Of a stretch of 64,000 nt of DNA, positions 1 through 64,000 are shown piece by piece; positions within the stretch are counted from its first letter, which is position 1; every line of letters begins with the position of its first letter. The DNA is taken from the NCBI RefSeq assembly GCF_003336205.1, contig NZ_QPIE01000001.1:1-64000 (forward strand). Direction: 5' to 3'. This DNA is from Chryseobacterium lacus. Its GTDB lineage: Bacteria > Bacteroidota > Bacteroidia > Flavobacteriales > Weeksellaceae. A program made the position numbers and the translations under genes. Under the pieces are notes generated by a model, which was not told the DNA's origin, searched no databases, and saw only the letters and a program-made list of their open reading frames with translations.

Positions 1-85
1 TGGTTGTTATTTATATTTCAAAGATCTCTTCTCTTTTCGCTTGTATCAGGATTCTCTTTCTGTCGTTAACCCCGATTTGCGAGTG

Positions 86-117
86 CAAAAGTATAAACTA
101 TTTTTGAACTGACCAAA
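86..117 (-). promoter_or_regulatory. Bacteroidota promoter P1 (leftward)
   Basis: On the minus strand a TTTG (plus CAAA at 114-117) is followed by a 20-base spacer and TACTTTTG (plus 86-93). This matches the Bacteroidota -33/-7 consensus TTTG-N19-21-TAnnTTTG. It is the most downstream of three tandem units. Confidence 0.6.
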
Positions 118-225
118 TGTTTTTGAAAATAAATTAAAAATAATTTTCTAACCACTCCAAATACACCCTAATCCTCGATCGCCTCTCCTGCGCTTCCCTT
201 AAAACATTCTCTCGTTTTGGGATTG

Positions 226-256
226 CAAAGATACGATTAATTTCTAGATCTGCAAA
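226..256 (-). promoter_or_regulatory. Bacteroidota promoter P2 (leftward)
   Basis: Minus-strand TTTG (plus CAAA at 253-256), a 19-base spacer, then TATCTTTG (plus CAAAGATA at 226-233). Both elements match the Bacteroidota housekeeping sigma consensus exactly. Confidence 0.65.
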
Positions 257-323
257 TTAATTTTATATAATTTGATTTGTTCTTTATATTTTAATCAGCT
301 TCTGCTCCACTATAAAGTGACTG

Positions 324-356
324 CAAAGATAGAACAAGTTGGTATTAAAAAACAAA
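324..356 (-). promoter_or_regulatory. Bacteroidota promoter P3 (leftward)
   Basis: Minus-strand TTTG (plus CAAA at 353-356), a 21-base spacer, then TATCTTTG (plus CAAAGATA at 324-331). It is the most upstream of three tandem units spaced about 100-140 bases apart. Confidence 0.6.
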
Positions 357-681
357 CGTTTTATTAGAAAATAAATGAAATGTTGATAAAGTAGCTCTTT
401 AAGAATTGATTCTAAATATATTAAGAAGATAAGATAGTTTTCCACAATGACCTTTTTGCAATACATAATCGCCTTAAACGGGATGAAAATTAATTTTTAA
501 AGGAGATTATAAAGACCTAAATCAGGGAAAAATGAATTTAAATGAAGTAAAATTTATTTTTTCGTTGCTGAATTATTTTCAATCAGGCGTGATATCTAAG
601 CTAACGGTTCCATAATATAATATGACACCTAAAAATTAATTCTCAAAAGATCTTCGGGGAGTTGTTATCATTATTGTATGG

Positions 682-1086
682 CTACTTTCTTTTATTTATT
701 TGTCTGTAAATGAAAATTCCTGTCAGGATTCCGGCGGTATCAGCGACAATATCCAAAAGCTCAAAGGTTCTTCCGTTCTTCATTATTCCCTGGAAAACTT
801 CGGTAAGCAGCGCATACACCAGCAGAATCAGTAAAGAGACGGAAAAGCGCAGTCGCGGCAAGGCAGCCATAAAACAAAAGCTTAGGACAGTAAAGATTCC
901 AAAATGTACAACTTTGTCAACACCCTGAAAAAGGAAAATAGGATCTACTTTTACACTTGGACGCAGAAGCATAAAAGTGAGAAATGCCCAATAAATGGGC
1001 AAAACTCTTATAAATATTTTGGAATAATTATCCAAGTGTAGCTTGATATTCTTCAGCTGACAGCAATTCTGATTGTTGGGACTCAT
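682..1086 (-). CDS. VanZ-like family membrane protein
   Basis: Small integral membrane protein of about 134 residues with four predicted membrane segments (roughly residues 23-42, 58-78, 81-103 and 111-129). The DKVVHFGIF segment and the closing [15 protein letters not shown] pattern are typical of the VanZ-like family, whose function outside teicoplanin resistance is unknown. The ATG at 1086 overlaps the end of gcvH by 59 bases. A TTG at 1035 would reduce this to 8 bases and still keep all membrane segments, so the start is unsettled. It is the last gene of the ruvA-sprA-gcvH-vanZ set, a neighbourhood I recall from other Flavobacteriia. Confidence 0.8.
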
Positions 1087-1405
1087 CAGCAATCTGAAGT
1101 TTTATAATCCATCCTTTTCCATAAGGATCTGTATTAAGAAGTTCCGGCTGATCTTCCAATTCTTCATTAAACTCAACTACGGTACCGGATAAAGGAAGGT
1201 AAAGATCGGAAACTGTTTTCACTGCTTCTACGCTTCCGAATACATCCCCGGAATTCAGTTCATCATCTACGGTGTCTACATCCACAAAAACAATATCGCC
1301 TAATTCTCCTTGTGCAAAATCTGTGATTCCGATAACGGCGATATTTCCTTCAATTCTGATCCATTCATGATCTTTGGTGTACTTTAGTTCTGTAGGTGTA
1401 TTCAT
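1028..1405 (-). CDS. gcvH: Glycine cleavage system H protein
   Basis: A 125-residue lipoyl carrier that shuttles the methylamine group between the P, T and L proteins of the glycine cleavage system in the cytoplasm. The lipoylation site is Lys63 in [13 protein letters not shown], and the N-terminus has the family signature YTKDHEWI. The start is the ATG before NTPTELKY; further upstream codons extend into noncoding sequence behind the sprA terminator. Length is normal for the family. The gcvP and gcvT genes are not in this window, so gcvH is unlinked from its partners and sits instead between sprA and a vanZ-like gene. Confidence 0.97.
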
Positions 1406-1483
1406 CTTTTTAAATATTTTTCCAAAATTAACTAAAGAATTTGATATCGGCAAAAAAATAAAACCGTTAAAAACATTAATAAA

Positions 1484-1512
1484 GAAGCCGCCTTAAAAGA
1501 TAAGACGGCTAT
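1484..1512 (-). terminator. Intrinsic terminator after sprA
   Basis: Inverted repeat with stems at 1486-1495 and 1501-1510 (minus strand AGCCGTCTTA / TAAGGCGGCT, one G-T pair) just beyond the sprA stop codon, followed by a T-rich stretch. This separates sprA from gcvH at the transcript level, at least partly. Confidence 0.7.
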
Positions 1513-1517
1513 ATTTT

Positions 1518-4500
1518 CTAGAAACCTCCTGTGCTATCAAAAGTAAAGGTTGCTGTAATTCCAGCCCGTACTGTGGACAGCGGAAAAGCGGTAGATATTT
1601 TATATTTGGTCATCATCTGCTGATAGAAAAGTTTCAGGTTCAGATTTTGTGACACGTTATAATCTGCGGAAAGATCGATACTCAAAAGCCTTTGTCCGCC
1701 TGTAATTTGAGAATCGTTCAGCAAGATATTGGAAATTCTGGTGATATTATCGCGAAGTCTGATATCTCCGCGGATATTTAAATCTGTTGAAACACGGCTA
1801 GTTCCTGCTCTTCTCCGGATATTGCGCGTTCCGAGACGGAAGTCTTTTATAATATATCCCAGCCCAACTACATAATCAGTCCCTTCATCTTCAGTCAATG
1901 TCTGATTAACAAGCCCTAACATCAACATTCGGTCTCTGTTGTAATTGGCCCGCACCTGAATATTATTCCGCAAGGTTACATCAATTCCAATCAAAGGAGC
2001 AAAAGCTTCTATATATCCAACCTGCGAGAAAGTATAAGGATTTACAAAATTTCCGTTAATGTCTCGCGATACGTTATTATAAAAATCAATACTGGATTGG
2101 ATTCCGGAAACCGTTTTGGTGGCATTATATCCGTGCAAAATATCAATTTTGGAAAAATAAGCATTAATTATAGGAATATTTTTCAAACCAGAATAAACGA
2201 TTCTCCAGTTGGGAAGCGGGAAACCTGATTTTTTGGCATCGCCCAAAACACCGTCCGGCGATTTACCTTCCACGGCAGCTTCGAAAGCAGGTATCAGAAC
2301 ATACGAATTTCCTAGACCATACCCGTCTGTAAAACCATCAGGATTTGTATTACCCGGGATACTTTGGGAAATGGCCCTGGCATTACTGATCATATTTCTG
2401 TAAAGTTCATCAGCACCGCCGAAAGAGGTATTGAACAACCAAGTGGTGTTGGAATAGCTCACCATATCAGTTCCGAAAGCGAAATCATGATTGGGCCTTG
2501 AAAGGTTTTGTAAATCATTGAATCCAGCTTGTGAATAATTGCGGGTGTAATTGTGCAGTGCATTGAAATCTATCCTAAGATCGTTCATCGGCATCACCTG
2601 AAGGTTCGCAGTAAAGTTTCTGTTTTCCAATTGAACATAGGGGTCTGTCATGAGACTTGAGGTACTTACCCAACCATTTTCCAATGCAATACGCCTGATA
2701 TCTGACTGCGACCCCAATAAGAAACCGGCAGTTGGCCCGCCTAAAGTCTGTCCGTATCCATACCAGTTGGGTGCCGACAATAATCCCGGAAGTACAGTAC
2801 CGTTATTTTCGGTGTAATTCAGATCGAGTTGCTTTATCGAGGTAAGTGCATAAGCAATACTTTGTCCGATACTGAGTTTATTTTTAAACTTATAATCTTT
2901 GTAGCGGAATCTTTTCTTTTCCCAGGCAGCAGTGTACACGGTATTCAAGGAATCAATTTCCCGTTTCCGTTTCTGCATTTTCGTATTGATATTCTGGAAA
3001 TATTTCATTTTTCCAAACAGTTTCGGGAAATCCACGGTACCTGTGGCGACGATACTGTTGGTGTTTTGCCCTACAGATCCTAAACTTCCTTCCGGACTGG
3101 TGAGCATCGCAGTAGAACGGGCATTCCAATTATAGGTCATTCCATAACCAACTTCAGCATTAATAAAATCCAGATATGGAAGATGTTCAAAAGGCAATCT
3201 GTAATTCGCCTGAATTCGGTGGTTGTATAAGACAGGCCTTCCTGCGCGGAAGGTATTATCAAAAATAGAACGGGTATTCATGCTGTTGACATCCAAATGA
3301 TCATTCAGGGTGCGCATAGCAGAATTCACTTCCAGCTTCAGTGATCGGGTAAAATTAAATCCAATTCCATACTGCCAACCGAAGAAGAAATTCCGGTTTC
3401 GGATCACATCAAAATCGTTCCCTAAATTACCGTTCAGGATAGCATCAATATTACGGAACTGCAGTTCATTATAATTTCTGTCAATTTCTGTTCTGAAAGA
3501 AAGTCGTGTAGGAACAGGATTCAGGTTAAATTCCTTGATCCATTTCAGGTATTTTGCAGATTTTGCAGTATCGCTGATCATTTTTTGGAACGGCCGAATT
3601 ACCCACGGTTTGAAACTGAAATTATAATCGATATTTCCTCTCAGATACTGTCTGTAATTGCGTTTGGTATAAATATCCCTGAAATAATCATCGTTGTAAA
3701 CCATAGTAACCGAAAGGTTCTCCACATCATAAAAGCGTGGTTTGCTATCTGGTTTCACTCTTTCTTTATGCATATTCACCACGCCAATGCTTCGTTGTTG
3801 GGTGTACGTTCTGGCGACTTCCTTCAGCATCTCTTTATTTGGAGCTTCATCAAATTCCACATCGGTATCCAGGGGATTGTACTTCGGATCTTCAGTAGTT
3901 TGAGAATAGGAAAGATTCACCGGAATTTTGATGCCGGTTTTTTCGGGAAGAAATTTATCTGCGTTCACAGAGGCATTAATATTAAATGCCGATTGTGTCG
4001 TTTGTGCTCGTTCAGCAGGCCTAGAATCTATATTTCCAAAACCGACCGTAGAATAAGCGGCATTGGTATTAATCAAAGCCAGATCCGCCAAATTGAAACT
4101 GAGACTTGCATTTCCGGCATACCCTCCTTCATTTTCAATATCTGCTAAACGGATTTCATTTACCCAAAGGGTAATATCTTTCGCACTTCCGCCCGGTCCA
4201 CCGGAATTTCTGACCCCAAGCATAATGGTGGTAACATCGCCCAGCGATGGCCTTCCTTTCACATAAATTTTCTTAAATTCATTTCCGAAAGCCGTGTATG
4301 GATAACGATCCATAATTTGCGCGCCCGATTTGTCTCTCTGAATTTTCGCATCCACAAAATGTTGCACTTCCAGATCTACTTCATTTTCAAAAGGCCAAAT
4401 GTCCATTGGTGAAACAGCGGTTTTGGGAGTATATTTCAGTGCAGCTTCATATTCATAATAATTGTCTGTGGCATCACTTCCCAAACGGATAAAGAATTTT

Positions 4501-7500
4501 GTTTCAGGATCTATTTTACCTTCATCTCTAATATTTTCTGACTGTGCATGTACGAAAAGTTTCAACTTACGGAATCTTCTCATATCGAGTGCAGTATTTT
4601 TAAAAACTCCGCGAGCTTCATCTTTCAGTCCTTTGGCTCTCAATAATAAGGAAGCTTCATTTTGTCTTTGCGCACCTGCATTTCCGCTGAGCACCTGTCT
4701 GTCGATTCCCGGAGGCAATACATAAGGCGGCTGATTCAATCCGTTTTCCTCAAGATTTACACTTCCTACTTCAAAATTCCTGTTCTGATCTGAAGGTTCG
4801 CCGATCCCTTCACCGGAAGGTGGCACTGTATTACTTGAAATATTTTTTCCGTATTTTCTCCAATCGGAACGGATCAGATCGAAAGTTCCGAATCTCAGAG
4901 TAGCTGCTTCATCAAAACCGGTTAACAATAATCTGGCGAAACGCACATTATTCAACACAGAAGCATCGTTCGCACCGGCTGTATTCACATACGCTGACAC
5001 AGGAATTCTGACGAGATACCAAGTCACCTCACTGTTGTTTCCGTTTTCAAATGTCACTGGAACACGCTTTACATCCGCAATGTGATTATCGGTTCCTAAT
5101 GCCAGACTCGCCGCATCGAGGCGGATTTCATATTGATTGTAATATTCGCTTTGATCTAGGTTGAAATCCCGGTTTACATCTTCCGCATCTGGTGTTTGCG
5201 AAGCAACTTCCATGGAATTACTTTGGGAATTTCCCTCCGGATTTCTGAAATATTTATAGCGTTGCATGACCGAAGAGGCCAAACTTCCCGTAAATTTATC
5301 CGACAGATAGAACACAAAGTCATCCGATGCAGGATCCGGAATATTGGTCACCGGATTGACAAAATTAGTTCCGAAGCGCACCGCTTCTCCCGCTCCATCC
5401 AGTCCGTCGTAACCAAGATCCTGAGCGACTCTATCGTTTCCTTCTGTAGAAAATGAATAAAGAATGGGCGGTTGTTTTGGCTGAATCCCTAAGTTAGAAT
5501 TAGAAGTTGTAGCCGGTGTGGAAGGTGTGGGCAAGCCGTTTTCATACTGCATCAGCCCGTCTTTCAGAACATCTTCGGAAACGTTCCCCAACTGGAGTAA
5601 CATACGCGGATTTGCTCCTAACGTATTGCCATCCGCATACGGATCCATCATCCAGAATTCTACATATTCAATATTGGAATTTACAAAATTAGAAATATTA
5701 ATAGGACGCATCAATCCACCCCAACGTTGCTGCGTAGTTTCCGGATTCGGATTGACATTATATGGCCCTCTTTCCTGCGGGAAATAAGCAATATCAAAAG
5801 TACTGGTGAAAATTTGTTCTCCAGCCACAAGATCGCGGCTGTTATAAAGTTCCTGAACCTCAACTCTTCGTGAAGTATGATTGGAAACGGCATCTGCATT
5901 GATACCATTTGGTGCATTTCCTCCGACTCCCCAAAATCTTGGATCAATATTATACCAGGAAATGAGCGCTCTTCCGTTTCCGTTGGTGACATCATCATTT
6001 TTTCCTGCACCGGCAAATACCGGATCACTCTGATTCAGCTCAGGTTTTGAAGCTAATGCCCAGGCAGCAGGTTCTTTTAATGAAATTCTTGAAGTCGTCT
6101 GCTCAAAATCATCTACATACGATTGATTATTAATCGCACTATTAAGTCCCGGAAGCAAATACGCTGCTTCCATTTTAAAATTAAGATTGGAAGGTGCCTC
6201 GGTATTCACCAAAGGAATTTTATCCGTAAAGCGGGTTAAAAACGGCAACTGGTTGTTGTACATCATATTGACCCCGAACATCGTATTGTTGACGGCTTCC
6301 TGTCCGAAATTCACTTTCTGGGTCAGCGGCGATTCGGAATAATTCACCACCGTTCCTCCGAACAGAAAATTTTCACTCACCCTTCGCTCAAGATTTAATC
6401 CCAAAAATCTTTTCTGTTGCGTATTGAAAGTAAGTTGATTTTCGAGAGAAATATTAATGGCCTGCCCGGATTGTTTTACCTGTTCATTGATAATGGTTAC
6501 CTGTCCCAGCATATAATCGACGGTATAATCGATACCTTCAGTAAGCTGTACTCCGTTGGCTGTGACTTTCACAGAACCTTGCGGAACATTGATAGCACCG
6601 AGAGAAATTCCCTGTCCCTGCGATCCCTGATAGCGGCCTTCCATGGTGTACCGGAGCGCAAGATTACTTTGCGATGCGACCTGTTTCTGTTGGGTATAAA
6701 GGTCTGTAAAAACGTATTGCGGATCATTACTTCCCAAAACTCCAGCCATGTAACTTCCAAAAGGCTGCACCTTGGTGAATAAAAGTTTCCCTTCTTCCGG
6801 GCGAATGGTGATCTGGGGAACGAAATCGAAAATTCCGTCACCTAGAACGCCATTGTTAGACTGGACATCATTATGAAGATTCAAACGATCCCAGTTCAGA
6901 AGTTTCAGAAGATTCGTATCCTGAACGGGAGTATTGGGCAAATAATTAAGTTTACCACCTGTTTGTGTATCCCGATAATAGACATTTAACATGAAATTCT
7001 CCGGACTGATTTGCATCGATTCTAAAGAATAAATATTCTTCATCATCAGATTCCACATCGGAGAAGTTGTTTTAACATTGGTATTCGGCTTCAGAACTTT
7101 GGTAATAACCACAGGGCTCTCTTCGGAAAATTCACCTACTTTGTACACCTGATTGGAACCACTTACCGTATAAGAATAAGATACTGAGAGCAGTTGATTA
7201 TCATTCAGCCGCTGATTTAAAGAAATATAGCCAAGTTGCGGATGAAATTTAAATTCGTTTTCAGAAAGTTTTCTTGCTTTTCTGTTGAAAATAAAATGTT
7301 CTCCATCCTGAAAAGTTTCCGGAGTTCCGGAAGCGTTGGGCAAACTTTGCCCGTTGATGGTGTTATAGGCGGTATTAATATCTCTAAGACCCGGCCCCAG
7401 ACCATTGACTAGCTGATAAAGATTATTCTGCGAATTGTCCGGATATCCTGAAACCCCATCTCCCAAATCTCTGATTCCGACAATACTTTTCTGAAATGAA

Positions 7501-8555
7501 AGATTGCTATTGCCCTGATCCAAAACCCAAACTTCAATCCTGTTGATGCTGACTCTGGAATTGATCTGAGGATAATTCAGAAGTGCATTATCATACTGAT
7601 TAAGGAAATAATGGTTCAGAAAATAATGCTGATTGTCATCGTATTCAATGGCATTAATTTTAAAGGTATTCATAACACCTCCGCCTTGTACCACGATATT
7701 ACGGGCTTCTCCCTGCTGTTGGGAAAACACAAGTGTTCCGTAGGTTTTTCCGGCCTGAAATTCAGTTTTGATTCCGAAAAGAGATTCCGAGCCGCGAATG
7801 AGGCTGGTGGAAAGTGGCATATTTACATTTCCGAGTTCTACTCTTTTGATGAATTTATCTTCGCCACCGGTAGTAGGGTCATGCAAACCTTTGGTTTGAA
7901 GATCTTTCCAGGTTCCTTTGGCTTGCCACACAAGATTCATTCTGTTTTCAAAAGCAAATCCGCTTTGGGTATCGTAATTGGCTTTCAACTGGAGATTTTC
8001 TCCTACTTTACCTAAAAGTCCCAACTGGATCCGCTGATCGATATCAAAGGCGAAACTTGTTCTGTTTTGAGGAAGAATGAGGGGATTATCAATTTTCTGA
8101 TACAATCCGCCGACATCAAATGAAGCAAAACCCGACGGAATAATTTCAATTTTATTTCCTCCGAAAATACTTTCGAATATTTTGTTGCGAATGCTCATAG
8201 CCGGAATCAGGCCTCTTCTCCGGGCTTCATCTTTATCTTTCCGGAAGAGCAAACTGTACTGGTCAGACTTGTCTTTGTAATAATCTCTCGCTGCCTGAGC
8301 CATCATGAAATCCTGATATTCCCGGGGTGTCATCACATACGGAGGCCCGGTAACAATTTCGCCGATTTTGGGATACACATAATACATTCCGGTTTGAATA
8401 TCATAAAATCCTTCATATACTGTAGGATCCGGCAATTGATATTCTTGCCTTACGGAAGCTTCGGTTTCAGGATTTTGCTGCGCATTTGCACGGGAGATTC
8501 CCAGACACAAAAGTATTGCTGCAAACAGAGGATATAGAGAGATTTTATTTTTCAC
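1518..8555 (-). CDS. sprA: T9SS outer-membrane translocon SprA (Sov)
   Basis: A 2345-residue protein that forms the very large beta-barrel pore of the type 9 secretion system, through which cargo with C-terminal sorting domains crosses the outer membrane. A signal peptide occupies residues 1-26 (ends ANA-QQ). Residues from about 165 hold the SprA N-terminal motif (KANYDTQSGFAFENR, then RGSESLFGIKTEFQ), and the rest is barrel-like sequence rich in alternating aromatic and polar residues. Full length for the family and uninterrupted. The start is 8 bases behind ruvA, so the two are probably cotranscribed. SprA is needed for gliding in Flavobacterium, but many non-gliding Flavobacteriia also have it for protein export. 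A T9SS cargo is encoded at 19719-22976. Confidence 0.97.
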   Translation of the reverse strand: MKNKISLYPLFAAILLCLGISRANAQQNPETEASVRQEYQLPDPTVYEGFYDIQTGMYYVYPKIGEIVTGPPYVMTPREYQDFMMAQAARDYYKDKSDQYSLLFRKDKDEARRRGLIPAMSIRNKIFESIFGGNKIEIIPSGFASFDVGGLYQKIDNPLILPQNRTSFAFDIDQRIQLGLLGKVGENLQLKANYDTQSGFAFENRMNLVWQAKGTWKDLQTKGLHDPTTGGEDKFIKRVELGNVNMPLSTSLIRGSESLFGIKTEFQAGKTYGTLVFSQQQGEARNIVVQGGGVMNTFKINAIEYDDNQHYFLNHYFLNQYDNALLNYPQINSRVSINRIEVWVLDQGNSNLSFQKSIVGIRDLGDGVSGYPDNSQNNLYQLVNGLGPGLRDINTAYNTINGQSLPNASGTPETFQDGEHFIFNRKARKLSENEFKFHPQLGYISLNQRLNDNQLLSVSYSYTVSGSNQVYKVGEFSEESPVVITKVLKPNTNVKTTSPMWNLMMKNIYSLESMQISPENFMLNVYYRDTQTGGKLNYLPNTPVQDTNLLKLLNWDRLNLHNDVQSNNGVLGDGIFDFVPQITIRPEEGKLLFTKVQPFGSYMAGVLGSNDPQYVFTDLYTQQKQVASQSNLALRYTMEGRYQGSQGQGISLGAINVPQGSVKVTANGVQLTEGIDYTVDYMLGQVTIINEQVKQSGQAINISLENQLTFNTQQKRFLGLNLERRVSENFLFGGTVVNYSESPLTQKVNFGQEAVNNTMFGVNMMYNNQLPFLTRFTDKIPLVNTEAPSNLNFKMEAAYLLPGLNSAINNQSYVDDFEQTTSRISLKEPAAWALASKPELNQSDPVFAGAGKNDDVTNGNGRALISWYNIDPRFWGVGGNAPNGINADAVSNHTSRRVEVQELYNSRDLVAGEQIFTSTFDIAYFPQERGPYNVNPNPETTQQRWGGLMRPINISNFVNSNIEYVEFWMMDPYADGNTLGANPRMLLQLGNVSEDVLKDGLMQYENGLPTPSTPATTSNSNLGIQPKQPPILYSFSTEGNDRVAQDLGYDGLDGAGEAVRFGTNFVNPVTNIPDPASDDFVFYLSDKFTGSLASSVMQRYKYFRNPEGNSQSNSMEVASQTPDAEDVNRDFNLDQSEYYNQYEIRLDAASLALGTDNHIADVKRVPVTFENGNNSEVTWYLVRIPVSAYVNTAGANDASVLNNVRFARLLLTGFDEAATLRFGTFDLIRSDWRKYGKNISSNTVPPSGEGIGEPSDQNRNFEVGSVNLEENGLNQPPYVLPPGIDRQVLSGNAGAQRQNEASLLLRAKGLKDEARGVFKNTALDMRRFRKLKLFVHAQSENIRDEGKIDPETKFFIRLGSDATDNYYEYEAALKYTPKTAVSPMDIWPFENEVDLEVQHFVDAKIQRDKSGAQIMDRYPYTAFGNEFKKIYVKGRPSLGDVTTIMLGVRNSGGPGGSAKDITLWVNEIRLADIENEGGYAGNASLSFNLADLALINTNAAYSTVGFGNIDSRPAERAQTTQSAFNINASVNADKFLPEKTGIKIPVNLSYSQTTEDPKYNPLDTDVEFDEAPNKEMLKEVARTYTQQRSIGVVNMHKERVKPDSKPRFYDVENLSVTMVYNDDYFRDIYTKRNYRQYLRGNIDYNFSFKPWVIRPFQKMISDTAKSAKYLKWIKEFNLNPVPTRLSFRTEIDRNYNELQFRNIDAILNGNLGNDFDVIRNRNFFFGWQYGIGFNFTRSLKLEVNSAMRTLNDHLDVNSMNTRSIFDNTFRAGRPVLYNHRIQANYRLPFEHLPYLDFINAEVGYGMTYNWNARSTAMLTSPEGSLGSVGQNTNSIVATGTVDFPKLFGKMKYFQNINTKMQKRKREIDSLNTVYTAAWEKKRFRYKDYKFKNKLSIGQSIAYALTSIKQLDLNYTENNGTVLPGLLSAPNWYGYGQTLGGPTAGFLLGSQSDIRRIALENGWVSTSSLMTDPYVQLENRNFTANLQVMPMNDLRIDFNALHNYTRNYSQAGFNDLQNLSRPNHDFAFGTDMVSYSNTTWLFNTSFGGADELYRNMISNARAISQSIPGNTNPDGFTDGYGLGNSYVLIPAFEAAVEGKSPDGVLGDAKKSGFPLPNWRIVYSGLKNIPIINAYFSKIDILHGYNATKTVSGIQSSIDFYNNVSRDINGNFVNPYTFSQVGYIEAFAPLIGIDVTLRNNIQVRANYNRDRMLMLGLVNQTLTEDEGTDYVVGLGYIIKDFRLGTRNIRRRAGTSRVSTDLNIRGDIRLRDNITRISNILLNDSQITGGQRLLSIDLSADYNVSQNLNLKLFYQQMMTKYKISTAFPLSTVRAGITATFTFDSTGGF

Positions 8556-8563
8556 GGAAAGTG

Positions 8564-9148
8564 TTACATGTTTTTTAAAATTTGTTTTACCAAATCTTCA
8601 ACGGAATAATCCGGATACTGTTTCAGAATTTTGTCGGCAATTCTCTCGCTCATTTTTCTTGGAATGCCCAATACTTCTAATGCTGATAACGCTTCATCTT
8701 TTACTTTAGTATCCGCAAATGTAGAAATATTTTCTTCAGAAACATTGAATTTTAATACTTTATCCCGAAGATCGACAATGATGCGTTCGGCGGTTTTGAC
8801 ACCGATCCCCTTTACTTTTTGCAGCAAAGTGCTGTTGCCGTTTCCGATAGCTCCGGCAATTTCCTGCAGGCTGAGCGATGACAGCACCAACAATGCAGAC
8901 ACAGCACCCACTCCACTAACGGAAATTAACAAATTAAACATTTCTTTTTCTTCCTTGCTGAAAAAACCAAACAGCTGATGGCTGTCCTCACGAATAATTT
9001 GCTGTGTAAAAAGAAAAACCGGTTGTTGATGTACCAATTTCTGTGATGTCTGTAAACTAATGCCGACATAATAACCGATGCCATCTACGTCGATCACGAC
9101 ATGTGTCGGACCTAATTCCTGCACAATACCTTTCAGAGAATAGATCAT
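8564..9148 (-). CDS. ruvA: Holliday junction branch migration protein RuvA
   Basis: A 194-residue DNA-binding subunit of the RuvAB complex. RuvA tetramers hold the four-way junction while RuvB pumps DNA through it. Domain I (OB-fold) spans about residues 1-62. Two helix-hairpin-helix motifs follow (VSGVGAVSA at 77-85 and VKGIGVKTAERI at 112-123), and the C-terminal RuvB-contacting domain covers about 148-194. Length is normal. Neither ruvB nor ruvC is next to it; it shares a transcript with sprA instead. Confidence 0.96.
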   Translation of the reverse strand: MIYSLKGIVQELGPTHVVIDVDGIGYYVGISLQTSQKLVHQQPVFLFTQQIIREDSHQLFGFFSKEEKEMFNLLISVSGVGAVSALLVLSSLSLQEIAGAIGNGNSTLLQKVKGIGVKTAERIIVDLRDKVLKFNVSEENISTFADTKVKDEALSALEVLGIPRKMSERIADKILKQYPDYSVEDLVKQILKNM

Positions 9149-9166
9149 AATTCAATTTGAAGATTT

Positions 9167-9174
9167 CAAATATA
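9167..9174 (-). promoter_or_regulatory. Candidate -7 element for ruvA-sprA
   Basis: Minus-strand TATATTTG lies 18 bases before the ruvA start, matching TAnnTTTG. No good TTTG -33 partner is seen at the expected distance, so this is tentative. Confidence 0.35.
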
Positions 9175-9292
9175 AACATTTATCAGAAAACAAGCGGAGT
9201 TTGGGTTGAACCTATTTGGAAAGACAAGCTTCCCGGTAGATTAATAAGTTAATTGTTTAATCGCTAAATGGATAACCTGTAAACGTCAAATA

Positions 9293-11017
9293 TTATCGTC
9301 TAGTTCTTTTTGGATTTTTGGCTTCTTCCTCTGCACGTTTTTTTGCAGCTTCAGTTTCAGCTGCCTGAAAAAGTGGGTTATCAGAAATGTATTTAATTTC
9401 TTCGTAATCGGGAGAATCGAGGAAAATGTCCTGCCATTTCAGAAGCCGGTCTTTCGTATTCCAGTTGAAACCGGGCAGAAACCGCTGCTCATCAGAGATT
9501 TTGCTCATCGGATGAATGTCGGTTATGGCACCAATATTACAGGAAATAATTTGAATTTTCCGTTCTTCAAATAGTGCTTCAATTATTCCGCAGGTGGAAA
9601 GCGCTACACCTATTCTCACCGGTTCTTTCGTTTCCTCGTTTTGATCGTCTGCATACGTAACTGCTTGTGCATTCCCGATAACATGAGCGAGATGGATTTC
9701 ATTTTCTTTGTAATAAATGGTCATCAGTTTGCCCTTCACCTGATGAAATTCATCTTTCAGGTTCAGAGAATCCACTTTGCTGATGGCAAACGCATTTCCG
9801 TTAACTTTCAGGGAATCAATATATTCATTTTCGACATTAAAATAGGCTTTAATTTCATCGCCTGAAACCTGTTTCGCACCGCTCCACGCAATAGGATTGA
9901 CGGTAAGATGCAGGATGCCGTCGGTTTCGTTAAAACTAAGAGAATCGCCTCTTGCCTGAATATTGGTTTTAAAGAATCTTGCTTTTTTATAAGCCCGAAG
10001 ATAGCTTTTCTTTTGGCCTACAGAATCCATTTTCTGATACGCCAGAATTTTCTCGGCTGAAAAGTACGCAGAATCTTTCTCCAGAATTTTCACGGCATAA
10101 GGTTTTTCTGTCACCATCGCCGAATCTATTTTCTGAAAAATTTCGCCATATTCTCCTTTGATGTAGCGTTTTTCCAAAGGATCATTCAAAGTGACATTCC
10201 CCCTTGCTGTTCCAAATCCGGTAATTCTGTTGAAATACATCGCATCGCCCACAAGGGTTTTATCATTATAGTAAATAATTGAATTTTTATTGAGCCAAAC
10301 TTCCTCGGTATTCTGATTATAGGTTCCTTTTTCGGTGTATACTCTGTTCTTCGGATTATCTCGGTTGATCATCGTTGTAGGCCCATTGAATGTGGTGATG
10401 TTGGTATTTTGGTTCTGAATAAAATTGGTTCCATCTACGATATACTGGCGGTTTTCAATTTTAACATTTCCTGTAAAATCGATCATTTTCGTGGCTACAT
10501 TGTATGAGGCAGATTTGGAATACATTACACTTTGCCCGTCTGTAATGGTTCCTCCGGTATTGAAATATGCCCTATTGGAAAGCCGGTCATAGTACAGCGT
10601 TTCCGTACGGATGGTTTGTTTGGGATCTGTAAGAACCACATTTTTTTTTGCAATTCCCCGTTGTGAATCGCCATCATATTCCATTTCACCAGAAGTAATG
10701 ACAGAACCGTCAGTATTTACCAACTTTACGTTTCCTATCGCTTTTATAAAATTATCTTTTTCATACCAGATCACCAGATCTGCGGTAAGCACAGATCCCT
10801 GATGTTCAAAATGGACATTGTTTTCGAAGAAGGTATTTCCGTCGTATCGTTTCGGATCTTTTTTAACAAAATCCGCATGTACGAGTTTCACTTTTTCACC
10901 CTGCGCTGCTCCGGGTTGCTGCGTAAAGAAAGGATCTTTTACCAGAGGTGTAGCAGGTGTAATTTGTGCGGACAGATGGACGGCCAGACAAAGAAATACG
11001 GCAAATAATTTTTTCAT
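9293..11017 (-). CDS. OstA-like protein (LptA/LptD-N family, LPS transport)
   Basis: A 574-residue periplasmic protein with a signal peptide (about residues 1-18, ending LSAQ) and repeated beta-strand modules of the OstA/LptA fold. Examples are NTFFENNVHFEHQGSVLTAD near residue 60 and similar strands through about 400. This fold carries lipopolysaccharide across the periplasm. It is about three times longer than E. coli LptA, as is usual for Bacteroidota OstA-like proteins. The C-terminus is Lys/Arg/Glu-rich. The ATG overlaps the stop of the upstream Fur-family gene by 4 bases (ATGA), implying translational coupling. The LPS-transport role is inferred from the fold. Confidence 0.85.
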   Translation of the reverse strand: MKKLFAVFLCLAVHLSAQITPATPLVKDPFFTQQPGAAQGEKVKLVHADFVKKDPKRYDGNTFFENNVHFEHQGSVLTADLVIWYEKDNFIKAIGNVKLVNTDGSVITSGEMEYDGDSQRGIAKKNVVLTDPKQTIRTETLYYDRLSNRAYFNTGGTITDGQSVMYSKSASYNVATKMIDFTGNVKIENRQYIVDGTNFIQNQNTNITTFNGPTTMINRDNPKNRVYTEKGTYNQNTEEVWLNKNSIIYYNDKTLVGDAMYFNRITGFGTARGNVTLNDPLEKRYIKGEYGEIFQKIDSAMVTEKPYAVKILEKDSAYFSAEKILAYQKMDSVGQKKSYLRAYKKARFFKTNIQARGDSLSFNETDGILHLTVNPIAWSGAKQVSGDEIKAYFNVENEYIDSLKVNGNAFAISKVDSLNLKDEFHQVKGKLMTIYYKENEIHLAHVIGNAQAVTYADDQNEETKEPVRIGVALSTCGIIEALFEERKIQIISCNIGAITDIHPMSKISDEQRFLPGFNWNTKDRLLKWQDIFLDSPDYEEIKYISDNPLFQAAETEAAKKRAEEEAKNPKRTRR

Positions 11018-11490
11018 TCTTCCTTTTTGGTACCGTAAAAGTACAGCGAGTGCGAATCAATATTTACGCCAAAAGCCTCTTCAATAGAGCGTTTGATGCC
11101 CTGAATTCTCGGATCACAAAACTCAATGATTTCGGCAATTTCTTTTCCCGAATCTTTTTTGTAAATCACCAGATGGTCGTGCTGCTTGTCGAAGTAAGAT
11201 TTTTCATACGAAGAGGAAGAAAGCGTTTTCTCCCCAAACTGATGTCTCCGGATTAACCCGGCATCCAAAAAAATTTCTATGGTATTGTAGATGGTTGCTT
11301 TGGATACATGATATTTCTTTTGCATCATCACCAGATAGAGATCATCCACATTAAAATGGTGATCCATCCCGTAAATTTCTTCGAGAATAGTATAGCGTTC
11401 CGGTGTATTTCTCAGGTTATTTTCCTGGAGATATTGCCTCAAAACACTTTTAATCTGCGTAATATTATTTTCTTTATGTATCAAATCCAT
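11014..11490 (-). CDS. Fur-family transcriptional regulator
   Basis: A 158-residue winged-helix regulator. The DNA-binding domain is near residues 10-85, with the Fur recognition pattern VSKATIYNTIEIFLDAGLI, and the dimerisation part includes HDHLV. The usual structural zinc motif Cys-x2-Cys after HDHL is absent: the sequence reads VIYKKDSGK, and only one Cys (EFCD) remains further on. It may therefore use only His/Glu/Asp metal sites, or belong to the Fur-like subgroup without structural zinc. The ATG at 11490 is preferred over an upstream TTG. It is translationally coupled to the OstA-like gene. Which metal or signal it senses cannot be told from sequence. Confidence 0.9.
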   Translation of the reverse strand: MDLIHKENNITQIKSVLRQYLQENNLRNTPERYTILEEIYGMDHHFNVDDLYLVMMQKKYHVSKATIYNTIEIFLDAGLIRRHQFGEKTLSSSSYEKSYFDKQHDHLVIYKKDSGKEIAEIIEFCDPRIQGIKRSIEEAFGVNIDSHSLYFYGTKKEE

Positions 11491-11689
11491 TGCCTCAGTT
11501 TGGTGCAAATTTATTGAATTTTTATCAGACTTGCTTTTTTAGCTATTGTTGAGAAAGTATTAAACAAGCATGATTTTCTATTACTCTGGAAAACTTTAAA
11601 ACCCTGATGAGATATAAAATACAAACTCTTGAATATGAAATATTAAGAACGGTCAAGTTTTTCTTTTATTATCTGCCGGTTGTATATGA

Positions 11690-13660
11690 TCATTTTTCTG
11701 CCCGCTTAATTTTTTTCGTGGCAATATCCTGATCCAGTAGCGGTGCCGATTCTACCACCACATTGTGTGGAGATACGCCCCAGGTTTTGAAATCGTCGCT
11801 GCCTATGTATTTGACGAAATTGTAAATATTGAGGATGATTTTTTCTTTCACCGTGAGTAGCGTATCGTTAATATAAGTATTATCGATGATCACATACTTC
11901 AAATCCGGCGGAATATTGTGTTTCCACAACGAAGGATGGTTGCTCCGCGACGGAATAACGCCTTGCTCAATCAGGTCTTTCAGCACATCATCAAAATAAT
12001 CGTTAATTCGCCGGTCAATCTTAAATCCGAGCATGAAGTTGATTTTATAAATGGTTCCGGCCACCACTTCTTCTACCGTATAAGAAAAGGTGTAAGGTGC
12101 TTCCTGATTGACAATATTCAGAATAAAATAATGATCGGCTCTTTTGGGCTGTTTGCGGATGATGGAGTAAATAATCTTGGATTCTATTTCGCCTTCTTTT
12201 TTTGCTCTGCTCAAATAAGCCAGATTCGTGGCATATTTCGGAATCGATTCATCCAGTTTCATATCGGTAATGATGGGCGTGTACTTTTTGAAATCTACAA
12301 ATTTGATAAATTTGGTTTTGATTCGCCTCCCGTTGTACCAGGCATACATACAGGTCCCGATAAATCCGCCCAAAACAATAGTGAGCCAGCCGCCATCAAA
12401 AAATTTAATAATATTCGCACTGAAAAAACCGAGTTCAATAAAAAGATACACCACTAAAAACATCACTACCAACAAAGAGTGCATTCTTTTGCGACGCAGC
12501 CAGAAGATGAGCAAGACAGTGGTCATGAGCATCGTAATGGTGATGGTAAGCCCGTACGCAGCTTCCATTTTTCCTGATTCCTGAAAATAAAGAACTACAA
12601 TAATACACAGCAGCAGTAAACCCCAATTGATTCTCGGAATATACATCTGCCCTTTTACACCGCTTGGATAATCTATTTTCTGATTAGGCCAGAAATTAAT
12701 AGACATTGCTTCAGAAAACATCGTGAATGAACCCGTGATCACCGATTGGCTGGCGATGATGGCCGCAGCTGTGGCGAGCAAAACCCCGGGAAGCAACACA
12801 TACTGCGGCATAATGCCAAAAAAGGGATTCATGCCCGTTTTTTGCACCATATCTGCATGATCCAGCAACCAGGCTCCCTGACCGAGATAATTCAGAATCA
12901 GCATTACTTTCACAAAAATCCAGCTTACCCGAATATTGTTTTTTCCGCAATGCCCCAGGTCAGAATACAGCGCCTCAGCTCCGGTTGTACAAAGAAATAC
13001 TGCTCCCATAATCACCATTGCACTCGGCGAATGGGTGATGAGTTTATACGCATAATACGGATTAAAAGAATTGAAGATTTCAACGTGATCAAAAATATGG
13101 ATGGATCCAAAAAAGCCCAGCGATAAGAACCAAAGAATCATCACCGGTCCGAAAAACTTCCCGATAAATCCGGTACCAAATTGCTGAATAAAAAAAACAA
13201 TCACCAGAATAGCACAGGTAATGAGCACGACGGGAGTATTGGGATTGTACATCTTCAGCCCTTCTACGGCAGAAATGACCGTGAGCGACGGCGTAATGAC
13301 ACTATCTGCCACCAATGTTGCGGCCCCAATGAGCGCAATGATATAGAGCCACGTTTTTTTGGATCTTTTAATCAGAGAATACAGTGCGAGGATTCCACCT
13401 TCCCCTTTATTATCCGCGCGAAGTGCGATAATCACATATTTCAGGGTGGTTTGCAAAGTGAGAGTCCAGATGATGCATGAGAGCGCACCTTCAATGTATT
13501 CGTTCAAAGGAAGCGAATTCTCTTTGGCCGCCACAATAGCCTTCATCACATACAACGGCGAGGTTCCGATATCCCCGAAGACGATTCCCAGCGATACAAC
13601 TACTCCCAAAAAGGAAAGTTTCTTCAAATTGAACGGAGTTGCCGATTCCTCTCTTGTCAT
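11690..13660 (-). CDS. kup: Low-affinity potassium uptake protein Kup
   Basis: A 656-residue inner-membrane K+ transporter of the KUP/HAK/KT family, probably a K+/H+ symporter. The family signature GDIGTSPLYV is at residues 29-38, followed by about twelve hydrophobic segments up to about residue 430 and a soluble C-terminal domain of about 220 residues. Length and layout are normal. It has its own upstream sequence with a TAAATTTG-like -7 element about 15 bases before the ATG. It lies between the Fur-family gene and pdhB, with no obvious functional link to either. Confidence 0.95.
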   Translation of the reverse strand: MTREESATPFNLKKLSFLGVVVSLGIVFGDIGTSPLYVMKAIVAAKENSLPLNEYIEGALSCIIWTLTLQTTLKYVIIALRADNKGEGGILALYSLIKRSKKTWLYIIALIGAATLVADSVITPSLTVISAVEGLKMYNPNTPVVLITCAILVIVFFIQQFGTGFIGKFFGPVMILWFLSLGFFGSIHIFDHVEIFNSFNPYYAYKLITHSPSAMVIMGAVFLCTTGAEALYSDLGHCGKNNIRVSWIFVKVMLILNYLGQGAWLLDHADMVQKTGMNPFFGIMPQYVLLPGVLLATAAAIIASQSVITGSFTMFSEAMSINFWPNQKIDYPSGVKGQMYIPRINWGLLLLCIIVVLYFQESGKMEAAYGLTITITMLMTTVLLIFWLRRKRMHSLLVVMFLVVYLFIELGFFSANIIKFFDGGWLTIVLGGFIGTCMYAWYNGRRIKTKFIKFVDFKKYTPIITDMKLDESIPKYATNLAYLSRAKKEGEIESKIIYSIIRKQPKRADHYFILNIVNQEAPYTFSYTVEEVVAGTIYKINFMLGFKIDRRINDYFDDVLKDLIEQGVIPSRSNHPSLWKHNIPPDLKYVIIDNTYINDTLLTVKEKIILNIYNFVKYIGSDDFKTWGVSPHNVVVESAPLLDQDIATKKIKRAEK

Positions 13661-13778
13661 ATGATCGAAAATATCGGCAAATTTAGATGAATAAAACCTT
13701 ATATTTTGTTACTTTTTTTAAATGGAAAAACCTCGTTTTGAAAGTTTCTATCTATAATTGAAAAGAAAATCAGACACA

Positions 13779-13800
13779 AAAAAACTCCCATTTAAGGGAG
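13779..13800 (-). terminator. Intrinsic terminator after pdhB
   Basis: On the minus strand CTCCC-TTAAAT-GGGAG is followed by a run of seven T residues, directly downstream of the pdhB stop. Confidence 0.8.
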
Positions 13801-13806
13801 CTTTAT

Positions 13807-14790
13807 TTATGCTTTAATGTACATTGCTTTTTTAATTTCTTCTTTCACTTTTTCAAGTTTCGGAAACCATTCTGCAAATAATGCCGATGAATAAGGTGCC
13901 GGAGCATCGGGCGTCGTAATTCTCTTGATGGGCGCATCCAGATAATCGAAGGCTTTCTGCTGCACCATGTAAGTAATTTCTGAAGCTACGGAACCAAAAG
14001 GCCAGGCTTCTTCCAGTACCACAAGGCGGTTGGTTTTTTTCACAGAATTCAAAACGGTATCATAATCCAGTGGACGCACGGTTCTTAAATCAATCACCTC
14101 AACCGAAATGCCTTCGTTTTCCATATCTTCAGCCGCCTGCATTGCGAGTTTCATGATTTTTCCAAAAGAAACCAGAGTCACATCTTTTCCTTCTTTTTTA
14201 ATATCTGCTTTTCCGATAGGCAGATAATATTCTTCTTCGGGAATTTCCATTTTATCGCCATACATCTGCTCAGATTCCATGAAAATCACCGGATCGTTAT
14301 CCTGAATGGCAGTTTTCAAAAGTCCCTTTGCATCATAAGGATTGGACGGCACCACGACTTTCAGTCCGGGACAGTTGGCGTACCAGCTTTCAAAAGCCTG
14401 AGAGTGGGTAGCTCCTAACTGACCTGCAGAAGCCGTAGGTCCGCGAAATACGATGGGACAGTTCCATTGTCCACCACTCATCTGACGGATTTTCGCAGCA
14501 TTGTTGATGATTTGATCAATTCCTACCAGCGAGAAATTAAAAGTCATAAATTCCACGATGGGCCGGTTTCCGTTCATCGCTGCCCCTACAGAAATTCCGG
14601 TGAAGCCCAATTCGGCAATCGGCGTATCGATTACTCTTTTGGGTCCAAATTCATCCAGCATTCCTTTGGACGCTTTATAAGCACCATTGTATTCTGCCAC
14701 CTCTTCACCCATGAGAAAAATGGATTCATCTTTGCGCATTTCCTCACTCATTGCCTGAGCAATCACTTCACGGAAAGTATATTCTGCCAT
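13807..14790 (-). CDS. pdhB: Pyruvate dehydrogenase E1 component, beta subunit
   Basis: A 327-residue subunit of the thiamine-diphosphate-dependent E1 (alpha2beta2) that decarboxylates pyruvate for transfer to the E2 lipoyl domain. The start MAEYTFREVIAQAMSEEM and the conserved stretches MGEEVAEYNGAYKASKG, DTPIAELGFTGISVGAA and GATHSQAFESWYANCPGLKV are characteristic of bacterial and mitochondrial E1 beta. A longer in-frame extension upstream has noncoding composition and was not used. The alpha subunit and E2 are not in the window, so the complex is encoded at separate loci. The branched-chain E1 beta is similar, but the motifs fit pyruvate better. Confidence 0.93.
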   Translation of the reverse strand: MAEYTFREVIAQAMSEEMRKDESIFLMGEEVAEYNGAYKASKGMLDEFGPKRVIDTPIAELGFTGISVGAAMNGNRPIVEFMTFNFSLVGIDQIINNAAKIRQMSGGQWNCPIVFRGPTASAGQLGATHSQAFESWYANCPGLKVVVPSNPYDAKGLLKTAIQDNDPVIFMESEQMYGDKMEIPEEEYYLPIGKADIKKEGKDVTLVSFGKIMKLAMQAAEDMENEGISVEVIDLRTVRPLDYDTVLNSVKKTNRLVVLEEAWPFGSVASEITYMVQQKAFDYLDAPIKRITTPDAPAPYSSALFAEWFPKLEKVKEEIKKAMYIKA

Positions 14791-14978
14791 GATCTTTCTA
14801 ATTTTAAAGTTCACAAAAATAATGAAAATTTTGTTACCTCGGGCAACCAACCTCGGTTTCTCTATATTGGCGGAAGTGTTGTGAAATAGATTAATCGGGT
14901 AATTGATAAAATGTTTAAGCAGTAAAAAAAAATCAGCAATAACAAAATACTGCTGATTCATCTTTCAAGTGGCGGATT

Positions 14979-15401
14979 TTATCCTTCAACTTTATGCCAG
15001 GTCTGTGTTCTTCCGATTAACGAAAAACCTACATACCCTCGTACATTCAGCTTGTCACCGTCTTTTTTGATGGTGCATTTGTATTCTTTTCCTCCTTTTG
15101 GATTGACAATCGTACCGCCGGTAAATTCATCTCCTTTTTTCTCCAGACCACGGATGATTTCGAGGCCTATGAGTGGTTTTCCGTTCCGGTCGCCTTTGCA
15201 GTCTATACAGGTATTGTGACTGGGTTTTGCGAGCAGCTGAACGATTTTACCGTAATATTTACCGTCGGATTTCTTGGTGATTTCAACGATAGATTTGGCT
15301 TTTCCTGTTTCATCATCGATGGTTTTCCATTTTCCCTCGATCTGTGCAAAGGAAAACACGCCTGCGGTAAGTGCTATAAAAGTAAGTGCGATTTTTTTCA
15401 T
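14979..15401 (-). CDS. DUF2147 family secreted protein
   Basis: A 140-residue protein with a signal peptide (residues 1-19, ending FSFAQ). The body matches the DUF2147 family in length and pattern: GKWKTIDDETGKAKSIVEI near the start, the paired cysteines of CIDCKGDRNGKPLIGLEI in the middle, and a closing RTQTWHKVE. Proteins of this family are periplasmic or surface-located and often small single-domain beta proteins; their function is unknown. It has its own gap on both sides and appears monocistronic. Confidence 0.88.
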   Translation of the reverse strand: MKKIALTFIALTAGVFSFAQIEGKWKTIDDETGKAKSIVEITKKSDGKYYGKIVQLLAKPSHNTCIDCKGDRNGKPLIGLEIIRGLEKKGDEFTGGTIVNPKGGKEYKCTIKKDGDKLNVRGYVGFSLIGRTQTWHKVEG

Positions 15402-15511
15402 ATCAGTAAGGTATTTGTTAAGATGTTTTTGTTTTGATAAAAATAATTAAAATTTGTTAAGCGACAAATTTATTATTATTCACATCCTCGCTTTTTTATT
15501 AAAACCCTTTT

Positions 15512-17440
15512 TTAATTGAGTTTCCGGTTAATTACCCGATCCATATAATCCTGATACCACGCCCTGCAAAGCTTTATTCCTTTTTCAATTTCTGCATTAT
15601 TTACTTTTCCGAGAAGATTTTTTTCCATATTCAGATCAGACTGGTCATATACTCCTACTACCTCGTTTCCGTTGAATCGGTAAATATAATTCCCGATGAT
15701 CATTTGCTCATTAATGGAATCCGAATTTACAATGAGGTGAGGATATTGTTTTTCAGAAACTAAACTTCTGCCCCAGCTCCGGATTTTTTTATTGTATCCC
15801 ATAAGATCTGCCAATGTGGGATAAATATCCATTTGCTGTGCCAGTTCATAATTTACGCCTTTCAATTGGTATTCAGGATTCGGCGAATAAAACAAAATAG
15901 GAACGGCGTATCGATTCATCGTTTTTTCATATTCTGGATAATACACCTGATTGGTATGATCGCCTGTAATCACGAAAATCGTATTGTGAAACCACGGTTT
16001 GTTTTTGACACTTTCAAAGAATTGACGAATGGCCCAATCCGTATACTGCATTGGCTGATGCATTTCGATGTTTCCTTTTTTGAATTTTCCCTGGTATTTT
16101 TCAGGAACTCTGAACGGATGATGAGATGATGCCGTAAACATGGTGCTCATAAAAGGTTGCTTTTTGCCGATATTCTCTCCGAAATACTGCAGAAAAGGCT
16201 CATCCCAGATGGCCCACATTCCGTCGAAATCTTCATCGTTATTATACTCCGTTTTTCCGAAATAATGTTGAAAGCCAAGAATATTTCCAAACCCCTGAAA
16301 GCCCATAGAACCATTAGGAGCGCCATGATAAAAAGACGTGTCATACCCCAACTCATTGGAAATAGAAACCACAGACTGGATTTTCTGATTGGCATAAGGC
16401 GAACTGGTGAAAGCATCTGTGAGCGTTGGAATTCCGGCCAGGATACTGCTCATTCCGTGAATGGACTGTCTGCCGTTCGCAAAAGCATTGGGAAAAATAA
16501 GGCTTTCCTTCGCCAGACTGTCCACGAAAGGAGTGTACGAAACAAAATTCTCAATATTTCTGTTCTGGTTAAAAGCTCCAGAATATTCTCTACCAAAAGA
16601 TTCCACGATGAAAATAACAATATTCGGGCGTTCTTTTATGGTTCTTTGATAAGTTTTGTAAGGATGAATATTCTCTTCAATAAACTGTTGCTCCACAAAA
16701 TTCACCAAACGGAAATTATTACTGTTGATGGTACGGATGAATGAAAAAGTACTGTTGAGCACCACATTTCCCTGAGCTGGATTCTTCACATGTTTATTGG
16801 CATCCACCATATTGATCGGGCGCGTGCTGTGCCGGAAATCGCCGCGTATTCCACCTACTGCCAGGGTGGCCACAGCGCAAAGGGTAACAATGGAAAAAAA
16901 GAAATACGGAATGAGTTTCTTTGGTTTTTTAAATTGGACCTTTACTTTTTTGTACAACCAAACCCATAAAGCCATGAGAACAAAAAACCAAATCAACACA
17001 AAAGGATGCTGCATCACAGAAACGCCGAAAACCTTTAACAGATTCGATTCGTGCTGTGCTACATGCATTGCTGCAATCGTAAGACGAGCCTGACTGAATT
17101 TGAAGTAAATGAAATCCCCAAAATTTAAAGAGTATGCGATTCCGTTGGTGATAAAATAAATCCAAAACAGTATTTTTTGGTAATATTTTTTGGTATTCAC
17201 CATCACCGGAATCAGGCTGAGGAGAATAAATAGGCTGTTCACATAAAGAATAGCAGTGGTATCGAAGGCGATGCCATGCCATGCCAGATTCAGATAATCT
17301 GAAATTCCATCCACCTTTATCAGGTCTTTATTATAAAACCAAAACAAAAATCTGGCGAATTGGTAGAAAAAATAAGCCAGAAAGAGGCGGTATAATAAAG
17401 CTACGACCTCACCCGTCCGGTATTCTTTAAAAAAATTCAT
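15512..17440 (-). CDS. LTA synthase-like membrane sulfatase/phosphoglycerol transferase
   Basis: A 642-residue membrane protein with about five N-terminal transmembrane segments (residues 12-200) followed by an extracytoplasmic alkaline-phosphatase/sulfatase-fold domain. NIVIFIVESFGREYSG at about 273-288 provides the metal-binding Glu280, and VITGDHTNQ near residue 495 holds the later metal ligands. This layout is that of LtaS, OpgB and related phosphoglycerol or phosphoethanolamine transferases. Flavobacteriia have no lipoteichoic acid, so the substrate is probably another envelope glycan or lipid. The start is the ATG before NFFKEYRTGE. It is divergent from pssA, with 93 bases between. Confidence 0.85.
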   Translation of the reverse strand: MNFFKEYRTGEVVALLYRLFLAYFFYQFARFLFWFYNKDLIKVDGISDYLNLAWHGIAFDTTAILYVNSLFILLSLIPVMVNTKKYYQKILFWIYFITNGIAYSLNFGDFIYFKFSQARLTIAAMHVAQHESNLLKVFGVSVMQHPFVLIWFFVLMALWVWLYKKVKVQFKKPKKLIPYFFFSIVTLCAVATLAVGGIRGDFRHSTRPINMVDANKHVKNPAQGNVVLNSTFSFIRTINSNNFRLVNFVEQQFIEENIHPYKTYQRTIKERPNIVIFIVESFGREYSGAFNQNRNIENFVSYTPFVDSLAKESLIFPNAFANGRQSIHGMSSILAGIPTLTDAFTSSPYANQKIQSVVSISNELGYDTSFYHGAPNGSMGFQGFGNILGFQHYFGKTEYNNDEDFDGMWAIWDEPFLQYFGENIGKKQPFMSTMFTASSHHPFRVPEKYQGKFKKGNIEMHQPMQYTDWAIRQFFESVKNKPWFHNTIFVITGDHTNQVYYPEYEKTMNRYAVPILFYSPNPEYQLKGVNYELAQQMDIYPTLADLMGYNKKIRSWGRSLVSEKQYPHLIVNSDSINEQMIIGNYIYRFNGNEVVGVYDQSDLNMEKNLLGKVNNAEIEKGIKLCRAWYQDYMDRVINRKLN

Positions 17441-17521
17441 AAGCGCAAATTTACATTTATTTCCTATACCGTTCACATTCAGAACACTGAACCTTCGGGG
17501 TTATGAACCAATAAAAAAAGC

Positions 17522-17529
17522 TATTTTTG
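17522..17529 (+). promoter_or_regulatory. -7 element directly at the pssA start
   Basis: TATTTTTG matches the Bacteroidota -7 consensus TAnnTTTG and ends only four bases before the pssA ATG at 17534. Transcription would begin at or within a few bases of the start codon. No clear TTTG -33 element is seen. Confidence 0.45.
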
Positions 17530-17533
17530 CAGT

Positions 17534-18247
17534 ATGAGTTTTTTCCGCAACCAGCTGGCCAATATGTTCACTCTTGGAAATCTGTTTTCCGGAACCATCG
17601 GCGTTATTCATCTGATTCAAAATGACCTTCACACAGCATTTTTCTGCATGGTAATTTCACTGGTTCTGGATTTTTTTGACGGTTTTGTTGCGCGTGCTTT
17701 AAAGTCCAATTCCAGCTTGGGTGCCCAACTGGATTCCTTAGCTGATATGGTGAGTTTCGGGGTTCTTCCCGGCATTGCCATGCTAAAAATGCTGGAACCT
17801 TTTGGTTCAGAAATTTTCGGCATTTCTCTTCCTTTTGAAATTCAATATCTCGGGTTGTTCATCACCCTCTTTTCTTGTTTGCGGCTTGCCATTTTCAATA
17901 TCGATGACGAACAGAAATATTTTTTCAAAGGCCTCAATACGCCCACCAACACGGTGCTGATTCTGGGATTGCTTTATGCTTCGCACGAAAGTGCTTTTGT
18001 CACTTCTTTAGTGGAAAGTCCGCTTTTTCTGCTTGCGCTTACGGCACTCAGTTCGTGGCTGCTCATCAGCCCGATCCGGATGATTGCGATGAAATTCAAA
18101 TCGAAAAGAATTCAGGATAACCTTCCGAAAATTATTTTGGCAGCAGGCTCGGTACTTCTTTTACTCTTCTTCAGAACTCTTGCATTGCCGATGGTGGTGC
18201 TTTATTATATTTTGGTTTCGGTAATTTTTCAAAAGCATCTGAGATAA
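17534..18247 (+). CDS. pssA: CDP-diacylglycerol--serine O-phosphatidyltransferase
   Basis: A 237-residue inner-membrane enzyme that joins CDP-diacylglycerol and serine to make phosphatidylserine, the precursor of phosphatidylethanolamine. The CDP-alcohol phosphatidyltransferase signature is complete: Asp49-Gly50-x2-Ala53-Arg54-x8-Gly63-x3-Asp67-x3-Asp71. About six to eight hydrophobic segments follow. The type II-like length and the NMFTLGNLFSG start fit PssA. The promoter-like element abuts the start codon (see the entry at 17522). It is followed by an exonuclease gene 37 bases on, possibly in the same transcript. Confidence 0.94.
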   Translation: MSFFRNQLANMFTLGNLFSGTIGVIHLIQNDLHTAFFCMVISLVLDFFDGFVARALKSNSSLGAQLDSLADMVSFGVLPGIAMLKMLEPFGSEIFGISLPFEIQYLGLFITLFSCLRLAIFNIDDEQKYFFKGLNTPTNTVLILGLLYASHESAFVTSLVESPLFLLALTALSSWLLISPIRMIAMKFKSKRIQDNLPKIILAAGSVLLLLFFRTLALPMVVLYYILVSVIFQKHLR

Positions 18248-18284
18248 TCATTCGACATCAACCGCAATTCTTTAAATTATTTTT

Positions 18285-19049
18285 ATGAACTTAAAACTAC
18301 ATAAACCACTTTGTGTATTCGATCTGGAAACGACCGGAACCAACGTCGGGAAAGACCGGATTGTAGAAATCTGCATTCTGAAAGTATATCCTGATGCATC
18401 GCGCGAAAGCAGAACCTGGCTGGTAAATCCTGAAATGTATATTCCGAAAGAGGCGGCAGCCATTCACGGTATTACGGATGAGGACGTGAAAGATGCGCCG
18501 AAATTCCGTGATATTGCACCGAAAATTATGGAAATGATTTCCGGAACCGATCTTGGAGGATTTAATTCAAACCGTTTTGATGTGCCTTTACTGGCAGAGG
18601 AACTTCTGAGAGCAGGACATGATTTTGACCTCAGCAAATTCAAACTGGTGGATGCCCAGACAATTTTTCATAAAAAAGAACCCCGGAATCTTTCCGCTGC
18701 CTACCGTTTTTACTGTCAGAAAGAACTGGAAAATGCCCATTCTGCGGAAGCCGACGTTTTGGCTACGTTTGAAGTTCTGGACGCTCAGGTAGCCCATTAC
18801 GACGATTTACCGAATGATATTGCAGGACTGAGTGAATTTTCTTTCCACAGCCGTTTTGCAGACTTGGCAGGATTTATTGCTTTTGATGATGACCAAAAAG
18901 AAATCTTCACTTTCGGGAAATACAAAGGACAGAGGGTGAAAGATGTTTTTCAGAAAGACTTAGGTTATTACGGCTGGATTCAGAATGCCGATTTTCCACT
19001 ATACACCAAAAAGGTACTGACAGGAATACAGCTCCGTTCGAGGTTTTAA
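18285..19049 (+). CDS. DnaQ-like 3'-5' exonuclease with C-terminal DUF3820-like domain
   Basis: A 254-residue DEDD exonuclease. Exo I is FDLETTGT (Asp13, Glu15), Exo II is the NSNRFDVPLL segment near residue 95, and Exo III is HSAEADVLATFE near residue 150. Residues about 200-250 (FTFGKYKGQRVKDV) resemble the small C-terminal domain found in exonuclease X-like proteins. The family includes DNA polymerase III epsilon, RNase T and ExoX; the C-terminal domain points to an ExoX-type repair nuclease, not the replisome proofreader. It lies 37 bases behind pssA. Confidence 0.88.
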   Translation: MNLKLHKPLCVFDLETTGTNVGKDRIVEICILKVYPDASRESRTWLVNPEMYIPKEAAAIHGITDEDVKDAPKFRDIAPKIMEMISGTDLGGFNSNRFDVPLLAEELLRAGHDFDLSKFKLVDAQTIFHKKEPRNLSAAYRFYCQKELENAHSAEADVLATFEVLDAQVAHYDDLPNDIAGLSEFSFHSRFADLAGFIAFDDDQKEIFTFGKYKGQRVKDVFQKDLGYYGWIQNADFPLYTKKVLTGIQLRSRF

Positions 19050-19109
19050 TAACATTGATCATTTCGTCCTATCTCTTCCGTGTTTATTGTCGCATTAAAT
19101 AATACAATA

Positions 19110-19451
19110 ATGTTTACGCATATATTCTTACTTTTTGTGTCAACAATATTTTTAGTAATTGCTTACTTCATTAAGTATAAAAAAAGATATCATCTGATTG
19201 CCGGGTACACTGATCATCATAAAAATGATAAGGAAAAAGTGAAGTTTAAAGCTAATTTAATAGCAGATTCTGCATTTTTCTTTGCCCTCCTGTTGATCGT
19301 TTTTTCAATACTCAATTTTTATGTTGATTGGTTTAAATCCACCATTGAAGGACTTGACGGAATGTTTATCATACTTGTTTCTTTGTTGTTCACTGTAGTA
19401 TTCTACGTTATGTTATATTTTTTAAAAATATCTCGTCTTAAAAAGAAATAA
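19110..19451 (+). CDS. Small membrane protein, DUF3784-like
   Basis: A 113-residue protein with three hydrophobic segments (about residues 3-20, 50-70 and 80-102) and a short basic C-terminus ending KKK. The sequence KKRYHLIAGY after the first segment is the hallmark of DUF3784 and related small membrane proteins, whose function is unknown. The ATG at 19110 was chosen over a GTG at 19080 that adds ten nonhydrophobic residues. Confidence 0.65.
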   Translation: MFTHIFLLFVSTIFLVIAYFIKYKKRYHLIAGYTDHHKNDKEKVKFKANLIADSAFFFALLLIVFSILNFYVDWFKSTIEGLDGMFIILVSLLFTVVFYVMLYFLKISRLKKK

Positions 19452-19667
19452 ATACCCGATTTCTTTTTAAATATGGCAAATATTGAGGCGAAGTTAACAT
19501 TAAATATTGCACACAATCTATCTCAAACTTTTTTGAGTCCCAATTTGCAGCTATATGGTTTCTTTAAGTTTATCGTACATCATTGGGCAAACTTTGTTCA
19601 TTGAAGTAAAAATTGCCGCATCAAAATCAGGCGATTTTGTAATGCTTGATAGGGTTATAACAGCATA

Positions 19668-19703
19668 GAAAAGCCGTTACGGAAATTTCCGTAACGGCTT
19701 TTC
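19668..19703. terminator. Perfect 36-base palindromic terminator
   Basis: GAAAAGCCGTTACGGAAA (19668-19685) is followed immediately by its exact reverse complement (19686-19703). It lies 15 bases beyond the stop of the leftward T9SS cargo gene and works on the minus strand, reading into a T/A-rich tail. Confidence 0.85.
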
Positions 19704-19718
19704 ATTATATAAATTCTA

Positions 19719-22700
19719 TCATTTATTTCTTATCATCAGTTTCGTGCTTCCGTAGTTGACGGCTGATCCTGTGATATTCATGATCAGAACTCCTGTCGGA
19801 AGGCTGGGGTTTTCAAACAGTAACTCATTCCGGCCTTCATTCAGAAAAACTTTGGTACTGTACTGAATCTTCCCGGTCATGTCATAAATGGTGACGTTCG
19901 CAAAAGTGTTGATTTCGCTGTACAGCAAAGCATTGAATGTTCCGTTGGAAGGATTCGGATACACCACATATTCATTCTTCATCAGCGTCAGCAGGCTTTC
20001 ATAACCTTCGGGTGCCGTTTTGGTGAATTTAACGTCTTTAATGACCAAATCCAACATATTGGTTTCTGCTTTTGCGGGCAAAAAGGTAAAAGTAAGTGTG
20101 GTGAGGTCTTCTACCGTCATCTTCGCACTGTTGCCTTCAGATTTAAAATAATCGAAAGGAATATAATAGGTCTGTTCGTAATTTTTAATATTCAGCGGCG
20201 CTTTATACTGGTTTTTCCACTCTTTCACCGAAGATTTTACCAGGCCGATATCCAGCAGTCCACTGCCTTTTGCCGTGAAGGCGATAAATTTATATTCGCT
20301 GTAATCATCAGGAAGATTTCCCGGATATAAAGATTTGTACAAGGTGATGTAATCATCCGTTTTGGTGGTCAGATTTACCGTTCTGTGCACGGCTTTTTCG
20401 TCATTTTTGTACACCCTGTCGAAATTATTGTACACTCTGTAATTCTCAATTTTGGTGTACTGCTTATCATAATCCAGTCCCCAGTTTCCGTCTGCATGGT
20501 AGAATGCATCTTGGATCTGTCCGTTGACTTTAATTAGCCCGTCGAATTCATAAGAATCCTTAATTTCGATGGAGATAGTCTGTTCCCCGTCGGAGTTCAG
20601 TGGTTCGTAGCGCATTCCGTATCCGTTGGTTTCGGTATGGTTCTCTTCCATTTCAATCTCGATAGATTGCCCTCTTTCCACACTTCTCAGTTTCATCACC
20701 AGATTGATTCCTTCTCTGGAAATTTTCGCAACATAGGTTTTGGGAAGTTTTTGAACTTCTGTCTGAATGACCGGAAGCGAACCGTTGAGATTCGTTAGAA
20801 TATCTTCTACCAGTTTCACCGTATATGCAGGAGTTGTAGCCCAAACCTGGAAGTTATACACATCCTTCGACTGGATATATTCCTTCACGAACCAGTTGGT
20901 CTGAAGCGAATAGTGAGAGTCTGTATCATTCAGCCCGACCGCAAAAGAGATGGCATACTCTACCGACCCATTTCGTTGTTTAATGGCCTGTTCCAGGAAG
21001 TTATACCCTTTTATTTTTACGGTTTTCACGTACAGTATTTCCGCACCTCTCAGCCTGTCGCAGGATGCCTTGGTATGGTTGTAGACTTTATTGGCCGTTC
21101 TCACTCCCAATACGACGGCCTTTGTTTTCGCGCTCAGTGAGAAATCCACACTTAGCACTTCCTCAGCTATGGTATAATCCAGAATATCGGTAGGAGATGT
21201 AACATGAGCTACACTCCCGGGCACCAACTGTGATGGAAACATATTCAGCATCGTAAGTCCTGCGAGGGAGTTCTGAGAAGCATAATATCCGTTATTGGCA
21301 GCCAGTACATTTTTATTAAAGATCAAGGCATCTGTTTTCTCGAGCTTCGTTGGAAGACTTTTCTTTTTTCTTTGCAAATATCTTTTGGTTACGGCATCTC
21401 CCAAGCTTTCACTTTCGAGTCCACCGTCGTTTCCGGGGCTAACGTCGTCGGCTTCAATGATGATGGGAATTTCAAGCAATCCAGCGCAACCGTTCGCATC
21501 CAAAGTATTTACCGTCACGATGTACAGGCCTGCTTCTGTGAAGTTGAAATTCACTACACTCTGATTCGGGAATAGTCCCGTTCCTCCTCCCTGCAGATTC
21601 CAGGAAAAACTGCTGAAGAGATTTACATTGGCTAAAGTCAGTTGCTTGGTTACCGAACCATTTCCGGGCACTGAACCCGTGATATCCACCACTGGAGTTA
21701 CCGACTGATACACCGTCACCGTACTGGTTTTGGTATTATATCCAGCTGCGTTGGTAGCAGTCATCGAGACTGTATACGTTCCTGGAGTTGTGTATGATTT
21801 TACAGGATTCATCACCGTGCTAATGGTACCGTCGCCGAAATCCCAATGATACGTTACGGGATCCGTTCCCGTAGTAGTATTGGTAAAAACAAATGAATGA
21901 TCTGACAGACATTGTGCTGCAGCATTCACGGAAAAATCTGCTACAGGAGCAATTACAGGAGCCACAACGCATGATGGCAGTGAAGCAGAAAAGTTGGCGT
22001 AATGCATTTCCCCGGCATTCTGTTTAAAAGATTTTGCAATCAGCTGTCCTTCAATATTACTGCTATGTCCATTCTTATCCACATCAGCAAAAGGCGCAAA
22101 AATGGTTCCTTCTACAGTATCACCGTTGACCATTTTGATCTCGGTAGCGTTATAAAAATTATAAATCACATACGGGCAATTGGCTTTTCCGCCAAATCCG
22201 GGCTGGTTCCACACTTTCCAGTTGAAACTTCCTGCAGCATTCACATTAATCACCAGAATTCTGTTGGCATTTGGCTGATTAACGAACGTAATTTCCGAAA
22301 CACTGTTCAGATCTGTTCCTTTAATATTCAGATAATTAATTCCGTTCTGCAGCGTTATTTTAATCTGATTCGGAAGATTGGCAATATCCACAGGATTCCC
22401 GTTCGGGTTGGTAAGCTTGGCATTATGGGTACATTGAGAAAGATCCAGTGAAGCCGCTCTCATCTGCGTAAAAGCACTGGCAAAATCAATCAGATTACCT
22501 TGATTCACCGGGTTATTTTGTGGGCTTACATTTCCGAAAAACGGGGCGTTGTTTTGTAAAGAAATCCGAGGAGTGCTGTCGTAGCCACCGTTGGTCTTCG
22601 TGATTCTGATATTGGCATTAGCACCATTTTGGTCTTTATACCAAACTTTTGCATTGGTAAGATCTCCTATTTTCACATAGCCTTTATTCAACTTCAGGTC

Positions 22701-22976
22701 GCCGTTGCCCTGGAAAAGCAGTTTACCGCCCACAACGAGACCAATCGCCTGACCGCCGACCAGAAAGCTTCCGGCATTGTGAATGGCCACCTGATAATTT
22801 CCAGCAATCGTCAGATTACCTCCGGCGGCAACCGGGCCTTCCGATTCGTTTGATTTCAGTTCGAGATTGTTTTCTACAAAAACGTTAAAGCCCAAAGCAG
22901 GACTGACAGGGTTCTGAGATCGCAGGAAGGATCCACACAGAAGCAACACCCAAACTAAGAATAGTTGTGATTTCAT
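19719..22976 (-). CDS. T9SS cargo: choice-of-anchor A domain, PKD domain, type A sorting domain
   Basis: A 1085-residue secreted surface protein. The signal peptide covers residues 1-20 (ending FLRSQ). Residues about 25-335 form a choice-of-anchor A domain, with EGPVAAGGNLTIAG near 45 and a closing NIEGQLIAKSFKQNAGEMH stretch. Residues about 343-425 are a PKD domain (YHWDFGDGTISTV). A second PKD/Ig-like unit follows to about 510, then a 480-residue region I do not recognise. The C-terminal 80 residues (VVYPNPSNGTF, then VTIYDMTGK, ending KLMIRNK) are a type A T9SS sorting signal. Export through SprA (encoded at 1518-8555) is expected. The ligand is unknown; adhesion is the usual role of such domain mixes. 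Confidence 0.9.
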   Translation of the reverse strand: MKSQLFLVWVLLLCGSFLRSQNPVSPALGFNVFVENNLELKSNESEGPVAAGGNLTIAGNYQVAIHNAGSFLVGGQAIGLVVGGKLLFQGNGDLKLNKGYVKIGDLTNAKVWYKDQNGANANIRITKTNGGYDSTPRISLQNNAPFFGNVSPQNNPVNQGNLIDFASAFTQMRAASLDLSQCTHNAKLTNPNGNPVDIANLPNQIKITLQNGINYLNIKGTDLNSVSEITFVNQPNANRILVINVNAAGSFNWKVWNQPGFGGKANCPYVIYNFYNATEIKMVNGDTVEGTIFAPFADVDKNGHSSNIEGQLIAKSFKQNAGEMHYANFSASLPSCVVAPVIAPVADFSVNAAAQCLSDHSFVFTNTTTGTDPVTYHWDFGDGTISTVMNPVKSYTTPGTYTVSMTATNAAGYNTKTSTVTVYQSVTPVVDITGSVPGNGSVTKQLTLANVNLFSSFSWNLQGGGTGLFPNQSVVNFNFTEAGLYIVTVNTLDANGCAGLLEIPIIIEADDVSPGNDGGLESESLGDAVTKRYLQRKKKSLPTKLEKTDALIFNKNVLAANNGYYASQNSLAGLTMLNMFPSQLVPGSVAHVTSPTDILDYTIAEEVLSVDFSLSAKTKAVVLGVRTANKVYNHTKASCDRLRGAEILYVKTVKIKGYNFLEQAIKQRNGSVEYAISFAVGLNDTDSHYSLQTNWFVKEYIQSKDVYNFQVWATTPAYTVKLVEDILTNLNGSLPVIQTEVQKLPKTYVAKISREGINLVMKLRSVERGQSIEIEMEENHTETNGYGMRYEPLNSDGEQTISIEIKDSYEFDGLIKVNGQIQDAFYHADGNWGLDYDKQYTKIENYRVYNNFDRVYKNDEKAVHRTVNLTTKTDDYITLYKSLYPGNLPDDYSEYKFIAFTAKGSGLLDIGLVKSSVKEWKNQYKAPLNIKNYEQTYYIPFDYFKSEGNSAKMTVEDLTTLTFTFLPAKAETNMLDLVIKDVKFTKTAPEGYESLLTLMKNEYVVYPNPSNGTFNALLYSEINTFANVTIYDMTGKIQYSTKVFLNEGRNELLFENPSLPTGVLIMNITGSAVNYGSTKLMIRNK

Positions 22977-23528
22977 TTGTGTTTTTTATCATTTGTGCTG
23001 CAAAGATAATTCATTTTTAAAGTTCTTTTACAGAACTTGCTATTTTTTACATATTATCTGTAAAATATCATGTAAATAAAAGTTGTTTTGATTCTGCGAC
23101 ACTTTCTTATCTACGTAAAAATGCAAAGATGAAATCGCTAGATTCATGCAAAGGCGCAAAACGTTAAATTGCACCTGATACGGATTGCAAATCCACGACA
23201 TCGGACGTTGCTTTTCTTTGGTTTTAAGCATGCACAACAGGTATAATAAGTAAGTACAGCCAACAACAAGCCTAAAATAATTTGTCTGATTACAACGGCA
23301 GGTTGTGAAACTTGCCTTCAACATAACCTCACTGTACATCACATTCAAAAACGTTGTTTCCAGCCACGGTATCGCCAAATACCGGAACAAAACAAATGAT
23401 TACCATTTAGAGGAATCTCCAAACTGCGTAAACTCTACTGACATAGATGAAACCTTGTGGATGCAAGTTGGTTTTTGCAGAATTCCACAAAAAGAGTATC
23501 TTTAAAACCTACATTCTAAAAACTAACT
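22977..23528. other. Gene-free interval with promoter and short palindrome
   Basis: At 23001-23008 the plus strand reads CAAAGATA, a minus-strand TATCTTTG -7 element 25 bases before the T9SS cargo start. A short palindrome lies at 23182-23194 (listed separately). Open frames across the interval lack recognisable protein features and are Cys/Leu-rich, as expected of noncoding sequence. Nothing else stands out. Confidence 0.55.
23182..23194. repeat. Short palindrome, REP-like
   Basis: GGATT-GCA-AATCC, a 13-base imperfect palindrome inside a TGATACGGATTGCAAATCCAC context. This kind of sequence recurs in Bacteroidota intergenic DNA and is often associated with REP-type elements. Only one copy is seen in this gap. 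Confidence 0.35.
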
Positions 23529-24494
23529 ATGTCTTTAACATTTTTACTTCTTGTCCTGATCGCCATTGTGGTGATCGTCGGAATCATTACCAAAAAACTC
23601 GATATTCTCACCTACACTCCACCCGATAAATACGGCAAACAGGTTGCCAACGGCGTGAAATGGAAACCCGTAACCTTTATCCTGCTTGCAGCACTTGCCG
23701 CCTTGGCACAGCCTATGAATTATGATGTCATCAGCGTGGGACACAAAGGCCTGCTCATCAATTTGCTGGGCGACCGAAGAGGTGTTTCCGATACCGAAGA
23801 AGTTTCAGGAGTAGTGTTCTACAACAAATACACCCAGGAAATTCAGGAAATCCCGCTCGATCAGCGGCATATCGAATATCCGGAATCCATCATCGTAGCG
23901 AAAGGCGGTTTCCCCTGCCCGATTAAACCTTCATTCAACTATTCTGTGAAGGAATCTACCGCGTCAGATATGTTTACGAACCTGAGGTCTACCTACAAGA
24001 AAGGCGGACTGGAAGCTATTCAGGACGGATGGCTGAACAACGCCATCATTGGTGCCATCAATGATGTGGCAAACCGGCATTCGATTGATTACCTCTTCAA
24101 CAACCGGGAAACCTACGAAGCGGAAATTCTGTCGGAAGTAAATAAAAGAATCGGGAAATGGTTTATGGTTTCTCAGTTGAAAACCAATATCCAGCCGCCG
24201 AAAGCCATCCGCCAGTCCATTGAAGACAAGGCGACAGCCGATGCAGACGCAATTAAAGCGGAAGCGCAGGCACGTGTTGCTCAGGCCGATGCGCAGAGAA
24301 AAATCCAGTTGGCAAAAGGTGATTCTGCCTCTATTGTTATTCGTGCGCAGGCAGATGCAAAAGCGATCAGCCTGAAGCAACAGGAAATTACGCCTACCTA
24401 TGTGGAATACCAGCGCGTGCTGAAATGGGACGGTGTCATGCCGACAACCACATTAGGAAGCGGCAGCGGAACGCTGTTGAATCTGAGTAAGTAA
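23529..24494 (+). CDS. SPFH/band-7 domain membrane protein
   Basis: A 321-residue protein with an N-terminal membrane segment (residues 2-20), a second hydrophobic stretch at about 49-63, and then an SPFH (stomatin/prohibitin/flotillin/HflK) domain at about 68-240. A long Ala/Gln/Lys-rich helix follows (KATADADAIKAEAQARVAQ onward, about 233-290) that probably forms the coiled-coil oligomerisation arm. Such proteins build membrane-associated scaffolds that modulate proteases or lipid domains. The specific partner is unknown. It is flanked on both sides by gene-poor DNA with short palindromes. Confidence 0.85.
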   Translation: MSLTFLLLVLIAIVVIVGIITKKLDILTYTPPDKYGKQVANGVKWKPVTFILLAALAALAQPMNYDVISVGHKGLLINLLGDRRGVSDTEEVSGVVFYNKYTQEIQEIPLDQRHIEYPESIIVAKGGFPCPIKPSFNYSVKESTASDMFTNLRSTYKKGGLEAIQDGWLNNAIIGAINDVANRHSIDYLFNNRETYEAEILSEVNKRIGKWFMVSQLKTNIQPPKAIRQSIEDKATADADAIKAEAQARVAQADAQRKIQLAKGDSASIVIRAQADAKAISLKQQEITPTYVEYQRVLKWDGVMPTTTLGSGSGTLLNLSK

Positions 24495-24540
24495 CCCGAA
24501 TCGGAACATAGAGAATAGACGAAAATTGACAAAACGGCAT

Positions 24541-24600
24541 ATAGAGACGTTGAACGCAACGTCTTCAATTACACGCAACGTCTTCATTTGCATGCAACAT
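24541..24600. repeat. REP-like repeats next to a RAYT remnant
   Basis: GACGTTG-aacg-CAACGTC at 24546-24563 forms a hairpin. The 13-base unit CGCAACGTCTTCA occurs at 24555-24567 and again at 24574-24586, and a degenerate GCAAC follows at 24594. In Bacteroidota this type of palindrome flanks REP-associated tyrosine transposase genes; the remnant of one begins 30 bases downstream. Confidence 0.65.
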
Positions 24601-24629
24601 ACCATACCACGCCTTAAAACAGAATGATA

Positions 24630-24722
24630 ATGTCCAAATTTCAAAATAAATACATCCAGTCTGCCCGTTTGCAAAATTGGGATTACCGATGGGCAGGTGC
24701 CTATTTCATCGGGATAATATAG
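24630..24722 (+). pseudogene. REP-associated tyrosine transposase (RAYT) remnant
   Basis: An ATG at 24630 opens a frame reading MSKFQNKYIQSARLQ and then NWDYRWAGAYFI. This closely follows the N-terminus of Bacteroidota RAYT (IS200/Y1-like) transposases (NKYR...SARLQNWDY...GAYFITICT). After about 30 codons the match ends and the frame closes; none of the HUH or tyrosine catalytic motifs is present. This is the 5' stub of a deleted transposase gene, with its REP-like palindromes still in place upstream. The exact right end is uncertain by a few bases. Confidence 0.7.
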
Positions 24723-24821
24723 TACTCACGCTTTTTTGTAAACTCATATTATCTTTCGCATAGCCTTAGCATTGTGTCCATCTCACCACAGACAATAGTA
24801 AGTTTTCACTAAATTTGCACC

Positions 24822-25427
24822 ATGAAAATCATCTGCATCGGAAGAAACTACCGCGAACACGCCGAAGAACTCGGAAATGAAATACCGGAAAAACCGGTGA
24901 TCTTTATGAAACCCGACACTGCACTGCTGAAAGGCCGCGATTTCTATCTCCCCGAATTCTCACAGGACATCCATTACGAACTGGAAGTAGTCCTGAAAAT
25001 CTCCAGAAACGGGAAATATATTCTTAAAGAAAATGCTTCTCAGTATTATCATGAAATAGGTTTGGGTATCGATTTTACGGCACGCGATCTCCAGTCGGAA
25101 CTGAAATCCAAAGGACTGCCTTGGGAACTGGCGAAAGGCTTTGACGGATCAGCAGCGGTAAGTTCCTTTTACTCAAAATCAGAATTTAATCTGGAGAACC
25201 TTAGCTTTTCACTTCAGAAAAATAAGACTGTGGTACAGAGCGGAAACACCCGCGACATGATGTTTTCCTTCGACGAAATCATCTCTTTTGTTTCCCAGTT
25301 TTTCACCCTTCGCACCGGCGACCTCATCTTCACCGGCACACCGAAAGGCGTAGGAAAAATAGCAGAAAACGACCTTCTGGAAGCCTGGCTGGAAAATAAA
25401 AAAATAATGGACATTACCATCTGTTAG
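24822..25427 (+). CDS. Fumarylacetoacetate hydrolase (FAH) family protein
   Basis: A 201-residue protein of the FAH superfamily, which cleaves or isomerises C-C bonds in diketo acids or decarboxylates oxaloacetate. The metal-binding residues are visible: HYELEVVLK (Glu53, Glu55) and the Asp of GIDFTARDLQ near residue 84, plus the catalytic-region sequence GDLIFTGTPKGVGK near 165-178. The short, single-domain form resembles acylpyruvase/oxaloacetate decarboxylase (FAHD1-like) enzymes more than true fumarylacetoacetase. A TAAATTTG-like -7 element lies about 9 bases before the ATG. It converges with the DUF417 gene, overlapping it by 14 bases. Confidence 0.88.
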   Translation: MKIICIGRNYREHAEELGNEIPEKPVIFMKPDTALLKGRDFYLPEFSQDIHYELEVVLKISRNGKYILKENASQYYHEIGLGIDFTARDLQSELKSKGLPWELAKGFDGSAAVSSFYSKSEFNLENLSFSLQKNKTVVQSGNTRDMMFSFDEIISFVSQFFTLRTGDLIFTGTPKGVGKIAENDLLEAWLENKKIMDITIC

Positions 25428-26016
25428 AACGGTAAACGGTGGTATCCCTTAATTTCTGAGCACAGTCGGAAGCGCAAATCAATCCGACAGCCAGCATAAT
25501 AACATCTTTCAGCACCAGGCGCCCCGCTCCGGACAGGTAAGGAAATCCGTGTTGAGGAGTAGGAAAATCACCGCCCAAATTGGGAACGTACACTTCCGGC
25601 GTGGTGATCAGAAAGGAAAGAGTCACCAGAGACATTCCGAAGGTGAGCATCCCACCCCAAAATCCTATCCGGGGAAACCATATTCCGAGAAAAGTGAGTA
25701 TCCCGATAACGATAATCACTGCACCCAGCCCATAAGAGAACACATAGGTTCGGTTTTCCGTGTGCCAGTCGATATTCTTCTGAACCGTTTTGCCTTCCGG
25801 ATTTTTATATTCCTGATATTCGGGAGCCTCTTTGGAATAGAAAAACGACATCAGCGGACTGTTAGCTACAAACGGCACAATACCGTCGGCTTCGTACTGG
25901 TATATTTTCAGTCCGCCAATCCACACCATCACAATCAGAATTGCTGCTCGGGCAACATTAATAAAATGCCTCTGACTGACAGCTATGAAATTAATAAAGG
26001 TTTTCATGATCTCCAT
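25414..26016 (-). CDS. DUF417 (YkgB) family membrane protein
   Basis: A 200-residue inner-membrane protein with four hydrophobic segments (about residues 14-33, 88-112, 116-138 and 165-185). The features IVMVWIGGLKIYQYEADGIVP and SPLMSFFY are those of the DUF417/YkgB family, which in Enterobacteria includes the hypochlorous-acid-stress protein RclC. Function here is unknown. The start could be 26016 or 26007; the second has a GGAG just upstream. The 3' end overlaps the convergent FAH-family gene by 14 bases. Confidence 0.83.
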   Translation of the reverse strand: MEIMKTFINFIAVSQRHFINVARAAILIVMVWIGGLKIYQYEADGIVPFVANSPLMSFFYSKEAPEYQEYKNPEGKTVQKNIDWHTENRTYVFSYGLGAVIIVIGILTFLGIWFPRIGFWGGMLTFGMSLVTLSFLITTPEVYVPNLGGDFPTPQHGFPYLSGAGRLVLKDVIMLAVGLICASDCAQKLRDTTVYRSNRW

Positions 26017-26130
26017 ACTTTTAAATGACTGCAAATTTATGAAAAATAAGAAGGACAGGAATTTCAGGTCTCCAAACTGACTTGCACAAATCAACCCGAT
26101 AAAATACCTTTACATTTTAATAATCATCTC

Positions 26131-26781
26131 ATGACAACAATACTTTCAAACGAATTTTCCCTCGTGAATTCGTGGATCAATGCGCTTCGGAATGTGAACA
26201 CCCAACAAGACCGCATGAAGTTCCGCCGGAATCTGGAACGCATTGGTGAAATTGCCGCTTATGAAATCAGCAAAGGTTTGAAACAGACTGAACTTGAAAT
26301 TCAGACTCCTCTGGATACAGTTCAAGTCAAAGATATCGCCGTGCAACCCGTTGTTACTACCATTCTGAGAGCCGGTGTTCCCCTTTTTCAGGGAATTTTA
26401 AATTACTTCGACGAAGCCGATTGTGGTTTTGTTGCCGCTTACAGAAAGCACGATGCCAACGATTATTTCTCCATCAAACAGGATTATCTTACCTGCCCGA
26501 ATATCGACGGACGGCCGCTTATTGTAGCCGATCCCATGCTTGCGACAGGAGCAAGTCTGATAGAAGCACTGAAAGATCTTCTGAATCATGGAAAGCCTTC
26601 GCAACTGCATATTGTAGCCGCCATTGCCAGCAGAGAAGGCGTGGAAACACTAGAAAAAGCCTACCCTGAAGCCCACATTTGGGTGGGTGCTATGGATGAC
26701 CATCTTACTTCCAAAGGGTACATCAGTCCGGGATTGGGCGATGCCGGAGACTTAAGTTACGGAGAAAAACTGCAACGTTAA
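26131..26781 (+). CDS. upp: Uracil phosphoribosyltransferase
   Basis: A 216-residue salvage enzyme that converts uracil and PRPP to UMP in the cytoplasm. The PRPP-binding loop is VADPMLATGASL at residues 132-143. The uracil-binding C-terminal region YISPGLGDAGDLSYG and the internal TTILRAGVPLFQG at 76-88 are family signatures. Length is normal. A TACCTTTA -7-like element lies about 20 bases before the ATG. No linked pyrimidine genes are present. Confidence 0.96.
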   Translation: MTTILSNEFSLVNSWINALRNVNTQQDRMKFRRNLERIGEIAAYEISKGLKQTELEIQTPLDTVQVKDIAVQPVVTTILRAGVPLFQGILNYFDEADCGFVAAYRKHDANDYFSIKQDYLTCPNIDGRPLIVADPMLATGASLIEALKDLLNHGKPSQLHIVAAIASREGVETLEKAYPEAHIWVGAMDDHLTSKGYISPGLGDAGDLSYGEKLQR

Positions 26782-26817
26782 AAAAGGATTCAGTTTTCAG
26801 ATTTAATATCTTTTCAA

Positions 26818-27468
26818 TTAATCCAAAGCCATTACCAGAACACTTACGGTGTTATTCCCGGACTTGAGGATTTCCCAGGCGACAGCACTCATGGTGTTCC
26901 CTGTCGTGAATACGTCGTCAATAATTAGAATATGACGGTGCTGAACGGGTTTAGTCAGTGAAAAAAGATTTTCTGTCTGTTTCCGGTGGGACTTATCCTG
27001 CAAAGCCTGCGCTTTTCTGTTATAATTTCGGTGGATCAGTTCATGATCAAACGGAATTTGCCATTGTTCGGATAGTTTCTCCGTGAAAAGGTGCAGTTGA
27101 TTATACCCTCTTTTCCTCAGTTTTTTTGGATGAAGCGGCACCGTCACCAGAAGATCCGGTTTTTTTGTCCCGAAATCCACATGATCTGCTGTCCAATCGG
27201 CAATCACCAAACCTGCTTTTTCTCTTCCGCTGTATTTCAGGGCATGAATGATTTTGCGCGAAAGGCCTTCCTCTTCAAAATGCACCAGTGCAAAGGCATG
27301 TTGTACCGGAAAGAGAAGCGTACACTTGTGTTTCAGTTCATTGTCATCTAAGAAATTCCAGTGTGTAAAGTGAATCTGAACAAAGCATAACTCACAGACC
27401 AGCTGATCACCCTGTATAATCCTATTGCAGTGCAGACAACGGTTCGGAAAAAGCAGATCCAGTAACAT
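26818..27468 (-). CDS. comF: ComF family phosphoribosyltransferase-fold protein
   Basis: A 216-residue ComF-family protein. It has an N-terminal zinc-finger-like pair (CLHC at about residues 11-14 and CELC at about 26-29) and a C-terminal phosphoribosyltransferase fold with the PRPP loop ILIIDDVFTTGNTMSAVA near residue 180. ComF acts in uptake and handling of transforming DNA in naturally competent bacteria, and the family is found widely without proven competence. The start MLLDLLFPN is chosen because upstream codons extend into the divergent queD promoter. Distance to queD is 73 bases. Confidence 0.9.
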   Translation of the reverse strand: MLLDLLFPNRCLHCNRIIQGDQLVCELCFVQIHFTHWNFLDDNELKHKCTLLFPVQHAFALVHFEEEGLSRKIIHALKYSGREKAGLVIADWTADHVDFGTKKPDLLVTVPLHPKKLRKRGYNQLHLFTEKLSEQWQIPFDHELIHRNYNRKAQALQDKSHRKQTENLFSLTKPVQHRHILIIDDVFTTGNTMSAVAWEILKSGNNTVSVLVMALD

Positions 27469-27528
27469 GGGAATAAAGATAATTATTTCTGCGGAATCCA
27501 CACTTCCATCCTCAATCCAAAAAAACTG

Positions 27529-27536
27529 TACCTTTG
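27529..27536 (+). promoter_or_regulatory. -7 element directly at the queD start
   Basis: TACCTTTG matches TAnnTTTG and ends five bases before the queD ATG at 27542, so the mRNA would have little or no 5' leader. No clear -33 element is seen. Confidence 0.45.
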
Positions 27537-27541
27537 CATCC

Positions 27542-27985
27542 ATGATACGCATCACCAAAATTTTCACTTTCGAAACCGCCCATGTTCTATACAATTATGA
27601 CGGTAAATGCAAAAATATGCACGGTCATTCCTACAAACTTTTTGTAACCGTGAAAGGAACTCCTATTAACGATCTGAATCATCCGAAAAACGGGATGGTG
27701 ATTGACTTTGGTGATATTAAAAAAATTGTAAAAGAAGAAATTACCGAAATCTGGGATCATGCTGTTCTGGTACACGGCGGATCGCCGCACATTGAACTCG
27801 GACAGGATCTGGAACAGAAAGGACACAAAGTCATTTACTGTGATTTCCAGCCGACCTGTGAAAATATGCTCTACGCTATTGCTTCCAGAATAAAATCCCG
27901 TCTGCCGGATGGAATTTCTTTGGCCTATCTGAAACTCCACGAAACCGAAAATTCCTATGGCGAATGGATCGCCGAGGAAAATTAG
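27542..27985 (+). CDS. queD: 6-carboxy-5,6,7,8-tetrahydropterin synthase (QueD family)
   Basis: A 147-residue pterin enzyme of the 6-pyruvoyl-tetrahydropterin synthase/QueD family, the second step of queuosine and 7-deazaguanine synthesis from dihydroneopterin triphosphate. The zinc ligands His14, His27 and His29 are visible, and the catalytic Cys23 lies in the Cys-x3-HGH arrangement that marks QueD proper. The conserved acid in LHETENSYGEW is present near the end. Other queuosine genes are not nearby. The stop lies 4 bases before the LpxH-like gene, so the two are cotranscribed. Confidence 0.92.
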   Translation: MIRITKIFTFETAHVLYNYDGKCKNMHGHSYKLFVTVKGTPINDLNHPKNGMVIDFGDIKKIVKEEITEIWDHAVLVHGGSPHIELGQDLEQKGHKVIYCDFQPTCENMLYAIASRIKSRLPDGISLAYLKLHETENSYGEWIAEEN

Positions 27986-27989
27986 TCTC

Positions 27990-28772
27990 ATGAATATCAA
28001 TTTAGCGCCTCATAAAAAGATCTATTTCGCTTCCGATCAGCATTTCGGAGCACCCAATCCTGCAGAGAGTAAGCAGCGCGAAGATAAATTTATCCGCTGG
28101 CTGAACGAAATAAAAGCTGATGCTCAGGTTCTTTTTCTCATGGGCGATCTTTTTGATTTCTGGCACGAATGGAAATATGTCATTCCCAAAGGTTTCGTAA
28201 GAGTATTGGGGAAACTGGCCGAACTGAAAGATTCAGGTATTGAAATCCATTTCTTTATCGGCAACCATGATCTTTGGATGAAAGACTATTTCGAGAAGGA
28301 AATAGGAGCTTCTGTATATTTTGAGAAACAATATGCGGAGATTTCCGGAACAAAGTTTCTTCTGGCTCATGGCGACGGACTGGGCCCGGGCGACAAAGGC
28401 TACAAAAGGATGAAAAAACTCTTTACCAATCCTTTGGCACAATGGGCTTTCAAATGGCTGCATCCCGATATTGCGATGAAAATTGCCTTTTATTTTTCAC
28501 AGAAAAACAAGATGATTTCCGGAGAGGAAGACAAGGAATTTCTGGGCGAAGACAAAGAATTTCTCATCATCTATTCCAAAGAGAAACTGAAAACACAGAA
28601 AATAGATTATTTCATTTATGGACACCGTCACCTGCCAATGGTTCTGGATCTGAACCAAGGACAGGCAAAATATGTGAATCTGGGCGATTGGATTTCGTAC
28701 TTCACCTATGGCGTTTTCGACGGACAACAGTTTGAACTGAAAAGCTTTGAGAGGGAATCTTCTTCTTTATAA
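27990..28772 (+). CDS. lpxH: UDP-2,3-diacylglucosamine diphosphatase (LpxH-like)
   Basis: A 260-residue calcineurin-fold phosphoesterase. All metal motifs are present: DQHFG (Asp16, His18), GDLFDFWHEW near 52-61, GNHDLW near 90-95, HGDGLGPGDKG near 126-136, and GHRH near 212-215. This set, with the DFWxEW segment, is characteristic of LpxH, which removes UMP from UDP-diacyl-GlcN in lipid A synthesis at the inner membrane. A lipid A pathway is expected in a flavobacterium. It is transcribed with queD (4-base gap). The symbol rests on motif similarity alone. Confidence 0.85.
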   Translation: MNINLAPHKKIYFASDQHFGAPNPAESKQREDKFIRWLNEIKADAQVLFLMGDLFDFWHEWKYVIPKGFVRVLGKLAELKDSGIEIHFFIGNHDLWMKDYFEKEIGASVYFEKQYAEISGTKFLLAHGDGLGPGDKGYKRMKKLFTNPLAQWAFKWLHPDIAMKIAFYFSQKNKMISGEEDKEFLGEDKEFLIIYSKEKLKTQKIDYFIYGHRHLPMVLDLNQGQAKYVNLGDWISYFTYGVFDGQQFELKSFERESSSL

Positions 28773-28804
28773 AATATGTTATAAAAGTGAATATCCTTGG
28801 CTGA

Positions 28805-29776
28805 ATGAATGACATTTTCCATATCAAAACCGAAGAAGATTTCAGGCTACACTGTCTGGAAACCTTTCGTTACCAGTATGAACAGGTGGATATTTACAGA
28901 ACGTTTACAGATTATCTGAAGATTCGTCCTGATGAAATCCATACCATTGAGCAGATTCCGTTTCTACCAATAGAGATCTTCAAAAATCATATCCTTCTTG
29001 ACCGTTCTTTTACAGCCGGGCATTATTTTCAAAGTTCAGGAACTACGCAAACCCTCCGTTCTAGGCATTATATTGCGGATTTTGAACTTTACGAAGAGAG
29101 TATTTACCGTAGCTTTTCTCAGTTCATCGGTGCTCCGGAAGATTTTATTTTTCTTGGTCTGCTGCCCAATTACTCGGAAAATCAACATTCTTCTCTCATT
29201 TACATGGTTGATTTTCTGATGAAAACCTCTGGCAAACCCGAAAACGGTTATTTCCTTTACAATCATACCGAACTTCTTGCCGTACTGGAAACCCTGAAAA
29301 AGCAACAGAAAAAAGTTATTCTATTCGGAGTGTCTTTCGCCCTACTCGATTTTTTGGAGGTTGTTTCCGGCTTTAGCTTTCCGGAACTGACCGTGATTGA
29401 AACAGGAGGCATGAAAGGCCGGAAAGAGGAAATAACAAAAGACGAACTGCTTTCTCTTCTGAAAAACGGATTCGGTACAGAAAGAATATTTTCTGAATAT
29501 TCCATGACGGAACTGCTTTCTCAGGCCTATTCTTTAGAACACAACGAATACAAAACTCCTGCGTGGATGAAAATCCTGATTCGCGATCCTGAAGATCCCT
29601 TGCGTTTTCTTCCTGAGGGAAGAACGGGTGCTGTCAATATTATTGATCTGGCCAACCGGCATTCCTGTTCTTTTATAGCAACACAGGATCTGGGAAAATC
29701 AACCGGCGACACTTTTCAAATCCTTGGAAGAATGGATCATTCCGATATTCGCGGCTGCAGCCTTTTGGTTACGTGA
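28805..29776 (+). CDS. LuxE/PaaK-like acyl-protein synthetase
   Basis: A 323-residue ANL-superfamily protein of the LuxE group. Recognisable parts are IEQIPFLPIEIFKNH near residue 48, the SSGTTQTLRSRH phosphate-binding loop near 78, the ETGGMKGRKEEI segment near 200, and FSEYSMTELLSQAYS near 230. LuxE activates fatty acids as acyl-AMP and forms acyl-protein or acyl-CoA intermediates. Here there is no luxCD and no visible partner, so the acyl substrate is unknown. Many Flavobacteriia carry a lone copy. It lies 32 bases after the LpxH-like gene and may be in the same transcript. Confidence 0.85.
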   Translation: MNDIFHIKTEEDFRLHCLETFRYQYEQVDIYRTFTDYLKIRPDEIHTIEQIPFLPIEIFKNHILLDRSFTAGHYFQSSGTTQTLRSRHYIADFELYEESIYRSFSQFIGAPEDFIFLGLLPNYSENQHSSLIYMVDFLMKTSGKPENGYFLYNHTELLAVLETLKKQQKKVILFGVSFALLDFLEVVSGFSFPELTVIETGGMKGRKEEITKDELLSLLKNGFGTERIFSEYSMTELLSQAYSLEHNEYKTPAWMKILIRDPEDPLRFLPEGRTGAVNIIDLANRHSCSFIATQDLGKSTGDTFQILGRMDHSDIRGCSLLVT

Positions 29777-29926
29777 CATTTTTTTACTCAATGTAATCAA
29801 CTGAATAAAAGAATTTTACAAAAACTATAGACAATTATGTAATGAACAAATTTAATTTTGTAATGCTTTTCGAATAGAAGAATGCACCTTTGTACTAAAG
29901 TTTTTGTTTCACCAAAAAACCATGAC

Positions 29927-30340
29927 ATGAAAAAGATTATTTACATCCTGTTGGTTCTCTTTACCAGTTCTTTGTACGGTCAGAGTTTTATGAATATTTC
30001 ATTCGCCGGATTGACGAACGGTACCGAAGAAACAATTACTGAAGAAGAATTTGAACTCGGAAATTTCAAGGATCTGGATCTAAAATCCGCACTCGATTTT
30101 TATATTTCCTACAAACTGGATTACAGCATTATCAAAGGAAAAGATCAGTCGAGCACATTACTGACATTGAATTTCGCTGATAACGGAACACTGAAAAGCG
30201 TGTCTACTATCGGAGCCAATCCCACACTGAATACCGCAGTTGAGAAAATATTCAGTGAGCAGACGGGCAATAAAATCTTATTAATTCAGGAAACAGGATT
30301 CACAGGCCAGCTGCACATTCCGGTAACGATACAACATTAA
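29927..30340 (+). CDS. Small secreted hypothetical protein
   Basis: A 137-residue protein with a clear signal peptide (residues 1-17, ending SLYGQ). The mature part is acidic at first (TEETITEEEFELGNFKDLDL) and has no motif I recognise. The ATG at 29927 was chosen because the signal peptide begins there; codons back to 29882 are not protein-like. A strong terminator follows, so it is probably a single-gene transcript. Confidence 0.7.
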   Translation: MKKIIYILLVLFTSSLYGQSFMNISFAGLTNGTEETITEEEFELGNFKDLDLKSALDFYISYKLDYSIIKGKDQSSTLLTLNFADNGTLKSVSTIGANPTLNTAVEKIFSEQTGNKILLIQETGFTGQLHIPVTIQH

Positions 30341-30373
30341 AACATTAAACCTCAAAATAAACTGTTATTTATA

Positions 30374-30399
30374 AAACCGCTGATTCGCAGCGGTTTTTT
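30374..30399 (+). terminator. Intrinsic terminator
   Basis: AAACCGCTG-attcg-CAGCGGTTT followed by a T run, 33 bases after the small secreted protein gene. It also argues that the next gene starts at 30464, not further upstream. Confidence 0.85.
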
Positions 30400-30463
30400 C
30401 ATGGAAACAAGTCCCGCATTTTCACTACTTTTGCAGCCTGAAATTCATCTTTATCTTCACACT

Positions 30464-32404
30464 ATGCTATCAGTTCAGGGATTAGGTCTGCATCATGCGG
30501 GAAATTATCTTTTTCGCAACGTCAACTTTACTATAAAAAAAGCCGATAAAATCGGTCTGGTCGGAAAAAACGGAGCGGGGAAATCTACTCTGCTGAAAAT
30601 CCTTTCAGGGGAAATCAATTTCTTTGAAGGACAGGTGGTTCCGGAAGGCAATATTACCATCGGATTTCTGAAGCAGGATCTGGAATTTGTAAAAGGCCGC
30701 ACCGTTTGGGAAGAAACCCAACAAGCTTTTGAACAGATTAACAGTTGGAAAGAGGAACTGGAAGAAGTAAACCATCAGCTGGCTACCCGCACGGATTATG
30801 AAAGTGAAGCCTACCATCAAGTGATTCTCAGAATGACCGATCTGAACGATCTTCTCCACCATCACGATGCCTATAATCTAGAAGGTGATATGGAAAAAGT
30901 ACTGTTGGGATTGGGTTTCAAAGCAGATGATTTCGATAAAATAACCGATACTTTTTCCGGAGGATGGAGAATGAGAATTGAGCTCGCCAAACTCTTGCTT
31001 CAGAATAACGACCTACTTCTTCTCGACGAACCTACGAACCACCTCGATATGGAATCCATCATCTGGCTGGAGAATTTCCTGAAAGAATACAGCGGAGCCA
31101 TCGTACTGGTGAGTCACGACAAACAGTTTATGACGGCCGTGTGCAACCGCACTTTCGATGTCAACAACCGGAAAGTGGATGATTACAAAGCCAACTATAC
31201 AAAATATCTGGAACTGCGCGCCGAAAGAAGAGAAAAACTGGAACAGGCCAAAAAAAATCAGGATACAGAGATCAAACAGATGGAGGACAATATCAACCGT
31301 TTCCGCGCCTCTGCTACCAAAGCCTCTTTTGCCCAGTCGCTGATCAAAAAGCTGGATAAAATAGAAAGAATAGAACTGGACAATGAAGATGTCTCTAAAT
31401 TCAACATCCGTTTTGTGCAGTCCGTCGTTCCGGGCAAAGTTATTTTTGAAGCTGAAAATCTGGGGAAATCCTACGGAAATAAAAAAGTGTTTGACGGTGT
31501 CAATTTCTTTGTAGAACGGGGCGAACGTATCGCACTCCTGGGCCAGAACGGACAGGGAAAAACCACTTTGGCAAAAATTCTGACTGGAGACATTCAGGAT
31601 TACACCGGTTCATGGACTTTGGGACACAATGTGAACATCGGCTATTTTGCGCAGAACCAGGAAGAAGTACTCACACCCGGGAAAACCGTTCTTCAGGAGG
31701 CAGAAGATGCTGCGACGGAGGAAACAAGGCCTCGTGTCCGGGATTTATTGGGAAGTTTCCTTTTTTCTGGCGAAGATGTGGAGAAAAAAACGCAGGTGCT
31801 TTCCGGAGGGGAAAGAAACCGTCTGGCGCTGTGTAAACTTTTGCTGCGCCCGTTCAATACACTTATCATGGACGAGCCTACCAATCACCTCGATATTCAG
31901 TCCAAGGAAATTATCAAGATGGCTTTGCAGAAGTTTGAAGGAACACTGATTGTTATTTCTCACGACAGAGAATTCCTGCAGGGATTGGCAGATAAGATTT
32001 TTGAATTCCGAGACGGCAATATGAAAGAATTCCTCGGCTCTGTAGATGAATATCTTGAATACCGTGAAAAGGAAAGCTTGCGCGAAATTTCTATGGAAAA
32101 AGCCAAACTGGATTCCAAAATCACGGCCGAAGAAATAAAAACAGAAATCCCGAAAGAAGTTCACGTTGTTCGTGATTCCAACGCCGCACCGTTTTACACA
32201 AAAGAACAGAAACAGCTGCAGAACAAACTGAAAAAGACAGAAGAGAAAATTGCAGACTATGAAAGAGAAATTCTGCAATTGGAAGACATCTTCGGCAAAA
32301 CCAATCCCCATGCAGAAGAACTCTCCCGGTACGAGCAACTGAAAAAAGAACTTCAGGAAACGATGGCATTGTGGGAAGAGATTGCTCTTCAGCTTGAGGA
32401 ATAA
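30464..32404 (+). CDS. ABC-F family ATP-binding protein
   Basis: A 646-residue soluble protein with two ABC ATPase domains and no membrane segment, the mark of ABC-F ribosome-associated ATPases. Walker A motifs are GKNGAGKST near residue 38 and GQNGQGKTT near 362. Signature motifs are SGGWRMRIELAKLLL near 165 and LSGGERNRLALCKLLL near 446, both followed by LLDEPTNHLD/IMDEPTNHLD Walker B sequences. The linker is charged (KKNQDTEIKQMEDNINRF), and a C-terminal coiled coil spans about 560-640. The layout fits the Uup/YdiF type, not a known antibiotic-resistance subfamily. A TACTTTTG -7-like element lies about 30 bases upstream. Confidence 0.93.
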   Translation: MLSVQGLGLHHAGNYLFRNVNFTIKKADKIGLVGKNGAGKSTLLKILSGEINFFEGQVVPEGNITIGFLKQDLEFVKGRTVWEETQQAFEQINSWKEELEEVNHQLATRTDYESEAYHQVILRMTDLNDLLHHHDAYNLEGDMEKVLLGLGFKADDFDKITDTFSGGWRMRIELAKLLLQNNDLLLLDEPTNHLDMESIIWLENFLKEYSGAIVLVSHDKQFMTAVCNRTFDVNNRKVDDYKANYTKYLELRAERREKLEQAKKNQDTEIKQMEDNINRFRASATKASFAQSLIKKLDKIERIELDNEDVSKFNIRFVQSVVPGKVIFEAENLGKSYGNKKVFDGVNFFVERGERIALLGQNGQGKTTLAKILTGDIQDYTGSWTLGHNVNIGYFAQNQEEVLTPGKTVLQEAEDAATEETRPRVRDLLGSFLFSGEDVEKKTQVLSGGERNRLALCKLLLRPFNTLIMDEPTNHLDIQSKEIIKMALQKFEGTLIVISHDREFLQGLADKIFEFRDGNMKEFLGSVDEYLEYREKESLREISMEKAKLDSKITAEEIKTEIPKEVHVVRDSNAAPFYTKEQKQLQNKLKKTEEKIADYEREILQLEDIFGKTNPHAEELSRYEQLKKELQETMALWEEIALQLEE

Positions 32405-32410
32405 AATTTG

Positions 32411-32418
32411 TATCTTTG
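32411..32418 (+). promoter_or_regulatory. -7 element for the TonB receptor cassette
   Basis: TATCTTTG, an exact match to TAnnTTTG, lies between the ABC-F stop and the next ATG at 32425, leaving six bases between them. It implies that the metal-cassette genes have their own promoter and a near-leaderless transcript. Confidence 0.5.
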
Positions 32419-32424
32419 AAAACA

Positions 32425-32778
32425 ATGAAAGCCGTTAAAAAAAACAGTAAATTGCTGAACATCTTTTTCTTAGGGATGTATCTGTTTGCTGCTTTTTTCG
32501 CAGCAGGTTTTCATCATCACGGAAATACGGAAGAATCATCATCAACAAAAAGCAGTGATATTTACGGATATTCAGAAGCCGGAAACCATACCGAAACTGC
32601 CGGTTGCTATTCCTGCCATCTATTACACCACAATATCACCACGGTTCCGCAGGAATTCCGTTTTCATGTGGCGCAACCCCTCTTTTTTACAGAAGAACAT
32701 TACGCTTTCGAGCGATACTTTTCCAATCCCGAAAGACATACTCCACCACTTCGGGGACCTCCTTCATCTTTTATTTAA
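32425..32778 (+). CDS. His/Cys-rich small secreted protein, first gene of TonB cassette
   Basis: A 117-residue protein with an N-terminal hydrophobic segment (about residues 10-28) that is a signal peptide or anchor. It is followed by a possible metal-binding run GFHHHGNTEESSS and a second His/Cys cluster CYSCHLLHHN near residue 67. No family is recognised. The cysteine-histidine spacing (C-x2-C-x3-H) and its place ahead of a TonB-dependent receptor and a His-rich lipoprotein suggest a metal-related role, which is inference. The gene sits 20 bases after the ABC-F stop with its own -7 element. The 3' end lies 107 bases before the receptor start. Confidence 0.6.
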   Translation: MKAVKKNSKLLNIFFLGMYLFAAFFAAGFHHHGNTEESSSTKSSDIYGYSEAGNHTETAGCYSCHLLHHNITTVPQEFRFHVAQPLFFTEEHYAFERYFSNPERHTPPLRGPPSSFI

Positions 32779-32885
32779 TTCTTACAGAAGCAAGCTCTTC
32801 TGTACTCCCTTTTCATTTCAAGAAATTCTCTGGCTATCAGCAGATTGGCAGTGAATTTCAAACCGAATTATTTAAACGATACCTC

Positions 32886-35270
32886 ATGAAGTTTTATCTC
32901 ATCTTCTGGTTTTCCCTTTTAGGAATAACCGGAATTCATGCACAATCCACCTTCCGAGTAGAAGGTAAAACAATAGATTTCCACAACAGTTCCCCTTTAG
33001 CTAATGCTGAAGTGCGCATCGGAAACCATAAAACCGTCAGCGATGCTGAAGGAATTTTTGTTTTTAAGTCGATTCCGGAAGGGCTGCAGATCCTGACCGC
33101 TAAGCATCCTGACTGCGATATCTTCACAGAAGAACTCACGGTTGACCGGCCGTTGCGGCTCACCATAAAACTGGAGCATCACGCTACGGAAATAGAGGAA
33201 GTTCAGATTTCCTCCGCAACCCGATCGAAGAGTTTGCTTTCTGTTTCCACCCTCAGCAAAGAAGATATTTCTCAGAATTCTTCAGAAAATCTGGGAAACT
33301 TGCTTCGTTCCATTTCAGGCGTTAGCACCCTGAAAACCGGAAATAATATTGTAAAACCTGTGATCCATGGTTTGTACGGAAGCCGGATACTGATTTTCAA
33401 TAACGGCGTCCGGATGGCAGAACAGGAATGGGGTTCAGAACATGCGCCCAGCATTGAAACAACAGCTTTCAACAGAATCAATGTCGTGAAAGGTGCCGGA
33501 ATGTTGAAATATGGTGGTGATGCTGCTGGCGGAACCGTACTTTTGGAACCGCGGATTTTTCCCGCAAAAGATACCCTGACCGGAAATGCAACCCTTTCAT
33601 TTATCTCCAATGGTAGAGGTGTCAAAACCGGTGTACAGCTGGCCAGAACCTGGGAAAACCGCTGGTTTGTAACCGCAGGCGGAACCTATAAAAAACTCGG
33701 TGATCTCTACATCCCTCGTCATACGCTTCAGAACACCGGTGCAGAAGAACATTCCCTCAATTTTTCTTTTGGTAAACGAAGTTTCATGCAAGGAATAGAA
33801 CTGAGTTATAGCCACATCAATCAGGAGTTTGGGATTTTCCGCGGCGCTCATTTGGGAGGTTCCGAAGATTTTTACCGCGCACTAAGCAATGAAAAATCGG
33901 TTTATCTGGACGATTTTCAATATCAGATTCAGCATCCTAAACAGGAAGTAGGCCATCATATCGCGAAGATGGAAATGTATAAGAGATTCTACAATGCAGG
34001 GAAATTTTCATTACAGTATGCCTTCCAGCTGAACCACAGAAAAGAGTATGATATCCGCCGCGGCGAATACAGCACGCTCCCTGCCATGGATCTGAAACTG
34101 ATGACGCACAACCTAAAATTCGGACATCTTCTGGAAAGGGAAAAATGGCAGATCGAAAGCGGAATAGAAGGAAACTTTCAGGATAATTTTCCCGATCCTT
34201 CTACGCAGGCTAGACGTTTAATTCCTGATTATTTACGTTATGATGCCGGAATATTCTCTGTCTTTCAGTATCAGTTCAGCGATCAACTGAAAGCTGAGGC
34301 GGGCCTGCGCTACGATTTCACTCAATATGATGCCTACAAATACTATGACCGCAGCGAATGGGATCAACGTTTCGCAGACCGTTTCCCTCAATTTGTGATG
34401 TCTGAAAGCGGCAGCCGCATTTTGGTTCGGCCGCAGCTGCAGTTTCACAATATCGCCGTCAATGCCGGAATCCGTTTTGCTCCTTCAGAATTTTTTAGTG
34501 GCACCTTCAATCTCTCCCGAACCAGCAGAACTCCGAATGCAGCAGAACTATTTGCGGACGGACTGCACCATTCCGCAGCCATTATCGAAAAAGGAGACCT
34601 GAGTTTACAGCAGGAAGAATCGTATCACATCAATTTTTCTGCTGCCACAAAACTGAACATTCTGAACGGGCTTCAGCTTGAAGTTTCGCCTTATCTTTTG
34701 TTTTCGGATAATTTCATTAATCAGCTACCCACAGGAATTCAGAATTCCAACAGGGGTGTTTTCATGATCTGGGATTATCAGCAAACGAGAGCGCGAATTT
34801 TCGGAGTGGATGCCGATCTGGAACTGGGAATCAATGATCTGCTGACGTGGATTTCCCGTTTCAGCGCACTGCGAGGAGATGATCTGAAAAATGAGGAACC
34901 GCTGATTCTGATGATGCCTGCCCATTTCAGAAATACAATAGAATGGAAATCCAAAAATGATTCCCGTCTTTTCTTTAAACTTGAAAATGAAACTGTGATG
35001 AAACAGCACCGGTTTCCTATCCGAAACCAGACTCTGGATGTGATAGAAAACGGAGCAATTGTCTCCAAAACTTTGGATACCAGCAGCACACCTTCTGCTT
35101 ACAGCCTTTTCCACTTTTCTGCCGGGATGGGTATTTTGAAAAACTTCAATATCAATGTGACCGTCAATAATCTTTTAAACACCGAATACCGTGATGCTTT
35201 GAACCGGCTTCGGTATTTCGCACCGGAATTAGGCAGAAGCCTGATTCTTAATTTACATTATCAATTTTAA
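32886..35270 (+). CDS. TonB-dependent outer-membrane receptor
   Basis: A 794-residue TonB-dependent receptor. It has a signal peptide (residues 1-19, ending IHAQ), a carboxypeptidase-regulatory-like domain at about 23-95 of the kind usual in Bacteroidota receptors, a plug domain at about 105-220 (VIHGLYGSRILIFNNGVRM, then QEWGSEHAP), and a 22-strand barrel to a terminal aromatic (YQF). The plug sequence resembles zinc and other metal receptors of the ZnuD type more than siderophore or SusC receptors. There is no SusD partner. It lies between a His/Cys-rich protein and a His-rich lipoprotein, which supports metal import but does not identify the metal. A long in-frame extension upstream is not coding. 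Confidence 0.92.
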   Translation: MKFYLIFWFSLLGITGIHAQSTFRVEGKTIDFHNSSPLANAEVRIGNHKTVSDAEGIFVFKSIPEGLQILTAKHPDCDIFTEELTVDRPLRLTIKLEHHATEIEEVQISSATRSKSLLSVSTLSKEDISQNSSENLGNLLRSISGVSTLKTGNNIVKPVIHGLYGSRILIFNNGVRMAEQEWGSEHAPSIETTAFNRINVVKGAGMLKYGGDAAGGTVLLEPRIFPAKDTLTGNATLSFISNGRGVKTGVQLARTWENRWFVTAGGTYKKLGDLYIPRHTLQNTGAEEHSLNFSFGKRSFMQGIELSYSHINQEFGIFRGAHLGGSEDFYRALSNEKSVYLDDFQYQIQHPKQEVGHHIAKMEMYKRFYNAGKFSLQYAFQLNHRKEYDIRRGEYSTLPAMDLKLMTHNLKFGHLLEREKWQIESGIEGNFQDNFPDPSTQARRLIPDYLRYDAGIFSVFQYQFSDQLKAEAGLRYDFTQYDAYKYYDRSEWDQRFADRFPQFVMSESGSRILVRPQLQFHNIAVNAGIRFAPSEFFSGTFNLSRTSRTPNAAELFADGLHHSAAIIEKGDLSLQQEESYHINFSAATKLNILNGLQLEVSPYLLFSDNFINQLPTGIQNSNRGVFMIWDYQQTRARIFGVDADLELGINDLLTWISRFSALRGDDLKNEEPLILMMPAHFRNTIEWKSKNDSRLFFKLENETVMKQHRFPIRNQTLDVIENGAIVSKTLDTSSTPSAYSLFHFSAGMGILKNFNINVTVNNLLNTEYRDALNRLRYFAPELGRSLILNLHYQF

Positions 35271-35304
35271 AATCAAATTAAATCCAACTTAAAATTCATT
35301 TACA

Positions 35305-35862
35305 ATGAAAAATATTCTCAATATCGCCGTTCTTTTTTCTTTAGCTTTTCTTATGTTTTCCTGCCGGGGAAATGATGTTCCCGAAGACATTCATGAACAT
35401 GAAGAAATCGAAAAAGTAACGCTTACCGTCACTGAAAGCGGAAATACTGGAAATGTGCAAATCATCAGTTATATCGGCGGAAATGCAGACAGTCCGCTGA
35501 TGCTGGAAAACGGGAAAACCTACTCCGTAAGTGTAGATTTCTTTCATAAACATGATGGTGAGTACGAAAGTATGCTGGACGAAATCATTGAAGAAAAAGA
35601 CCAGCATTTCATCACCTACGAATTTGGCGGAATTACCGCAAACCTGATGAGAACCGACGGTGATGTAGTAAGAAATGACGGAAAAAAACTGGGACTGAAA
35701 ACAGAATGGAGCATTACCAGCGCCCCGGTATCAGCAAAAGTCTTTATTAAACTCTACCATCAGTCGGTAGCTGTGGATGACCATTTTCCTTCTGCAAGTA
35801 ATCAGCAAGGGAAAGTAACCGGTGGCGAAGCTGATGCCGACATTAAAATTGACATTCAATAA
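35305..35862 (+). CDS. His-rich surface lipoprotein, third gene of TonB cassette
   Basis: A 185-residue lipoprotein. The lipobox LMFSC places the lipidated Cys at residue 20. The start of the mature part is acidic and His-rich (DIHEHEEIEKV near residue 28), with another His-containing segment FFHKHDGEYESMLDEI near 78 and a final KLYHQSVAVDDHF. No named domain is recognised, but homologues I recall sit beside TonB receptors in other Flavobacteriia. A likely role is surface capture of a metal or metal complex for the receptor 34 bases upstream; this is inference. Confidence 0.7.
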   Translation: MKNILNIAVLFSLAFLMFSCRGNDVPEDIHEHEEIEKVTLTVTESGNTGNVQIISYIGGNADSPLMLENGKTYSVSVDFFHKHDGEYESMLDEIIEEKDQHFITYEFGGITANLMRTDGDVVRNDGKKLGLKTEWSITSAPVSAKVFIKLYHQSVAVDDHFPSASNQQGKVTGGEADADIKIDIQ

Positions 35863-35953
35863 TTACTTTCCACAAAGGAAATTCGGCGCAATAATGGGAT
35901 TTTTATTTGAGAATACTTTCCTGATAATGAAGAATATTTTAATAAAAATTTCC

Positions 35954-35961
35954 TATTTTTG
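35954..35961 (+). promoter_or_regulatory. Candidate -7 element for tig
   Basis: TATTTTTG lies 37 bases before the trigger factor ATG, matching TAnnTTTG. A partner -33 element is not obvious. Confidence 0.4.
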
Positions 35962-35998
35962 CAAACCGAATTTTTAATAAAAAAAATCAATTAATATA

Positions 35999-37336
35999 AT
36001 GAAGGTTACAGCAAAAAACCACGATGAAGTCAGCGCATTACTCACCGTAACGGTAGACAGAGCAGATTATAAAGAGAAAGTAGAAAAACAGCTTCATAAC
36101 TATGCTAAGAATGCGCAGGTTCCGGGCTTCAGGAAAGGCAAGGTACCGATGAGTCTGGTGAAAAGGCAATATGAAGCGCCTATTGCTTTTGAAGAAATTA
36201 ACAAACTGGTAAGCGATACCCTGAACAATTATATCAATGAAAATAATTTAAAACTCGTAGGCCAGCCTGTTCCGGAGCCGATGAATGATTTTGACCATAA
36301 AGCAGATCAACTTTCCGTGGCTTTTGAAGTAGGTTATGAACCTAATTTCAGTATCGACCTGAGCAAATATGAAGCTCCGTATTTCAAAGTGGAGGCTTCA
36401 GACAAAGAAATCAACCAGTCTGTGGAAAATATGCAAAAGCGTTTCGCAGAGCAGGTTCCACAGGATAAAATAGGAAAAGACAGCTATATTTCCTTGGAGG
36501 TAGCGCAGGTTGTGGAAGAAAATGCGGAAGGCGAACACAACCATCCGCCAAAGAAAGTAACTATTAGCGCTGAGAATAAAGATGCTTTCAAACTGGTGAA
36601 ATCTTTGAAAATGGATGAATCTGTAAAAGTGTCCAAAGAAGAGATTCAGAAAAATGAAACGCTGGCAAAAGAACTGGGATTCAATAAAGCCGATGCAGAA
36701 CATCTTCACCATGACGAGATTGAAGTTACGGTAAAAGATTTCTACGGACTGAACCCTCACGAACTGAATCAGGAACTTTTTGATAAAGTATATGGCGAAG
36801 GTACCATCAATTCTGAAGAAGAACTGAAAAATAAAGTGAAAACTGAACTGGACGAATATTTCCAGCAAAATGCCGATGTGTTTTTTGTAAACAATATTCT
36901 GGAACAGATCACAGAAAAAGAAGAAGTACAGCTTCCGGAAAATTTTCTTATCAAATGGCTCATGTTCAGCAACGAAAATATCAGAACTGAAGAGCAGGCT
37001 AAAGAAGTACTTGAAGCTGAAAAAGCAAGCATCAAGCATCAGATAATTGAAGGAAAACTGATGAATGATAACAACATTAAACTGGATTACGCCGATGTAT
37101 TGGCACAAGCTGAACAGATGGTGAGAAACCAATTGGCGATGTACGGAATTCACCACTTGCAAGATGAGGAAGTACAGAAATATGCTGTGGAAATGCTGAA
37201 AGAAGAAGAGCAGGTGCGTCAGATTTCATCAGAAGTGGCGATGGCTAAACTGAAAGATGTAATTCTCGAGAAAGCATCAAAGAAAGAAACCAATATTTCA
37301 CACGACGAATTTCTAGAGGAAGTAAATAAGAAGTAA
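35999..37336 (+). CDS. tig: Trigger factor
   Basis: A 445-residue ribosome-associated chaperone that meets nascent chains at the exit tunnel. The ribosome-binding loop GFRKGKVP is at residues 43-50. The N-terminal domain runs to about 130, a divergent peptidyl-prolyl isomerase domain covers about 140-250, and the helical C-terminal domain follows. The PPIase part is less conserved than in E. coli, as is usual in Bacteroidota. It is transcribed alone, with a strong bidirectional terminator after the stop. Confidence 0.93.
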   Translation: MKVTAKNHDEVSALLTVTVDRADYKEKVEKQLHNYAKNAQVPGFRKGKVPMSLVKRQYEAPIAFEEINKLVSDTLNNYINENNLKLVGQPVPEPMNDFDHKADQLSVAFEVGYEPNFSIDLSKYEAPYFKVEASDKEINQSVENMQKRFAEQVPQDKIGKDSYISLEVAQVVEENAEGEHNHPPKKVTISAENKDAFKLVKSLKMDESVKVSKEEIQKNETLAKELGFNKADAEHLHHDEIEVTVKDFYGLNPHELNQELFDKVYGEGTINSEEELKNKVKTELDEYFQQNADVFFVNNILEQITEKEEVQLPENFLIKWLMFSNENIRTEEQAKEVLEAEKASIKHQIIEGKLMNDNNIKLDYADVLAQAEQMVRNQLAMYGIHHLQDEEVQKYAVEMLKEEEQVRQISSEVAMAKLKDVILEKASKKETNISHDEFLEEVNKK

Positions 37337-37354
37337 TTCTCACTGAAAACCAAC

Positions 37355-37388
37355 AATTCCGTTTCACAATGAAGCGGAATTTTTTTTG
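37355..37388. terminator. Bidirectional terminator between tig and MgtC-like gene
   Basis: AATTCCG (37355-37361) pairs with CGGAATT (37375-37381), with a partly paired centre (TTC/GAA) and eight T residues on the right. It lies between the convergent tig and mgtC-like genes. Confidence 0.75.
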
Positions 37389-37389
37389 G

Positions 37390-38046
37390 CTAAAACTTAA
37401 AGCTGCTCAACTTCTTTTCACTCAGCAGGTAATCCTCCAGTAATCTAATCTTCTTTCCATGAATTTGAAGTTCTACGGTTACTTCTACTTTTCCGTCATA
37501 TTTTTCGATGTAAATTTCGCTGTGATGAATGGCAAAACTTCCAATTTTTTCAATAATCTCGTTTCTGGCAGGAGCTTCTTCTTCCGGTAAACTTATTTTA
37601 AGTACCCGGCTATTGTGCTGCGGCATGAGCCAATACACGAAATATTTTGAAATGTAAATGACCAATAATGAGGAAATCAAAAAAATACCGCCCAGAGCCA
37701 CATAACCGAAACCAATAGCCATCCCTATTGCTGCAGACATCCAGATGATGCCGGCTGTAGTGAGTCCGTACACATTAAATCCGGATTTAAAAATAACACC
37801 TGCACCCAGAAATCCAATCCCGGTAATAATGTTGGCTGCAATTCTCCCCGGATCATTTGTTCCGACCCCTATTTTCATAGAAATAATGGTAAAAAGTGCT
37901 GAGCCCAAACAAATAATGGTAATGGTTTTCAACCCTGCTGATTTGTCCTTCATCTCTCTTTCGTAACCCAGAATGAGCCCTGCGATGAGCGCAAACAGAG
38001 CTTTGTAAACATCGGTCATTTCGATATGATCTAGATACTCTATCAT
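37390..38046 (-). CDS. MgtC/SapB family membrane protein
   Basis: A 218-residue protein with five N-terminal membrane helices (about residues 12-150). It carries the MgtC motifs GLILGYEREMKDKSAGLKT near 20-38 and NIITGIGFLGAGVIFK near 72-87. A soluble C-terminal domain of about 65 residues with an ACT-like pattern follows. MgtC proteins affect Mg2+ homeostasis and F-ATPase activity in pathogens; the role in environmental bacteria is unclear. Here it is a single gene between convergent tig and the DUF3109 gene. Confidence 0.9.
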   Translation of the reverse strand: MIEYLDHIEMTDVYKALFALIAGLILGYEREMKDKSAGLKTITIICLGSALFTIISMKIGVGTNDPGRIAANIITGIGFLGAGVIFKSGFNVYGLTTAGIIWMSAAIGMAIGFGYVALGGIFLISSLLVIYISKYFVYWLMPQHNSRVLKISLPEEEAPARNEIIEKIGSFAIHHSEIYIEKYDGKVEVTVELQIHGKKIRLLEDYLLSEKKLSSFKF

Positions 38047-38114
38047 GTCCTCTATTTAGGAACCGAAAATAATAAACCTTCGTCTCATTGACCTTATACA
38101 GTGCATTTTTTAAT

Positions 38115-38708
38115 TTATAAAATTCCGTCTCCGAATTCCTTTTTCCATTCTATTGCAGCTTCAGACAAAGTCGCATAGAACTCTTCGCCATATTTGCGGA
38201 TCAACGGGGTTTTCAAAAACTGATACACCGGAACCTGAAGTTCTTTCCCCAACGTACATGCATCGCTGCAAATAGGCCATTCATGATAGTTCATTGCCGT
38301 GAAAGTAGAATATTCCTGTACCCGAATCGGATACAAATGGCAGGAAATGGGTTTCTGCCAATCGATCGCACCATCTTCATACGCTTTCTCAATGCCGCAT
38401 TTGGTGATCCCTCTTTCGTCAAAAATAACATATGCACATTCTTCGCCGTTCACCATAGGAGTAACGAAATCACCATCCATAGGATCTACCGTCCACGTTC
38501 CCTGTTCTTCCAAGGCCTTCACGCCTTCCGGACGAAGGTAGGGTTTTACTTTATCGAGAATTTCCTCCAGAATTTTGGTTTCTTCCTTATCCAGAGGCGC
38601 GCCTACATCGCCTTCTACACAACAGGCACCTTTACATTTGGTAAGATTACAGACAAACTCTTGAGCGAATATATCCTCAGAGATTAATTTATCATCAATT
38701 TGTATCAT
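38115..38708 (-). CDS. DUF3109 family cysteine-rich protein
   Basis: A 197-residue soluble protein with several conserved cysteines: CNLTKCKGACC near residues 20-30, CGIEKAYEDG near 100, CHLYP near 121, and CSDACTLG near 145. This matches DUF3109, a YkgJ-like family thought to bind zinc or an iron-sulfur cluster. It lies 8 bases behind the DUF6427 gene and probably shares its transcript. Function is unknown. Confidence 0.88.
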   Translation of the reverse strand: MIQIDDKLISEDIFAQEFVCNLTKCKGACCVEGDVGAPLDKEETKILEEILDKVKPYLRPEGVKALEEQGTWTVDPMDGDFVTPMVNGEECAYVIFDERGITKCGIEKAYEDGAIDWQKPISCHLYPIRVQEYSTFTAMNYHEWPICSDACTLGKELQVPVYQFLKTPLIRKYGEEFYATLSEAAIEWKKEFGDGIL

Positions 38709-38716
38709 TTTTAAGT

Positions 38717-39616
38717 TTAAAGATTAAAAAAAGTAAGTTTAAAAGCCAGCAAAGAAGCAATAATGAGAAATAATCCGAGTTCCTTTTGCCACATTTTCTT
38801 TCCAAACCTTAGCAGCCGGCTCAGAATAATGCTCGCAGGCAAAGCCATCAGAAGCAGAAATTCATAATGATTTCCCATATAAAGCACCACCGTAGTGAGT
38901 TGGGCTGCCGAAAATATCAGGACAAAGGTATACTTAAATTTGCTGACAGGGCTTTTCTTATTGAAATTTGCGAAATGATCTGCGACAGCAAGGATAAGAA
39001 ACAAAGCAACGGGAATCAGGTACAGCAGCTGATGGAACTCCGTATTGACTCTAAAATCTTTAAACGGAAAGTAGGCCTCATCCCAACTGTGAAACCCAAA
39101 AAAATACATGATGGTGAAATAACTTATCACAATCAGTAAAGCGCCGAACAAAAGACGGAACAAGTGAAGTAGAATTCTGCCGGACGTAATGATAATGTGC
39201 AACAAAACGAACACTGCCATAGGCCAGGTAGCGGGAAGTACAAGATAATTGAGGGCTAAAATAGCTCCGACCAGAACAATAGATTTTCTCCTAAGTTCCT
39301 CGTCATTATGAGTTAAAGTAAGAATAATGAAAGAATTGGTGAGCAAGGCGACGGCAATCCCAATATCCAAATCTCCGGGATAAAAAGCAAAAATAAAAAA
39401 GGTGTACAGAAACAGCGGAAGATGGGTTTGATAATTCAACCCAATTGTGTTAAAACAAAAATAGCCCAAAGCGATTCCTGCGAAAGTAACCACTGTAGAA
39501 ACGACATCTAAGGTACTAAATTTGAATATATTGAACGCAATCACCATCAACAGTAAAAACACAATATACACCGGTATCGAAAAAATATTGCTTTCTTTTG
39601 AAAGTAATTTGAACAT
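38717..39616 (-). CDS. DUF6427 family polytopic membrane protein
   Basis: A 299-residue protein with about nine or ten hydrophobic segments and few soluble loops. The start MFKLLSKESNIFSIPVYIV and the internal LTHNDEELRRKSI are features of the flavobacterial DUF6427 family. Its neighbours (DUF3109 downstream, a divergent DUF6341 gene upstream) recur together in Flavobacteriia, often with a uracil phosphoribosyltransferase gene; here upp is 12 kb away. Function is unknown. Confidence 0.85.
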   Translation of the reverse strand: MFKLLSKESNIFSIPVYIVFLLLMVIAFNIFKFSTLDVVSTVVTFAGIALGYFCFNTIGLNYQTHLPLFLYTFFIFAFYPGDLDIGIAVALLTNSFIILTLTHNDEELRRKSIVLVGAILALNYLVLPATWPMAVFVLLHIIITSGRILLHLFRLLFGALLIVISYFTIMYFFGFHSWDEAYFPFKDFRVNTEFHQLLYLIPVALFLILAVADHFANFNKKSPVSKFKYTFVLIFSAAQLTTVVLYMGNHYEFLLLMALPASIILSRLLRFGKKMWQKELGLFLIIASLLAFKLTFFNL

Positions 39617-39658
39617 TTTTCTTAAATTTGTACAAAGTTAATTTAAAAAAGGAAAATA

Positions 39659-39889
39659 ATGACGTCTTTCTGGCTCTTCTTAAGTGATGTTTTCAAGTGG
39701 TCTTATGGGTTTTTCGACCTTACTGCGAACGTAATGAACTGGATTTTATTTCTTGTATCCTCTGCAATATTCATCTATTGGTGCTATGAATTGGTGGTGA
39801 AACTAGGAAATAACAAAGACAGAGAGTATGTATCTCCTTCCAAAGAGATCCGTCCTTATTATGATCCTAAAATCCACAAGAAAGGTTAA
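39659..39889 (+). CDS. DUF6341 family small membrane protein
   Basis: A 76-residue protein with one or two hydrophobic segments (about residues 20-48) and a soluble tail, DREYVSPSKEIRPYYDPK. This pattern is typical of flavobacterial DUF6341 proteins, which are encoded next to DUF6427 genes as here. The two are divergent with a 42-base gap, so they share a promoter region. Function is unknown. Confidence 0.85.
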   Translation: MTSFWLFLSDVFKWSYGFFDLTANVMNWILFLVSSAIFIYWCYELVVKLGNNKDREYVSPSKEIRPYYDPKIHKKG

Positions 39890-39905
39890 ATAATTGGTTA
39901 TACAC

Positions 39906-39937
39906 AAAAGCCCGTTTTTCATTGGAAAACGGGCTTT
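39906..39937. terminator. Bidirectional intrinsic terminator
   Basis: AAAAGCCCGTTTTTC-attg-GAAAACGGGCTTTTTT lies between the convergent DUF6341 and universal stress protein genes and has T-runs on both strands. Confidence 0.85.
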
Positions 39938-39954
39938 TTTATATTGAGTTGATG

Positions 39955-40392
39955 TTATTTATGACAGGGAATCACCAGAACAGGAATCGGTGAATTTTTT
40001 GTCAGATCTTTCGTTAAGCTGCCGACAAAAACGTCGTACATTCCGCTGCGGCCGTGCGAACCCATGACGATAAAAGCTGCTTCTTTTTCCTCCGCATATT
40101 CCAGAATGAGTTCTTTTGCGGAACCCTGTCGCAGAAGATGTTCGCAGGGAACGCCCTGAGAAATTATTAGCTGCTCCAGTTGATGCAATTGTGCCAATTC
40201 ACCTTTTATTTCGTTCTGCTCCACTTCCGGAAAGTACTGAAAACCCATGTCGCCAATGGCAAATCCAATATCCAACGGGGCAACGTGAATCAGGCAAATT
40301 CTGGCATTTACTTCTTTGGCGAACTGTATCGCTCCATCTATAAGTTTGTCATTAGACTCTGCGAAATCTACCGGTAATACAATGTTTTTCAT
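39955..40392 (-). CDS. Universal stress protein (UspA family)
   Basis: A 145-residue single-domain UspA protein. It starts IVLPVDFAESNDKLIDGAIQ, and the ATP-binding signature G-x2-G-x9-G-S/T is present (GSHGRSGMYDVFVGSLT near residues 111-127) followed by PVLVIP. It is therefore of the nucleotide-binding kind. Usp proteins respond to starvation, oxidants and low oxygen. It is monocistronic and converges with the DUF6341 gene. Confidence 0.92.
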   Translation of the reverse strand: MKNIVLPVDFAESNDKLIDGAIQFAKEVNARICLIHVAPLDIGFAIGDMGFQYFPEVEQNEIKGELAQLHQLEQLIISQGVPCEHLLRQGSAKELILEYAEEKEAAFIVMGSHGRSGMYDVFVGSLTKDLTKNSPIPVLVIPCHK

Positions 40393-40569
40393 GTTTTCGA
40401 CGATTTGTTCCCTAAAGATAAGGATTATTTTTGAATATATTCCATTTTGAAATCAATAAAAAATGAAAATTTATGTTTAAGCAAAAAGAAATCGGTCAGG
40501 AGAAAATGATTAGCTTTGTGTAGAAAGCCGCCAATACGGCATCATAATTTCAACATCAAAAAACACATC

Positions 40570-41064
40570 ATGGAAAAATATACTATTCCGGCCAAGACTC
40601 ATATCGGGCATATTCACCTGAAAGTCGCAGATCTGCAACGCGCACTGGATTTCTACTGTGGTTTGCTCGGTTTTGAACTAACCACGATGTATGGCAATCA
40701 GGCTGCATTTGTTTCAGCAGGCGGATACCATCACCACATCGGTCTTAATACTTGGCACAGCAAAGGAGCACCTCCCGCATTACGCGAAGGTGTCGGGTTG
40801 TATCATACCGCCATTGTGTACCCTACGAGGAAGGATTTGGCAGTGATATTTGAACGAATCAGAAAAGTGGGCTATCCTCTGACGGGAGCCAGCGATCATG
40901 GCGTTTCCGAGGCATTATATTTGGATGATCCGGACGGCAATGGCGTTGAACTTTATTGGGACAGGCCTAAAAATCTCTGGCCGCAAAAAAGTGACGGATC
41001 ACTTGAAATGTACACCAATCCGTTGGATTTGGCAGGATTACTCGCAGAATTGGACAAAGATTAA
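40570..41064 (+). CDS. VOC family (glyoxalase/extradiol dioxygenase-like) protein
   Basis: A 164-residue vicinal-oxygen-chelate protein. One fold module is seen in each half: HIGHIHLKVADLQRALDFY with the first metal His near residue 12, and GVGLYHTAIVYPTRKDLA with the second His near 83. A Glu in DPDGNGVELYWDRP near residue 134 completes the set. This resembles the BphC/CatE-type extradiol dioxygenase half and the bacillibactin-type YfiE proteins. The substrate is unknown. The start is the ATG before EKYTIPAKTHIG; earlier codons are noncoding. Confidence 0.85.
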   Translation: MEKYTIPAKTHIGHIHLKVADLQRALDFYCGLLGFELTTMYGNQAAFVSAGGYHHHIGLNTWHSKGAPPALREGVGLYHTAIVYPTRKDLAVIFERIRKVGYPLTGASDHGVSEALYLDDPDGNGVELYWDRPKNLWPQKSDGSLEMYTNPLDLAGLLAELDKD

Positions 41065-41138
41065 TCGTCTTTTTAGCAGTAGAAATTCTCTTTGTAATTT
41101 CTTTATTTAAGAATTCAAATTAATAAAAACCCACGGTT

Positions 41139-43907
41139 ATGAAAAACAAGAAACCACAGTTCCAAAAAGGCATTTCCATTCTTGGAAAAACATACCAATA
41201 CAGTTCGCTCAACGATTTACCAAATACCGGTCAACTTCCGTTCAGCATCCGAATTTTATTGGAAAATGTACTGAGAAATTTCGACGGATTCAGCATTACG
41301 GATGATCATATTCAACTTTTGGCCAACTGGACACCCACTCCTGCGGACAAAGATATTCCCTTCATGCCTGCCCGGATTCTGATGCAGGATTTCACAGGCG
41401 TCCCTGCAGTGGTAGATATGGCTTCGCTGCGTGCTGAATTTGTGAGACACGGCAAAAACGGACAGCTGATCAATCCCGAAATACCAGTCGATTTGGTGAT
41501 TGACCATTCTGTTCAGGTAGATTATTTCGGAACAGATTATTCTTATGACAAAAATGTGGAAATAGAATATGAGAGAAACAAGGAACGCTATGAATTATTA
41601 AAATGGGCTCAGGACGGACTTCGCAACTTTACCGTCGTGCCTCCGGGATTAGGAATTTGCCATCAGGTTAATCTGGAATATTTAGCCAAAGGGATCATCA
41701 GCAGAGACGGATGGTTGTTTCCAGATACTTTAGTCGGAACCGATTCACACACTCCAATGGTCAACGGGATCGGTGTCATCGGATGGGGAGTTGGCGGAAT
41801 TGAAGCCGAAGCTGCGATGCTGGGACAACCTATTTTCTTTACCTGCCCGGAAGTGATTGGACTCAAACTTACCGGCAGAATTCCCGAACAATGCACTGCC
41901 ACAGATATGGTTCTCTCTATTACGAAAGTATTGAGAGATAAAGGTGTAGTGGGAAAATTTGTTGAAGTTTTCGGAGAAGGGCTGGATCATCTTACGGTAA
42001 CCGACCGTGCGACCATTGCCAATATGTCGCCTGAATTTGGGTGCACTGTCACGTATTTTCCTATTGATGATCAAACCCTGCAGTACATGCGGGAAACCAA
42101 CCGTACTGACGAGGAAATACAAATTGTGGAAACGTATTGCAAAGAAAACAGCCTGTGGCGTACCGGAACAGAAAATATCGTTTATTCTTCTGTAGTGGAA
42201 TTTGACTTGTCCACACTGGAACCGACGGTTTCCGGGCCCAAAAGGCCTCAGGACAAAATTTTGGTTAAAGATCTGTCGCACGAATTTGAACGCCTGCTGG
42301 AAAAAGAATATTCCAGATTTTATCATTCCGTGCACGACCGACGAGAGTCTGCATGGCTTGCTGACGGCGGATCCGGAACGGAATTTACCTTTGGGAAAGT
42401 GCCGGTAAACCAAACCAATAATTATGAGGTGGAAAAAGAATCTATCCAATCCGTCAGAATCAAGCACCAAAACAAGGAATTCATCGTGAGCGATGGCAGT
42501 ATTGTTATCGCTGCCATTACCAGCTGTACCAATACTTCTAATCCTGCGGTAATGATCGGAGCAGGACTTTTAGCAAGAAATGCTGTGATGAAAGGACTTC
42601 GAACCAAATCCTGGGTTAAAACTTCTTTAGCACCCGGTTCTAAAGTCGTTACGCAGTATTTGGAACGCTCTGGTTTAAGTACTGATCTGGAAGCTTTGCG
42701 CTTTCACACTGTAGGTTACGGCTGTACTTCCTGTATCGGGAATTCCGGGCCACTTCCTCCACATATTGCTGAAGCAGTGGATAAAGGAGAGCTGGTGGTT
42801 GCGTCCGTGCTTTCAGGAAACAGAAACTTCGAAGCCCGCGTACATCCGCAAGTAAAAATGAATTTTCTGATGTCTCCTATGCTAGTCGTCGCTTATGCAC
42901 TCGTAGGAAGGGTTGACATCAATCTACTAGAGGAACCTTTAGATTATGACCCTAATGGAAATCCTGTTTATTTGAGAGACATCTGGCCCAGCCGCGAAGA
43001 AATTACCAAAACAATACACGACAGCATGAAAACCGAGGACTTTAAAGCTGTGTATGATGTTATTTTCGATGGATCGGAAGATTGGCAAAATCTGGATGTA
43101 AAACCCAGTGAAAATTATCAATGGAATCCAAACTCCACTTATATTAAAGAATCTCCTTTCTTTGAAGGATTAAAAGCAGATCTGAAACCTTTGCAGGATA
43201 TAGATAACGCCCGCGTTTTGCTCTATCTGGGAGACTCCGTAACTACAGATCACATTTCGCCTGCCGGCTCATTCAAAGACAATACAGCAGCGGGTACTTA
43301 TTTGATGCAAAACGGAGTAGCACAGGCGGATTTCAATTCATACGGCTCTAGGCGGGGAAATCATGAGGTGATGATGCGAGGAACTTTTGCCAATGTCCGC
43401 ATTAAAAATAAAATTACAGACAGAGAAGGGGGTTTCAGTACCTATTTCCCTACGGGTGAAGTGAAATCTGTGTATGAAACCGCAATGGCCTATAAAGCGG
43501 ATCAAACACCACTCATTGTGCTTGCAGGGAAAGAATACGGCTCCGGATCTTCCCGTGATTGGGCGGCAAAAGGAACATTTCTATTGGGTGTAAAAGCGGT
43601 AATCGCTGAAAGTTTCGAACGAATACATAGAAGCAATCTGGTTGGGATGGGTGTTGCACCCTTGGTTTACATCAACGGGCAAAACGCTGCTTCACTGAAA
43701 TTGGACGGAACCGAAATATTTTCAATCACCGGTCTTGCGAATGAACTGAATCCTCACAAAATTCTGAATGTAAAAGCAAGCCATCCTTCAGGCAAAATTA
43801 CAGAATTTCAGGTGAAAGCCCGTTTCGACTCTGCTGTTGAAATTGAATATTACAAAAACGAAGGAATTCTACAATATGTATTGCGGGATTATTTGAAGAG
43901 AGGTTAA
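41139..43907 (+). CDS. acnA: Aconitate hydratase AcnA
   Basis: A 922-residue TCA-cycle enzyme that isomerises citrate to isocitrate. The 4Fe-4S ligands are Cys463 (AITSCTNTSNP) and Cys529/Cys532 (GYGCTSCIGNSG). Other signatures are GVPAVVDMASLR near residue 88, GTDSHTPMVNGIGVIGWGVGG near 201, and GSSRDWAAKGT near 802. Length and order match the AcnA/IRP1 class, unlike the shorter mitochondrial-type aconitase many Bacteroidota use. It is monocistronic, with a terminator at its end. Confidence 0.96.
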   Translation: MKNKKPQFQKGISILGKTYQYSSLNDLPNTGQLPFSIRILLENVLRNFDGFSITDDHIQLLANWTPTPADKDIPFMPARILMQDFTGVPAVVDMASLRAEFVRHGKNGQLINPEIPVDLVIDHSVQVDYFGTDYSYDKNVEIEYERNKERYELLKWAQDGLRNFTVVPPGLGICHQVNLEYLAKGIISRDGWLFPDTLVGTDSHTPMVNGIGVIGWGVGGIEAEAAMLGQPIFFTCPEVIGLKLTGRIPEQCTATDMVLSITKVLRDKGVVGKFVEVFGEGLDHLTVTDRATIANMSPEFGCTVTYFPIDDQTLQYMRETNRTDEEIQIVETYCKENSLWRTGTENIVYSSVVEFDLSTLEPTVSGPKRPQDKILVKDLSHEFERLLEKEYSRFYHSVHDRRESAWLADGGSGTEFTFGKVPVNQTNNYEVEKESIQSVRIKHQNKEFIVSDGSIVIAAITSCTNTSNPAVMIGAGLLARNAVMKGLRTKSWVKTSLAPGSKVVTQYLERSGLSTDLEALRFHTVGYGCTSCIGNSGPLPPHIAEAVDKGELVVASVLSGNRNFEARVHPQVKMNFLMSPMLVVAYALVGRVDINLLEEPLDYDPNGNPVYLRDIWPSREEITKTIHDSMKTEDFKAVYDVIFDGSEDWQNLDVKPSENYQWNPNSTYIKESPFFEGLKADLKPLQDIDNARVLLYLGDSVTTDHISPAGSFKDNTAAGTYLMQNGVAQADFNSYGSRRGNHEVMMRGTFANVRIKNKITDREGGFSTYFPTGEVKSVYETAMAYKADQTPLIVLAGKEYGSGSSRDWAAKGTFLLGVKAVIAESFERIHRSNLVGMGVAPLVYINGQNAASLKLDGTEIFSITGLANELNPHKILNVKASHPSGKITEFQVKARFDSAVEIEYYKNEGILQYVLRDYLKRG

Positions 43908-43935
43908 TTCAGAAAAATAGTTTACGATATAAAGT

Positions 43936-43970
43936 AAAGCCTGTCGATATTACATTGGACAGGCTTTTTT
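43936..43970 (+). terminator. Intrinsic terminator after acnA
   Basis: AAAGCCTGTC and GACAGGCTTT form a 10-base stem around a 13-base loop, followed by TTTTT, 29 bases after the acnA stop. Confidence 0.8.
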
Positions 43971-43985
43971 ATGCAATTCTGCCGA

Positions 43986-44200
43986 ACTGTCTCGTCAAGA
44001 TTGCTTTAGTCTTTTTTCTTCCCATAAAGCTTCGGTTTTATTTGAAATTCTTGAGTGTAGACTATTTTCCGGTCTTTGTTTGGAGATAATTTTACCCTGC
44101 GAACAAGTGGTATTCAAACCTTTTGATCACATCGGTCGAAAACCCTTTGTAATAAACGTCCAGTTCCTCCGGAGTAAAGGATGTAAACAAAATAGCCCAT
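43986..44200 (-). pseudogene. Decayed GIY-YIG endonuclease gene (UPF0213-like)
   Basis: Read on the minus strand from an ATG at 44200, the sequence gives MGYFVYILYS. After a single-base shift it continues as EELDVYYKGFSTDVIKRFEYHL and ends in a stop. In another frame NKDRKIVYTQEFQIK follows, and then KTEALWEEKRLKQ up to a further stop. In order, these are the pieces of a small GIY-YIG nuclease (YILYS, YYxG, RxxxH-like, VYxExF, KTEAL-EEKRLK). At least two frameshifts break it, so it is a pseudogene. Such genes are often found beside tRNA genes in Flavobacteriia, as here. Confidence 0.72.
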
Positions 44201-44205
44201 AACGC

Positions 44206-44231
44206 AAAAAATCTCCCAAATGAGAGATTTT
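44206..44231 (-). terminator. Terminator of the tRNA-Asp transcript
   Basis: Minus strand AAAATCTC-tcatttgg-GAGATTTT followed by a T-rich stretch, immediately after the 3' end of the downstream tRNA-Asp. Confidence 0.7.
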
Positions 44232-44234
44232 GTG

Positions 44235-44308
44235 CGATCCGGACGGGATTCGAACCCGCGACCTCCGCCGTGACAGGGCGGCATTCTAACCAGCTGAACT
44301 ACCGGATC
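44235..44308 (-). tRNA. tRNA-Asp (GTC), downstream copy
   Basis: A 74-base cloverleaf. The acceptor stem GATCCGG pairs with CCGGATC, with discriminator G. The D arm contains AGTTCAGCTGGTTAGA. The anticodon arm reads CCGCC-TGTCACG-GCGG, giving anticodon GTC, and the T arm is GCGGG-TTCGAAT-CCCGT with one mismatched pair. CCA is not encoded. It is identical to the copy at 44438-44511. Confidence 0.97.
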
Positions 44309-44343
44309 AATTTTTAAAGTATTGACAACTTTTTCTTCGGCTT

Positions 44344-44382
44344 TTCGAACCCGCCTCGTTACTTATGACGAGATGACAGGGC
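44344..44382 (-). repeat. tRNA-Asp-like fragment in the spacer
   Basis: The spacer between the two tRNA-Asp genes contains TTCGAACCCGC and then TGACAGGGC, two blocks (11 and 9 bases) found in the same order in the tRNA genes. Here 19 bases separate them, against 11 in the genes. CTCGT-tacttatg-ACGAG between them forms a hairpin. It looks like debris of a third tRNA copy or of a recombination event, and it cannot fold as a tRNA. Confidence 0.4.
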
Positions 44383-44437
44383 TCTTTTACCTAACCATCA
44401 ATCATTTTTTTTTTAAGATAAAAATGTAAATCTTCAG

Positions 44438-44511
44438 CGATCCGGACGGGATTCGAACCCGCGACCTCCGCCGTGACAGGGCGGCATTCTAACCAGCTGA
44501 ACTACCGGATC
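44438..44511 (-). tRNA. tRNA-Asp (GTC), upstream copy
   Basis: A 74-base cloverleaf identical to the copy at 44235-44308, with anticodon GTC and no encoded CCA. A 129-base spacer separates the two. Both are probably transcribed leftwards as one precursor that ends at the hairpin at 44206-44231. Confidence 0.97.
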
Positions 44512-44637
44512 AAAAATAAAAGAGCGTCTATCTTTTTAGTGAGTGCAAAAATACACTTTTTATGAGATTTTGCAAACCTATTTGAATAAAAAATGTTTCC
44601 CAAGATGGAAAACATTCATTTTCAATTGTATTATTAT

Positions 44638-44955
44638 TTATAAATGTGCAGATAGTTTCTGTGAAATCACTTCTTTGGAAGCAACACCTACGATTTTATC
44701 TACTACTTCGCCATTTTTAAAAATCAAAACGGTTGGGATATTCCGAATTCCATAGTCTACGGAAACCTGTTGATTATTGTCCACATCCACTTTTCCTACG
44801 ATTGCTTTTCCCTCAAAATCTGTGGCTACTTCTTCTATGATCGGGCCTAACATTCTGCAGGGTCCACACCATACTGCCCAAAAGTCCACTAAAACGGGTT
44901 TATCTGATCGTAAAACTACTTCCTGAAATGAGCTGTCTGTAATTTCTAATGCCAT
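44638..44955 (-). CDS. trxA: Thioredoxin
   Basis: A 105-residue cytoplasmic thiol-disulfide oxidoreductase with the active site WCGPC at residues 29-33 (Cys30, Cys33), the buried Asp of VDFW, and the cis-proline loop IRNIPTVLIF near 72-81. Length and motifs are classical TrxA, with no signal peptide. It sits between the tRNA-Asp genes and a cysteine desulfurase gene and appears to be transcribed on its own. Confidence 0.96.
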   Translation of the reverse strand: MALEITDSSFQEVVLRSDKPVLVDFWAVWCGPCRMLGPIIEEVATDFEGKAIVGKVDVDNNQQVSVDYGIRNIPTVLIFKNGEVVDKIVGVASKEVISQKLSAHL

Positions 44956-45027
44956 TTTTTTTATTTTAATAAATTATAAGTACAAATTTACAATAATCTT
45001 ATTAGAAAATGAAGCGGGTGGTCTATA

Positions 45028-46188
45028 CTAAACATTTATTTTTTCTATAGCCTGATTTTCAGCAATTTCCTTAAGTGCGGCAGTAAGGCTGTCTATTTCC
45101 TGAATCGTCGTAAGATGGCTGAAAGAAATGCGAAGTGGTGTCGTCTTTTTCATTTCCTCATCATCCAGAATCATCATCATCACCATCGAAGGCTTGGAAG
45201 CACCTGATGAACATGCACTGCCCTGAGAAACTGCAATGCCTTTCATATCCAGTTTTAATCCGATTAACGGATCATTAAACGGCAGCAAAAGACTCAGTAC
45301 CGTGTAAAGGCTTTCTTTTTCGGCACTTCTTCCGTTGAATTTTATACCGGGAACGGCGGCTGAAATTTTGTTGACAGCGTATTCTTTTACTTGCTGAATA
45401 TGAGAAGAATATCGCTCCATATTATGTATACAGATGTCCATTGCTTTTCCTAATCCTACGATTCCGGCCACATTTTCAGTTCCGGCACGCAAGCTTCTTT
45501 CCTGCGGGCCACCGGTAATGAGTGATTTTAATCCGGAAGATTTGCGGATAAATGCAAAACCACTTCCTTTCGGCCCGTGGAATTTATGTGCACTGCAGGA
45601 AGCAAAATCTACAGGAATTTCGGAAAAATCCAAAGGATAATGAGCCATACTCTGAACGGTATCCGAATGGTAAAGCGCACCATTTTCTTTACAGATTAAA
45701 GCTGCTTTCTTAATGTCGAGGATATTCCCTATTTCATTATTGGCGTGCATCAGTGAGACCAATGTTTTTTTACCTGAAGCTTTCAGTGCGGTTTCCAATT
45801 CATTCAGATTAAGATCACCATTTTTATCCGGACGCAGAAAAATGACTTCCACCCCATTCCGGGATTTCATTTCCATAATGGTTTCTGCAACGCATTTATG
45901 TTCCAATGGCGAAGTAATAATCCGTTCGACACCCAAATGATAAACACAGGATTTGATAATCATATTATTGCTTTCCGTACCACAGGAAGTGAAAACAATT
46001 TCTGAAGGACTTACGTTCAGATAACCCGCAATGTTTCTTCGCACATTTTCGATCAGGATTTTGGCATCTTGCCCAAAACTGTGTGTGGAAGAAGGATTTC
46101 CGAAACTTCTCATGGCAGCGATCATTTCACTGATTACAGCTTCATCCAAAGGTGTTGTGGCCGCATTATCCAGATAAATCTTGTCCAT
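45028..46188 (-). CDS. Cysteine desulfurase (NifS/IscS-like)
   Basis: A 386-residue PLP enzyme that takes sulfur from cysteine for iron-sulfur clusters and thiolated tRNA. Family features are YLDNAATTPLD at residues 4-14, HANNEIGN near 148-155, the PLP Lys202 in SCSAHKFHGPKG, and the catalytic Cys326 in GSACSSGASKPS. The short active-site loop is of the IscS/NifS group, not the SufS group. No iscU or iscA gene is adjacent. The start is ATG 46188; an in-frame ATG at 46197 adds three residues. Confidence 0.92.
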   Translation of the reverse strand: MDKIYLDNAATTPLDEAVISEMIAAMRSFGNPSSTHSFGQDAKILIENVRRNIAGYLNVSPSEIVFTSCGTESNNMIIKSCVYHLGVERIITSPLEHKCVAETIMEMKSRNGVEVIFLRPDKNGDLNLNELETALKASGKKTLVSLMHANNEIGNILDIKKAALICKENGALYHSDTVQSMAHYPLDFSEIPVDFASCSAHKFHGPKGSGFAFIRKSSGLKSLITGGPQERSLRAGTENVAGIVGLGKAMDICIHNMERYSSHIQQVKEYAVNKISAAVPGIKFNGRSAEKESLYTVLSLLLPFNDPLIGLKLDMKGIAVSQGSACSSGASKPSMVMMMILDDEEMKKTTPLRISFSHLTTIQEIDSLTAALKEIAENQAIEKINV

Positions 46189-46213
46189 TGTGTGCATTTT
46201 TAAGGATTCAAAA

Positions 46214-46801
46214 TTAATGAAAAAACCGGAAATGGCTTTCATCTGCCCAATTCAGCATAGCTTGATCTGCCTTAGTATCTCCAAAGGCAATAGTTTTATC
46301 AAATTGTTTGTCTTTAATTTCTTCCAAAATGCGGTTCACTTTTTCATCTCCGTTACAGTTAATACCAACAAAATTTCCGGTGAAAATATCGTCTTTAAAT
46401 TCCGCATTAGTAGCCAAAAGCTTCATGCCGAAATGATCTGCAAAAGGCTGAACCCAAAGATCCAGCGATGCAGTAACGATAAGGCTTTCTACTTTTTCCC
46501 TATCCATTCCCGAAATGAAATCCAATGCATTCCGGCGGATCAATTCCGGATAATATTTTTGAAAAAAAAGATGTGCCTGCTGCTGAATTCGGTTTTTGGT
46601 CTCACCTTTCAAAACGGACGAAATAAAACTTCGCTTGACTTTTTCTGCCTCCAAAAGATTAATTTTCAAAAGTATAAAAAGTGGAACATGTTTCACAAAA
46701 CTGAAATAGAATTTCCGACGGTTGTAAAATTTAAGAAAAAGAAACATGGTATCTTTATACGTGAGTGTGCCGTCAAAATCAAAACAATACAGTTTTTTCA
46801 T
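46214..46801 (-). CDS. HAD-IB family phosphatase, DPA operon
   Basis: A 195-residue haloacid-dehalogenase-superfamily hydrolase. Motif I is FDFDGTLTYKDT (Asp8 nucleophile, Asp10), motif II is in SLIVTASLDLW near residue 95, and motif IV is in GDTKADQAMLNWADES near 175. It belongs to the HAD-IB group that acts on small phosphoesters. It ends the operon with the UbiA, DprE1- and DprE2-like genes (9-base gap). A reasonable job is removing the 5-phosphate from polyprenyl-phosphoryl-5-phosphoribose before epimerisation, the step assigned to a different phosphatase (Rv3807c) in mycobacteria. That role is inferred from context. Confidence 0.85.
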   Translation of the reverse strand: MKKLYCFDFDGTLTYKDTMFLFLKFYNRRKFYFSFVKHVPLFILLKINLLEAEKVKRSFISSVLKGETKNRIQQQAHLFFQKYYPELIRRNALDFISGMDREKVESLIVTASLDLWVQPFADHFGMKLLATNAEFKDDIFTGNFVGINCNGDEKVNRILEEIKDKQFDKTIAFGDTKADQAMLNWADESHFRFFH

Positions 46802-46810
46802 AGATAGAAG

Positions 46811-47536
46811 TTACAGTTTTAATTTCTTAAAAACAAATTCAGGTATATTTCTGATGATCAACATGATGAATCGCCAAATCGGCAGTACATACACTACATT
46901 TTTTTTCTTGATATAAGCATTGTAAATATAATTTGCCACCTGCGGAGGATTGGCTGTTAACAAAGGATTCAAGGGCATTCCTTCGGTCATTTTGGTCGCC
47001 ATAAAACCGGGTTTTACAGTAATAACATGAACTTTTTTATCATAAAGATAATTGCGGAGGCCACTCAAATATGCTGTAAAAGCTGCTTTGGCAGATCCAT
47101 AAATAAAATTGCTTTGCCGTCCCCGTTCACCTGCAACAGAAGACAAACCGATGATTGTACCGAAACGTTTCCGTTCCATTTTATTCGCAAAATAAGTAAT
47201 TACAGGAACCAATCGGGCGTAATTGACAGCAATAATGCGATCGGTATTCCGATCGTCATAAAGGCCTTCTTCGGTATCCTCTCCCAAATATCCGACGGCG
47301 CAGAAAACGAGGCTGCTTTCTATTCCGGAAAGTTTTTTAAAATCCGGTTCTTTCATGAGATCCCACTCAATAATTTCAGCGTCCTGAAAAAACTTCACAT
47401 TAATATGCCTGGCAAACTTTTCTGTCGTTTCCGGATGGGAAGTGAGGAAATATATTTTTTCAAACCGTTCCCCTTCCTTCAGAATCTTTTCTACAAACGC
47501 CTGTGCAATGTCGGAATTACTCCCCAGAACTATCAT
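46811..47536 (-). CDS. SDR oxidoreductase, DprE2-like
   Basis: A 241-residue short-chain dehydrogenase. The nucleotide loop is VLGSNSDIAQAF at residues 3-14, like the GxxSxIG variant of DprE2. The catalytic triad is Ser132/133 (GLSSVAGERGRQ), Tyr146 and Lys150 (YGSAK). Mycobacterial DprE2 reduces the 2'-keto intermediate made by DprE1 to give decaprenyl-phosphoryl-arabinose. It overlaps the DprE1-like gene by 4 bases (ATGA), so the two are translationally coupled, as expected for partner subunits. Confidence 0.87.
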   Translation of the reverse strand: MIVLGSNSDIAQAFVEKILKEGERFEKIYFLTSHPETTEKFARHINVKFFQDAEIIEWDLMKEPDFKKLSGIESSLVFCAVGYLGEDTEEGLYDDRNTDRIIAVNYARLVPVITYFANKMERKRFGTIIGLSSVAGERGRQSNFIYGSAKAAFTAYLSGLRNYLYDKKVHVITVKPGFMATKMTEGMPLNPLLTANPPQVANYIYNAYIKKKNVVYVLPIWRFIMLIIRNIPEFVFKKLKL

Positions 47537-48888
47537 CTTTTATCATTCTTAATTGAGACAAAGCTTTCGTCTTTACCTGCGTTAATAATTCTTTTATGCT
47601 GATGTGATACAAATTTAGGATTGTTCACATTCCGGAGATAATTGGTAAGAGACGGCTTGCTCATCACATCTTTTGAAAGATAAATTCTTCCGCCGTACTG
47701 CTCCACAATTTCATCCAGTTTCTGAACTAGATTCTTTAGTTTTGAAGTCATTCTGAAATCCAAAGCGAGGGTATATCCTTCCATGGGGAATGAATTATAC
47801 GCCTTAGGATTATTTTTGCCAAAAAGTTTCAGCACGGCAAGAAACGATCCGCTTCCATCTTCTGCAATGGTTTCAAGAATCTTTCGCATGCCTTCTTTCC
47901 CGTTTTCTTTTGGGATCACCATTTGATACTGTATAAATCCTTTCTTACCATAAATTTTATTCCAGTTCTCTACCACATCCAAAGGGTAAAAAAAGGCTTC
48001 GTAATCTACTAGTTCATTGATTTTTTTTGTGGTTTGTTTTACATAATAAAACCAATTAAAAAATTTCACCGTCATTGAATTTAAGAAAAACTCAGGAAAA
48101 AAGAAAGGTATAGAGGGAGGATTTTTCTTTTTAATATGCAATGGATCTATCGATTTCTTGTGTGTCAACTCATGCCGGAATGCGTGTTCGCCGCGTATTA
48201 ATATAGATTTACCAATATTTTTTCCTTTCTGCAAACAATCGATCCAGGCTACGTTATAGGTCCAGTTTTCACTTTCATCAAACAACCGGAAGATTTCATC
48301 CAGATTTTCAGCCTTTATTCTTTCCTGACGAATATACGCCGTTTCAATGTTTTTCAGTTTTATTTTGGCTGAAAGAATAATGCCGGTCAATCCCATTCCA
48401 CCGATGGTAGCCCAGAATTTATCTTCATGAGAATTCCGGGAACAATGTAGAATCTCTCCATTTTCGGTAAGCAAGCTAAACGCTAAAACATGTTCAGAAA
48501 AACAACCTTCAGAATGATGATTTTTCCCGTGAACATCGGAAGCGACAGCACCACCCACTGTGATGAATTTCGTACCGGGTGTCACAGATAAAAAATACCC
48601 CTGCGGAACGATAACCTCCAGAATATCGGACAGCAGCACCCCGGATTCACACTCCAGAATTCCGTTCAATCTGTCAAAACTGATAAACTTGTTGAGCCTT
48701 TTGGTTGAAAACATTTTCTCGCCCAATGCAGCATCGCCATAACATCTTCCGTTTCCTCTGGCAATAATTTCGTGAGCGTTTTGCACATAGGCTTGTATTT
48801 CCCGGATATTTTCCTCAGCCTTTATTTCCTTTTCTACCACGGGAAAGTTTCCCCAATTGGTAATTTTCTGCACAAAATCCCGCTTCAT
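47533..48888 (-). CDS. FAD-dependent oxidoreductase, DprE1-like
   Basis: A 451-residue vanillyl-alcohol-oxidase-type flavoprotein. The FAD-binding domain spans about residues 10-180: IIARGNGRCYGDAAL at 41-55 and GGAVASDVHGKNHHSEG at 112-128, the latter with the His usual in DprE1. The C-terminal substrate domain contains SFPMEGYTLALDF at 366-378 and YLSKD at 403-407, where Lys406 aligns with the catalytic Lys418 of mycobacterial DprE1. The Cys387 targeted by benzothiazinones is replaced by Ala375. DprE1 oxidises polyprenyl-phosphoryl-ribose at C2'. Neighbours on both sides fit that pathway. Confidence 0.88.
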   Translation of the reverse strand: MKRDFVQKITNWGNFPVVEKEIKAEENIREIQAYVQNAHEIIARGNGRCYGDAALGEKMFSTKRLNKFISFDRLNGILECESGVLLSDILEVIVPQGYFLSVTPGTKFITVGGAVASDVHGKNHHSEGCFSEHVLAFSLLTENGEILHCSRNSHEDKFWATIGGMGLTGIILSAKIKLKNIETAYIRQERIKAENLDEIFRLFDESENWTYNVAWIDCLQKGKNIGKSILIRGEHAFRHELTHKKSIDPLHIKKKNPPSIPFFFPEFFLNSMTVKFFNWFYYVKQTTKKINELVDYEAFFYPLDVVENWNKIYGKKGFIQYQMVIPKENGKEGMRKILETIAEDGSGSFLAVLKLFGKNNPKAYNSFPMEGYTLALDFRMTSKLKNLVQKLDEIVEQYGGRIYLSKDVMSKPSLTNYLRNVNNPKFVSHQHKRIINAGKDESFVSIKNDKR

Positions 48889-48890
48889 CC

Positions 48891-49781
48891 TTAAAATGTT
48901 TTATAATAAATCAATAAAAAGTAGCTCACTACCCAAAGAATTAGCGTTGCCTGAATATACCGGTCTTTATAAATTATTTTGGTAGGAGACTCTGTTCGAT
49001 TATGAACCAAAGTTTGCTGAAGATAGCGTAAGAAGGCAAAAACAACAAATATAAAAGTGTAAAAAATCTTGTTTCCAAAACGGTTTTGCACTTCAGGCTG
49101 AACGGTAAACATCAGGTACGAAATAATAGCCAATGTTACTGAAATCGAAAGAGCAATATCGGCAAACTGTACGTTATAACCATCCAGAGAACGTCTGGTT
49201 TTTCCTGAAATTTGCGCGTTGATGAGTTCGCCCCGCCTTTTTCCAAGCGCCAGAACCAAAGCCAATACAAAAGTGAGAAGAATCGCCCATTGAGAAATCG
49301 GAATTTCTGTACTGTAACCTCCTGCCATCACTCGCAGTACAAAACCAATCGAGATAAGACACACATCGATAATGGCAACATGTTTCAGGCGGAAGGTGTA
49401 CGCCAGATTCATCCCTAAATAAGCGAGTATAACGATGGCAAATTTTCCGATATTCTGTTGTAATCCGGCAGTCAGAAATAGTAAGACACTGATAATTAAA
49501 CCAATAAGCAATGTTGCAATTCCCAATGCGGTTTTCTTTGAGATGGCTCCACTGGCAATGGGACGGTTTTTTTTGTCCGGATGCTGCCTGTCTGATTCAG
49601 CATCGGCATAATCATTAATAATATAAATCGTACTCGAAGCAAACGAAAAGACTACAAACGCAACGCAACTTTTTAAGAAAAGTTCTGTATTGAGAAAGTT
49701 TCCTGAGAAAAATAGAGGCAGAAAAACAAATAAATTTTTCACCCACTGTTCAACACGGAGAAGCGTAAGGAATTTCGTCAT
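48891..49781 (-). CDS. UbiA-type polyprenyl-phosphate phosphoribosyltransferase (DPPR synthase-like)
   Basis: A 296-residue membrane prenyltransferase-fold enzyme with about eight to nine helices. The first Asp motif, INDYADAESDRQHP at residues 55-68 (Asn56, Asp57, Asp60, Asp64), followed by KKNRPIASG, is nearly the mycobacterial Rv3806c sequence. The second motif YTFRLKHVAIIDV also matches Rv3806c and differs from UbiA quinone enzymes. It would attach 5-phosphoribose from PRPP to a polyprenyl phosphate, the first committed step to the arabinose donor. Start is ATG 49781; a TTG at 49802 is less likely. It is first in the operon, with 2 bases to the DprE1-like gene. Confidence 0.87.
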   Translation of the reverse strand: MTKFLTLLRVEQWVKNLFVFLPLFFSGNFLNTELFLKSCVAFVVFSFASSTIYIINDYADAESDRQHPDKKNRPIASGAISKKTALGIATLLIGLIISVLLFLTAGLQQNIGKFAIVILAYLGMNLAYTFRLKHVAIIDVCLISIGFVLRVMAGGYSTEIPISQWAILLTFVLALVLALGKRRGELINAQISGKTRRSLDGYNVQFADIALSISVTLAIISYLMFTVQPEVQNRFGNKIFYTFIFVVFAFLRYLQQTLVHNRTESPTKIIYKDRYIQATLILWVVSYFLLIYYKTF

Positions 49782-49840
49782 GTATTGCTGAAAATCATAC
49801 AAAAGTAATGAATTTTAGGAAACTGATGCGAATAAAAAAA

Positions 49841-49860
49841 GAACCGCTTTGCAGCGATTC
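49841..49860 (-). terminator. Intrinsic terminator after the OmpA-family gene
   Basis: Minus strand GAATCGCT-gcaa-AGCGGTTC followed by seven T residues, beyond the OmpA-family stop. It also separates that gene from the UbiA operon. Confidence 0.75.
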
Positions 49861-49887
49861 CCCTTTTTGAAAATATCTATAAGTTTA

Positions 49888-50574
49888 TTATTGACCTTGT
49901 GCCTCCTGAATCATTTCTTCATTAGCAGTAATGGCAAATTCCACTCTTCTGTTTTGAGCTCTGCCAGCTTCAGTTGCGTTGGAAGATCTGGGATCTGATT
50001 CTCCCATTCCCATGGTAAACATTCTGCCGGAAGAAACTCCTTTGCTTACAAGATAACTTTTAACCGCTGCGGCTCTTCTTTCGGAAAGGCCTTGGTTATA
50101 AGATTCGGATCCCTTACTATCCGTATGTCCGTAAATATTGATATTGGTATCCGGGTTGTTTTTCAGCACAGTGGCCAGTTTATCCAAATTGGTTTTTGCT
50201 GTAGCGGTAAGATTGGATGAATCAAAACCAAAGTTCACCATACTTTCCGGCAAAGTAATTTTGATTCCCTCATTCACTCTTTCTACCTCAGCTCCGGGAA
50301 GTGTTTCCTTTATTTCTTTGGCCTGCTTGTCCATGTTTCTGCCAATGACATTTCCGGCAACTCCACCCACGATACCACCAAGTACCGCTCCTGCAGGCGC
50401 ATTGCCTCCTTTTCCGATATTATTTCCGAGTACTCCTCCGATAACAGCTCCTGCTGCAGTACCGATCACAGTACCTCTTTGCTGATTGTTTGAATTACGA
50501 ACGGCTTCACAACTGGTTAATACTAAAGCTGCTGAAAGAAAAGATGCCGCGATATATGTTTTATTTAGTTTCAT
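49888..50574 (-). CDS. OmpA-family lipoprotein with glycine zipper (YiaD-like)
   Basis: A 228-residue outer-membrane lipoprotein. The lipobox VLTSC gives lipidated Cys22. Residues about 34-90 form a Gly/Ala-rich zipper (AAGAVIGGVLGNNIG and a second copy) that probably inserts in the membrane. Residues about 105-215 are an OmpA peptidoglycan-binding domain (YGHTDSKGSESYNQGLSERRA, ending NRRVEFAI). This is the YiaD layout. It probably anchors the outer membrane to peptidoglycan. Confidence 0.92.
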   Translation of the reverse strand: MKLNKTYIAASFLSAALVLTSCEAVRNSNNQQRGTVIGTAAGAVIGGVLGNNIGKGGNAPAGAVLGGIVGGVAGNVIGRNMDKQAKEIKETLPGAEVERVNEGIKITLPESMVNFGFDSSNLTATAKTNLDKLATVLKNNPDTNINIYGHTDSKGSESYNQGLSERRAAAVKSYLVSKGVSSGRMFTMGMGESDPRSSNATEAGRAQNRRVEFAITANEEMIQEAQGQ

Positions 50575-50595
50575 TATATAAATTTTTGGATGTTT

Positions 50596-51075
50596 TTATT
50601 TGGTAGCTGTTCTCTGAAAATGATACACAACACGTACAGTTTCGCCTTCAAAGGGAATTTGCTGTTGCAGGGAAAACTGATCTGTATCCCGGCTAAGCAA
50701 AGTTAAAGTATACCCAACGGTATTTTGTTTCGCTTTGGTTCCGTCTACAATTTTCTTAAACTGAAAGGTATTTCCATCCACTACTTCAAATTTAATAGGA
50801 CGGGTGAGTGTAGGACATGTTCCCCCACTGTTTAGGGTATAAGCTCCGGTCCAGTTATTTGGAATGAGCCTCCAATGGCTTCCGATAAAACAGTTAACAT
50901 CCGCTCCTTCATCAAAAGGTTTGATACGAAACCTCTGGTCATAATCCACCGAAGTGATTTCCCAGTCGCCTTTCATTTTTAAAAACTCGGCTCTGTTAGC
51001 TTGCGCATTTTTGGCAGTAGTACAGGAAACAGCAAGTGATGCTCCGATAATTCCTGTCAGTAAGAGATTTTTCAT
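50596..51075 (-). CDS. Lipocalin-family lipoprotein
   Basis: A 159-residue lipoprotein with lipobox LAVSC (Cys18). The mature part has the lipocalin-like opening MKGDWEITSVDYD, and a Cys pair (NCFIGSHWRL, GGTCPTL) that may form a disulfide. It ends in beta-strand-like sequence, VRVVYHFQR. It is 21 bases upstream of the OmpA-like gene and probably cotranscribed, so both proteins are likely made together for the outer membrane. The ligand is unknown. Confidence 0.82.
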   Translation of the reverse strand: MKNLLLTGIIGASLAVSCTTAKNAQANRAEFLKMKGDWEITSVDYDQRFRIKPFDEGADVNCFIGSHWRLIPNNWTGAYTLNSGGTCPTLTRPIKFEVVDGNTFQFKKIVDGTKAKQNTVGYTLTLLSRDTDQFSLQQQIPFEGETVRVVYHFQRTATK

Positions 51076-51146
51076 TGTTTATTTCTTAAATAGTTAAGTT
51101 TCACATCAAAAAATTATGCCAAATAGATCCCACTTAAATGAAAAAT

Positions 51147-51185
51147 GGGAATTACAGAATGATTTTGCAACCATCTATAATTCCC
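51147..51185 (-). terminator. Possible terminator after the S8 peptidase gene
   Basis: GGGAATTA (51147-51154) and TAATTCCC (51178-51185) form an 8-base stem around a 23-base loop, followed on the minus strand by ATTTTT. It is weaker than other terminators in this window. Confidence 0.45.
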
Positions 51186-51191
51186 TTAGGT

Positions 51192-52889
51192 TTACTTTAT
51201 TGCTTTCCTTCCTTGCTTTTTGGTTTTGGATGTAGCCGTTTTTGAAGAAGTATAGAAGTTGGTATAAGCATATTCTGCGGCTTTTCGAACATCAATCACA
51301 CCACCCGCTCTGGAAATCGTATCAAAAGTTGCTTTCAGATCTCCTGGCAAGGCTGCATCTACTGTGGATTTATTCGATGTTTTTACCAACGCTTCGATGA
51401 TCTGCTCAGGTTTTAATTCAGGCATATACGCGAGAAGAACTGCTGCTGCGCCTGCTACTACCGGCGATGCCATGGAAGTTCCCTGCTCATATTTGTATTT
51501 TGCGTCCGGAACGGTAGAATAAATTTGCTGCCCCGGCGCAAAAACGTCCACCATTTTCGAATTGAAATTGGAGAAACCTGCGCGCAATGTTTCTGCATCT
51601 TTGGTGCTTGCTCCAACAACGATCATATTTTTAAGGAATGGCTTATCATCTGCAGGATCCTTGAAATTGGTAGGATAATGCACACTGTTCTGAATATCTT
51701 CGTTGTCATTTCCTGCAGCTTTCACCAAAAGGACTCCTTTTTTCTCAGCATAACGGAAAGCATCCCAAACTACTTTTTTCCCGGGAGAAACCGGTTTCCC
51801 GAAACTCATGTTCAAAATTTTAGCGCCATTGTCCACAGCGTACCGAATGGAATTGGCAACATCCTTATCTCTTTCGTCCCCGTTGGGTACAGTGCGCACC
51901 GCCATAATTTTAGCCACCTTATGAGCGACACCATACTGAACTTCTTCACCCTGAGGCAGTCCTGCAATAATCCCTGCGACGTGGGTTCCATGTCCGGCAT
52001 CAGGGCCTTCATAATTGTTATTTCCGTAATGTTTTTCGGTATAGTCGTCATAATTATCCCCCACTAATTCTGCTCTCGGATCAAAATCGAGATTGTATTG
52101 CTGGGTTGCCTGCTGTCCGTAATAATCCAGATAGGTTTTCATTTCTTCTTCCATATATTTCTGAAAATCTTCGGGAGATTTCCCAACAGCCTCAGGATCA
52201 TTTACCATATTTCCCATCACATTCAAGGCAATGGCTTCCTGCTGTGTTGCAGGTTTTATGGCCTCTAAAGTTTCCTGAGTAAATGGCTTGCCGTTCAGTA
52301 ATTTTACCATTACCGGAATAAACTGATTCACCATCTGAATCGACTGATACTGCTGTCTTGCCTCCATACTTTTTTTGTTGAAGATTTCTTTCGACTGCAT
52401 ATACATAGCAAATTCTTCCGGCATTTTCGCCTGATTGGCTTTGTTTTCAGCAGAATTTTCCCCTTCAAAAACTGATTTATACTTTTTCACAACGCGGGTG
52501 ACTTCCATATTATCTACATCAATATCACCCTTTGCGCTGCCCATGAAATTCCATCCGTGAACATCGTCGATATACCCGTTTCCGTCATCATCTTTTCCAT
52601 TATTAGGAACTTCATTGGGATTTTTCCACATGTTGTTTTTCAAACCGGGATGATCCACTTCCACTCCACTGTCCAATACCGCTACAACAACGGATTTTGG
52701 TTTCAGGCCTTTAGATTCAAGATATTTATAAGCATTATCCGTGTTCACACCATATACTTTTGACGATGCAAAATCTTTATGGTACCAGGTCATTAAATCT
52801 TTATCTTTTAAAGGATCCTGAACAGAAGCTTCCTGAGCAAAAACACCAATGCCCAAAAGAAAATACGTGGCTATAAATAATTTTTTCAT
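51192..52889 (-). CDS. Secreted S8 family (subtilisin-like) serine peptidase
   Basis: A 565-residue secreted protease with a signal peptide (residues 1-18, ending VFAQ). The catalytic triad is Asp73 (VAVLDSGVEVDHPG), His300 (DAGHGTHVAG) and Ser472 (QGTSMASPVVAG), with the oxyanion Asn in KAAGNDNED near 394. An insertion of about 190 residues between Asp and His holds DDDGNGYIDDVHGWNF, probably a calcium site, and a helical charged region. A basic tail (SKTKKQGRKAIK) ends the protein. I see no T9SS sorting domain, so it is probably periplasmic. Substrate unknown. Confidence 0.93.
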   Translation of the reverse strand: MKKLFIATYFLLGIGVFAQEASVQDPLKDKDLMTWYHKDFASSKVYGVNTDNAYKYLESKGLKPKSVVVAVLDSGVEVDHPGLKNNMWKNPNEVPNNGKDDDGNGYIDDVHGWNFMGSAKGDIDVDNMEVTRVVKKYKSVFEGENSAENKANQAKMPEEFAMYMQSKEIFNKKSMEARQQYQSIQMVNQFIPVMVKLLNGKPFTQETLEAIKPATQQEAIALNVMGNMVNDPEAVGKSPEDFQKYMEEEMKTYLDYYGQQATQQYNLDFDPRAELVGDNYDDYTEKHYGNNNYEGPDAGHGTHVAGIIAGLPQGEEVQYGVAHKVAKIMAVRTVPNGDERDKDVANSIRYAVDNGAKILNMSFGKPVSPGKKVVWDAFRYAEKKGVLLVKAAGNDNEDIQNSVHYPTNFKDPADDKPFLKNMIVVGASTKDAETLRAGFSNFNSKMVDVFAPGQQIYSTVPDAKYKYEQGTSMASPVVAGAAAVLLAYMPELKPEQIIEALVKTSNKSTVDAALPGDLKATFDTISRAGGVIDVRKAAEYAYTNFYTSSKTATSKTKKQGRKAIK

Positions 52890-52899
52890 ATTCTTTTAT

Positions 52900-53511
52900 T
52901 TAAATTTTTAAACTCTTGATATAAGTAACAGATTCCGGGCCTTTGTTACATATCAAATCGACTACGGACAAATTTTCCAAAAAACCAAGCCGATCTGAAA
53001 ACACCTGATAATAAGCATTCAAGCCTAAGACGGTCTGATCTTTCGCCAAAAATGAATTCCGGAAATCCAACATTTCAGGCTTATCAATATATCCGTCAGT
53101 TAGTGTGTAAGGGTGATTGGTTTTTAAAATCTCCTGAATTATTTCTAATGCTTTCAGGTTCAAATCCAGTAAAAATGCTGGTTTATTTTCAAAAATACGG
53201 GAGAGTTGCTCTTCATAGAATTCAAAAAAAGGAGAACTTTGGTACGCCGTTTTTATGGATTTCCAGTGAGGTTTTTGCCAATCTTCTGCATAAGAAATTT
53301 TCAGGTCTTTCAATGTGCGCTTTCCCTCGTGGCGTATTGGAATAATGAGTGAAAGTTTTCCGTTCGCGCCGTATATATTCGCCCGGTTCCGATAGGTTTG
53401 TTTAGGAAAATTCTCATACTGTTCCAAAAGTACCCGATTATTTTCTTCTAAAAAAACAGAAAACCATGCAACGGGCGGCAAATAAAATAAGGGCAAAAGG
53501 ACATCCTGCAT
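52900..53511 (-). CDS. WbqC family protein
   Basis: A 203-residue protein of the WbqC family. The start, VLLPLFYLPPVAWFSVF, and the segments YRNRANIYGANGKLSLIIPI and DLKISYAEDWQKPHWKSI are conserved family features. The family is named from O-antigen clusters, but its biochemical activity is not established; roles in glycan or glycyl-radical chemistry have been proposed. It lies between lepB and the S8 peptidase, transcribed leftwards, 10 bases ahead of the peptidase, and is probably in the same unit as lepB (72-base gap). Confidence 0.88.
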   Translation of the reverse strand: MQDVLLPLFYLPPVAWFSVFLEENNRVLLEQYENFPKQTYRNRANIYGANGKLSLIIPIRHEGKRTLKDLKISYAEDWQKPHWKSIKTAYQSSPFFEFYEEQLSRIFENKPAFLLDLNLKALEIIQEILKTNHPYTLTDGYIDKPEMLDFRNSFLAKDQTVLGLNAYYQVFSDRLGFLENLSVVDLICNKGPESVTYIKSLKI

Positions 53512-53583
53512 AATAGTACAATGATAGACAGTCGAATAGTGATAAAAACCGCTATTCCATTTCTGACATTCTGTTAAACATCA

Positions 53584-55245
53584 TTACTCTTCGTTCTTCT
53601 TTCTGAATAATCCTGTGAAGAAATCCCAGCCGAAGAAAAGCACCAGAACAAGGACAGCCAGCCACCAATAGGAAGGTTTATCTGGATCTCCTGTGTTGGT
53701 TGCCTTGAACATCCGGTCCCAACGGAATTTCAAACCGTCAGCCTGATAAGTTGAATCACTGTTGGCGAACAGTCCTTCTACACTCATCCAAGTAAACATC
53801 GGTTTTCCTACGATGTGCGTTTCCGGCACGTAGCCAAAAAAGCGGCCATCCAAAGAGGCATCCCGATTGTCGCCCACCATCATATAATAATCATATTTCA
53901 CGGTGTATTCCGAGGTTGCCTGTCCGTTGATCGAAATTTTACCATCTTTATTTTCGAGGGTATTTCCTTCATACTGAACAATCAATTTCCTGTATTCAGG
54001 GAGATTTTCCTGAGTAAGCTGCAACACATCTCCTTTTTTAGGAATTCTCAGCGGTCCATACCAGTCAGTATTCCAGGGTTTGTTCATCGGAAAAATAGAT
54101 GACGATGTATTAATTTTAGTGCTGTTCACCCTTTGTTGGGCGGCAATAGATCTTGGAATATCCGGATAGTAGCTGATATCTTTCTCGCCTTTCTTGCCTA
54201 TTACTTCAATGAGGCTCACCGTTTGTGGCAATTCACCCAAATCTTTTGCAGTTTCATCCGTAAGGCCCTGAAAAATATAGGTAAATCCTGCATTTGTTTG
54301 ATATTCTGATACCGGAAGAAAGCCGTAAATATTGTACAAAGCGGGAATATCGAGCTGCGAACTGGTCACCAATTCATAAGCATGCTGCACTTGGGCATCG
54401 CCCATTCTCTGTTCCGGTTTTCCGTTAATAAACAGTTTTCCGGCTCTGAATTCCATCACATCTCCCGGCTGTGCCACCAGACGTTTTACGTAAGGATCTT
54501 TTCTGTCAATGGCGACATGTACGGAATCATCCGGATAATTGAAAACAACGATATCATTCCGAACCGGTTTCTCCCAACCCGGCAATCTCAGATAAGGAAG
54601 TTTTACAGCTTCTACATAGGATTTCGGGTCATCTTTCGGGTTTCCTTTTTCACCTGTATCCATGATGGTTCCCTGAAGAAAAGGAATCGCCACAGGACGC
54701 ATCGGCATTCTGAAACCATAATTTAATTTATTAACAAAAAGAAAATCACCTACCAGCAGCGTCCGTTCCATGGATCCGGTAGGAATTCCGAAAGGTTGTG
54801 TTATAAATACATGAATAATCGTGGCAAAAACAACTGCGAACGTGATGGAACCCAGGAAAGATTCTTTCTTCTTTGAATCCACTTCACCTGTCAACTGAAA
54901 GTTATTCTCTTCAAGCTCGGTATCTTTAGAATAATTGACGAACGCCATATATAAGAAAGGCAGGATAACAGTAAGCAACTTTTGGACAAAACTGTCTTTC
55001 CCGAATTTCTTCATCAGAAACAAATGAAAAACAGACATCATTATCGGTCCTACAATCGGGAGATAGGCCATCGCAACCCACCATTTCGGATGATGGGTTT
55101 CCTTCTGGATAATATAATAATTGTAAAAAGGAATGAAAGCAAAAAGCGGATGATATCCCATTTTTTTGAACAGTTTCCAGGTGGAAATTCCCATTAACAC
55201 AGAAAGGATGAGGACATAGCCAGTATAAATGATAAAGTAATTCAT
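53584..55245 (-). CDS. lepB: Signal peptidase I with N-terminal DUF5684 membrane domain
   Basis: A 553-residue membrane protease that removes Sec signal peptides. Residues about 1-105 are a multi-helix domain of the DUF5684 kind (WKLFKKMGYHPLFAFIPFYN), which E. coli LepB lacks. Then comes the S26 domain with catalytic Ser158 (PTGSMERTLLVGD) and Lys254 (DPYVKRLVAQPGD). A large insertion follows, and the later box YYMMVGDNRDASLDGRFFG is near residue 450. A C-terminal hydrophobic anchor is at about 526-547. This enlarged form is normal in Flavobacteriia. It is cotranscribed with dapB (48-base gap). Confidence 0.95.
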   Translation of the reverse strand: MNYFIIYTGYVLILSVLMGISTWKLFKKMGYHPLFAFIPFYNYYIIQKETHHPKWWVAMAYLPIVGPIMMSVFHLFLMKKFGKDSFVQKLLTVILPFLYMAFVNYSKDTELEENNFQLTGEVDSKKKESFLGSITFAVVFATIIHVFITQPFGIPTGSMERTLLVGDFLFVNKLNYGFRMPMRPVAIPFLQGTIMDTGEKGNPKDDPKSYVEAVKLPYLRLPGWEKPVRNDIVVFNYPDDSVHVAIDRKDPYVKRLVAQPGDVMEFRAGKLFINGKPEQRMGDAQVQHAYELVTSSQLDIPALYNIYGFLPVSEYQTNAGFTYIFQGLTDETAKDLGELPQTVSLIEVIGKKGEKDISYYPDIPRSIAAQQRVNSTKINTSSSIFPMNKPWNTDWYGPLRIPKKGDVLQLTQENLPEYRKLIVQYEGNTLENKDGKISINGQATSEYTVKYDYYMMVGDNRDASLDGRFFGYVPETHIVGKPMFTWMSVEGLFANSDSTYQADGLKFRWDRMFKATNTGDPDKPSYWWLAVLVLVLFFGWDFFTGLFRKKNEE

Positions 55246-55293
55246 AGTTTGCTTTTTAGGAGCTTATTATTAGTTTGTGCAAGTTCGTTTTTG

Positions 55294-55995
55294 TTACAGA
55301 TGCAACACATCTTTCATGCTGAAATTGCCCTGTTTTCCCTGTATCCATTCAGCGGCCATCACGGCCCCCAATGCAAATCCATCTCTACTGAACGCTGCAT
55401 GCCGGATCTCAATTTCATCCACCTCACTTCTGTAAAAAACGCTGTGTGTTCCCGGAACCTCGTCTTGTCGGATAGCAAATATCCCCAGATCATGGTTTTG
55501 CGTTTCTTCCAGTTTCCAGGCGTCATATTGAGCATGGTTCTGGATTATTCCTTCCGCCAAAGAAATGGCCGTTCCGCTGGGTGCGTCTTTTTTGTGAACA
55601 TGATGAATTTCTTCCAACTGAACCGTATATTCCTTAAAATTATTCATAATTGCGGCTAACTTTTCATTCAGCGCAAAGAAAAGATTTACGCCCAAACTAA
55701 AATTAGAACCGTAAAGAAAAGCAGTATTATTCTGAAGCGCAATTTCCTCAATTTCATTCTTTTGCGCTAGCCAACCTGTAGTTCCCGACACGACAGGAAT
55801 CCGGTTTTGAAGACAGTTTTTAATATTGTTAAATGCCGCCTCAGGATGACTGAATTCGATGACAACATCCGGCCGGTTCAGGGTTTCTGCAGTGGGTGTT
55901 TCGTTTAGCCGGGCAATAATCTCATGCCCTCTTTTTGTGGCCATTTCATCAATTATTTTACCCATTTTTCCATATCCTACCAGTGCTATTCTCAT
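55294..55995 (-). CDS. dapB: 4-hydroxy-tetrahydrodipicolinate reductase
   Basis: A 233-residue NAD(P)H enzyme of lysine and diaminopimelate synthesis. The Rossmann loop is ALVGYGKMGKII at residues 4-15. The catalytic region EEIHHVHKKDAPSGTAISLAEGI near 137-159 has the proton-donor His and the substrate Lys. Length is on the short side of normal (about 230-270). It is in a leftward series with DUF5683, parB and parA upstream and lepB downstream. Confidence 0.95.
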   Translation of the reverse strand: MRIALVGYGKMGKIIDEMATKRGHEIIARLNETPTAETLNRPDVVIEFSHPEAAFNNIKNCLQNRIPVVSGTTGWLAQKNEIEEIALQNNTAFLYGSNFSLGVNLFFALNEKLAAIMNNFKEYTVQLEEIHHVHKKDAPSGTAISLAEGIIQNHAQYDAWKLEETQNHDLGIFAIRQDEVPGTHSVFYRSEVDEIEIRHAAFSRDGFALGAVMAAEWIQGKQGNFSMKDVLHL

Positions 55996-56004
55996 ATCAA
56001 AAAT

Positions 56005-56637
56005 TTAAAATCTGTAATGCAGGCTCAGCCCGGGAACGGCAGCCTGACTTCCGTATTCATCAAAAATGATTGCCGGTTTGAAAGCCAGATCCGGATCGTT
56101 TCTTCCTTCATACAAATGCGCATCCACTACGGCATCCACGATGTTCAGAATGTAAAGCAAGCCTGTGATGGCAATGGCATAGTCGCGGTTTCTCTTCCAT
56201 CGGTCCTGTTCGCGGCCCAATGCCTGTTTCAGGTTCTGAATATTATAATGTGAAAACTCGTGGGGAATCCCATTGAGTTCGGCCACAAAAGCGTTTCTGT
56301 ATTTTCGGTACACCTTATCGTTATAAATGATAAAACCGACGCCTGTACCGATAGCGCCCCAGACAATAGGGATTTTCCAATATTTTTTATTGTAATACTG
56401 ACCGAGGCCAGGAAGTACAGCAGAATATAAACCGGCCTTTGTTGGACTGTATTTCATGGGCGTCATACTGGCGTTCGCCATTTCAATTCCGCTTACGATT
56501 TCCATCTGGGATTTTGGTGTTACAGCAGAAAGAGTGTCTGTTGAATGCTGTTCTGTCCGGATGGTATCATTTCTGTTTGCCTGCGAAAAAACACTCAGGG
56601 AACAGCAAAGAAACAGAATGAAACAAAGATTCCTCAT
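56005..56637 (-). CDS. DUF5683 family membrane protein
   Basis: A 210-residue protein with a signal peptide (about residues 1-20, ending VFSQA) and a few short hydrophobic segments around 63-105 and 155-165. The family pattern SPTKAGLYSAVLPGLGQYYNKKYWKIPIVWGAIG is complete, and the C-terminus (GLSLHYRF) is barrel-like. DUF5683 genes commonly sit beside parB in Bacteroidota; function is unknown. Its ATG overlaps the parB stop by 4 bases, implying coupled translation. Confidence 0.9.
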   Translation of the reverse strand: MRNLCFILFLCCSLSVFSQANRNDTIRTEQHSTDTLSAVTPKSQMEIVSGIEMANASMTPMKYSPTKAGLYSAVLPGLGQYYNKKYWKIPIVWGAIGTGVGFIIYNDKVYRKYRNAFVAELNGIPHEFSHYNIQNLKQALGREQDRWKRNRDYAIAITGLLYILNIVDAVVDAHLYEGRNDPDLAFKPAIIFDEYGSQAAVPGLSLHYRF

Positions 56638-57524
56638 ATTTTAAAATGGGACAAAATATTTTCAAGTTCCTCCTCGCTACCAAATTCCAGAACTATTTTT
56701 CCTTTATTTCCTTTCACCGTCGATTTTATTTCCACCCCGACTTCCAGAATATCAGAAAGGGATTTCTGGGCTTTTTTCAAATGATTAGGAAGAGCAGCTT
56801 TGTTTTTTGCTGCCTTTTGCACAGGATTTTTCAGTTGTTGTGCCGCCTGTTCTGCCTGCCGGACATTCAATCCTTCTTTGACAACTCTCTGAAATAGTTT
56901 TTCCTGCAATTCTTCATTCTCCAGACTGATGATCGCACGGCCATGTCCGGCAGAAATTTCTCCGCTTCTGATGGCGTTCTGTACATCGGGATTCAATCTT
57001 AAAAGCCTGATCGAATTGGTAATGGTACTTCTTTCCTTTCCTACCCTTTGGCTCAGGTTTTCCTGCGTCATTCCAATCTCTTCCAAGAGTCTCTGATAGG
57101 TGAGCGCCACTTCAATGGCATCCAGATCTTCACGCTGGATATTTTCTACCAAAGCCATTTCCAGCAATTCCTGATCGTTGACCAAACGAATATACGCCGG
57201 CACGGTTTTTAAACCTGCAATTTTGGAGGCTCTGTACCGTCTTTCGCCGGAAATAATCTCAAATTTGGCGCCGTCCTTGCGAAGGGTTATCGGCTGAATA
57301 ATGCCTAAATTTTTTATAGACTGTGCGAGATCGTTCAGTGCTTTTTCGTCAAAATGTGTTCTGGGCTGTGAAACGTTGGGATAAATATCGTCCAGTGCCA
57401 CTTCCACTATATTTCCCAGGAATTTATCTGCACCTTCATCGGTCGCTGTATTGATACTGGCCTTGGATTCTGCACTTAATATCGCTCCGAGGCCGCGGCC
57501 CATCGCTCTTTTTTTGTCTTTCAT
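56634..57524 (-). CDS. parB: Chromosome partitioning protein ParB
   Basis: A 296-residue ParB/Spo0J CTPase that loads at parS sites near the origin. The CTP-binding ParB/sulfiredoxin domain spans about 35-125, with SGERRYRASKIAG at 92-104. The central HTH domain follows (TQENLSQRVGKERSTITNSI near 153-172), and the C-terminal dimerisation segment ends at 296. The signature start GRGLGAILS is present. It partners ParA, encoded 41 bases upstream, to segregate chromosome origins. Confidence 0.95.
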   Translation of the reverse strand: MKDKKRAMGRGLGAILSAESKASINTATDEGADKFLGNIVEVALDDIYPNVSQPRTHFDEKALNDLAQSIKNLGIIQPITLRKDGAKFEIISGERRYRASKIAGLKTVPAYIRLVNDQELLEMALVENIQREDLDAIEVALTYQRLLEEIGMTQENLSQRVGKERSTITNSIRLLRLNPDVQNAIRSGEISAGHGRAIISLENEELQEKLFQRVVKEGLNVRQAEQAAQQLKNPVQKAAKNKAALPNHLKKAQKSLSDILEVGVEIKSTVKGNKGKIVLEFGSEEELENILSHFKI

Positions 57525-57565
57525 TTTTATATCAACAGAAGAGGTGATTTAATATTGTAAACTGA

Positions 57566-58339
57566 TCAGTTTTTCACGAGGCTTTCGTTTTTCAGCAATA
57601 CTTCTTCGGCCAACTGCAGATACTGCACTGCGCCTTTGCTTTCAGCATCGTAATTCAGAATACTCTCCCCAAAACTCGGCGCTTCGCTCAGGCGGACATT
57701 CCGGCTGATGATAGTTTCGAAAACCATTTCAGGAAAATGGCTGTTCACTTCTTCCACCACCTGATTGGAAAGCCTCAGCCTGCTGTCGTACATGGTGAGA
57801 AGCAATCCTTCAATATCGAGATCTTTGTTATGAATATTCTGAACATTTTTCACGGTGTTCAGCAGTTTTCCCAAACCTTCCAGCGCAAAATACTCGCATT
57901 GGATTGGAATAATGACCGAATCTGCCGCCGTCAGAGCATTGATCGTTATGAGCCCTAAACTCGGAGCACAGTCGATAATGATAAAATCATAATCGTTACG
58001 GACGGATTTTAAGGCTTCCTTCAGCATGTATTCCCTGTTTTGCCGGTCTACCAGTTCTATTTCTGCGGCCACCAAATCAATATGAGACGGAATAATATCC
58101 AAATTCGGCGAAGCGGTTTTCTGGATACAGTTCCTTGCATCCACACTATGTTCCAACAGATTATAAGTAGAATGTTTTACTTCTTCAACTCCTAATCCTG
58201 AGGTAGCATTCGCTTGTGGATCTGCATCAATAATCAATACCTTCTTCTCCAAAACTCCCAATGCTGCAGCGAGATTCACTGCCGTGGTGGTCTTTCCCAC
58301 CCCGCCTTTCTGATTGGCAATTCCTATAACTTTGGCCAT
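57566..58339 (-). CDS. parA: Chromosome partitioning ATPase ParA
   Basis: A 257-residue deviant-Walker ATPase of the ParA/Soj family. The Walker A loop is NQKGGVGKTTTA at residues 9-20, with the signature Lys before Gly. Walker A' (IIDADPQANATSG near 42) and the DYDFIIIDCAPSLG box near 113 are complete. It forms nucleoid-bound gradients that move ParB-origin complexes. The start is ATG before AKVIGIANQ. The 0.5 kb gap upstream contains DnaA boxes (see 58449-58478), as expected for a chromosomal par locus near oriC. Confidence 0.96.
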   Translation of the reverse strand: MAKVIGIANQKGGVGKTTTAVNLAAALGVLEKKVLIIDADPQANATSGLGVEEVKHSTYNLLEHSVDARNCIQKTASPNLDIIPSHIDLVAAEIELVDRQNREYMLKEALKSVRNDYDFIIIDCAPSLGLITINALTAADSVIIPIQCEYFALEGLGKLLNTVKNVQNIHNKDLDIEGLLLTMYDSRLRLSNQVVEEVNSHFPEMVFETIISRNVRLSEAPSFGESILNYDAESKGAVQYLQLAEEVLLKNESLVKN

Positions 58340-58448
58340 TATTTCGGTTTTAATGCTCAAAAATACAATTTTATTTGAGCTTTCTTACACCACCGTTTCA
58401 AGCAAGGCGTTAAAATCCTGTTAATTAAGGAATTGATCTTCAAAATAA

Positions 58449-58478
58449 TTATCCACAATGTATGGAATTTGTGGATAA
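58449..58478. promoter_or_regulatory. Inverted pair of exact DnaA boxes
   Basis: TTATCCACA at 58449-58457 and its reverse complement TGTGGATAA at 58470-58478, with 12 bases between. Both match the strong DnaA-binding consensus perfectly. They lie about 110 bases upstream of parA. Confidence 0.6.
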
Positions 58479-58710
58479 AATGGAGGAATAATCCCTTTAT
58501 TCCCGAATCACTACACAATTTAACAGCTGAATATTGAAATGCAAACTTTAAATGTCTTGTCTGGCTTTTGCTCTTAATAATAATTCTATTGAGAATACTT
58601 TGTATTTTTGAATAAAATCAAAACCATAGTAACCATGGTGACTAATAATCTTTCATGTAACACAGCTTAGTTACTTGTATATTTGCATTATTTTTTAAAC
58701 AATTCCCGAT

Positions 58711-58740
58711 TTAGTCCCTGATTTTAGAAGTAGGGACTAA
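58711..58740. repeat. Inverted repeat upstream of parA
   Basis: TTAGTCCCT (58711-58719) and AGGGACTAA (58732-58740) form a 9-base stem around 12 bases, with no T-run after it, so it is unlikely to be a terminator. It may be a protein-binding site or part of the origin. Confidence 0.5.
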
Positions 58741-58849
58741 AATTGATACTTCAAATTTCTTCGTCATACGTATTTTTTCCTCTCCTTTATTACATATCCG
58801 GCTGCGTACGAGCAAATAAAGTGCAACCGGTCTTTATTTTAAGTGTTGC

Positions 58850-58876
58850 AAAAAAAGCGACCTCGAAGAGTCGCTT
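58850..58876 (-). terminator. Intrinsic terminator after the SulP gene
   Basis: Minus strand AAGCGAC-tcttcgag-GTCGCTT followed by a run of T residues, just beyond the SulP stop. Confidence 0.8.
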
Positions 58877-58885
58877 AATTATGAT

Positions 58886-60412
58886 TTAATCATTTAACAT
58901 TACGTTGTACGTTGGGTCTTCAATTACATTGACATCAATAATGCTTTCTGCATTTTTAATTAATTTTCTACAATCGGGACTTAAATGTTTTAAATGTATT
59001 TTTTTGTTTTGTTTGTGGTATCGTTCGGTGAGTTTATTCAAAGCTTCAATTGCCGACATATCTACTACTCGACTTTCTTTAAAATCAATAATGACTTCTT
59101 CAGGGTCGTTCAGTACATCAAATTTTTCTGTAAATGCAGTGGTTGAACCAAAGAAAAGTGGTCCATAAATTTCATAATGTTTCACGCCATTATCATCTAC
59201 AAATTTTCTTGCTCTAATACGTTTTGCATTGTCCCACGCAAAAACCAACGCTGCAATGATGACTCCAATTAAAACTGCCAAAGCCAAATTGTGCAAGAAA
59301 ACCGTAACCAATGTTACTAAAACCATTACCAATATATCCGACTTTGGAAACTTCGTAAATGTTCTAAGACTTGCCCATTCAAACGTACCAATCGCTACCA
59401 TAATCATAAGTCCTGTAAGTGCAGCCATCGGAACTTTTTCTATCAAACCGCTTCCAAACATTACAAAAACGAGCAACATTACAGATGCTACAATTCCCGA
59501 AAGTCTTGCTCTTGCTCCGTTGGAAACGTTGATTAAACTTTGTCCAAGCATTGCACAACCGCCCATTCCTGAAAAGAAACCCGATAAAATATTAGCCGTT
59601 CCTTGTGCCACTGCTTCTCTATTGCTATGTCCTCTTGTTTCAGTAATTTCATCAATAATATTCAAAGTCAATAAACTTTCAATCAAACCAACCCCTGCAA
59701 CAATAGCCGCATACGGAAAAATAATTTGAAGTGTTTCTAAATTAAAAGGAATTTGAGGAATATGAAATGGCGGAAAACCACCTTTGATAGAAGCAATATC
59801 GCCAACAGTTTTGGTATCCAATTTTAAAAAATAAACCAAACCAAAAACCACTAAAATAGCAGTAAGCGAAGCGGGAACAGCTTTTGTAATTTTAGGTAAT
59901 CCCCAAATGATAAGCATTGTTAAACCCACCAAAGCCAAAAGAATATACATATTTGAACCTGTGAGCCAATTGCCCGAAGCATCTTTGAATTGGTCTAACT
60001 GCGACATAAAAATAATGATGGCTAAACCATTGACAAAACCAAAAATTACTGGATGCGGAACCAACCGTATGAGTTTTCCTAACTTTAAAAATCCTGCTAA
60101 CATTTGAATAATTCCTGCTAAAATAACGGTGGCAAAAACGTATTCCACACCGTGCGTTTTTGCTAAAACAACTATGACTACTGCTATTGCACCCGTTGCT
60201 CCCGAAATCATTCCGGGACGACCACCTAAAATGGACGTAACCAAGCCCATCATAAAAGCGGCATAAAGGCCCACAAGCGGAGAAAGTCCTGCAATTAAGG
60301 CAAACGCAACTGCTTCCGGAACTAAAGCCAAAGCAACGGTAATACCTGATAAAATTTCGGTTTTGTAATCTACTTTTTGTTTGAAATCAAACAAATTGAT
60401 AATTTTCTGCAT
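58886..60412 (-). CDS. SulP family anion transporter with STAS domain
   Basis: A 508-residue inner-membrane transporter of the SulP/SLC26 family. About twelve to fourteen membrane segments cover residues 20-400, starting ILSGITVALALVPEAVAFALIAG and including GRPGMISGATGAIAVV. A cytoplasmic STAS domain follows at about 410-500, with DFKESRVVDMSAIEALNKL. Family members move sulfate, bicarbonate, chloride or other anions. No carbonic anhydrase or sulfur genes are adjacent, so the substrate is unknown. Start is ATG before QKIINLFDF; codons upstream to 60490 lack protein character. Confidence 0.93.
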   Translation of the reverse strand: MQKIINLFDFKQKVDYKTEILSGITVALALVPEAVAFALIAGLSPLVGLYAAFMMGLVTSILGGRPGMISGATGAIAVVIVVLAKTHGVEYVFATVILAGIIQMLAGFLKLGKLIRLVPHPVIFGFVNGLAIIIFMSQLDQFKDASGNWLTGSNMYILLALVGLTMLIIWGLPKITKAVPASLTAILVVFGLVYFLKLDTKTVGDIASIKGGFPPFHIPQIPFNLETLQIIFPYAAIVAGVGLIESLLTLNIIDEITETRGHSNREAVAQGTANILSGFFSGMGGCAMLGQSLINVSNGARARLSGIVASVMLLVFVMFGSGLIEKVPMAALTGLMIMVAIGTFEWASLRTFTKFPKSDILVMVLVTLVTVFLHNLALAVLIGVIIAALVFAWDNAKRIRARKFVDDNGVKHYEIYGPLFFGSTTAFTEKFDVLNDPEEVIIDFKESRVVDMSAIEALNKLTERYHKQNKKIHLKHLSPDCRKLIKNAESIIDVNVIEDPTYNVMLND

Positions 60413-60753
60413 AAGATATTTGTATTGTAAAAATTTATAAAATGTAATTTGCACCGAACATCTAAATTTCGGGTACACTAAAGAAACCAATAAAAGGAAT
60501 TGGGGGAAAACAACAATTAATCAACCATTAAGGCGGAGTAACTTGAGAAGATATTTGAGTTGCTTTCTTCATAGAAGTTGCAAAAGTACTATTTTTCTAC
60601 AACTTGTAAGAACGAAACTTGGAGAAACACAGCAAAAAATAACAACTAAGCTTTTGTCTTGTCCGCAAGACAGAGATGAAAGCCCGTTGAACGATTATTG
60701 GCAAACACAATTAGCATCATATCAAAGTAGTAACAGAGGAAACCGACCGAGTT
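60413..60753. other. Gene-poor interval upstream of SulP
   Basis: Contains a minus-strand TACTTTTG element (plus CAAAAGTA at about 60581-60588) that could drive the SulP gene. A short minus-strand reading frame of 14 codons (MKKATQISSQVTPP) starts just after it. No other gene is supported; plus-strand frames lack recognisable features. Confidence 0.45.
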
Positions 60754-61161
60754 TTGACAGTGAAATATACATTCCAGGATAAGGAACAGATAGAATATAA
60801 TATTCCATTGATAACAAGGTCGTCAAATTTGGGAATCGGCCTGATATGGTTTTTCGTTTGCCCGTTCACCGGTAAGGTTTGCAGGAAAGTACACCTTATA
60901 AACGGCCGTTTCAGACACCGATCCGCCTTACCGAGGTTAATGTATCAAAATCAAATAGAAGCCAAAAAATGGAGGGAGTGGAATAGGATTTTCGCAAATG
61001 ATTTTACTATTTATACCGAATTATACAGTAAATATTTCAAACGTTATTACAAAGGTAAGATGACAAAACGTTTTGCCCGGCTAAGTAAGAAAATAGAGGA
61101 AACGGAAAACAATTTTAATGCTGATGAGTATCTGAAATTATTTAAAAGTTATAAAAATTAA
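60754..61161 (+). pseudogene. Conserved hypothetical protein, apparently 5'-truncated
   Basis: The frame gives about 135 residues. LITRSSNLGIGLIWFFVCPFTG, then GKVCRKVHLI and RFRHRSALPRLMYQNQIEAKK, match the C-terminal two-thirds of a conserved family often near mobile DNA in Bacteroidota, whose members I recall as about 180-190 residues. The open frame begins at TTG 60754 or GTG 60760, with no ATG and no N-terminal domain, and it closes upstream at about 60714. The best reading is loss of the 5' end. An intact short protein from the TTG or GTG is possible. A terminator follows. Confidence 0.55.
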
Positions 61162-61188
61162 CTGGGAGCCGTTCCCGGTTTTTTTTTA
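61160..61188 (+). terminator. Intrinsic terminator
   Basis: AACTGGGA-gccgt-TCCCGGTT (with one G-T pair) followed by eight T residues, at the stop of the truncated conserved gene. Confidence 0.8.
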
Positions 61189-61276
61189 TTTTGTCCCTGT
61201 CTGTTCACACACGTAAAGAGTCCCCAAAATGTTAAAAATAAAAGACGTTTCCTAAATGTTTCCTAACCAAAACAAA

Positions 61277-61299
61277 AACGCCCTGAAAATCAGAGCGTT
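61277..61299 (-). terminator. Terminator of tRNA-Gln
   Basis: Minus strand AACGC-t-CTGA-ttt-TCAG-g-GCGTT with a single internal mismatch, followed by TTTTGTTTTGG. It lies 14 bases beyond the tRNA-Gln 3' end in the leftward direction. Confidence 0.7.
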
Positions 61300-61312
61300 A
61301 TCCTAAAATATG

Positions 61313-61383
61313 TAGACCCACAGGGATTCGAACCCCAGATGACTGAACCAAAATCAGTAGTGTTACCGCTACACCATGGGTCT
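61313..61383 (-). tRNA. tRNA-Gln (TTG)
   Basis: A 71-base cloverleaf. The acceptor AGACCCA pairs with TGGGTCT, with discriminator A. The D arm is GTGTAGCGGTAACAC. The anticodon arm is ACTGA-TTTTGGT-TCAGT with anticodon TTG, and the T arm is CTGGGG-TTCGAAT-CCCTG-like. CCA is not encoded. Confidence 0.96.
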
Positions 61384-61480
61384 GTCCATTTAAGTGGTGC
61401 AAATTTAATATATTTTTCTATAATTACAAGTGATTTGACTGAAAAAATTTACTTTTAGCGTTTCAAAAATCCTTTCTGAA

Positions 61481-62512
61481 ATGACGATTGACTTTAAAAA
61501 TCTCAATACTAATAAATTACAACCCAAAACTGACTTTGAAGAAAAGGTTTTGTTCTTTTTGAAAGAGTGGTTTTCTGAAGCTTCAACGGTTTCGGTGCAG
61601 ACTTCCGGCTCTACAGGAATACCCAAAATTTTTGATATCGAAAAAGAGAAAATGCAGAATTCAGCGAAAATGACCTGTGATTTCTTAGGATTAAATGAAG
61701 GTGATACCGCACTGCTTTGTTTGCCCGTAGAATATATTTCCGGAAAAATGATGCTCGTTCGTTCGTTGGAAAGAAAACTGAAACTGATCGTGAAAACGCC
61801 TGACACTCACCCTTTGAAAGATCTGGAGGAGAAAGTAGATTTCTGTGCCTTGACACCACTACAGGTAGAAAATTCGCTGAGCAAAATTCATTTGATAAAA
61901 AACCTGATTATTGGCGGTGCCGCTGTTTCCGAAACCTTGAAGAAAAAACTTTCAGGAATAGGAAATGAAAAAAACGACAACAGAAGGATTTTTGAAACCT
62001 ATGGCATGAGCGAAACGCTTTCTCACATTGCGCTGAAAGAAATTTACCCAAATGAAGAGGAATATTTTACCACGTTTGAAGGCATTGAAATATCGAAAGA
62101 TGAACGCGATTGCCTGAAAATTCATGCTCCGATGCTGAATCCTGATGTTTTAACAACCAATGATCTGGTGGAACTAAAAAATGAAAAACAGTTTAAGTTT
62201 TTGGGCAGGGCAGACAATATCATCAATTCCGGAGGTGCAAAAATTTTCCCTGAAGAACTGGAAACTGTGGTGAAAAAACATGTTGATAATGAAGTTGTTT
62301 TTCTTGGTATCCCCGATGAATCTTTTGGCCAGAAACTCGTGCTGGCCATTGAAGGTGAAAGAAATGAGGACCTGAAAAATGAAATTCTCAATATTCAGTA
62401 TCGAAAAGCGTTTTATAAACCGAAAGAAGTTTTTTTCCTGGACGAAATTCCAAGAACGCCCAACGGAAAAGTGGACCGGAGAACGCTTCTTCAACTTCTC
62501 ACCAAATCCTGA
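61481..62512 (+). CDS. menE: Short AMP-binding ligase, O-succinylbenzoate--CoA ligase-like
   Basis: A 343-residue ANL-superfamily enzyme. The phosphate loop QTSGSTGIPKIFD is near residue 40, FETYGMSETLSHIAL near 170, and the catalytic Lys is in RTPNGKVDRRTL near the C-terminus. It is shorter than typical MenE (about 450) because the N-terminal region is reduced, a form commonly annotated as OSB-CoA ligase in Flavobacteriia for menaquinone synthesis. No other men genes are adjacent, so the substrate is inferred. A previous name for this group is simply AMP-binding protein. Confidence 0.8.
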   Translation: MTIDFKNLNTNKLQPKTDFEEKVLFFLKEWFSEASTVSVQTSGSTGIPKIFDIEKEKMQNSAKMTCDFLGLNEGDTALLCLPVEYISGKMMLVRSLERKLKLIVKTPDTHPLKDLEEKVDFCALTPLQVENSLSKIHLIKNLIIGGAAVSETLKKKLSGIGNEKNDNRRIFETYGMSETLSHIALKEIYPNEEEYFTTFEGIEISKDERDCLKIHAPMLNPDVLTTNDLVELKNEKQFKFLGRADNIINSGGAKIFPEELETVVKKHVDNEVVFLGIPDESFGQKLVLAIEGERNEDLKNEILNIQYRKAFYKPKEVFFLDEIPRTPNGKVDRRTLLQLLTKS

Positions 62513-62552
62513 TTCTGATAAAATTGCTATCTTTCAACTTGCGATGTACACG

Positions 62553-62945
62553 ATGAAAAATTTCACCACAGAACTCACTTATAAAACTTCCCGTTCCTCA
62601 GGCGCGGGCGGGCAAAATGTGAACAAAGTGGAAACTTCCGTCACCGTGCTGTGGAAAGTGGAGGAAAGTCAGTTTTTTAATGAAGAAGAAAAAAAGCTGA
62701 TCCAAAGCAAACTGAAAAACAGAATCAACCAGGAAGGCACGCTGCAACTGACCGTTTCTGAAAGCAGAACTCAACTGAAAAATAAAAAAGCCGCGACCGA
62801 GAAAATATTGGAAATCGTCAATAAATCATTGATAAAACCCAAACCGAGAAAAGCGACAAAACCTTCAAAATCTCAGATTGAAAAAAGAATAAAGCAGAAG
62901 AAGCAACATTCCGAAAAGAAAGAAAACAGAAAATTCCGGTACTGA
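62553..62945 (+). CDS. arfB: Alternative ribosome-rescue factor ArfB / peptidyl-tRNA hydrolase
   Basis: A 130-residue class-I release-factor-like protein that hydrolyses peptidyl-tRNA on stalled ribosomes. The catalytic GGQ (residues 19-21) sits in SRSSGAGGQNVNKVET. The basic tail (KPKPRKATKPSKSQIEKR, then a Lys/Gln/Glu-rich end) would enter the mRNA channel, as in ArfB. It has no codon-recognition domain. The start is ATG 62553 or 62544, with a TATCTTTC -7-like element just upstream. It follows the MenE-like gene by 40 bases. Confidence 0.92.
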   Translation: MKNFTTELTYKTSRSSGAGGQNVNKVETSVTVLWKVEESQFFNEEEKKLIQSKLKNRINQEGTLQLTVSESRTQLKNKKAATEKILEIVNKSLIKPKPRKATKPSKSQIEKRIKQKKQHSEKKENRKFRY

Positions 62946-63109
62946 AATAGAATGTGTTTCGTTCAAAGAATTTATAGTTATTGCGACTCCAATTAAACAC
63001 AAGGATAGAGAAAGATGATTTCTACCAATAAAACACAAATACCTACTCAATTGACAGTTTTGCGAGACCTTTCATATAGAAATTAAGTTTAAATTTGCGA
63101 AAAAATTAC

Positions 63110-63754
63110 ATGAAAAAATTAATCTTAAGTTTGATGATCGGTGTGCCGATGATTCTGAGTGCGCAAAAAAAATTTTCTATAATTCCTTCCGGCGGTTATG
63201 CGTGGAGAGTAGCTGAAAAACCTTCCGGATTATCGCAAGCCGAGAAAGACTATCTCAATAAACTCAGTCAGGGTTTTAATTTTGATGTCGCAGCGTATTA
63301 CAACCTTAATACTTCTATAGGGTTGGGATTGAAATTTAACTTATTTTCCTCTTCAGCCCAAATGAATTATACCGTTAATATGCCGGATGGTACTTATGCC
63401 GTAGTTATGATGGATACGAAGGATCAGATTACTTTTATTGGTCCATCATTTATTTATTCCAATTTTAATAGTGAAACAAAGCACAAATTATATTACGATT
63501 TGGCTTTAGGAATGATTAGTTATAAAAGCACCACGGGTAATGTTGTGATAGAAGGCAGCAATTTAGGGTTGGCTGCTTCTATTGCATATCAATATGCGAT
63601 ACATCCGAATATTTTTGTAGGGCCACAGTTCGGATATACAGCCGGAACCTTGAAGGAAATGAAACTGAATGGTAACACGATGGAACTTCCGGAAGGACAA
63701 TATGAAGGGCTGGGTCGGGTTTCTCTGTCGCTGGCAGGAACTTTCCGATTTTAG
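63110..63754 (+). CDS. Outer-membrane beta-barrel protein
   Basis: A 214-residue protein with a signal peptide (residues 1-18, ending LSAQ) and alternating strands of the OmpW/OMP_b-brl kind: FDVAAYYNLNTSIGLGLKFNLFS, LYYDLALGMISYKS, and a terminal aromatic (SLAGTFRF). Function is unknown; members of this group are general flavobacterial outer-membrane proteins. The start is the ATG before KKLILSLMIG, with no need for the earlier in-frame codon. Confidence 0.85.
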   Translation: MKKLILSLMIGVPMILSAQKKFSIIPSGGYAWRVAEKPSGLSQAEKDYLNKLSQGFNFDVAAYYNLNTSIGLGLKFNLFSSSAQMNYTVNMPDGTYAVVMMDTKDQITFIGPSFIYSNFNSETKHKLYYDLALGMISYKSTTGNVVIEGSNLGLAASIAYQYAIHPNIFVGPQFGYTAGTLKEMKLNGNTMELPEGQYEGLGRVSLSLAGTFRF

Positions 63755-63762
63755 TATCTTTG
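63755..63762 (+). promoter_or_regulatory. Candidate -7 element for the deoxyhypusine-synthase-like gene
   Basis: TATCTTTG matches TAnnTTTG exactly and lies 16 bases before the next ATG at 63779. Confidence 0.45.
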
Positions 63763-63778
63763 CTCAAAATATTAAAAA

Positions 63779-64000
63779 ATGAACAAACCGATAACAGAAT
63801 TTCTGGAAAAATACTATCTGCATTTTAATGCCGCGGCTTTAGTAGATGCTTCTAAAGGCTATGTGGCGCACCTGAAAGATGGCGGAAAAATGATGATTAC
63901 GCTGGCCGGGGCCATGTCTACCGCCGAGTTGGGAAAAATTCTGGCAGAGATGATTCGCCAAGACAAAGTTCAGATTATTTCCTGCACAGGAGCCAATCTT
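63779..64000 (+). CDS. Deoxyhypusine-synthase family protein (partial)
   Basis: The first 74 residues of a gene that runs off the window. The sequence NKPITEFLEKYYLHFNAAALVDASKGY, then LAGAMSTAELGKILAEMIRQDKV and ISCTGANL, is the N-terminal NAD-binding part of the deoxyhypusine synthase family. Bacteria lack eIF5A with hypusine; bacterial members are thought to make homospermidine or related polyamine products. The specific product here is unknown, and the catalytic Lys region is outside the window. Confidence 0.85.
   Translation, partial: MNKPITEFLEKYYLHFNAAALVDASKGYVAHLKDGGKMMITLAGAMSTAELGKILAEMIRQDKVQIISCTGANL

Follow-up and report, generated by a model that had tools for sequence, protein, structure and literature searches.

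Predicted genes for a polyprenyl-phosphoryl-D-arabinofuranose donor in Chryseobacterium lacus and a candidate for the transferase that would use it

The sugar D-arabinofuranose (D-Araf) is rare, and anti-tuberculosis drug leads are aimed at the pathway that makes its donor, which is best known from mycobacterial cell walls. Four tightly packed genes in the flavobacterium Chryseobacterium lacus raise the question of whether the same donor, polyprenyl-phosphoryl-D-arabinofuranose (DPA), is made there and, if so, which enzyme would use it. The genes lie in a stretch of 64,000 nucleotides at the start of contig NZ_QPIE01000001.1, here called the window, for which a first-pass annotation had proposed four packed leftward genes, between 46214 and 49781, forming a route from PRPP and polyprenyl phosphate to the arabinose donor. 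All four open reading frames were confirmed on the minus strand, in the order UbiA, DprE1-like, SDR and HAD (Table 1), and the families of the four proteins support the proposed route.

The operon and the families of its four proteins

From UbiA to HAD, the genes are set apart by 2 bases, a 4-base overlap and 9 bases. The longest reading frame of UbiA has a TTG start at 49802; translation more likely begins at an ATG at 49781, since alignments to family members mostly start from query residue 7–8. Between positions 46000 and 50000, four hairpin-type sites were found against 3.4 expected from shuffles, and the hairpin upstream of the operon is weak evidence alone, in an apt position. The sequence TAnnTTTG, which we take to be the Bacteroidota −7 box consensus, is so frequent in the window (89 occurrences, 66.4 expected) that it is weak evidence for such a box. 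The operon's neighbours encode a class-V aminotransferase (NifS-like), a thioredoxin and an OmpA-family protein; both flanks belong to other families than flippases or GT-C glycosyltransferases, neither of which was found at the locus.

Table 1. Features of the operon and the unlinked candidates
Feature	Position	Strand	Basis or remark
UbiA-superfamily polyprenyl-phosphate phosphoribosyltransferase (PPPRS, Rv3806c type), predicted	48891..49781	-	NF008978 and PDB 8j8j
DprE1-like FAD oxidase, predicted polyprenyl-P-ribose 2-oxidase half of epimerase	47533..48888	-	DprE1 model and PDB 4aut
DprE2-like SDR, predicted 2-keto reductase half of epimerase	46811..47536	-	PDB 21gq_C and DprE2 model
HAD-IB phosphatase, predicted 5-phosphate removal from polyprenyl-P-ribose-5-P	46214..46801	-	TIGR01490, PF12710
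Terminator-like hairpin with T tail	49843..49855	-	Consensus scan; between upstream OmpA-like gene and operon
TAnnTTTG motif	49800..49807	-	18 bases before UbiA ATG
AftB-like GT-C candidate, 529 aa	C1:259426-261012 (own contig, outside window)	-	Profile match to AftB
GtrA-like protein, flippase candidate	C12:381829-382239 (own contig)		Family only

UbiA scores 227.6 bits against NF008978, one of three NCBIfam models for decaprenyl-phosphate phosphoribosyltransferase (cut-off 207), and falls under the cut-offs of the two sister models, NF008977 (222 against 234) and NF008976 (177.5 against 474); no model beyond the PRK12324/PRK08238 group scores above 58.6 bits. Up to E 0.001 it has two PDB matches only, both decaprenyl-phosphate phosphoribosyltransferase (8j8j, E 4.8e-43), and its acidic NDxxDxxxDxxHPxK-type motif aligns with that of 8j8j. 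A UbiA tree had unsettled bootstrap support, with presumed paralogues from the same genome on branches of 6–10, one of them perhaps not a UbiA protein, and was set aside as evidence on clade membership.

The DprE1-like protein scores 405.9 bits against the DprE1 model NF053785, short of the equivalog cut-off of 500, the next model scoring 51.5. Its matches to DprE1 sequences in the PDB run from E 1e-72 to 1e-78, the closest solved structure being 4aut (E 1.2e-78), with which the core motifs GKNHH, QYQ, KLFG and KD align; across 14 homologues HGKNHH, KD, Q320, Q322, K354 and G357 are all invariant. By these resemblances it should work like DprE1, hence the name. For the SDR, the best PDB match is DprE2 (21gq_C, E 1.6e-29; next 1.8e-08), and the score against the DprE2 model NF053786 (152.9 bits, equivalog cut-off 250 unreached) is lower than that against a generic SDR model, PRK07102 (238.7 bits, cut-off 267 likewise unreached). 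Since neither the DprE1 nor the DprE2 model reaches its cut-off, the substrate could be another polyprenyl-phosphoryl pentose. By profile and PDB scores neither UbiA nor the flavoprotein lies outside the Rv3806c and DprE1 families, a placement that had been named as telling against the original reading, with the cut-off of the DprE1 model unreached.

The fourth protein passes the HAD-IB model TIGR01490 (110.6 bits, cut-off 98.3), which bears out the suggestion that a HAD enzyme stands where mycobacteria use another phosphatase, and it scores 98 bits against PF12710; the PDB sequence search returned no match for it. Its presence is less of a surprise than was first supposed, as a HAD-family phosphatase for the same step already appears in passages of PMC11127046. 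Elsewhere, UbiA carries a fused HAD domain in the DPA clusters L075, L230, L246, L213 and L222; phmmer with the HAD protein of the window misses these fused domains, which are therefore of another subtype. By Pfam, the HAD of one further cluster (L231) shares a protein with an LPG_synthase_TM domain while UbiA has its own gene, and the long UbiA of another (L224) gave no HAD match. The survey of related loci left out 8 of 80 that lacked a DprE1 label from a simple ORF caller, so that its counts are out of 72.

Judging by these families, the operon very probably makes polyprenyl-phosphoryl-beta-D-arabinofuranose. UbiA would join PRPP to polyprenyl phosphate, giving polyprenyl-P-ribose-5-P, the HAD enzyme would take off the 5-phosphate, and the DprE1-like oxidase and DprE2-like reductase would together invert C2 to give arabinose. 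The lipid carrier is likely to be undecaprenyl.

Distribution in the Weeksellaceae and the identity of the pentose

Among 197 genomes of the Weeksellaceae, that of C. lacus included, UbiA is found in 177 and DprE1 in 170. Both occur together in 169, UbiA alone in 8, DprE1 alone in one and neither in 19; in the single genome with DprE1 only (G056), an assembly of 460 contigs, the match lies at a contig edge. When 26 other genomes of the family were opened around UbiA, the order UbiA–DprE1–DprE2–HAD was kept in 18 (14 of 20 and 4 of 6), two of which (L137, L155) have an extra reading frame inside the operon, and the conservation of this order argues that the operon is not a chance grouping. The remaining eight comprise one locus cut by a contig end (L139), two with UbiA followed immediately by HAD only (L142, L143), two with UbiA–DprE1 only (L131, L140), two with UbiA alone (L133, L151) and one with UbiA–DprE1–DprE2 in which an assembly join is present and HAD was not observed (L156).

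The eight genomes with UbiA and no DprE1 are all those sampled from two genera, g23 and g24, and so amount to a handful of independent events at most. In the one genome opened from each of these genera, UbiA lies next to HAD, and this combination, lacking DprE1, predicts a ribose donor: in both genera the lipid carrier should be loaded with ribose in place of arabinose.

These genera also bear on whether the end product in C. lacus is itself another pentofuranose, either ribose or, through inversion at C3, xylose. According to passages of PMC11127046, the same entry pathway can give Ribf or Xylf, as the epimerase decides, and the eight genomes keep UbiA without DprE1. The C. lacus genome, however, has both DprE1- and DprE2-type halves, whose nearest solved relatives are arabinose enzymes, and in the same source candidate Araf systems carry DprE1/E2 homologues and Xylf systems an ORF13 homologue, which makes a product other than arabinose improbable. 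A departure at the entry step, which we consider less probable still, would make UbiA a prenyltransferase for aromatic substrates, like the Ubi-297/ebo enzymes of marine flavobacteria, with the oxidase and SDR working on a small molecule. A flavobacterial UbiA without close characterised kin does farnesylate 8-hydroxyquinoline-2-carboxylate (PMC9235831), but passages of that paper assign it to an ebo cluster (EboA–E) and group it apart from decaprenyl-phosphate phosphoribosyltransferases, the family to which the UbiA of the operon scores 227.6 bits and which supplies its only PDB matches (E up to 0.001). EboA, B, D and E are absent among the neighbours at the locus, and this reading was rejected on family scores and neighbours; arabinose as the product is retained.

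Candidates for the flippase and the transferase

The donor would then be flipped into the periplasm, a step for which a GtrA-like protein is a candidate by family only, and one or more GT-C transferases would use it there. The first-pass annotation had noted that no arabinosyltransferase is nearby, which holds for the window, in that no AftB-like profile match was found there, but elsewhere on the same contig a good candidate of 529 aa is encoded. Outside this genus, and in other phyla too, relatives of this protein are encoded within or next to operons of this kind, for example between UbiA and DprE1 in a Heliomarina DPA cluster (L230, 121.6 bits) and adjoining UbiA in that of a Campylobacteraceae MAG (L203, 95.5 bits; DD motif absent). 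Sister genera also have GT-C-like genes at the operon (L153, L154, L155, L156), and a second related type, linked to the 529-aa type with a profile–profile probability of 96.7, adjoins it in g22, g28, g8 and Chishuiella (L153, L154, L156, L178); the one encoded within the operon of L155 was unmatched by the profile described next.

A profile that includes the 529-aa protein (A3) has AftB as its sole PDB match up to E 10 (9dlf, E 4.6e-6), and with the second type removed (A4) the sole match is again AftB, at E 0.0026. In the A3 match, AftB D62 pairs with D39 and R221 with R182 of the 529-aa protein, AftB R372 falling outside the aligned stretch; because A4 aligns to AftB only from residue 89 onward, the D62–D39 pairing comes from A3 alone. 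Both D62 and R221 are essential in AftB according to passages of PMC12041299. The second type alone gave a non-significant E of 0.33 to AftB, the single 529-aa sequence without a profile gave no AftB match, and no Pfam or NCBIfam assignment exceeded its cut-off for this protein. The predicted structure of the L230 relative, from a five-row alignment, has a mean pLDDT of 47.4.

With at most seven candidates per genome scored, such that absences may include misses, A3 matched 150 of the 169 genomes with UbiA and DprE1 (leaving 19 unmatched), none of the 8 with UbiA only and 3 of the 20 without UbiA; five of the 197 genomes contributed rows to the profile and match by construction. A control membrane family, DUF6080, occurs in all 8 UbiA-only genomes and in the same 3 of the 20 without UbiA (G005, G013, G056), so that absence of A3 from genomes without UbiA partly reflects common descent. 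A weak PMT_2 match in C. lacus (C21:206271) proved to be a DUF6080 protein, rejected as a candidate; as a control, it does not follow DprE1.

The GT87 family includes mycobacterial AftC, and a GT87 protein of C. lacus (C29:49369-50538) might instead be the main user of the donor, a proposal that we find unlikely. The protein matches its family above cut-off (E 2.1e-20), and GT87 occurs in 98 of 177 genomes with UbiA and 2 of 20 without it, and in 7 of the 19 with UbiA and DprE1 that lack an AftB-like match. It is also present, however, in 4 of the 6 g24 genomes, which have no DprE1, and for that reason does not track arabinose; none of the loci checked for GT87 had it next to the operon, and the PDB sequence search gave no match. 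The GT87 gene clusters with genes for GT2, a polysaccharide deacetylase and GT4. Beside the operon in other Bacteroidota (L070, L073, L074) lies a multi-membrane protein of about 540 aa with no Pfam match at E 0.001; all-against-all phmmer of proteins with at least six predicted membrane segments (L070_06 excluded) showed no similarity between this component and the candidates of the C. lacus genome.

We therefore return to the AftB-like 529-aa protein as the likeliest transferase in the genome, and on its remote homology and distribution it probably uses the donor. It would attach D-Araf to a glycan of the outer surface (LPS, another glycan or a glycoprotein), with Asp39 as catalytic acid; arabinogalactan is unlikely to be the acceptor. 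A broader proposal, which we advance tentatively and judge somewhat less likely to hold than to fail, is both that most Weeksellaceae put D-Araf on a surface glycan through an AftB-like (DD-motif) GT-C that is mostly unlinked to the operon, and that two genera switched from arabinose to ribose by loss of DprE1/DprE2, the AftB-like enzyme being absent from them too.

Comparison with known systems

The operon predicts D-Araf in Chryseobacterium relatives, for whose family, the Weeksellaceae, a limited literature text search found no report of this sugar in glycans. Because the family is Gram-negative and easy to grow, its conserved copy would be a handy model for DprE1/DprE2 and AftB-like transferases, and the natural gene-loss variants could probe how the epimerase decides the sugar. 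A donor of this kind outside mycobacteria, at first taken as a surprise, is already published: passages of PMC5080398, PMC12369383 and PMC11127046 describe the route in rhizobia (noeCHOP), the arabinose of Pseudomonas paraeruginosa pilin and the pentofuranose systems, respectively. What the present comparison would add is that the donor genes are common to most of the Weeksellaceae, that the candidate transferase is unlinked, and that genera without DprE1 are predicted to carry ribose.

With the mycobacterial and corynebacterial DPA pathway (Rv3806c, Rv3807c, DprE1, DprE2), the flavobacterial genes share the transferase and epimerase families and the predicted chemistry, whereas here they form one compact set and the phosphatase differs, being HAD-IB; Rv3807c is unrelated to HAD-family enzymes in the passages of PMC11127046. 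AftB (PDB 9dlf, 9dlh) is a retaining GT-C that adds terminal beta-1,2-Araf, and it has the DD motif and R221 positions in common with the 529-aa protein, the homology being remote and at profile level only. The rhizobial noeCHOP/noeCNHOP genes for D-arabinofuranosylation of Nod factors are likewise a compact operon in Gram-negative bacteria, in which passages of PMC5080398 match noeC, noeH and noeO to three of the four DPA steps, with noeN as the suggested phosphatase; that operon holds a proposed transferase, noeP, and the flavobacterial one has none. Another Gram-negative set, PSPA7_6245-6251 of P. paraeruginosa, serves a D-Araf glycan, in this case with a known acceptor, type IV pilin (passages of PMC12369383), and its phosphatase PA7_6246 is placed in a different structural family from the HAD domain of PMC11127046, as passages of the latter have it. 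The three-component pentofuranose systems of the same source, such as Citrobacter youngae ORF15/14/12 (GT136), also pair a PPPRS with a HAD-family phosphatase, followed by a flippase and a periplasmic GT-C, with epimerase genes setting the sugar; in the C. youngae type, one protein combines HAD with UbiA, and the O-antigen locus that encodes it also holds the flippase and GT-C, whereas the flavobacterium has a free-standing HAD and its candidate flippase and GT-C map away from the operon.

Organisation of the operon and the predicted donor pathway

The first-pass annotation described four tightly packed leftward genes, and ORF positions and family matches confirm them as claimed (table), with gaps along the set of 2 bases, a 4-base overlap and then 9 bases. 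They lie in a genome of 2.38 Mb in 31 contigs, of which the window is the first 64 kb of contig C1. An OmpA-family gene lies upstream of UbiA, and genes for a NifS-like aminotransferase and a thioredoxin lie on the downstream side. A T-tailed hairpin and a TAnnTTTG box 5' of UbiA, both statistically weak, suggest that the four genes may form their own transcription unit. As called, the NifS-like ORF and the HAD gene share 29 bases, and an internal ATG at about 46188 is the more likely start of the former.

Of three models for decaprenyl-phosphate phosphoribosyltransferase, UbiA exceeds the curated cut-off of one, and its PDB matches at E <= 0.001 are to this enzyme only. The FAD oxidase is nearest to DprE1, with a model score of 405.9 bits against 51.5 for the next model (below the DprE1 cut-off of 500) and E values of 1e-72 to 1e-78 to DprE1 in the PDB. 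DprE2 is the closest solved relative of the SDR, which scores under the DprE2 model cut-off, and the HAD protein belongs to the HAD-IB family by its family model. The complete set proposed for polyprenyl-phosphoryl-arabinose (DPA) is therefore represented, each step being assigned from family, and the four genes very probably encode this donor pathway. The DprE1-like protein has TLALDF at the site of mycobacterial NVCVDF, the cysteine of which (Cys387) reacts with benzothiazinones; with this replacement, the protein may be naturally insensitive to covalent benzothiazinones.

The genome encodes one GtrA-like protein above cut-off, a candidate flippase for the pathway. A GtrA-family protein sits between UbiA and DprE1 in one related locus (L076), and in several other clusters this place is taken by small ORFs predicted to span the membrane 2-3 times.

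Features of the operon, candidate transferases and related loci
Feature	Locus	Position	Remark
UbiA, FAD oxidase, SDR, HAD-IB phosphatase	window	49781 -> 46214	minus strand; order as transcribed
DprE1-like protein	window	47533-48888	
NifS-like ORF	window	45028-46242	as called
529-aa AftB-like protein	C1	259426-261012	
GtrA-like protein	C12	381829-382239	
UbiA then HAD directly	L142 (genus g23)	9178-10668	DprE1/DprE2 missing from operon
UbiA then HAD directly	L143 (genus g24)	8889-10383	DprE1/DprE2 missing from operon
GT-C-like protein	L153, L154		3' of HAD
GT-C-like protein	L155		between DprE1 and DprE2
GT-C-like protein	L156		before UbiA, two pieces
GT-C-like protein	L178 (named Chishuiella locus)		after HAD
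Second AftB-like type	L250	7773-9263	away from DPA operon
Second AftB-like type	L251	7245-8735	away from DPA operon
Second AftB-like type	L252	7764-9239	away from DPA operon
Second AftB-like type	L253	7618-9111	away from DPA operon
HAD-IB/LPG_synthase_TM fusion	L231 (Leptolyngbya MAG)	4491-6116	adjoins DprE1
dapD-like, GT87, GT2, GT4 cluster	L067	8545-13348	own genome and relatives

A candidate arabinosyltransferase

The earlier statement was that no arabinosyltransferase lies nearby. The genome was searched for GT-C proteins with Pfam PMT_2 and GT87, DPA operon neighbourhoods in other genomes were inspected, and an AftB-like candidate of 529 aa lies elsewhere on the contig. Its gene adjoins others resembling rpsL, rpsG and fusA (recognised by eye). 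In divergent Weeksellaceae genera, a multi-membrane GT-C-like protein lies inside or beside the operon, and the 529-aa protein is remotely related to the L153/L154/L178 type (hhalign probability 96.7). In four genera (g27, g11, g32, g21), this second type, of ~495 aa with the motif HIQEDAFITWRV, also has a multi-membrane protein of 1161-1162 aa as its neighbour.

The 529-aa sequence alone had no match in the PDB. An eight-row profile of this protein and its relatives (A3) matched AftB as the single PDB hit at E up to 10 (4.6e-6); without the second type (profile A4), AftB was again the only match (0.0026), spanning its residues 89-311 only, and the second type alone gave AftB at 0.33, which is not significant, plus one chance match. 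In PMC12041299, AftB Asp62 is the proposed nucleophile, its alanine mutant being inactive, and Arg221 is also essential; the A3 match aligns these with Asp39 and Arg182 of the 529-aa protein, present in seven (absent in L203) and eight of the eight rows, respectively.

Against the 1148 ORFs of 80 related loci (the best 80 of at least 579), the 529-aa sequence alone found two matches, one inside a Heliomarina DPA cluster (L230) and one, from a Campylobacteraceae MAG (L203), adjoining UbiA. With A3, L178 is matched too, as are two weaker ORFs, another from Heliomarina (42 bits) and one beside the Pseudomonas indica cluster (L204, 24 bits). A3 missed the L155 protein, which may belong to another family.

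At E <= 1e-3, A3 matches 153 of 197 family genomes: 150 of the 169 with UbiA and DprE1 (G004 and G052 at about 3e-4 only), none of the eight with UbiA alone and 3/20 lacking UbiA, namely two assemblies 79-80% complete (G005, G013) and the DprE1-positive G056; its rows came partly from five of the genomes counted. The 529-aa sequence alone matches 73/197, each with UbiA and none among those eight. The control family DUF6080, found in 143/169, 8/8 and 3/20 of the same classes, is equally scarce where UbiA is missing, so that absence there is largely shared history and little informative. The eight genomes with UbiA alone retain the control and lack the AftB-like family; they represent only two genera and hence few independent events. 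Use of the arabinose donor by the AftB-like protein is somewhat favoured.

A GT87 protein occurs in 98/177 genomes with UbiA, 2/20 without and 4/6 of g24. The cluster exemplified by L067 mostly carries one further gene, polysaccharide-deacetylase-like by eye.

Distribution and comparison with known systems

Across the 197 genomes surveyed, own included, UbiA (E <= 1e-30) occurs in 177 (26/33 genera) and DprE1 (E <= 1e-20) in 170 (24/33 genera); 169 have both, eight UbiA alone, 19 neither and one, G056, DprE1 alone, its match lying at a contig edge. The order UbiA-DprE1-DprE2-HAD is kept in 18 of 26 other family genomes opened around UbiA. In g23 and g24, genome-wide searches found no DprE1 (2/2 and 6/6 genomes), the absence of DprE2 being seen at the operons of L142 and L143. 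According to PMC11127046, the epimerase gene alone sets which pentofuranose is made in Citrobacter, and by this logic these genera should carry a ribose donor instead of an arabinose donor.

Among the named relatives matched by the DprE1 query are Chryseobacterium, Epilithonimonas and Chishuiella, the first and last being Weeksellaceae by taxonomy look-up. A phylum sample had DprE1 in 52/247 genomes; none of the matches listed came from other families of the order, and the 20 negatives listed, beside 175 unlisted, all belong to one such family. The genome collection contains at least 579 confirmed DprE1 relatives, the best 80 from many phyla; DprE1 was labelled by script in 72 of these 80, and UbiA was among the printed neighbour genes in 60 of the 72. 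In 18 of the 60 the UbiA ORF exceeds 400 aa, and of five checked, four (L213, L222, L230, L246) join HAD and UbiA, as does L075 from a separate sample, and L224 is UbiA only. Given this spread, the DPA operon is not rare, nor is it confined to mycobacteria. The L231 fusion, whose HAD-IB domain resembles that of the window (E 1.8e-26), might hint at dephosphorylation coupled to lipid transport.

Titles and abstract openings in a literature search yielded no paper treating a DPA operon in Bacteroidota. The finding is well supported, useful and testable, and holds no surprise in kind, since such operons are already known: published work ties noeC, noeH and noeO to DPA steps, with noeN suggested as the phosphatase (PMC5080398), assigns PSPA7_6245-6251 to a pilin D-arabinofuranose glycan (PMC12369383) and describes a widespread pathway in which PPPRS is combined with a HAD-family phosphatase, a flippase, a GT-C and epimerases (PMC11127046).
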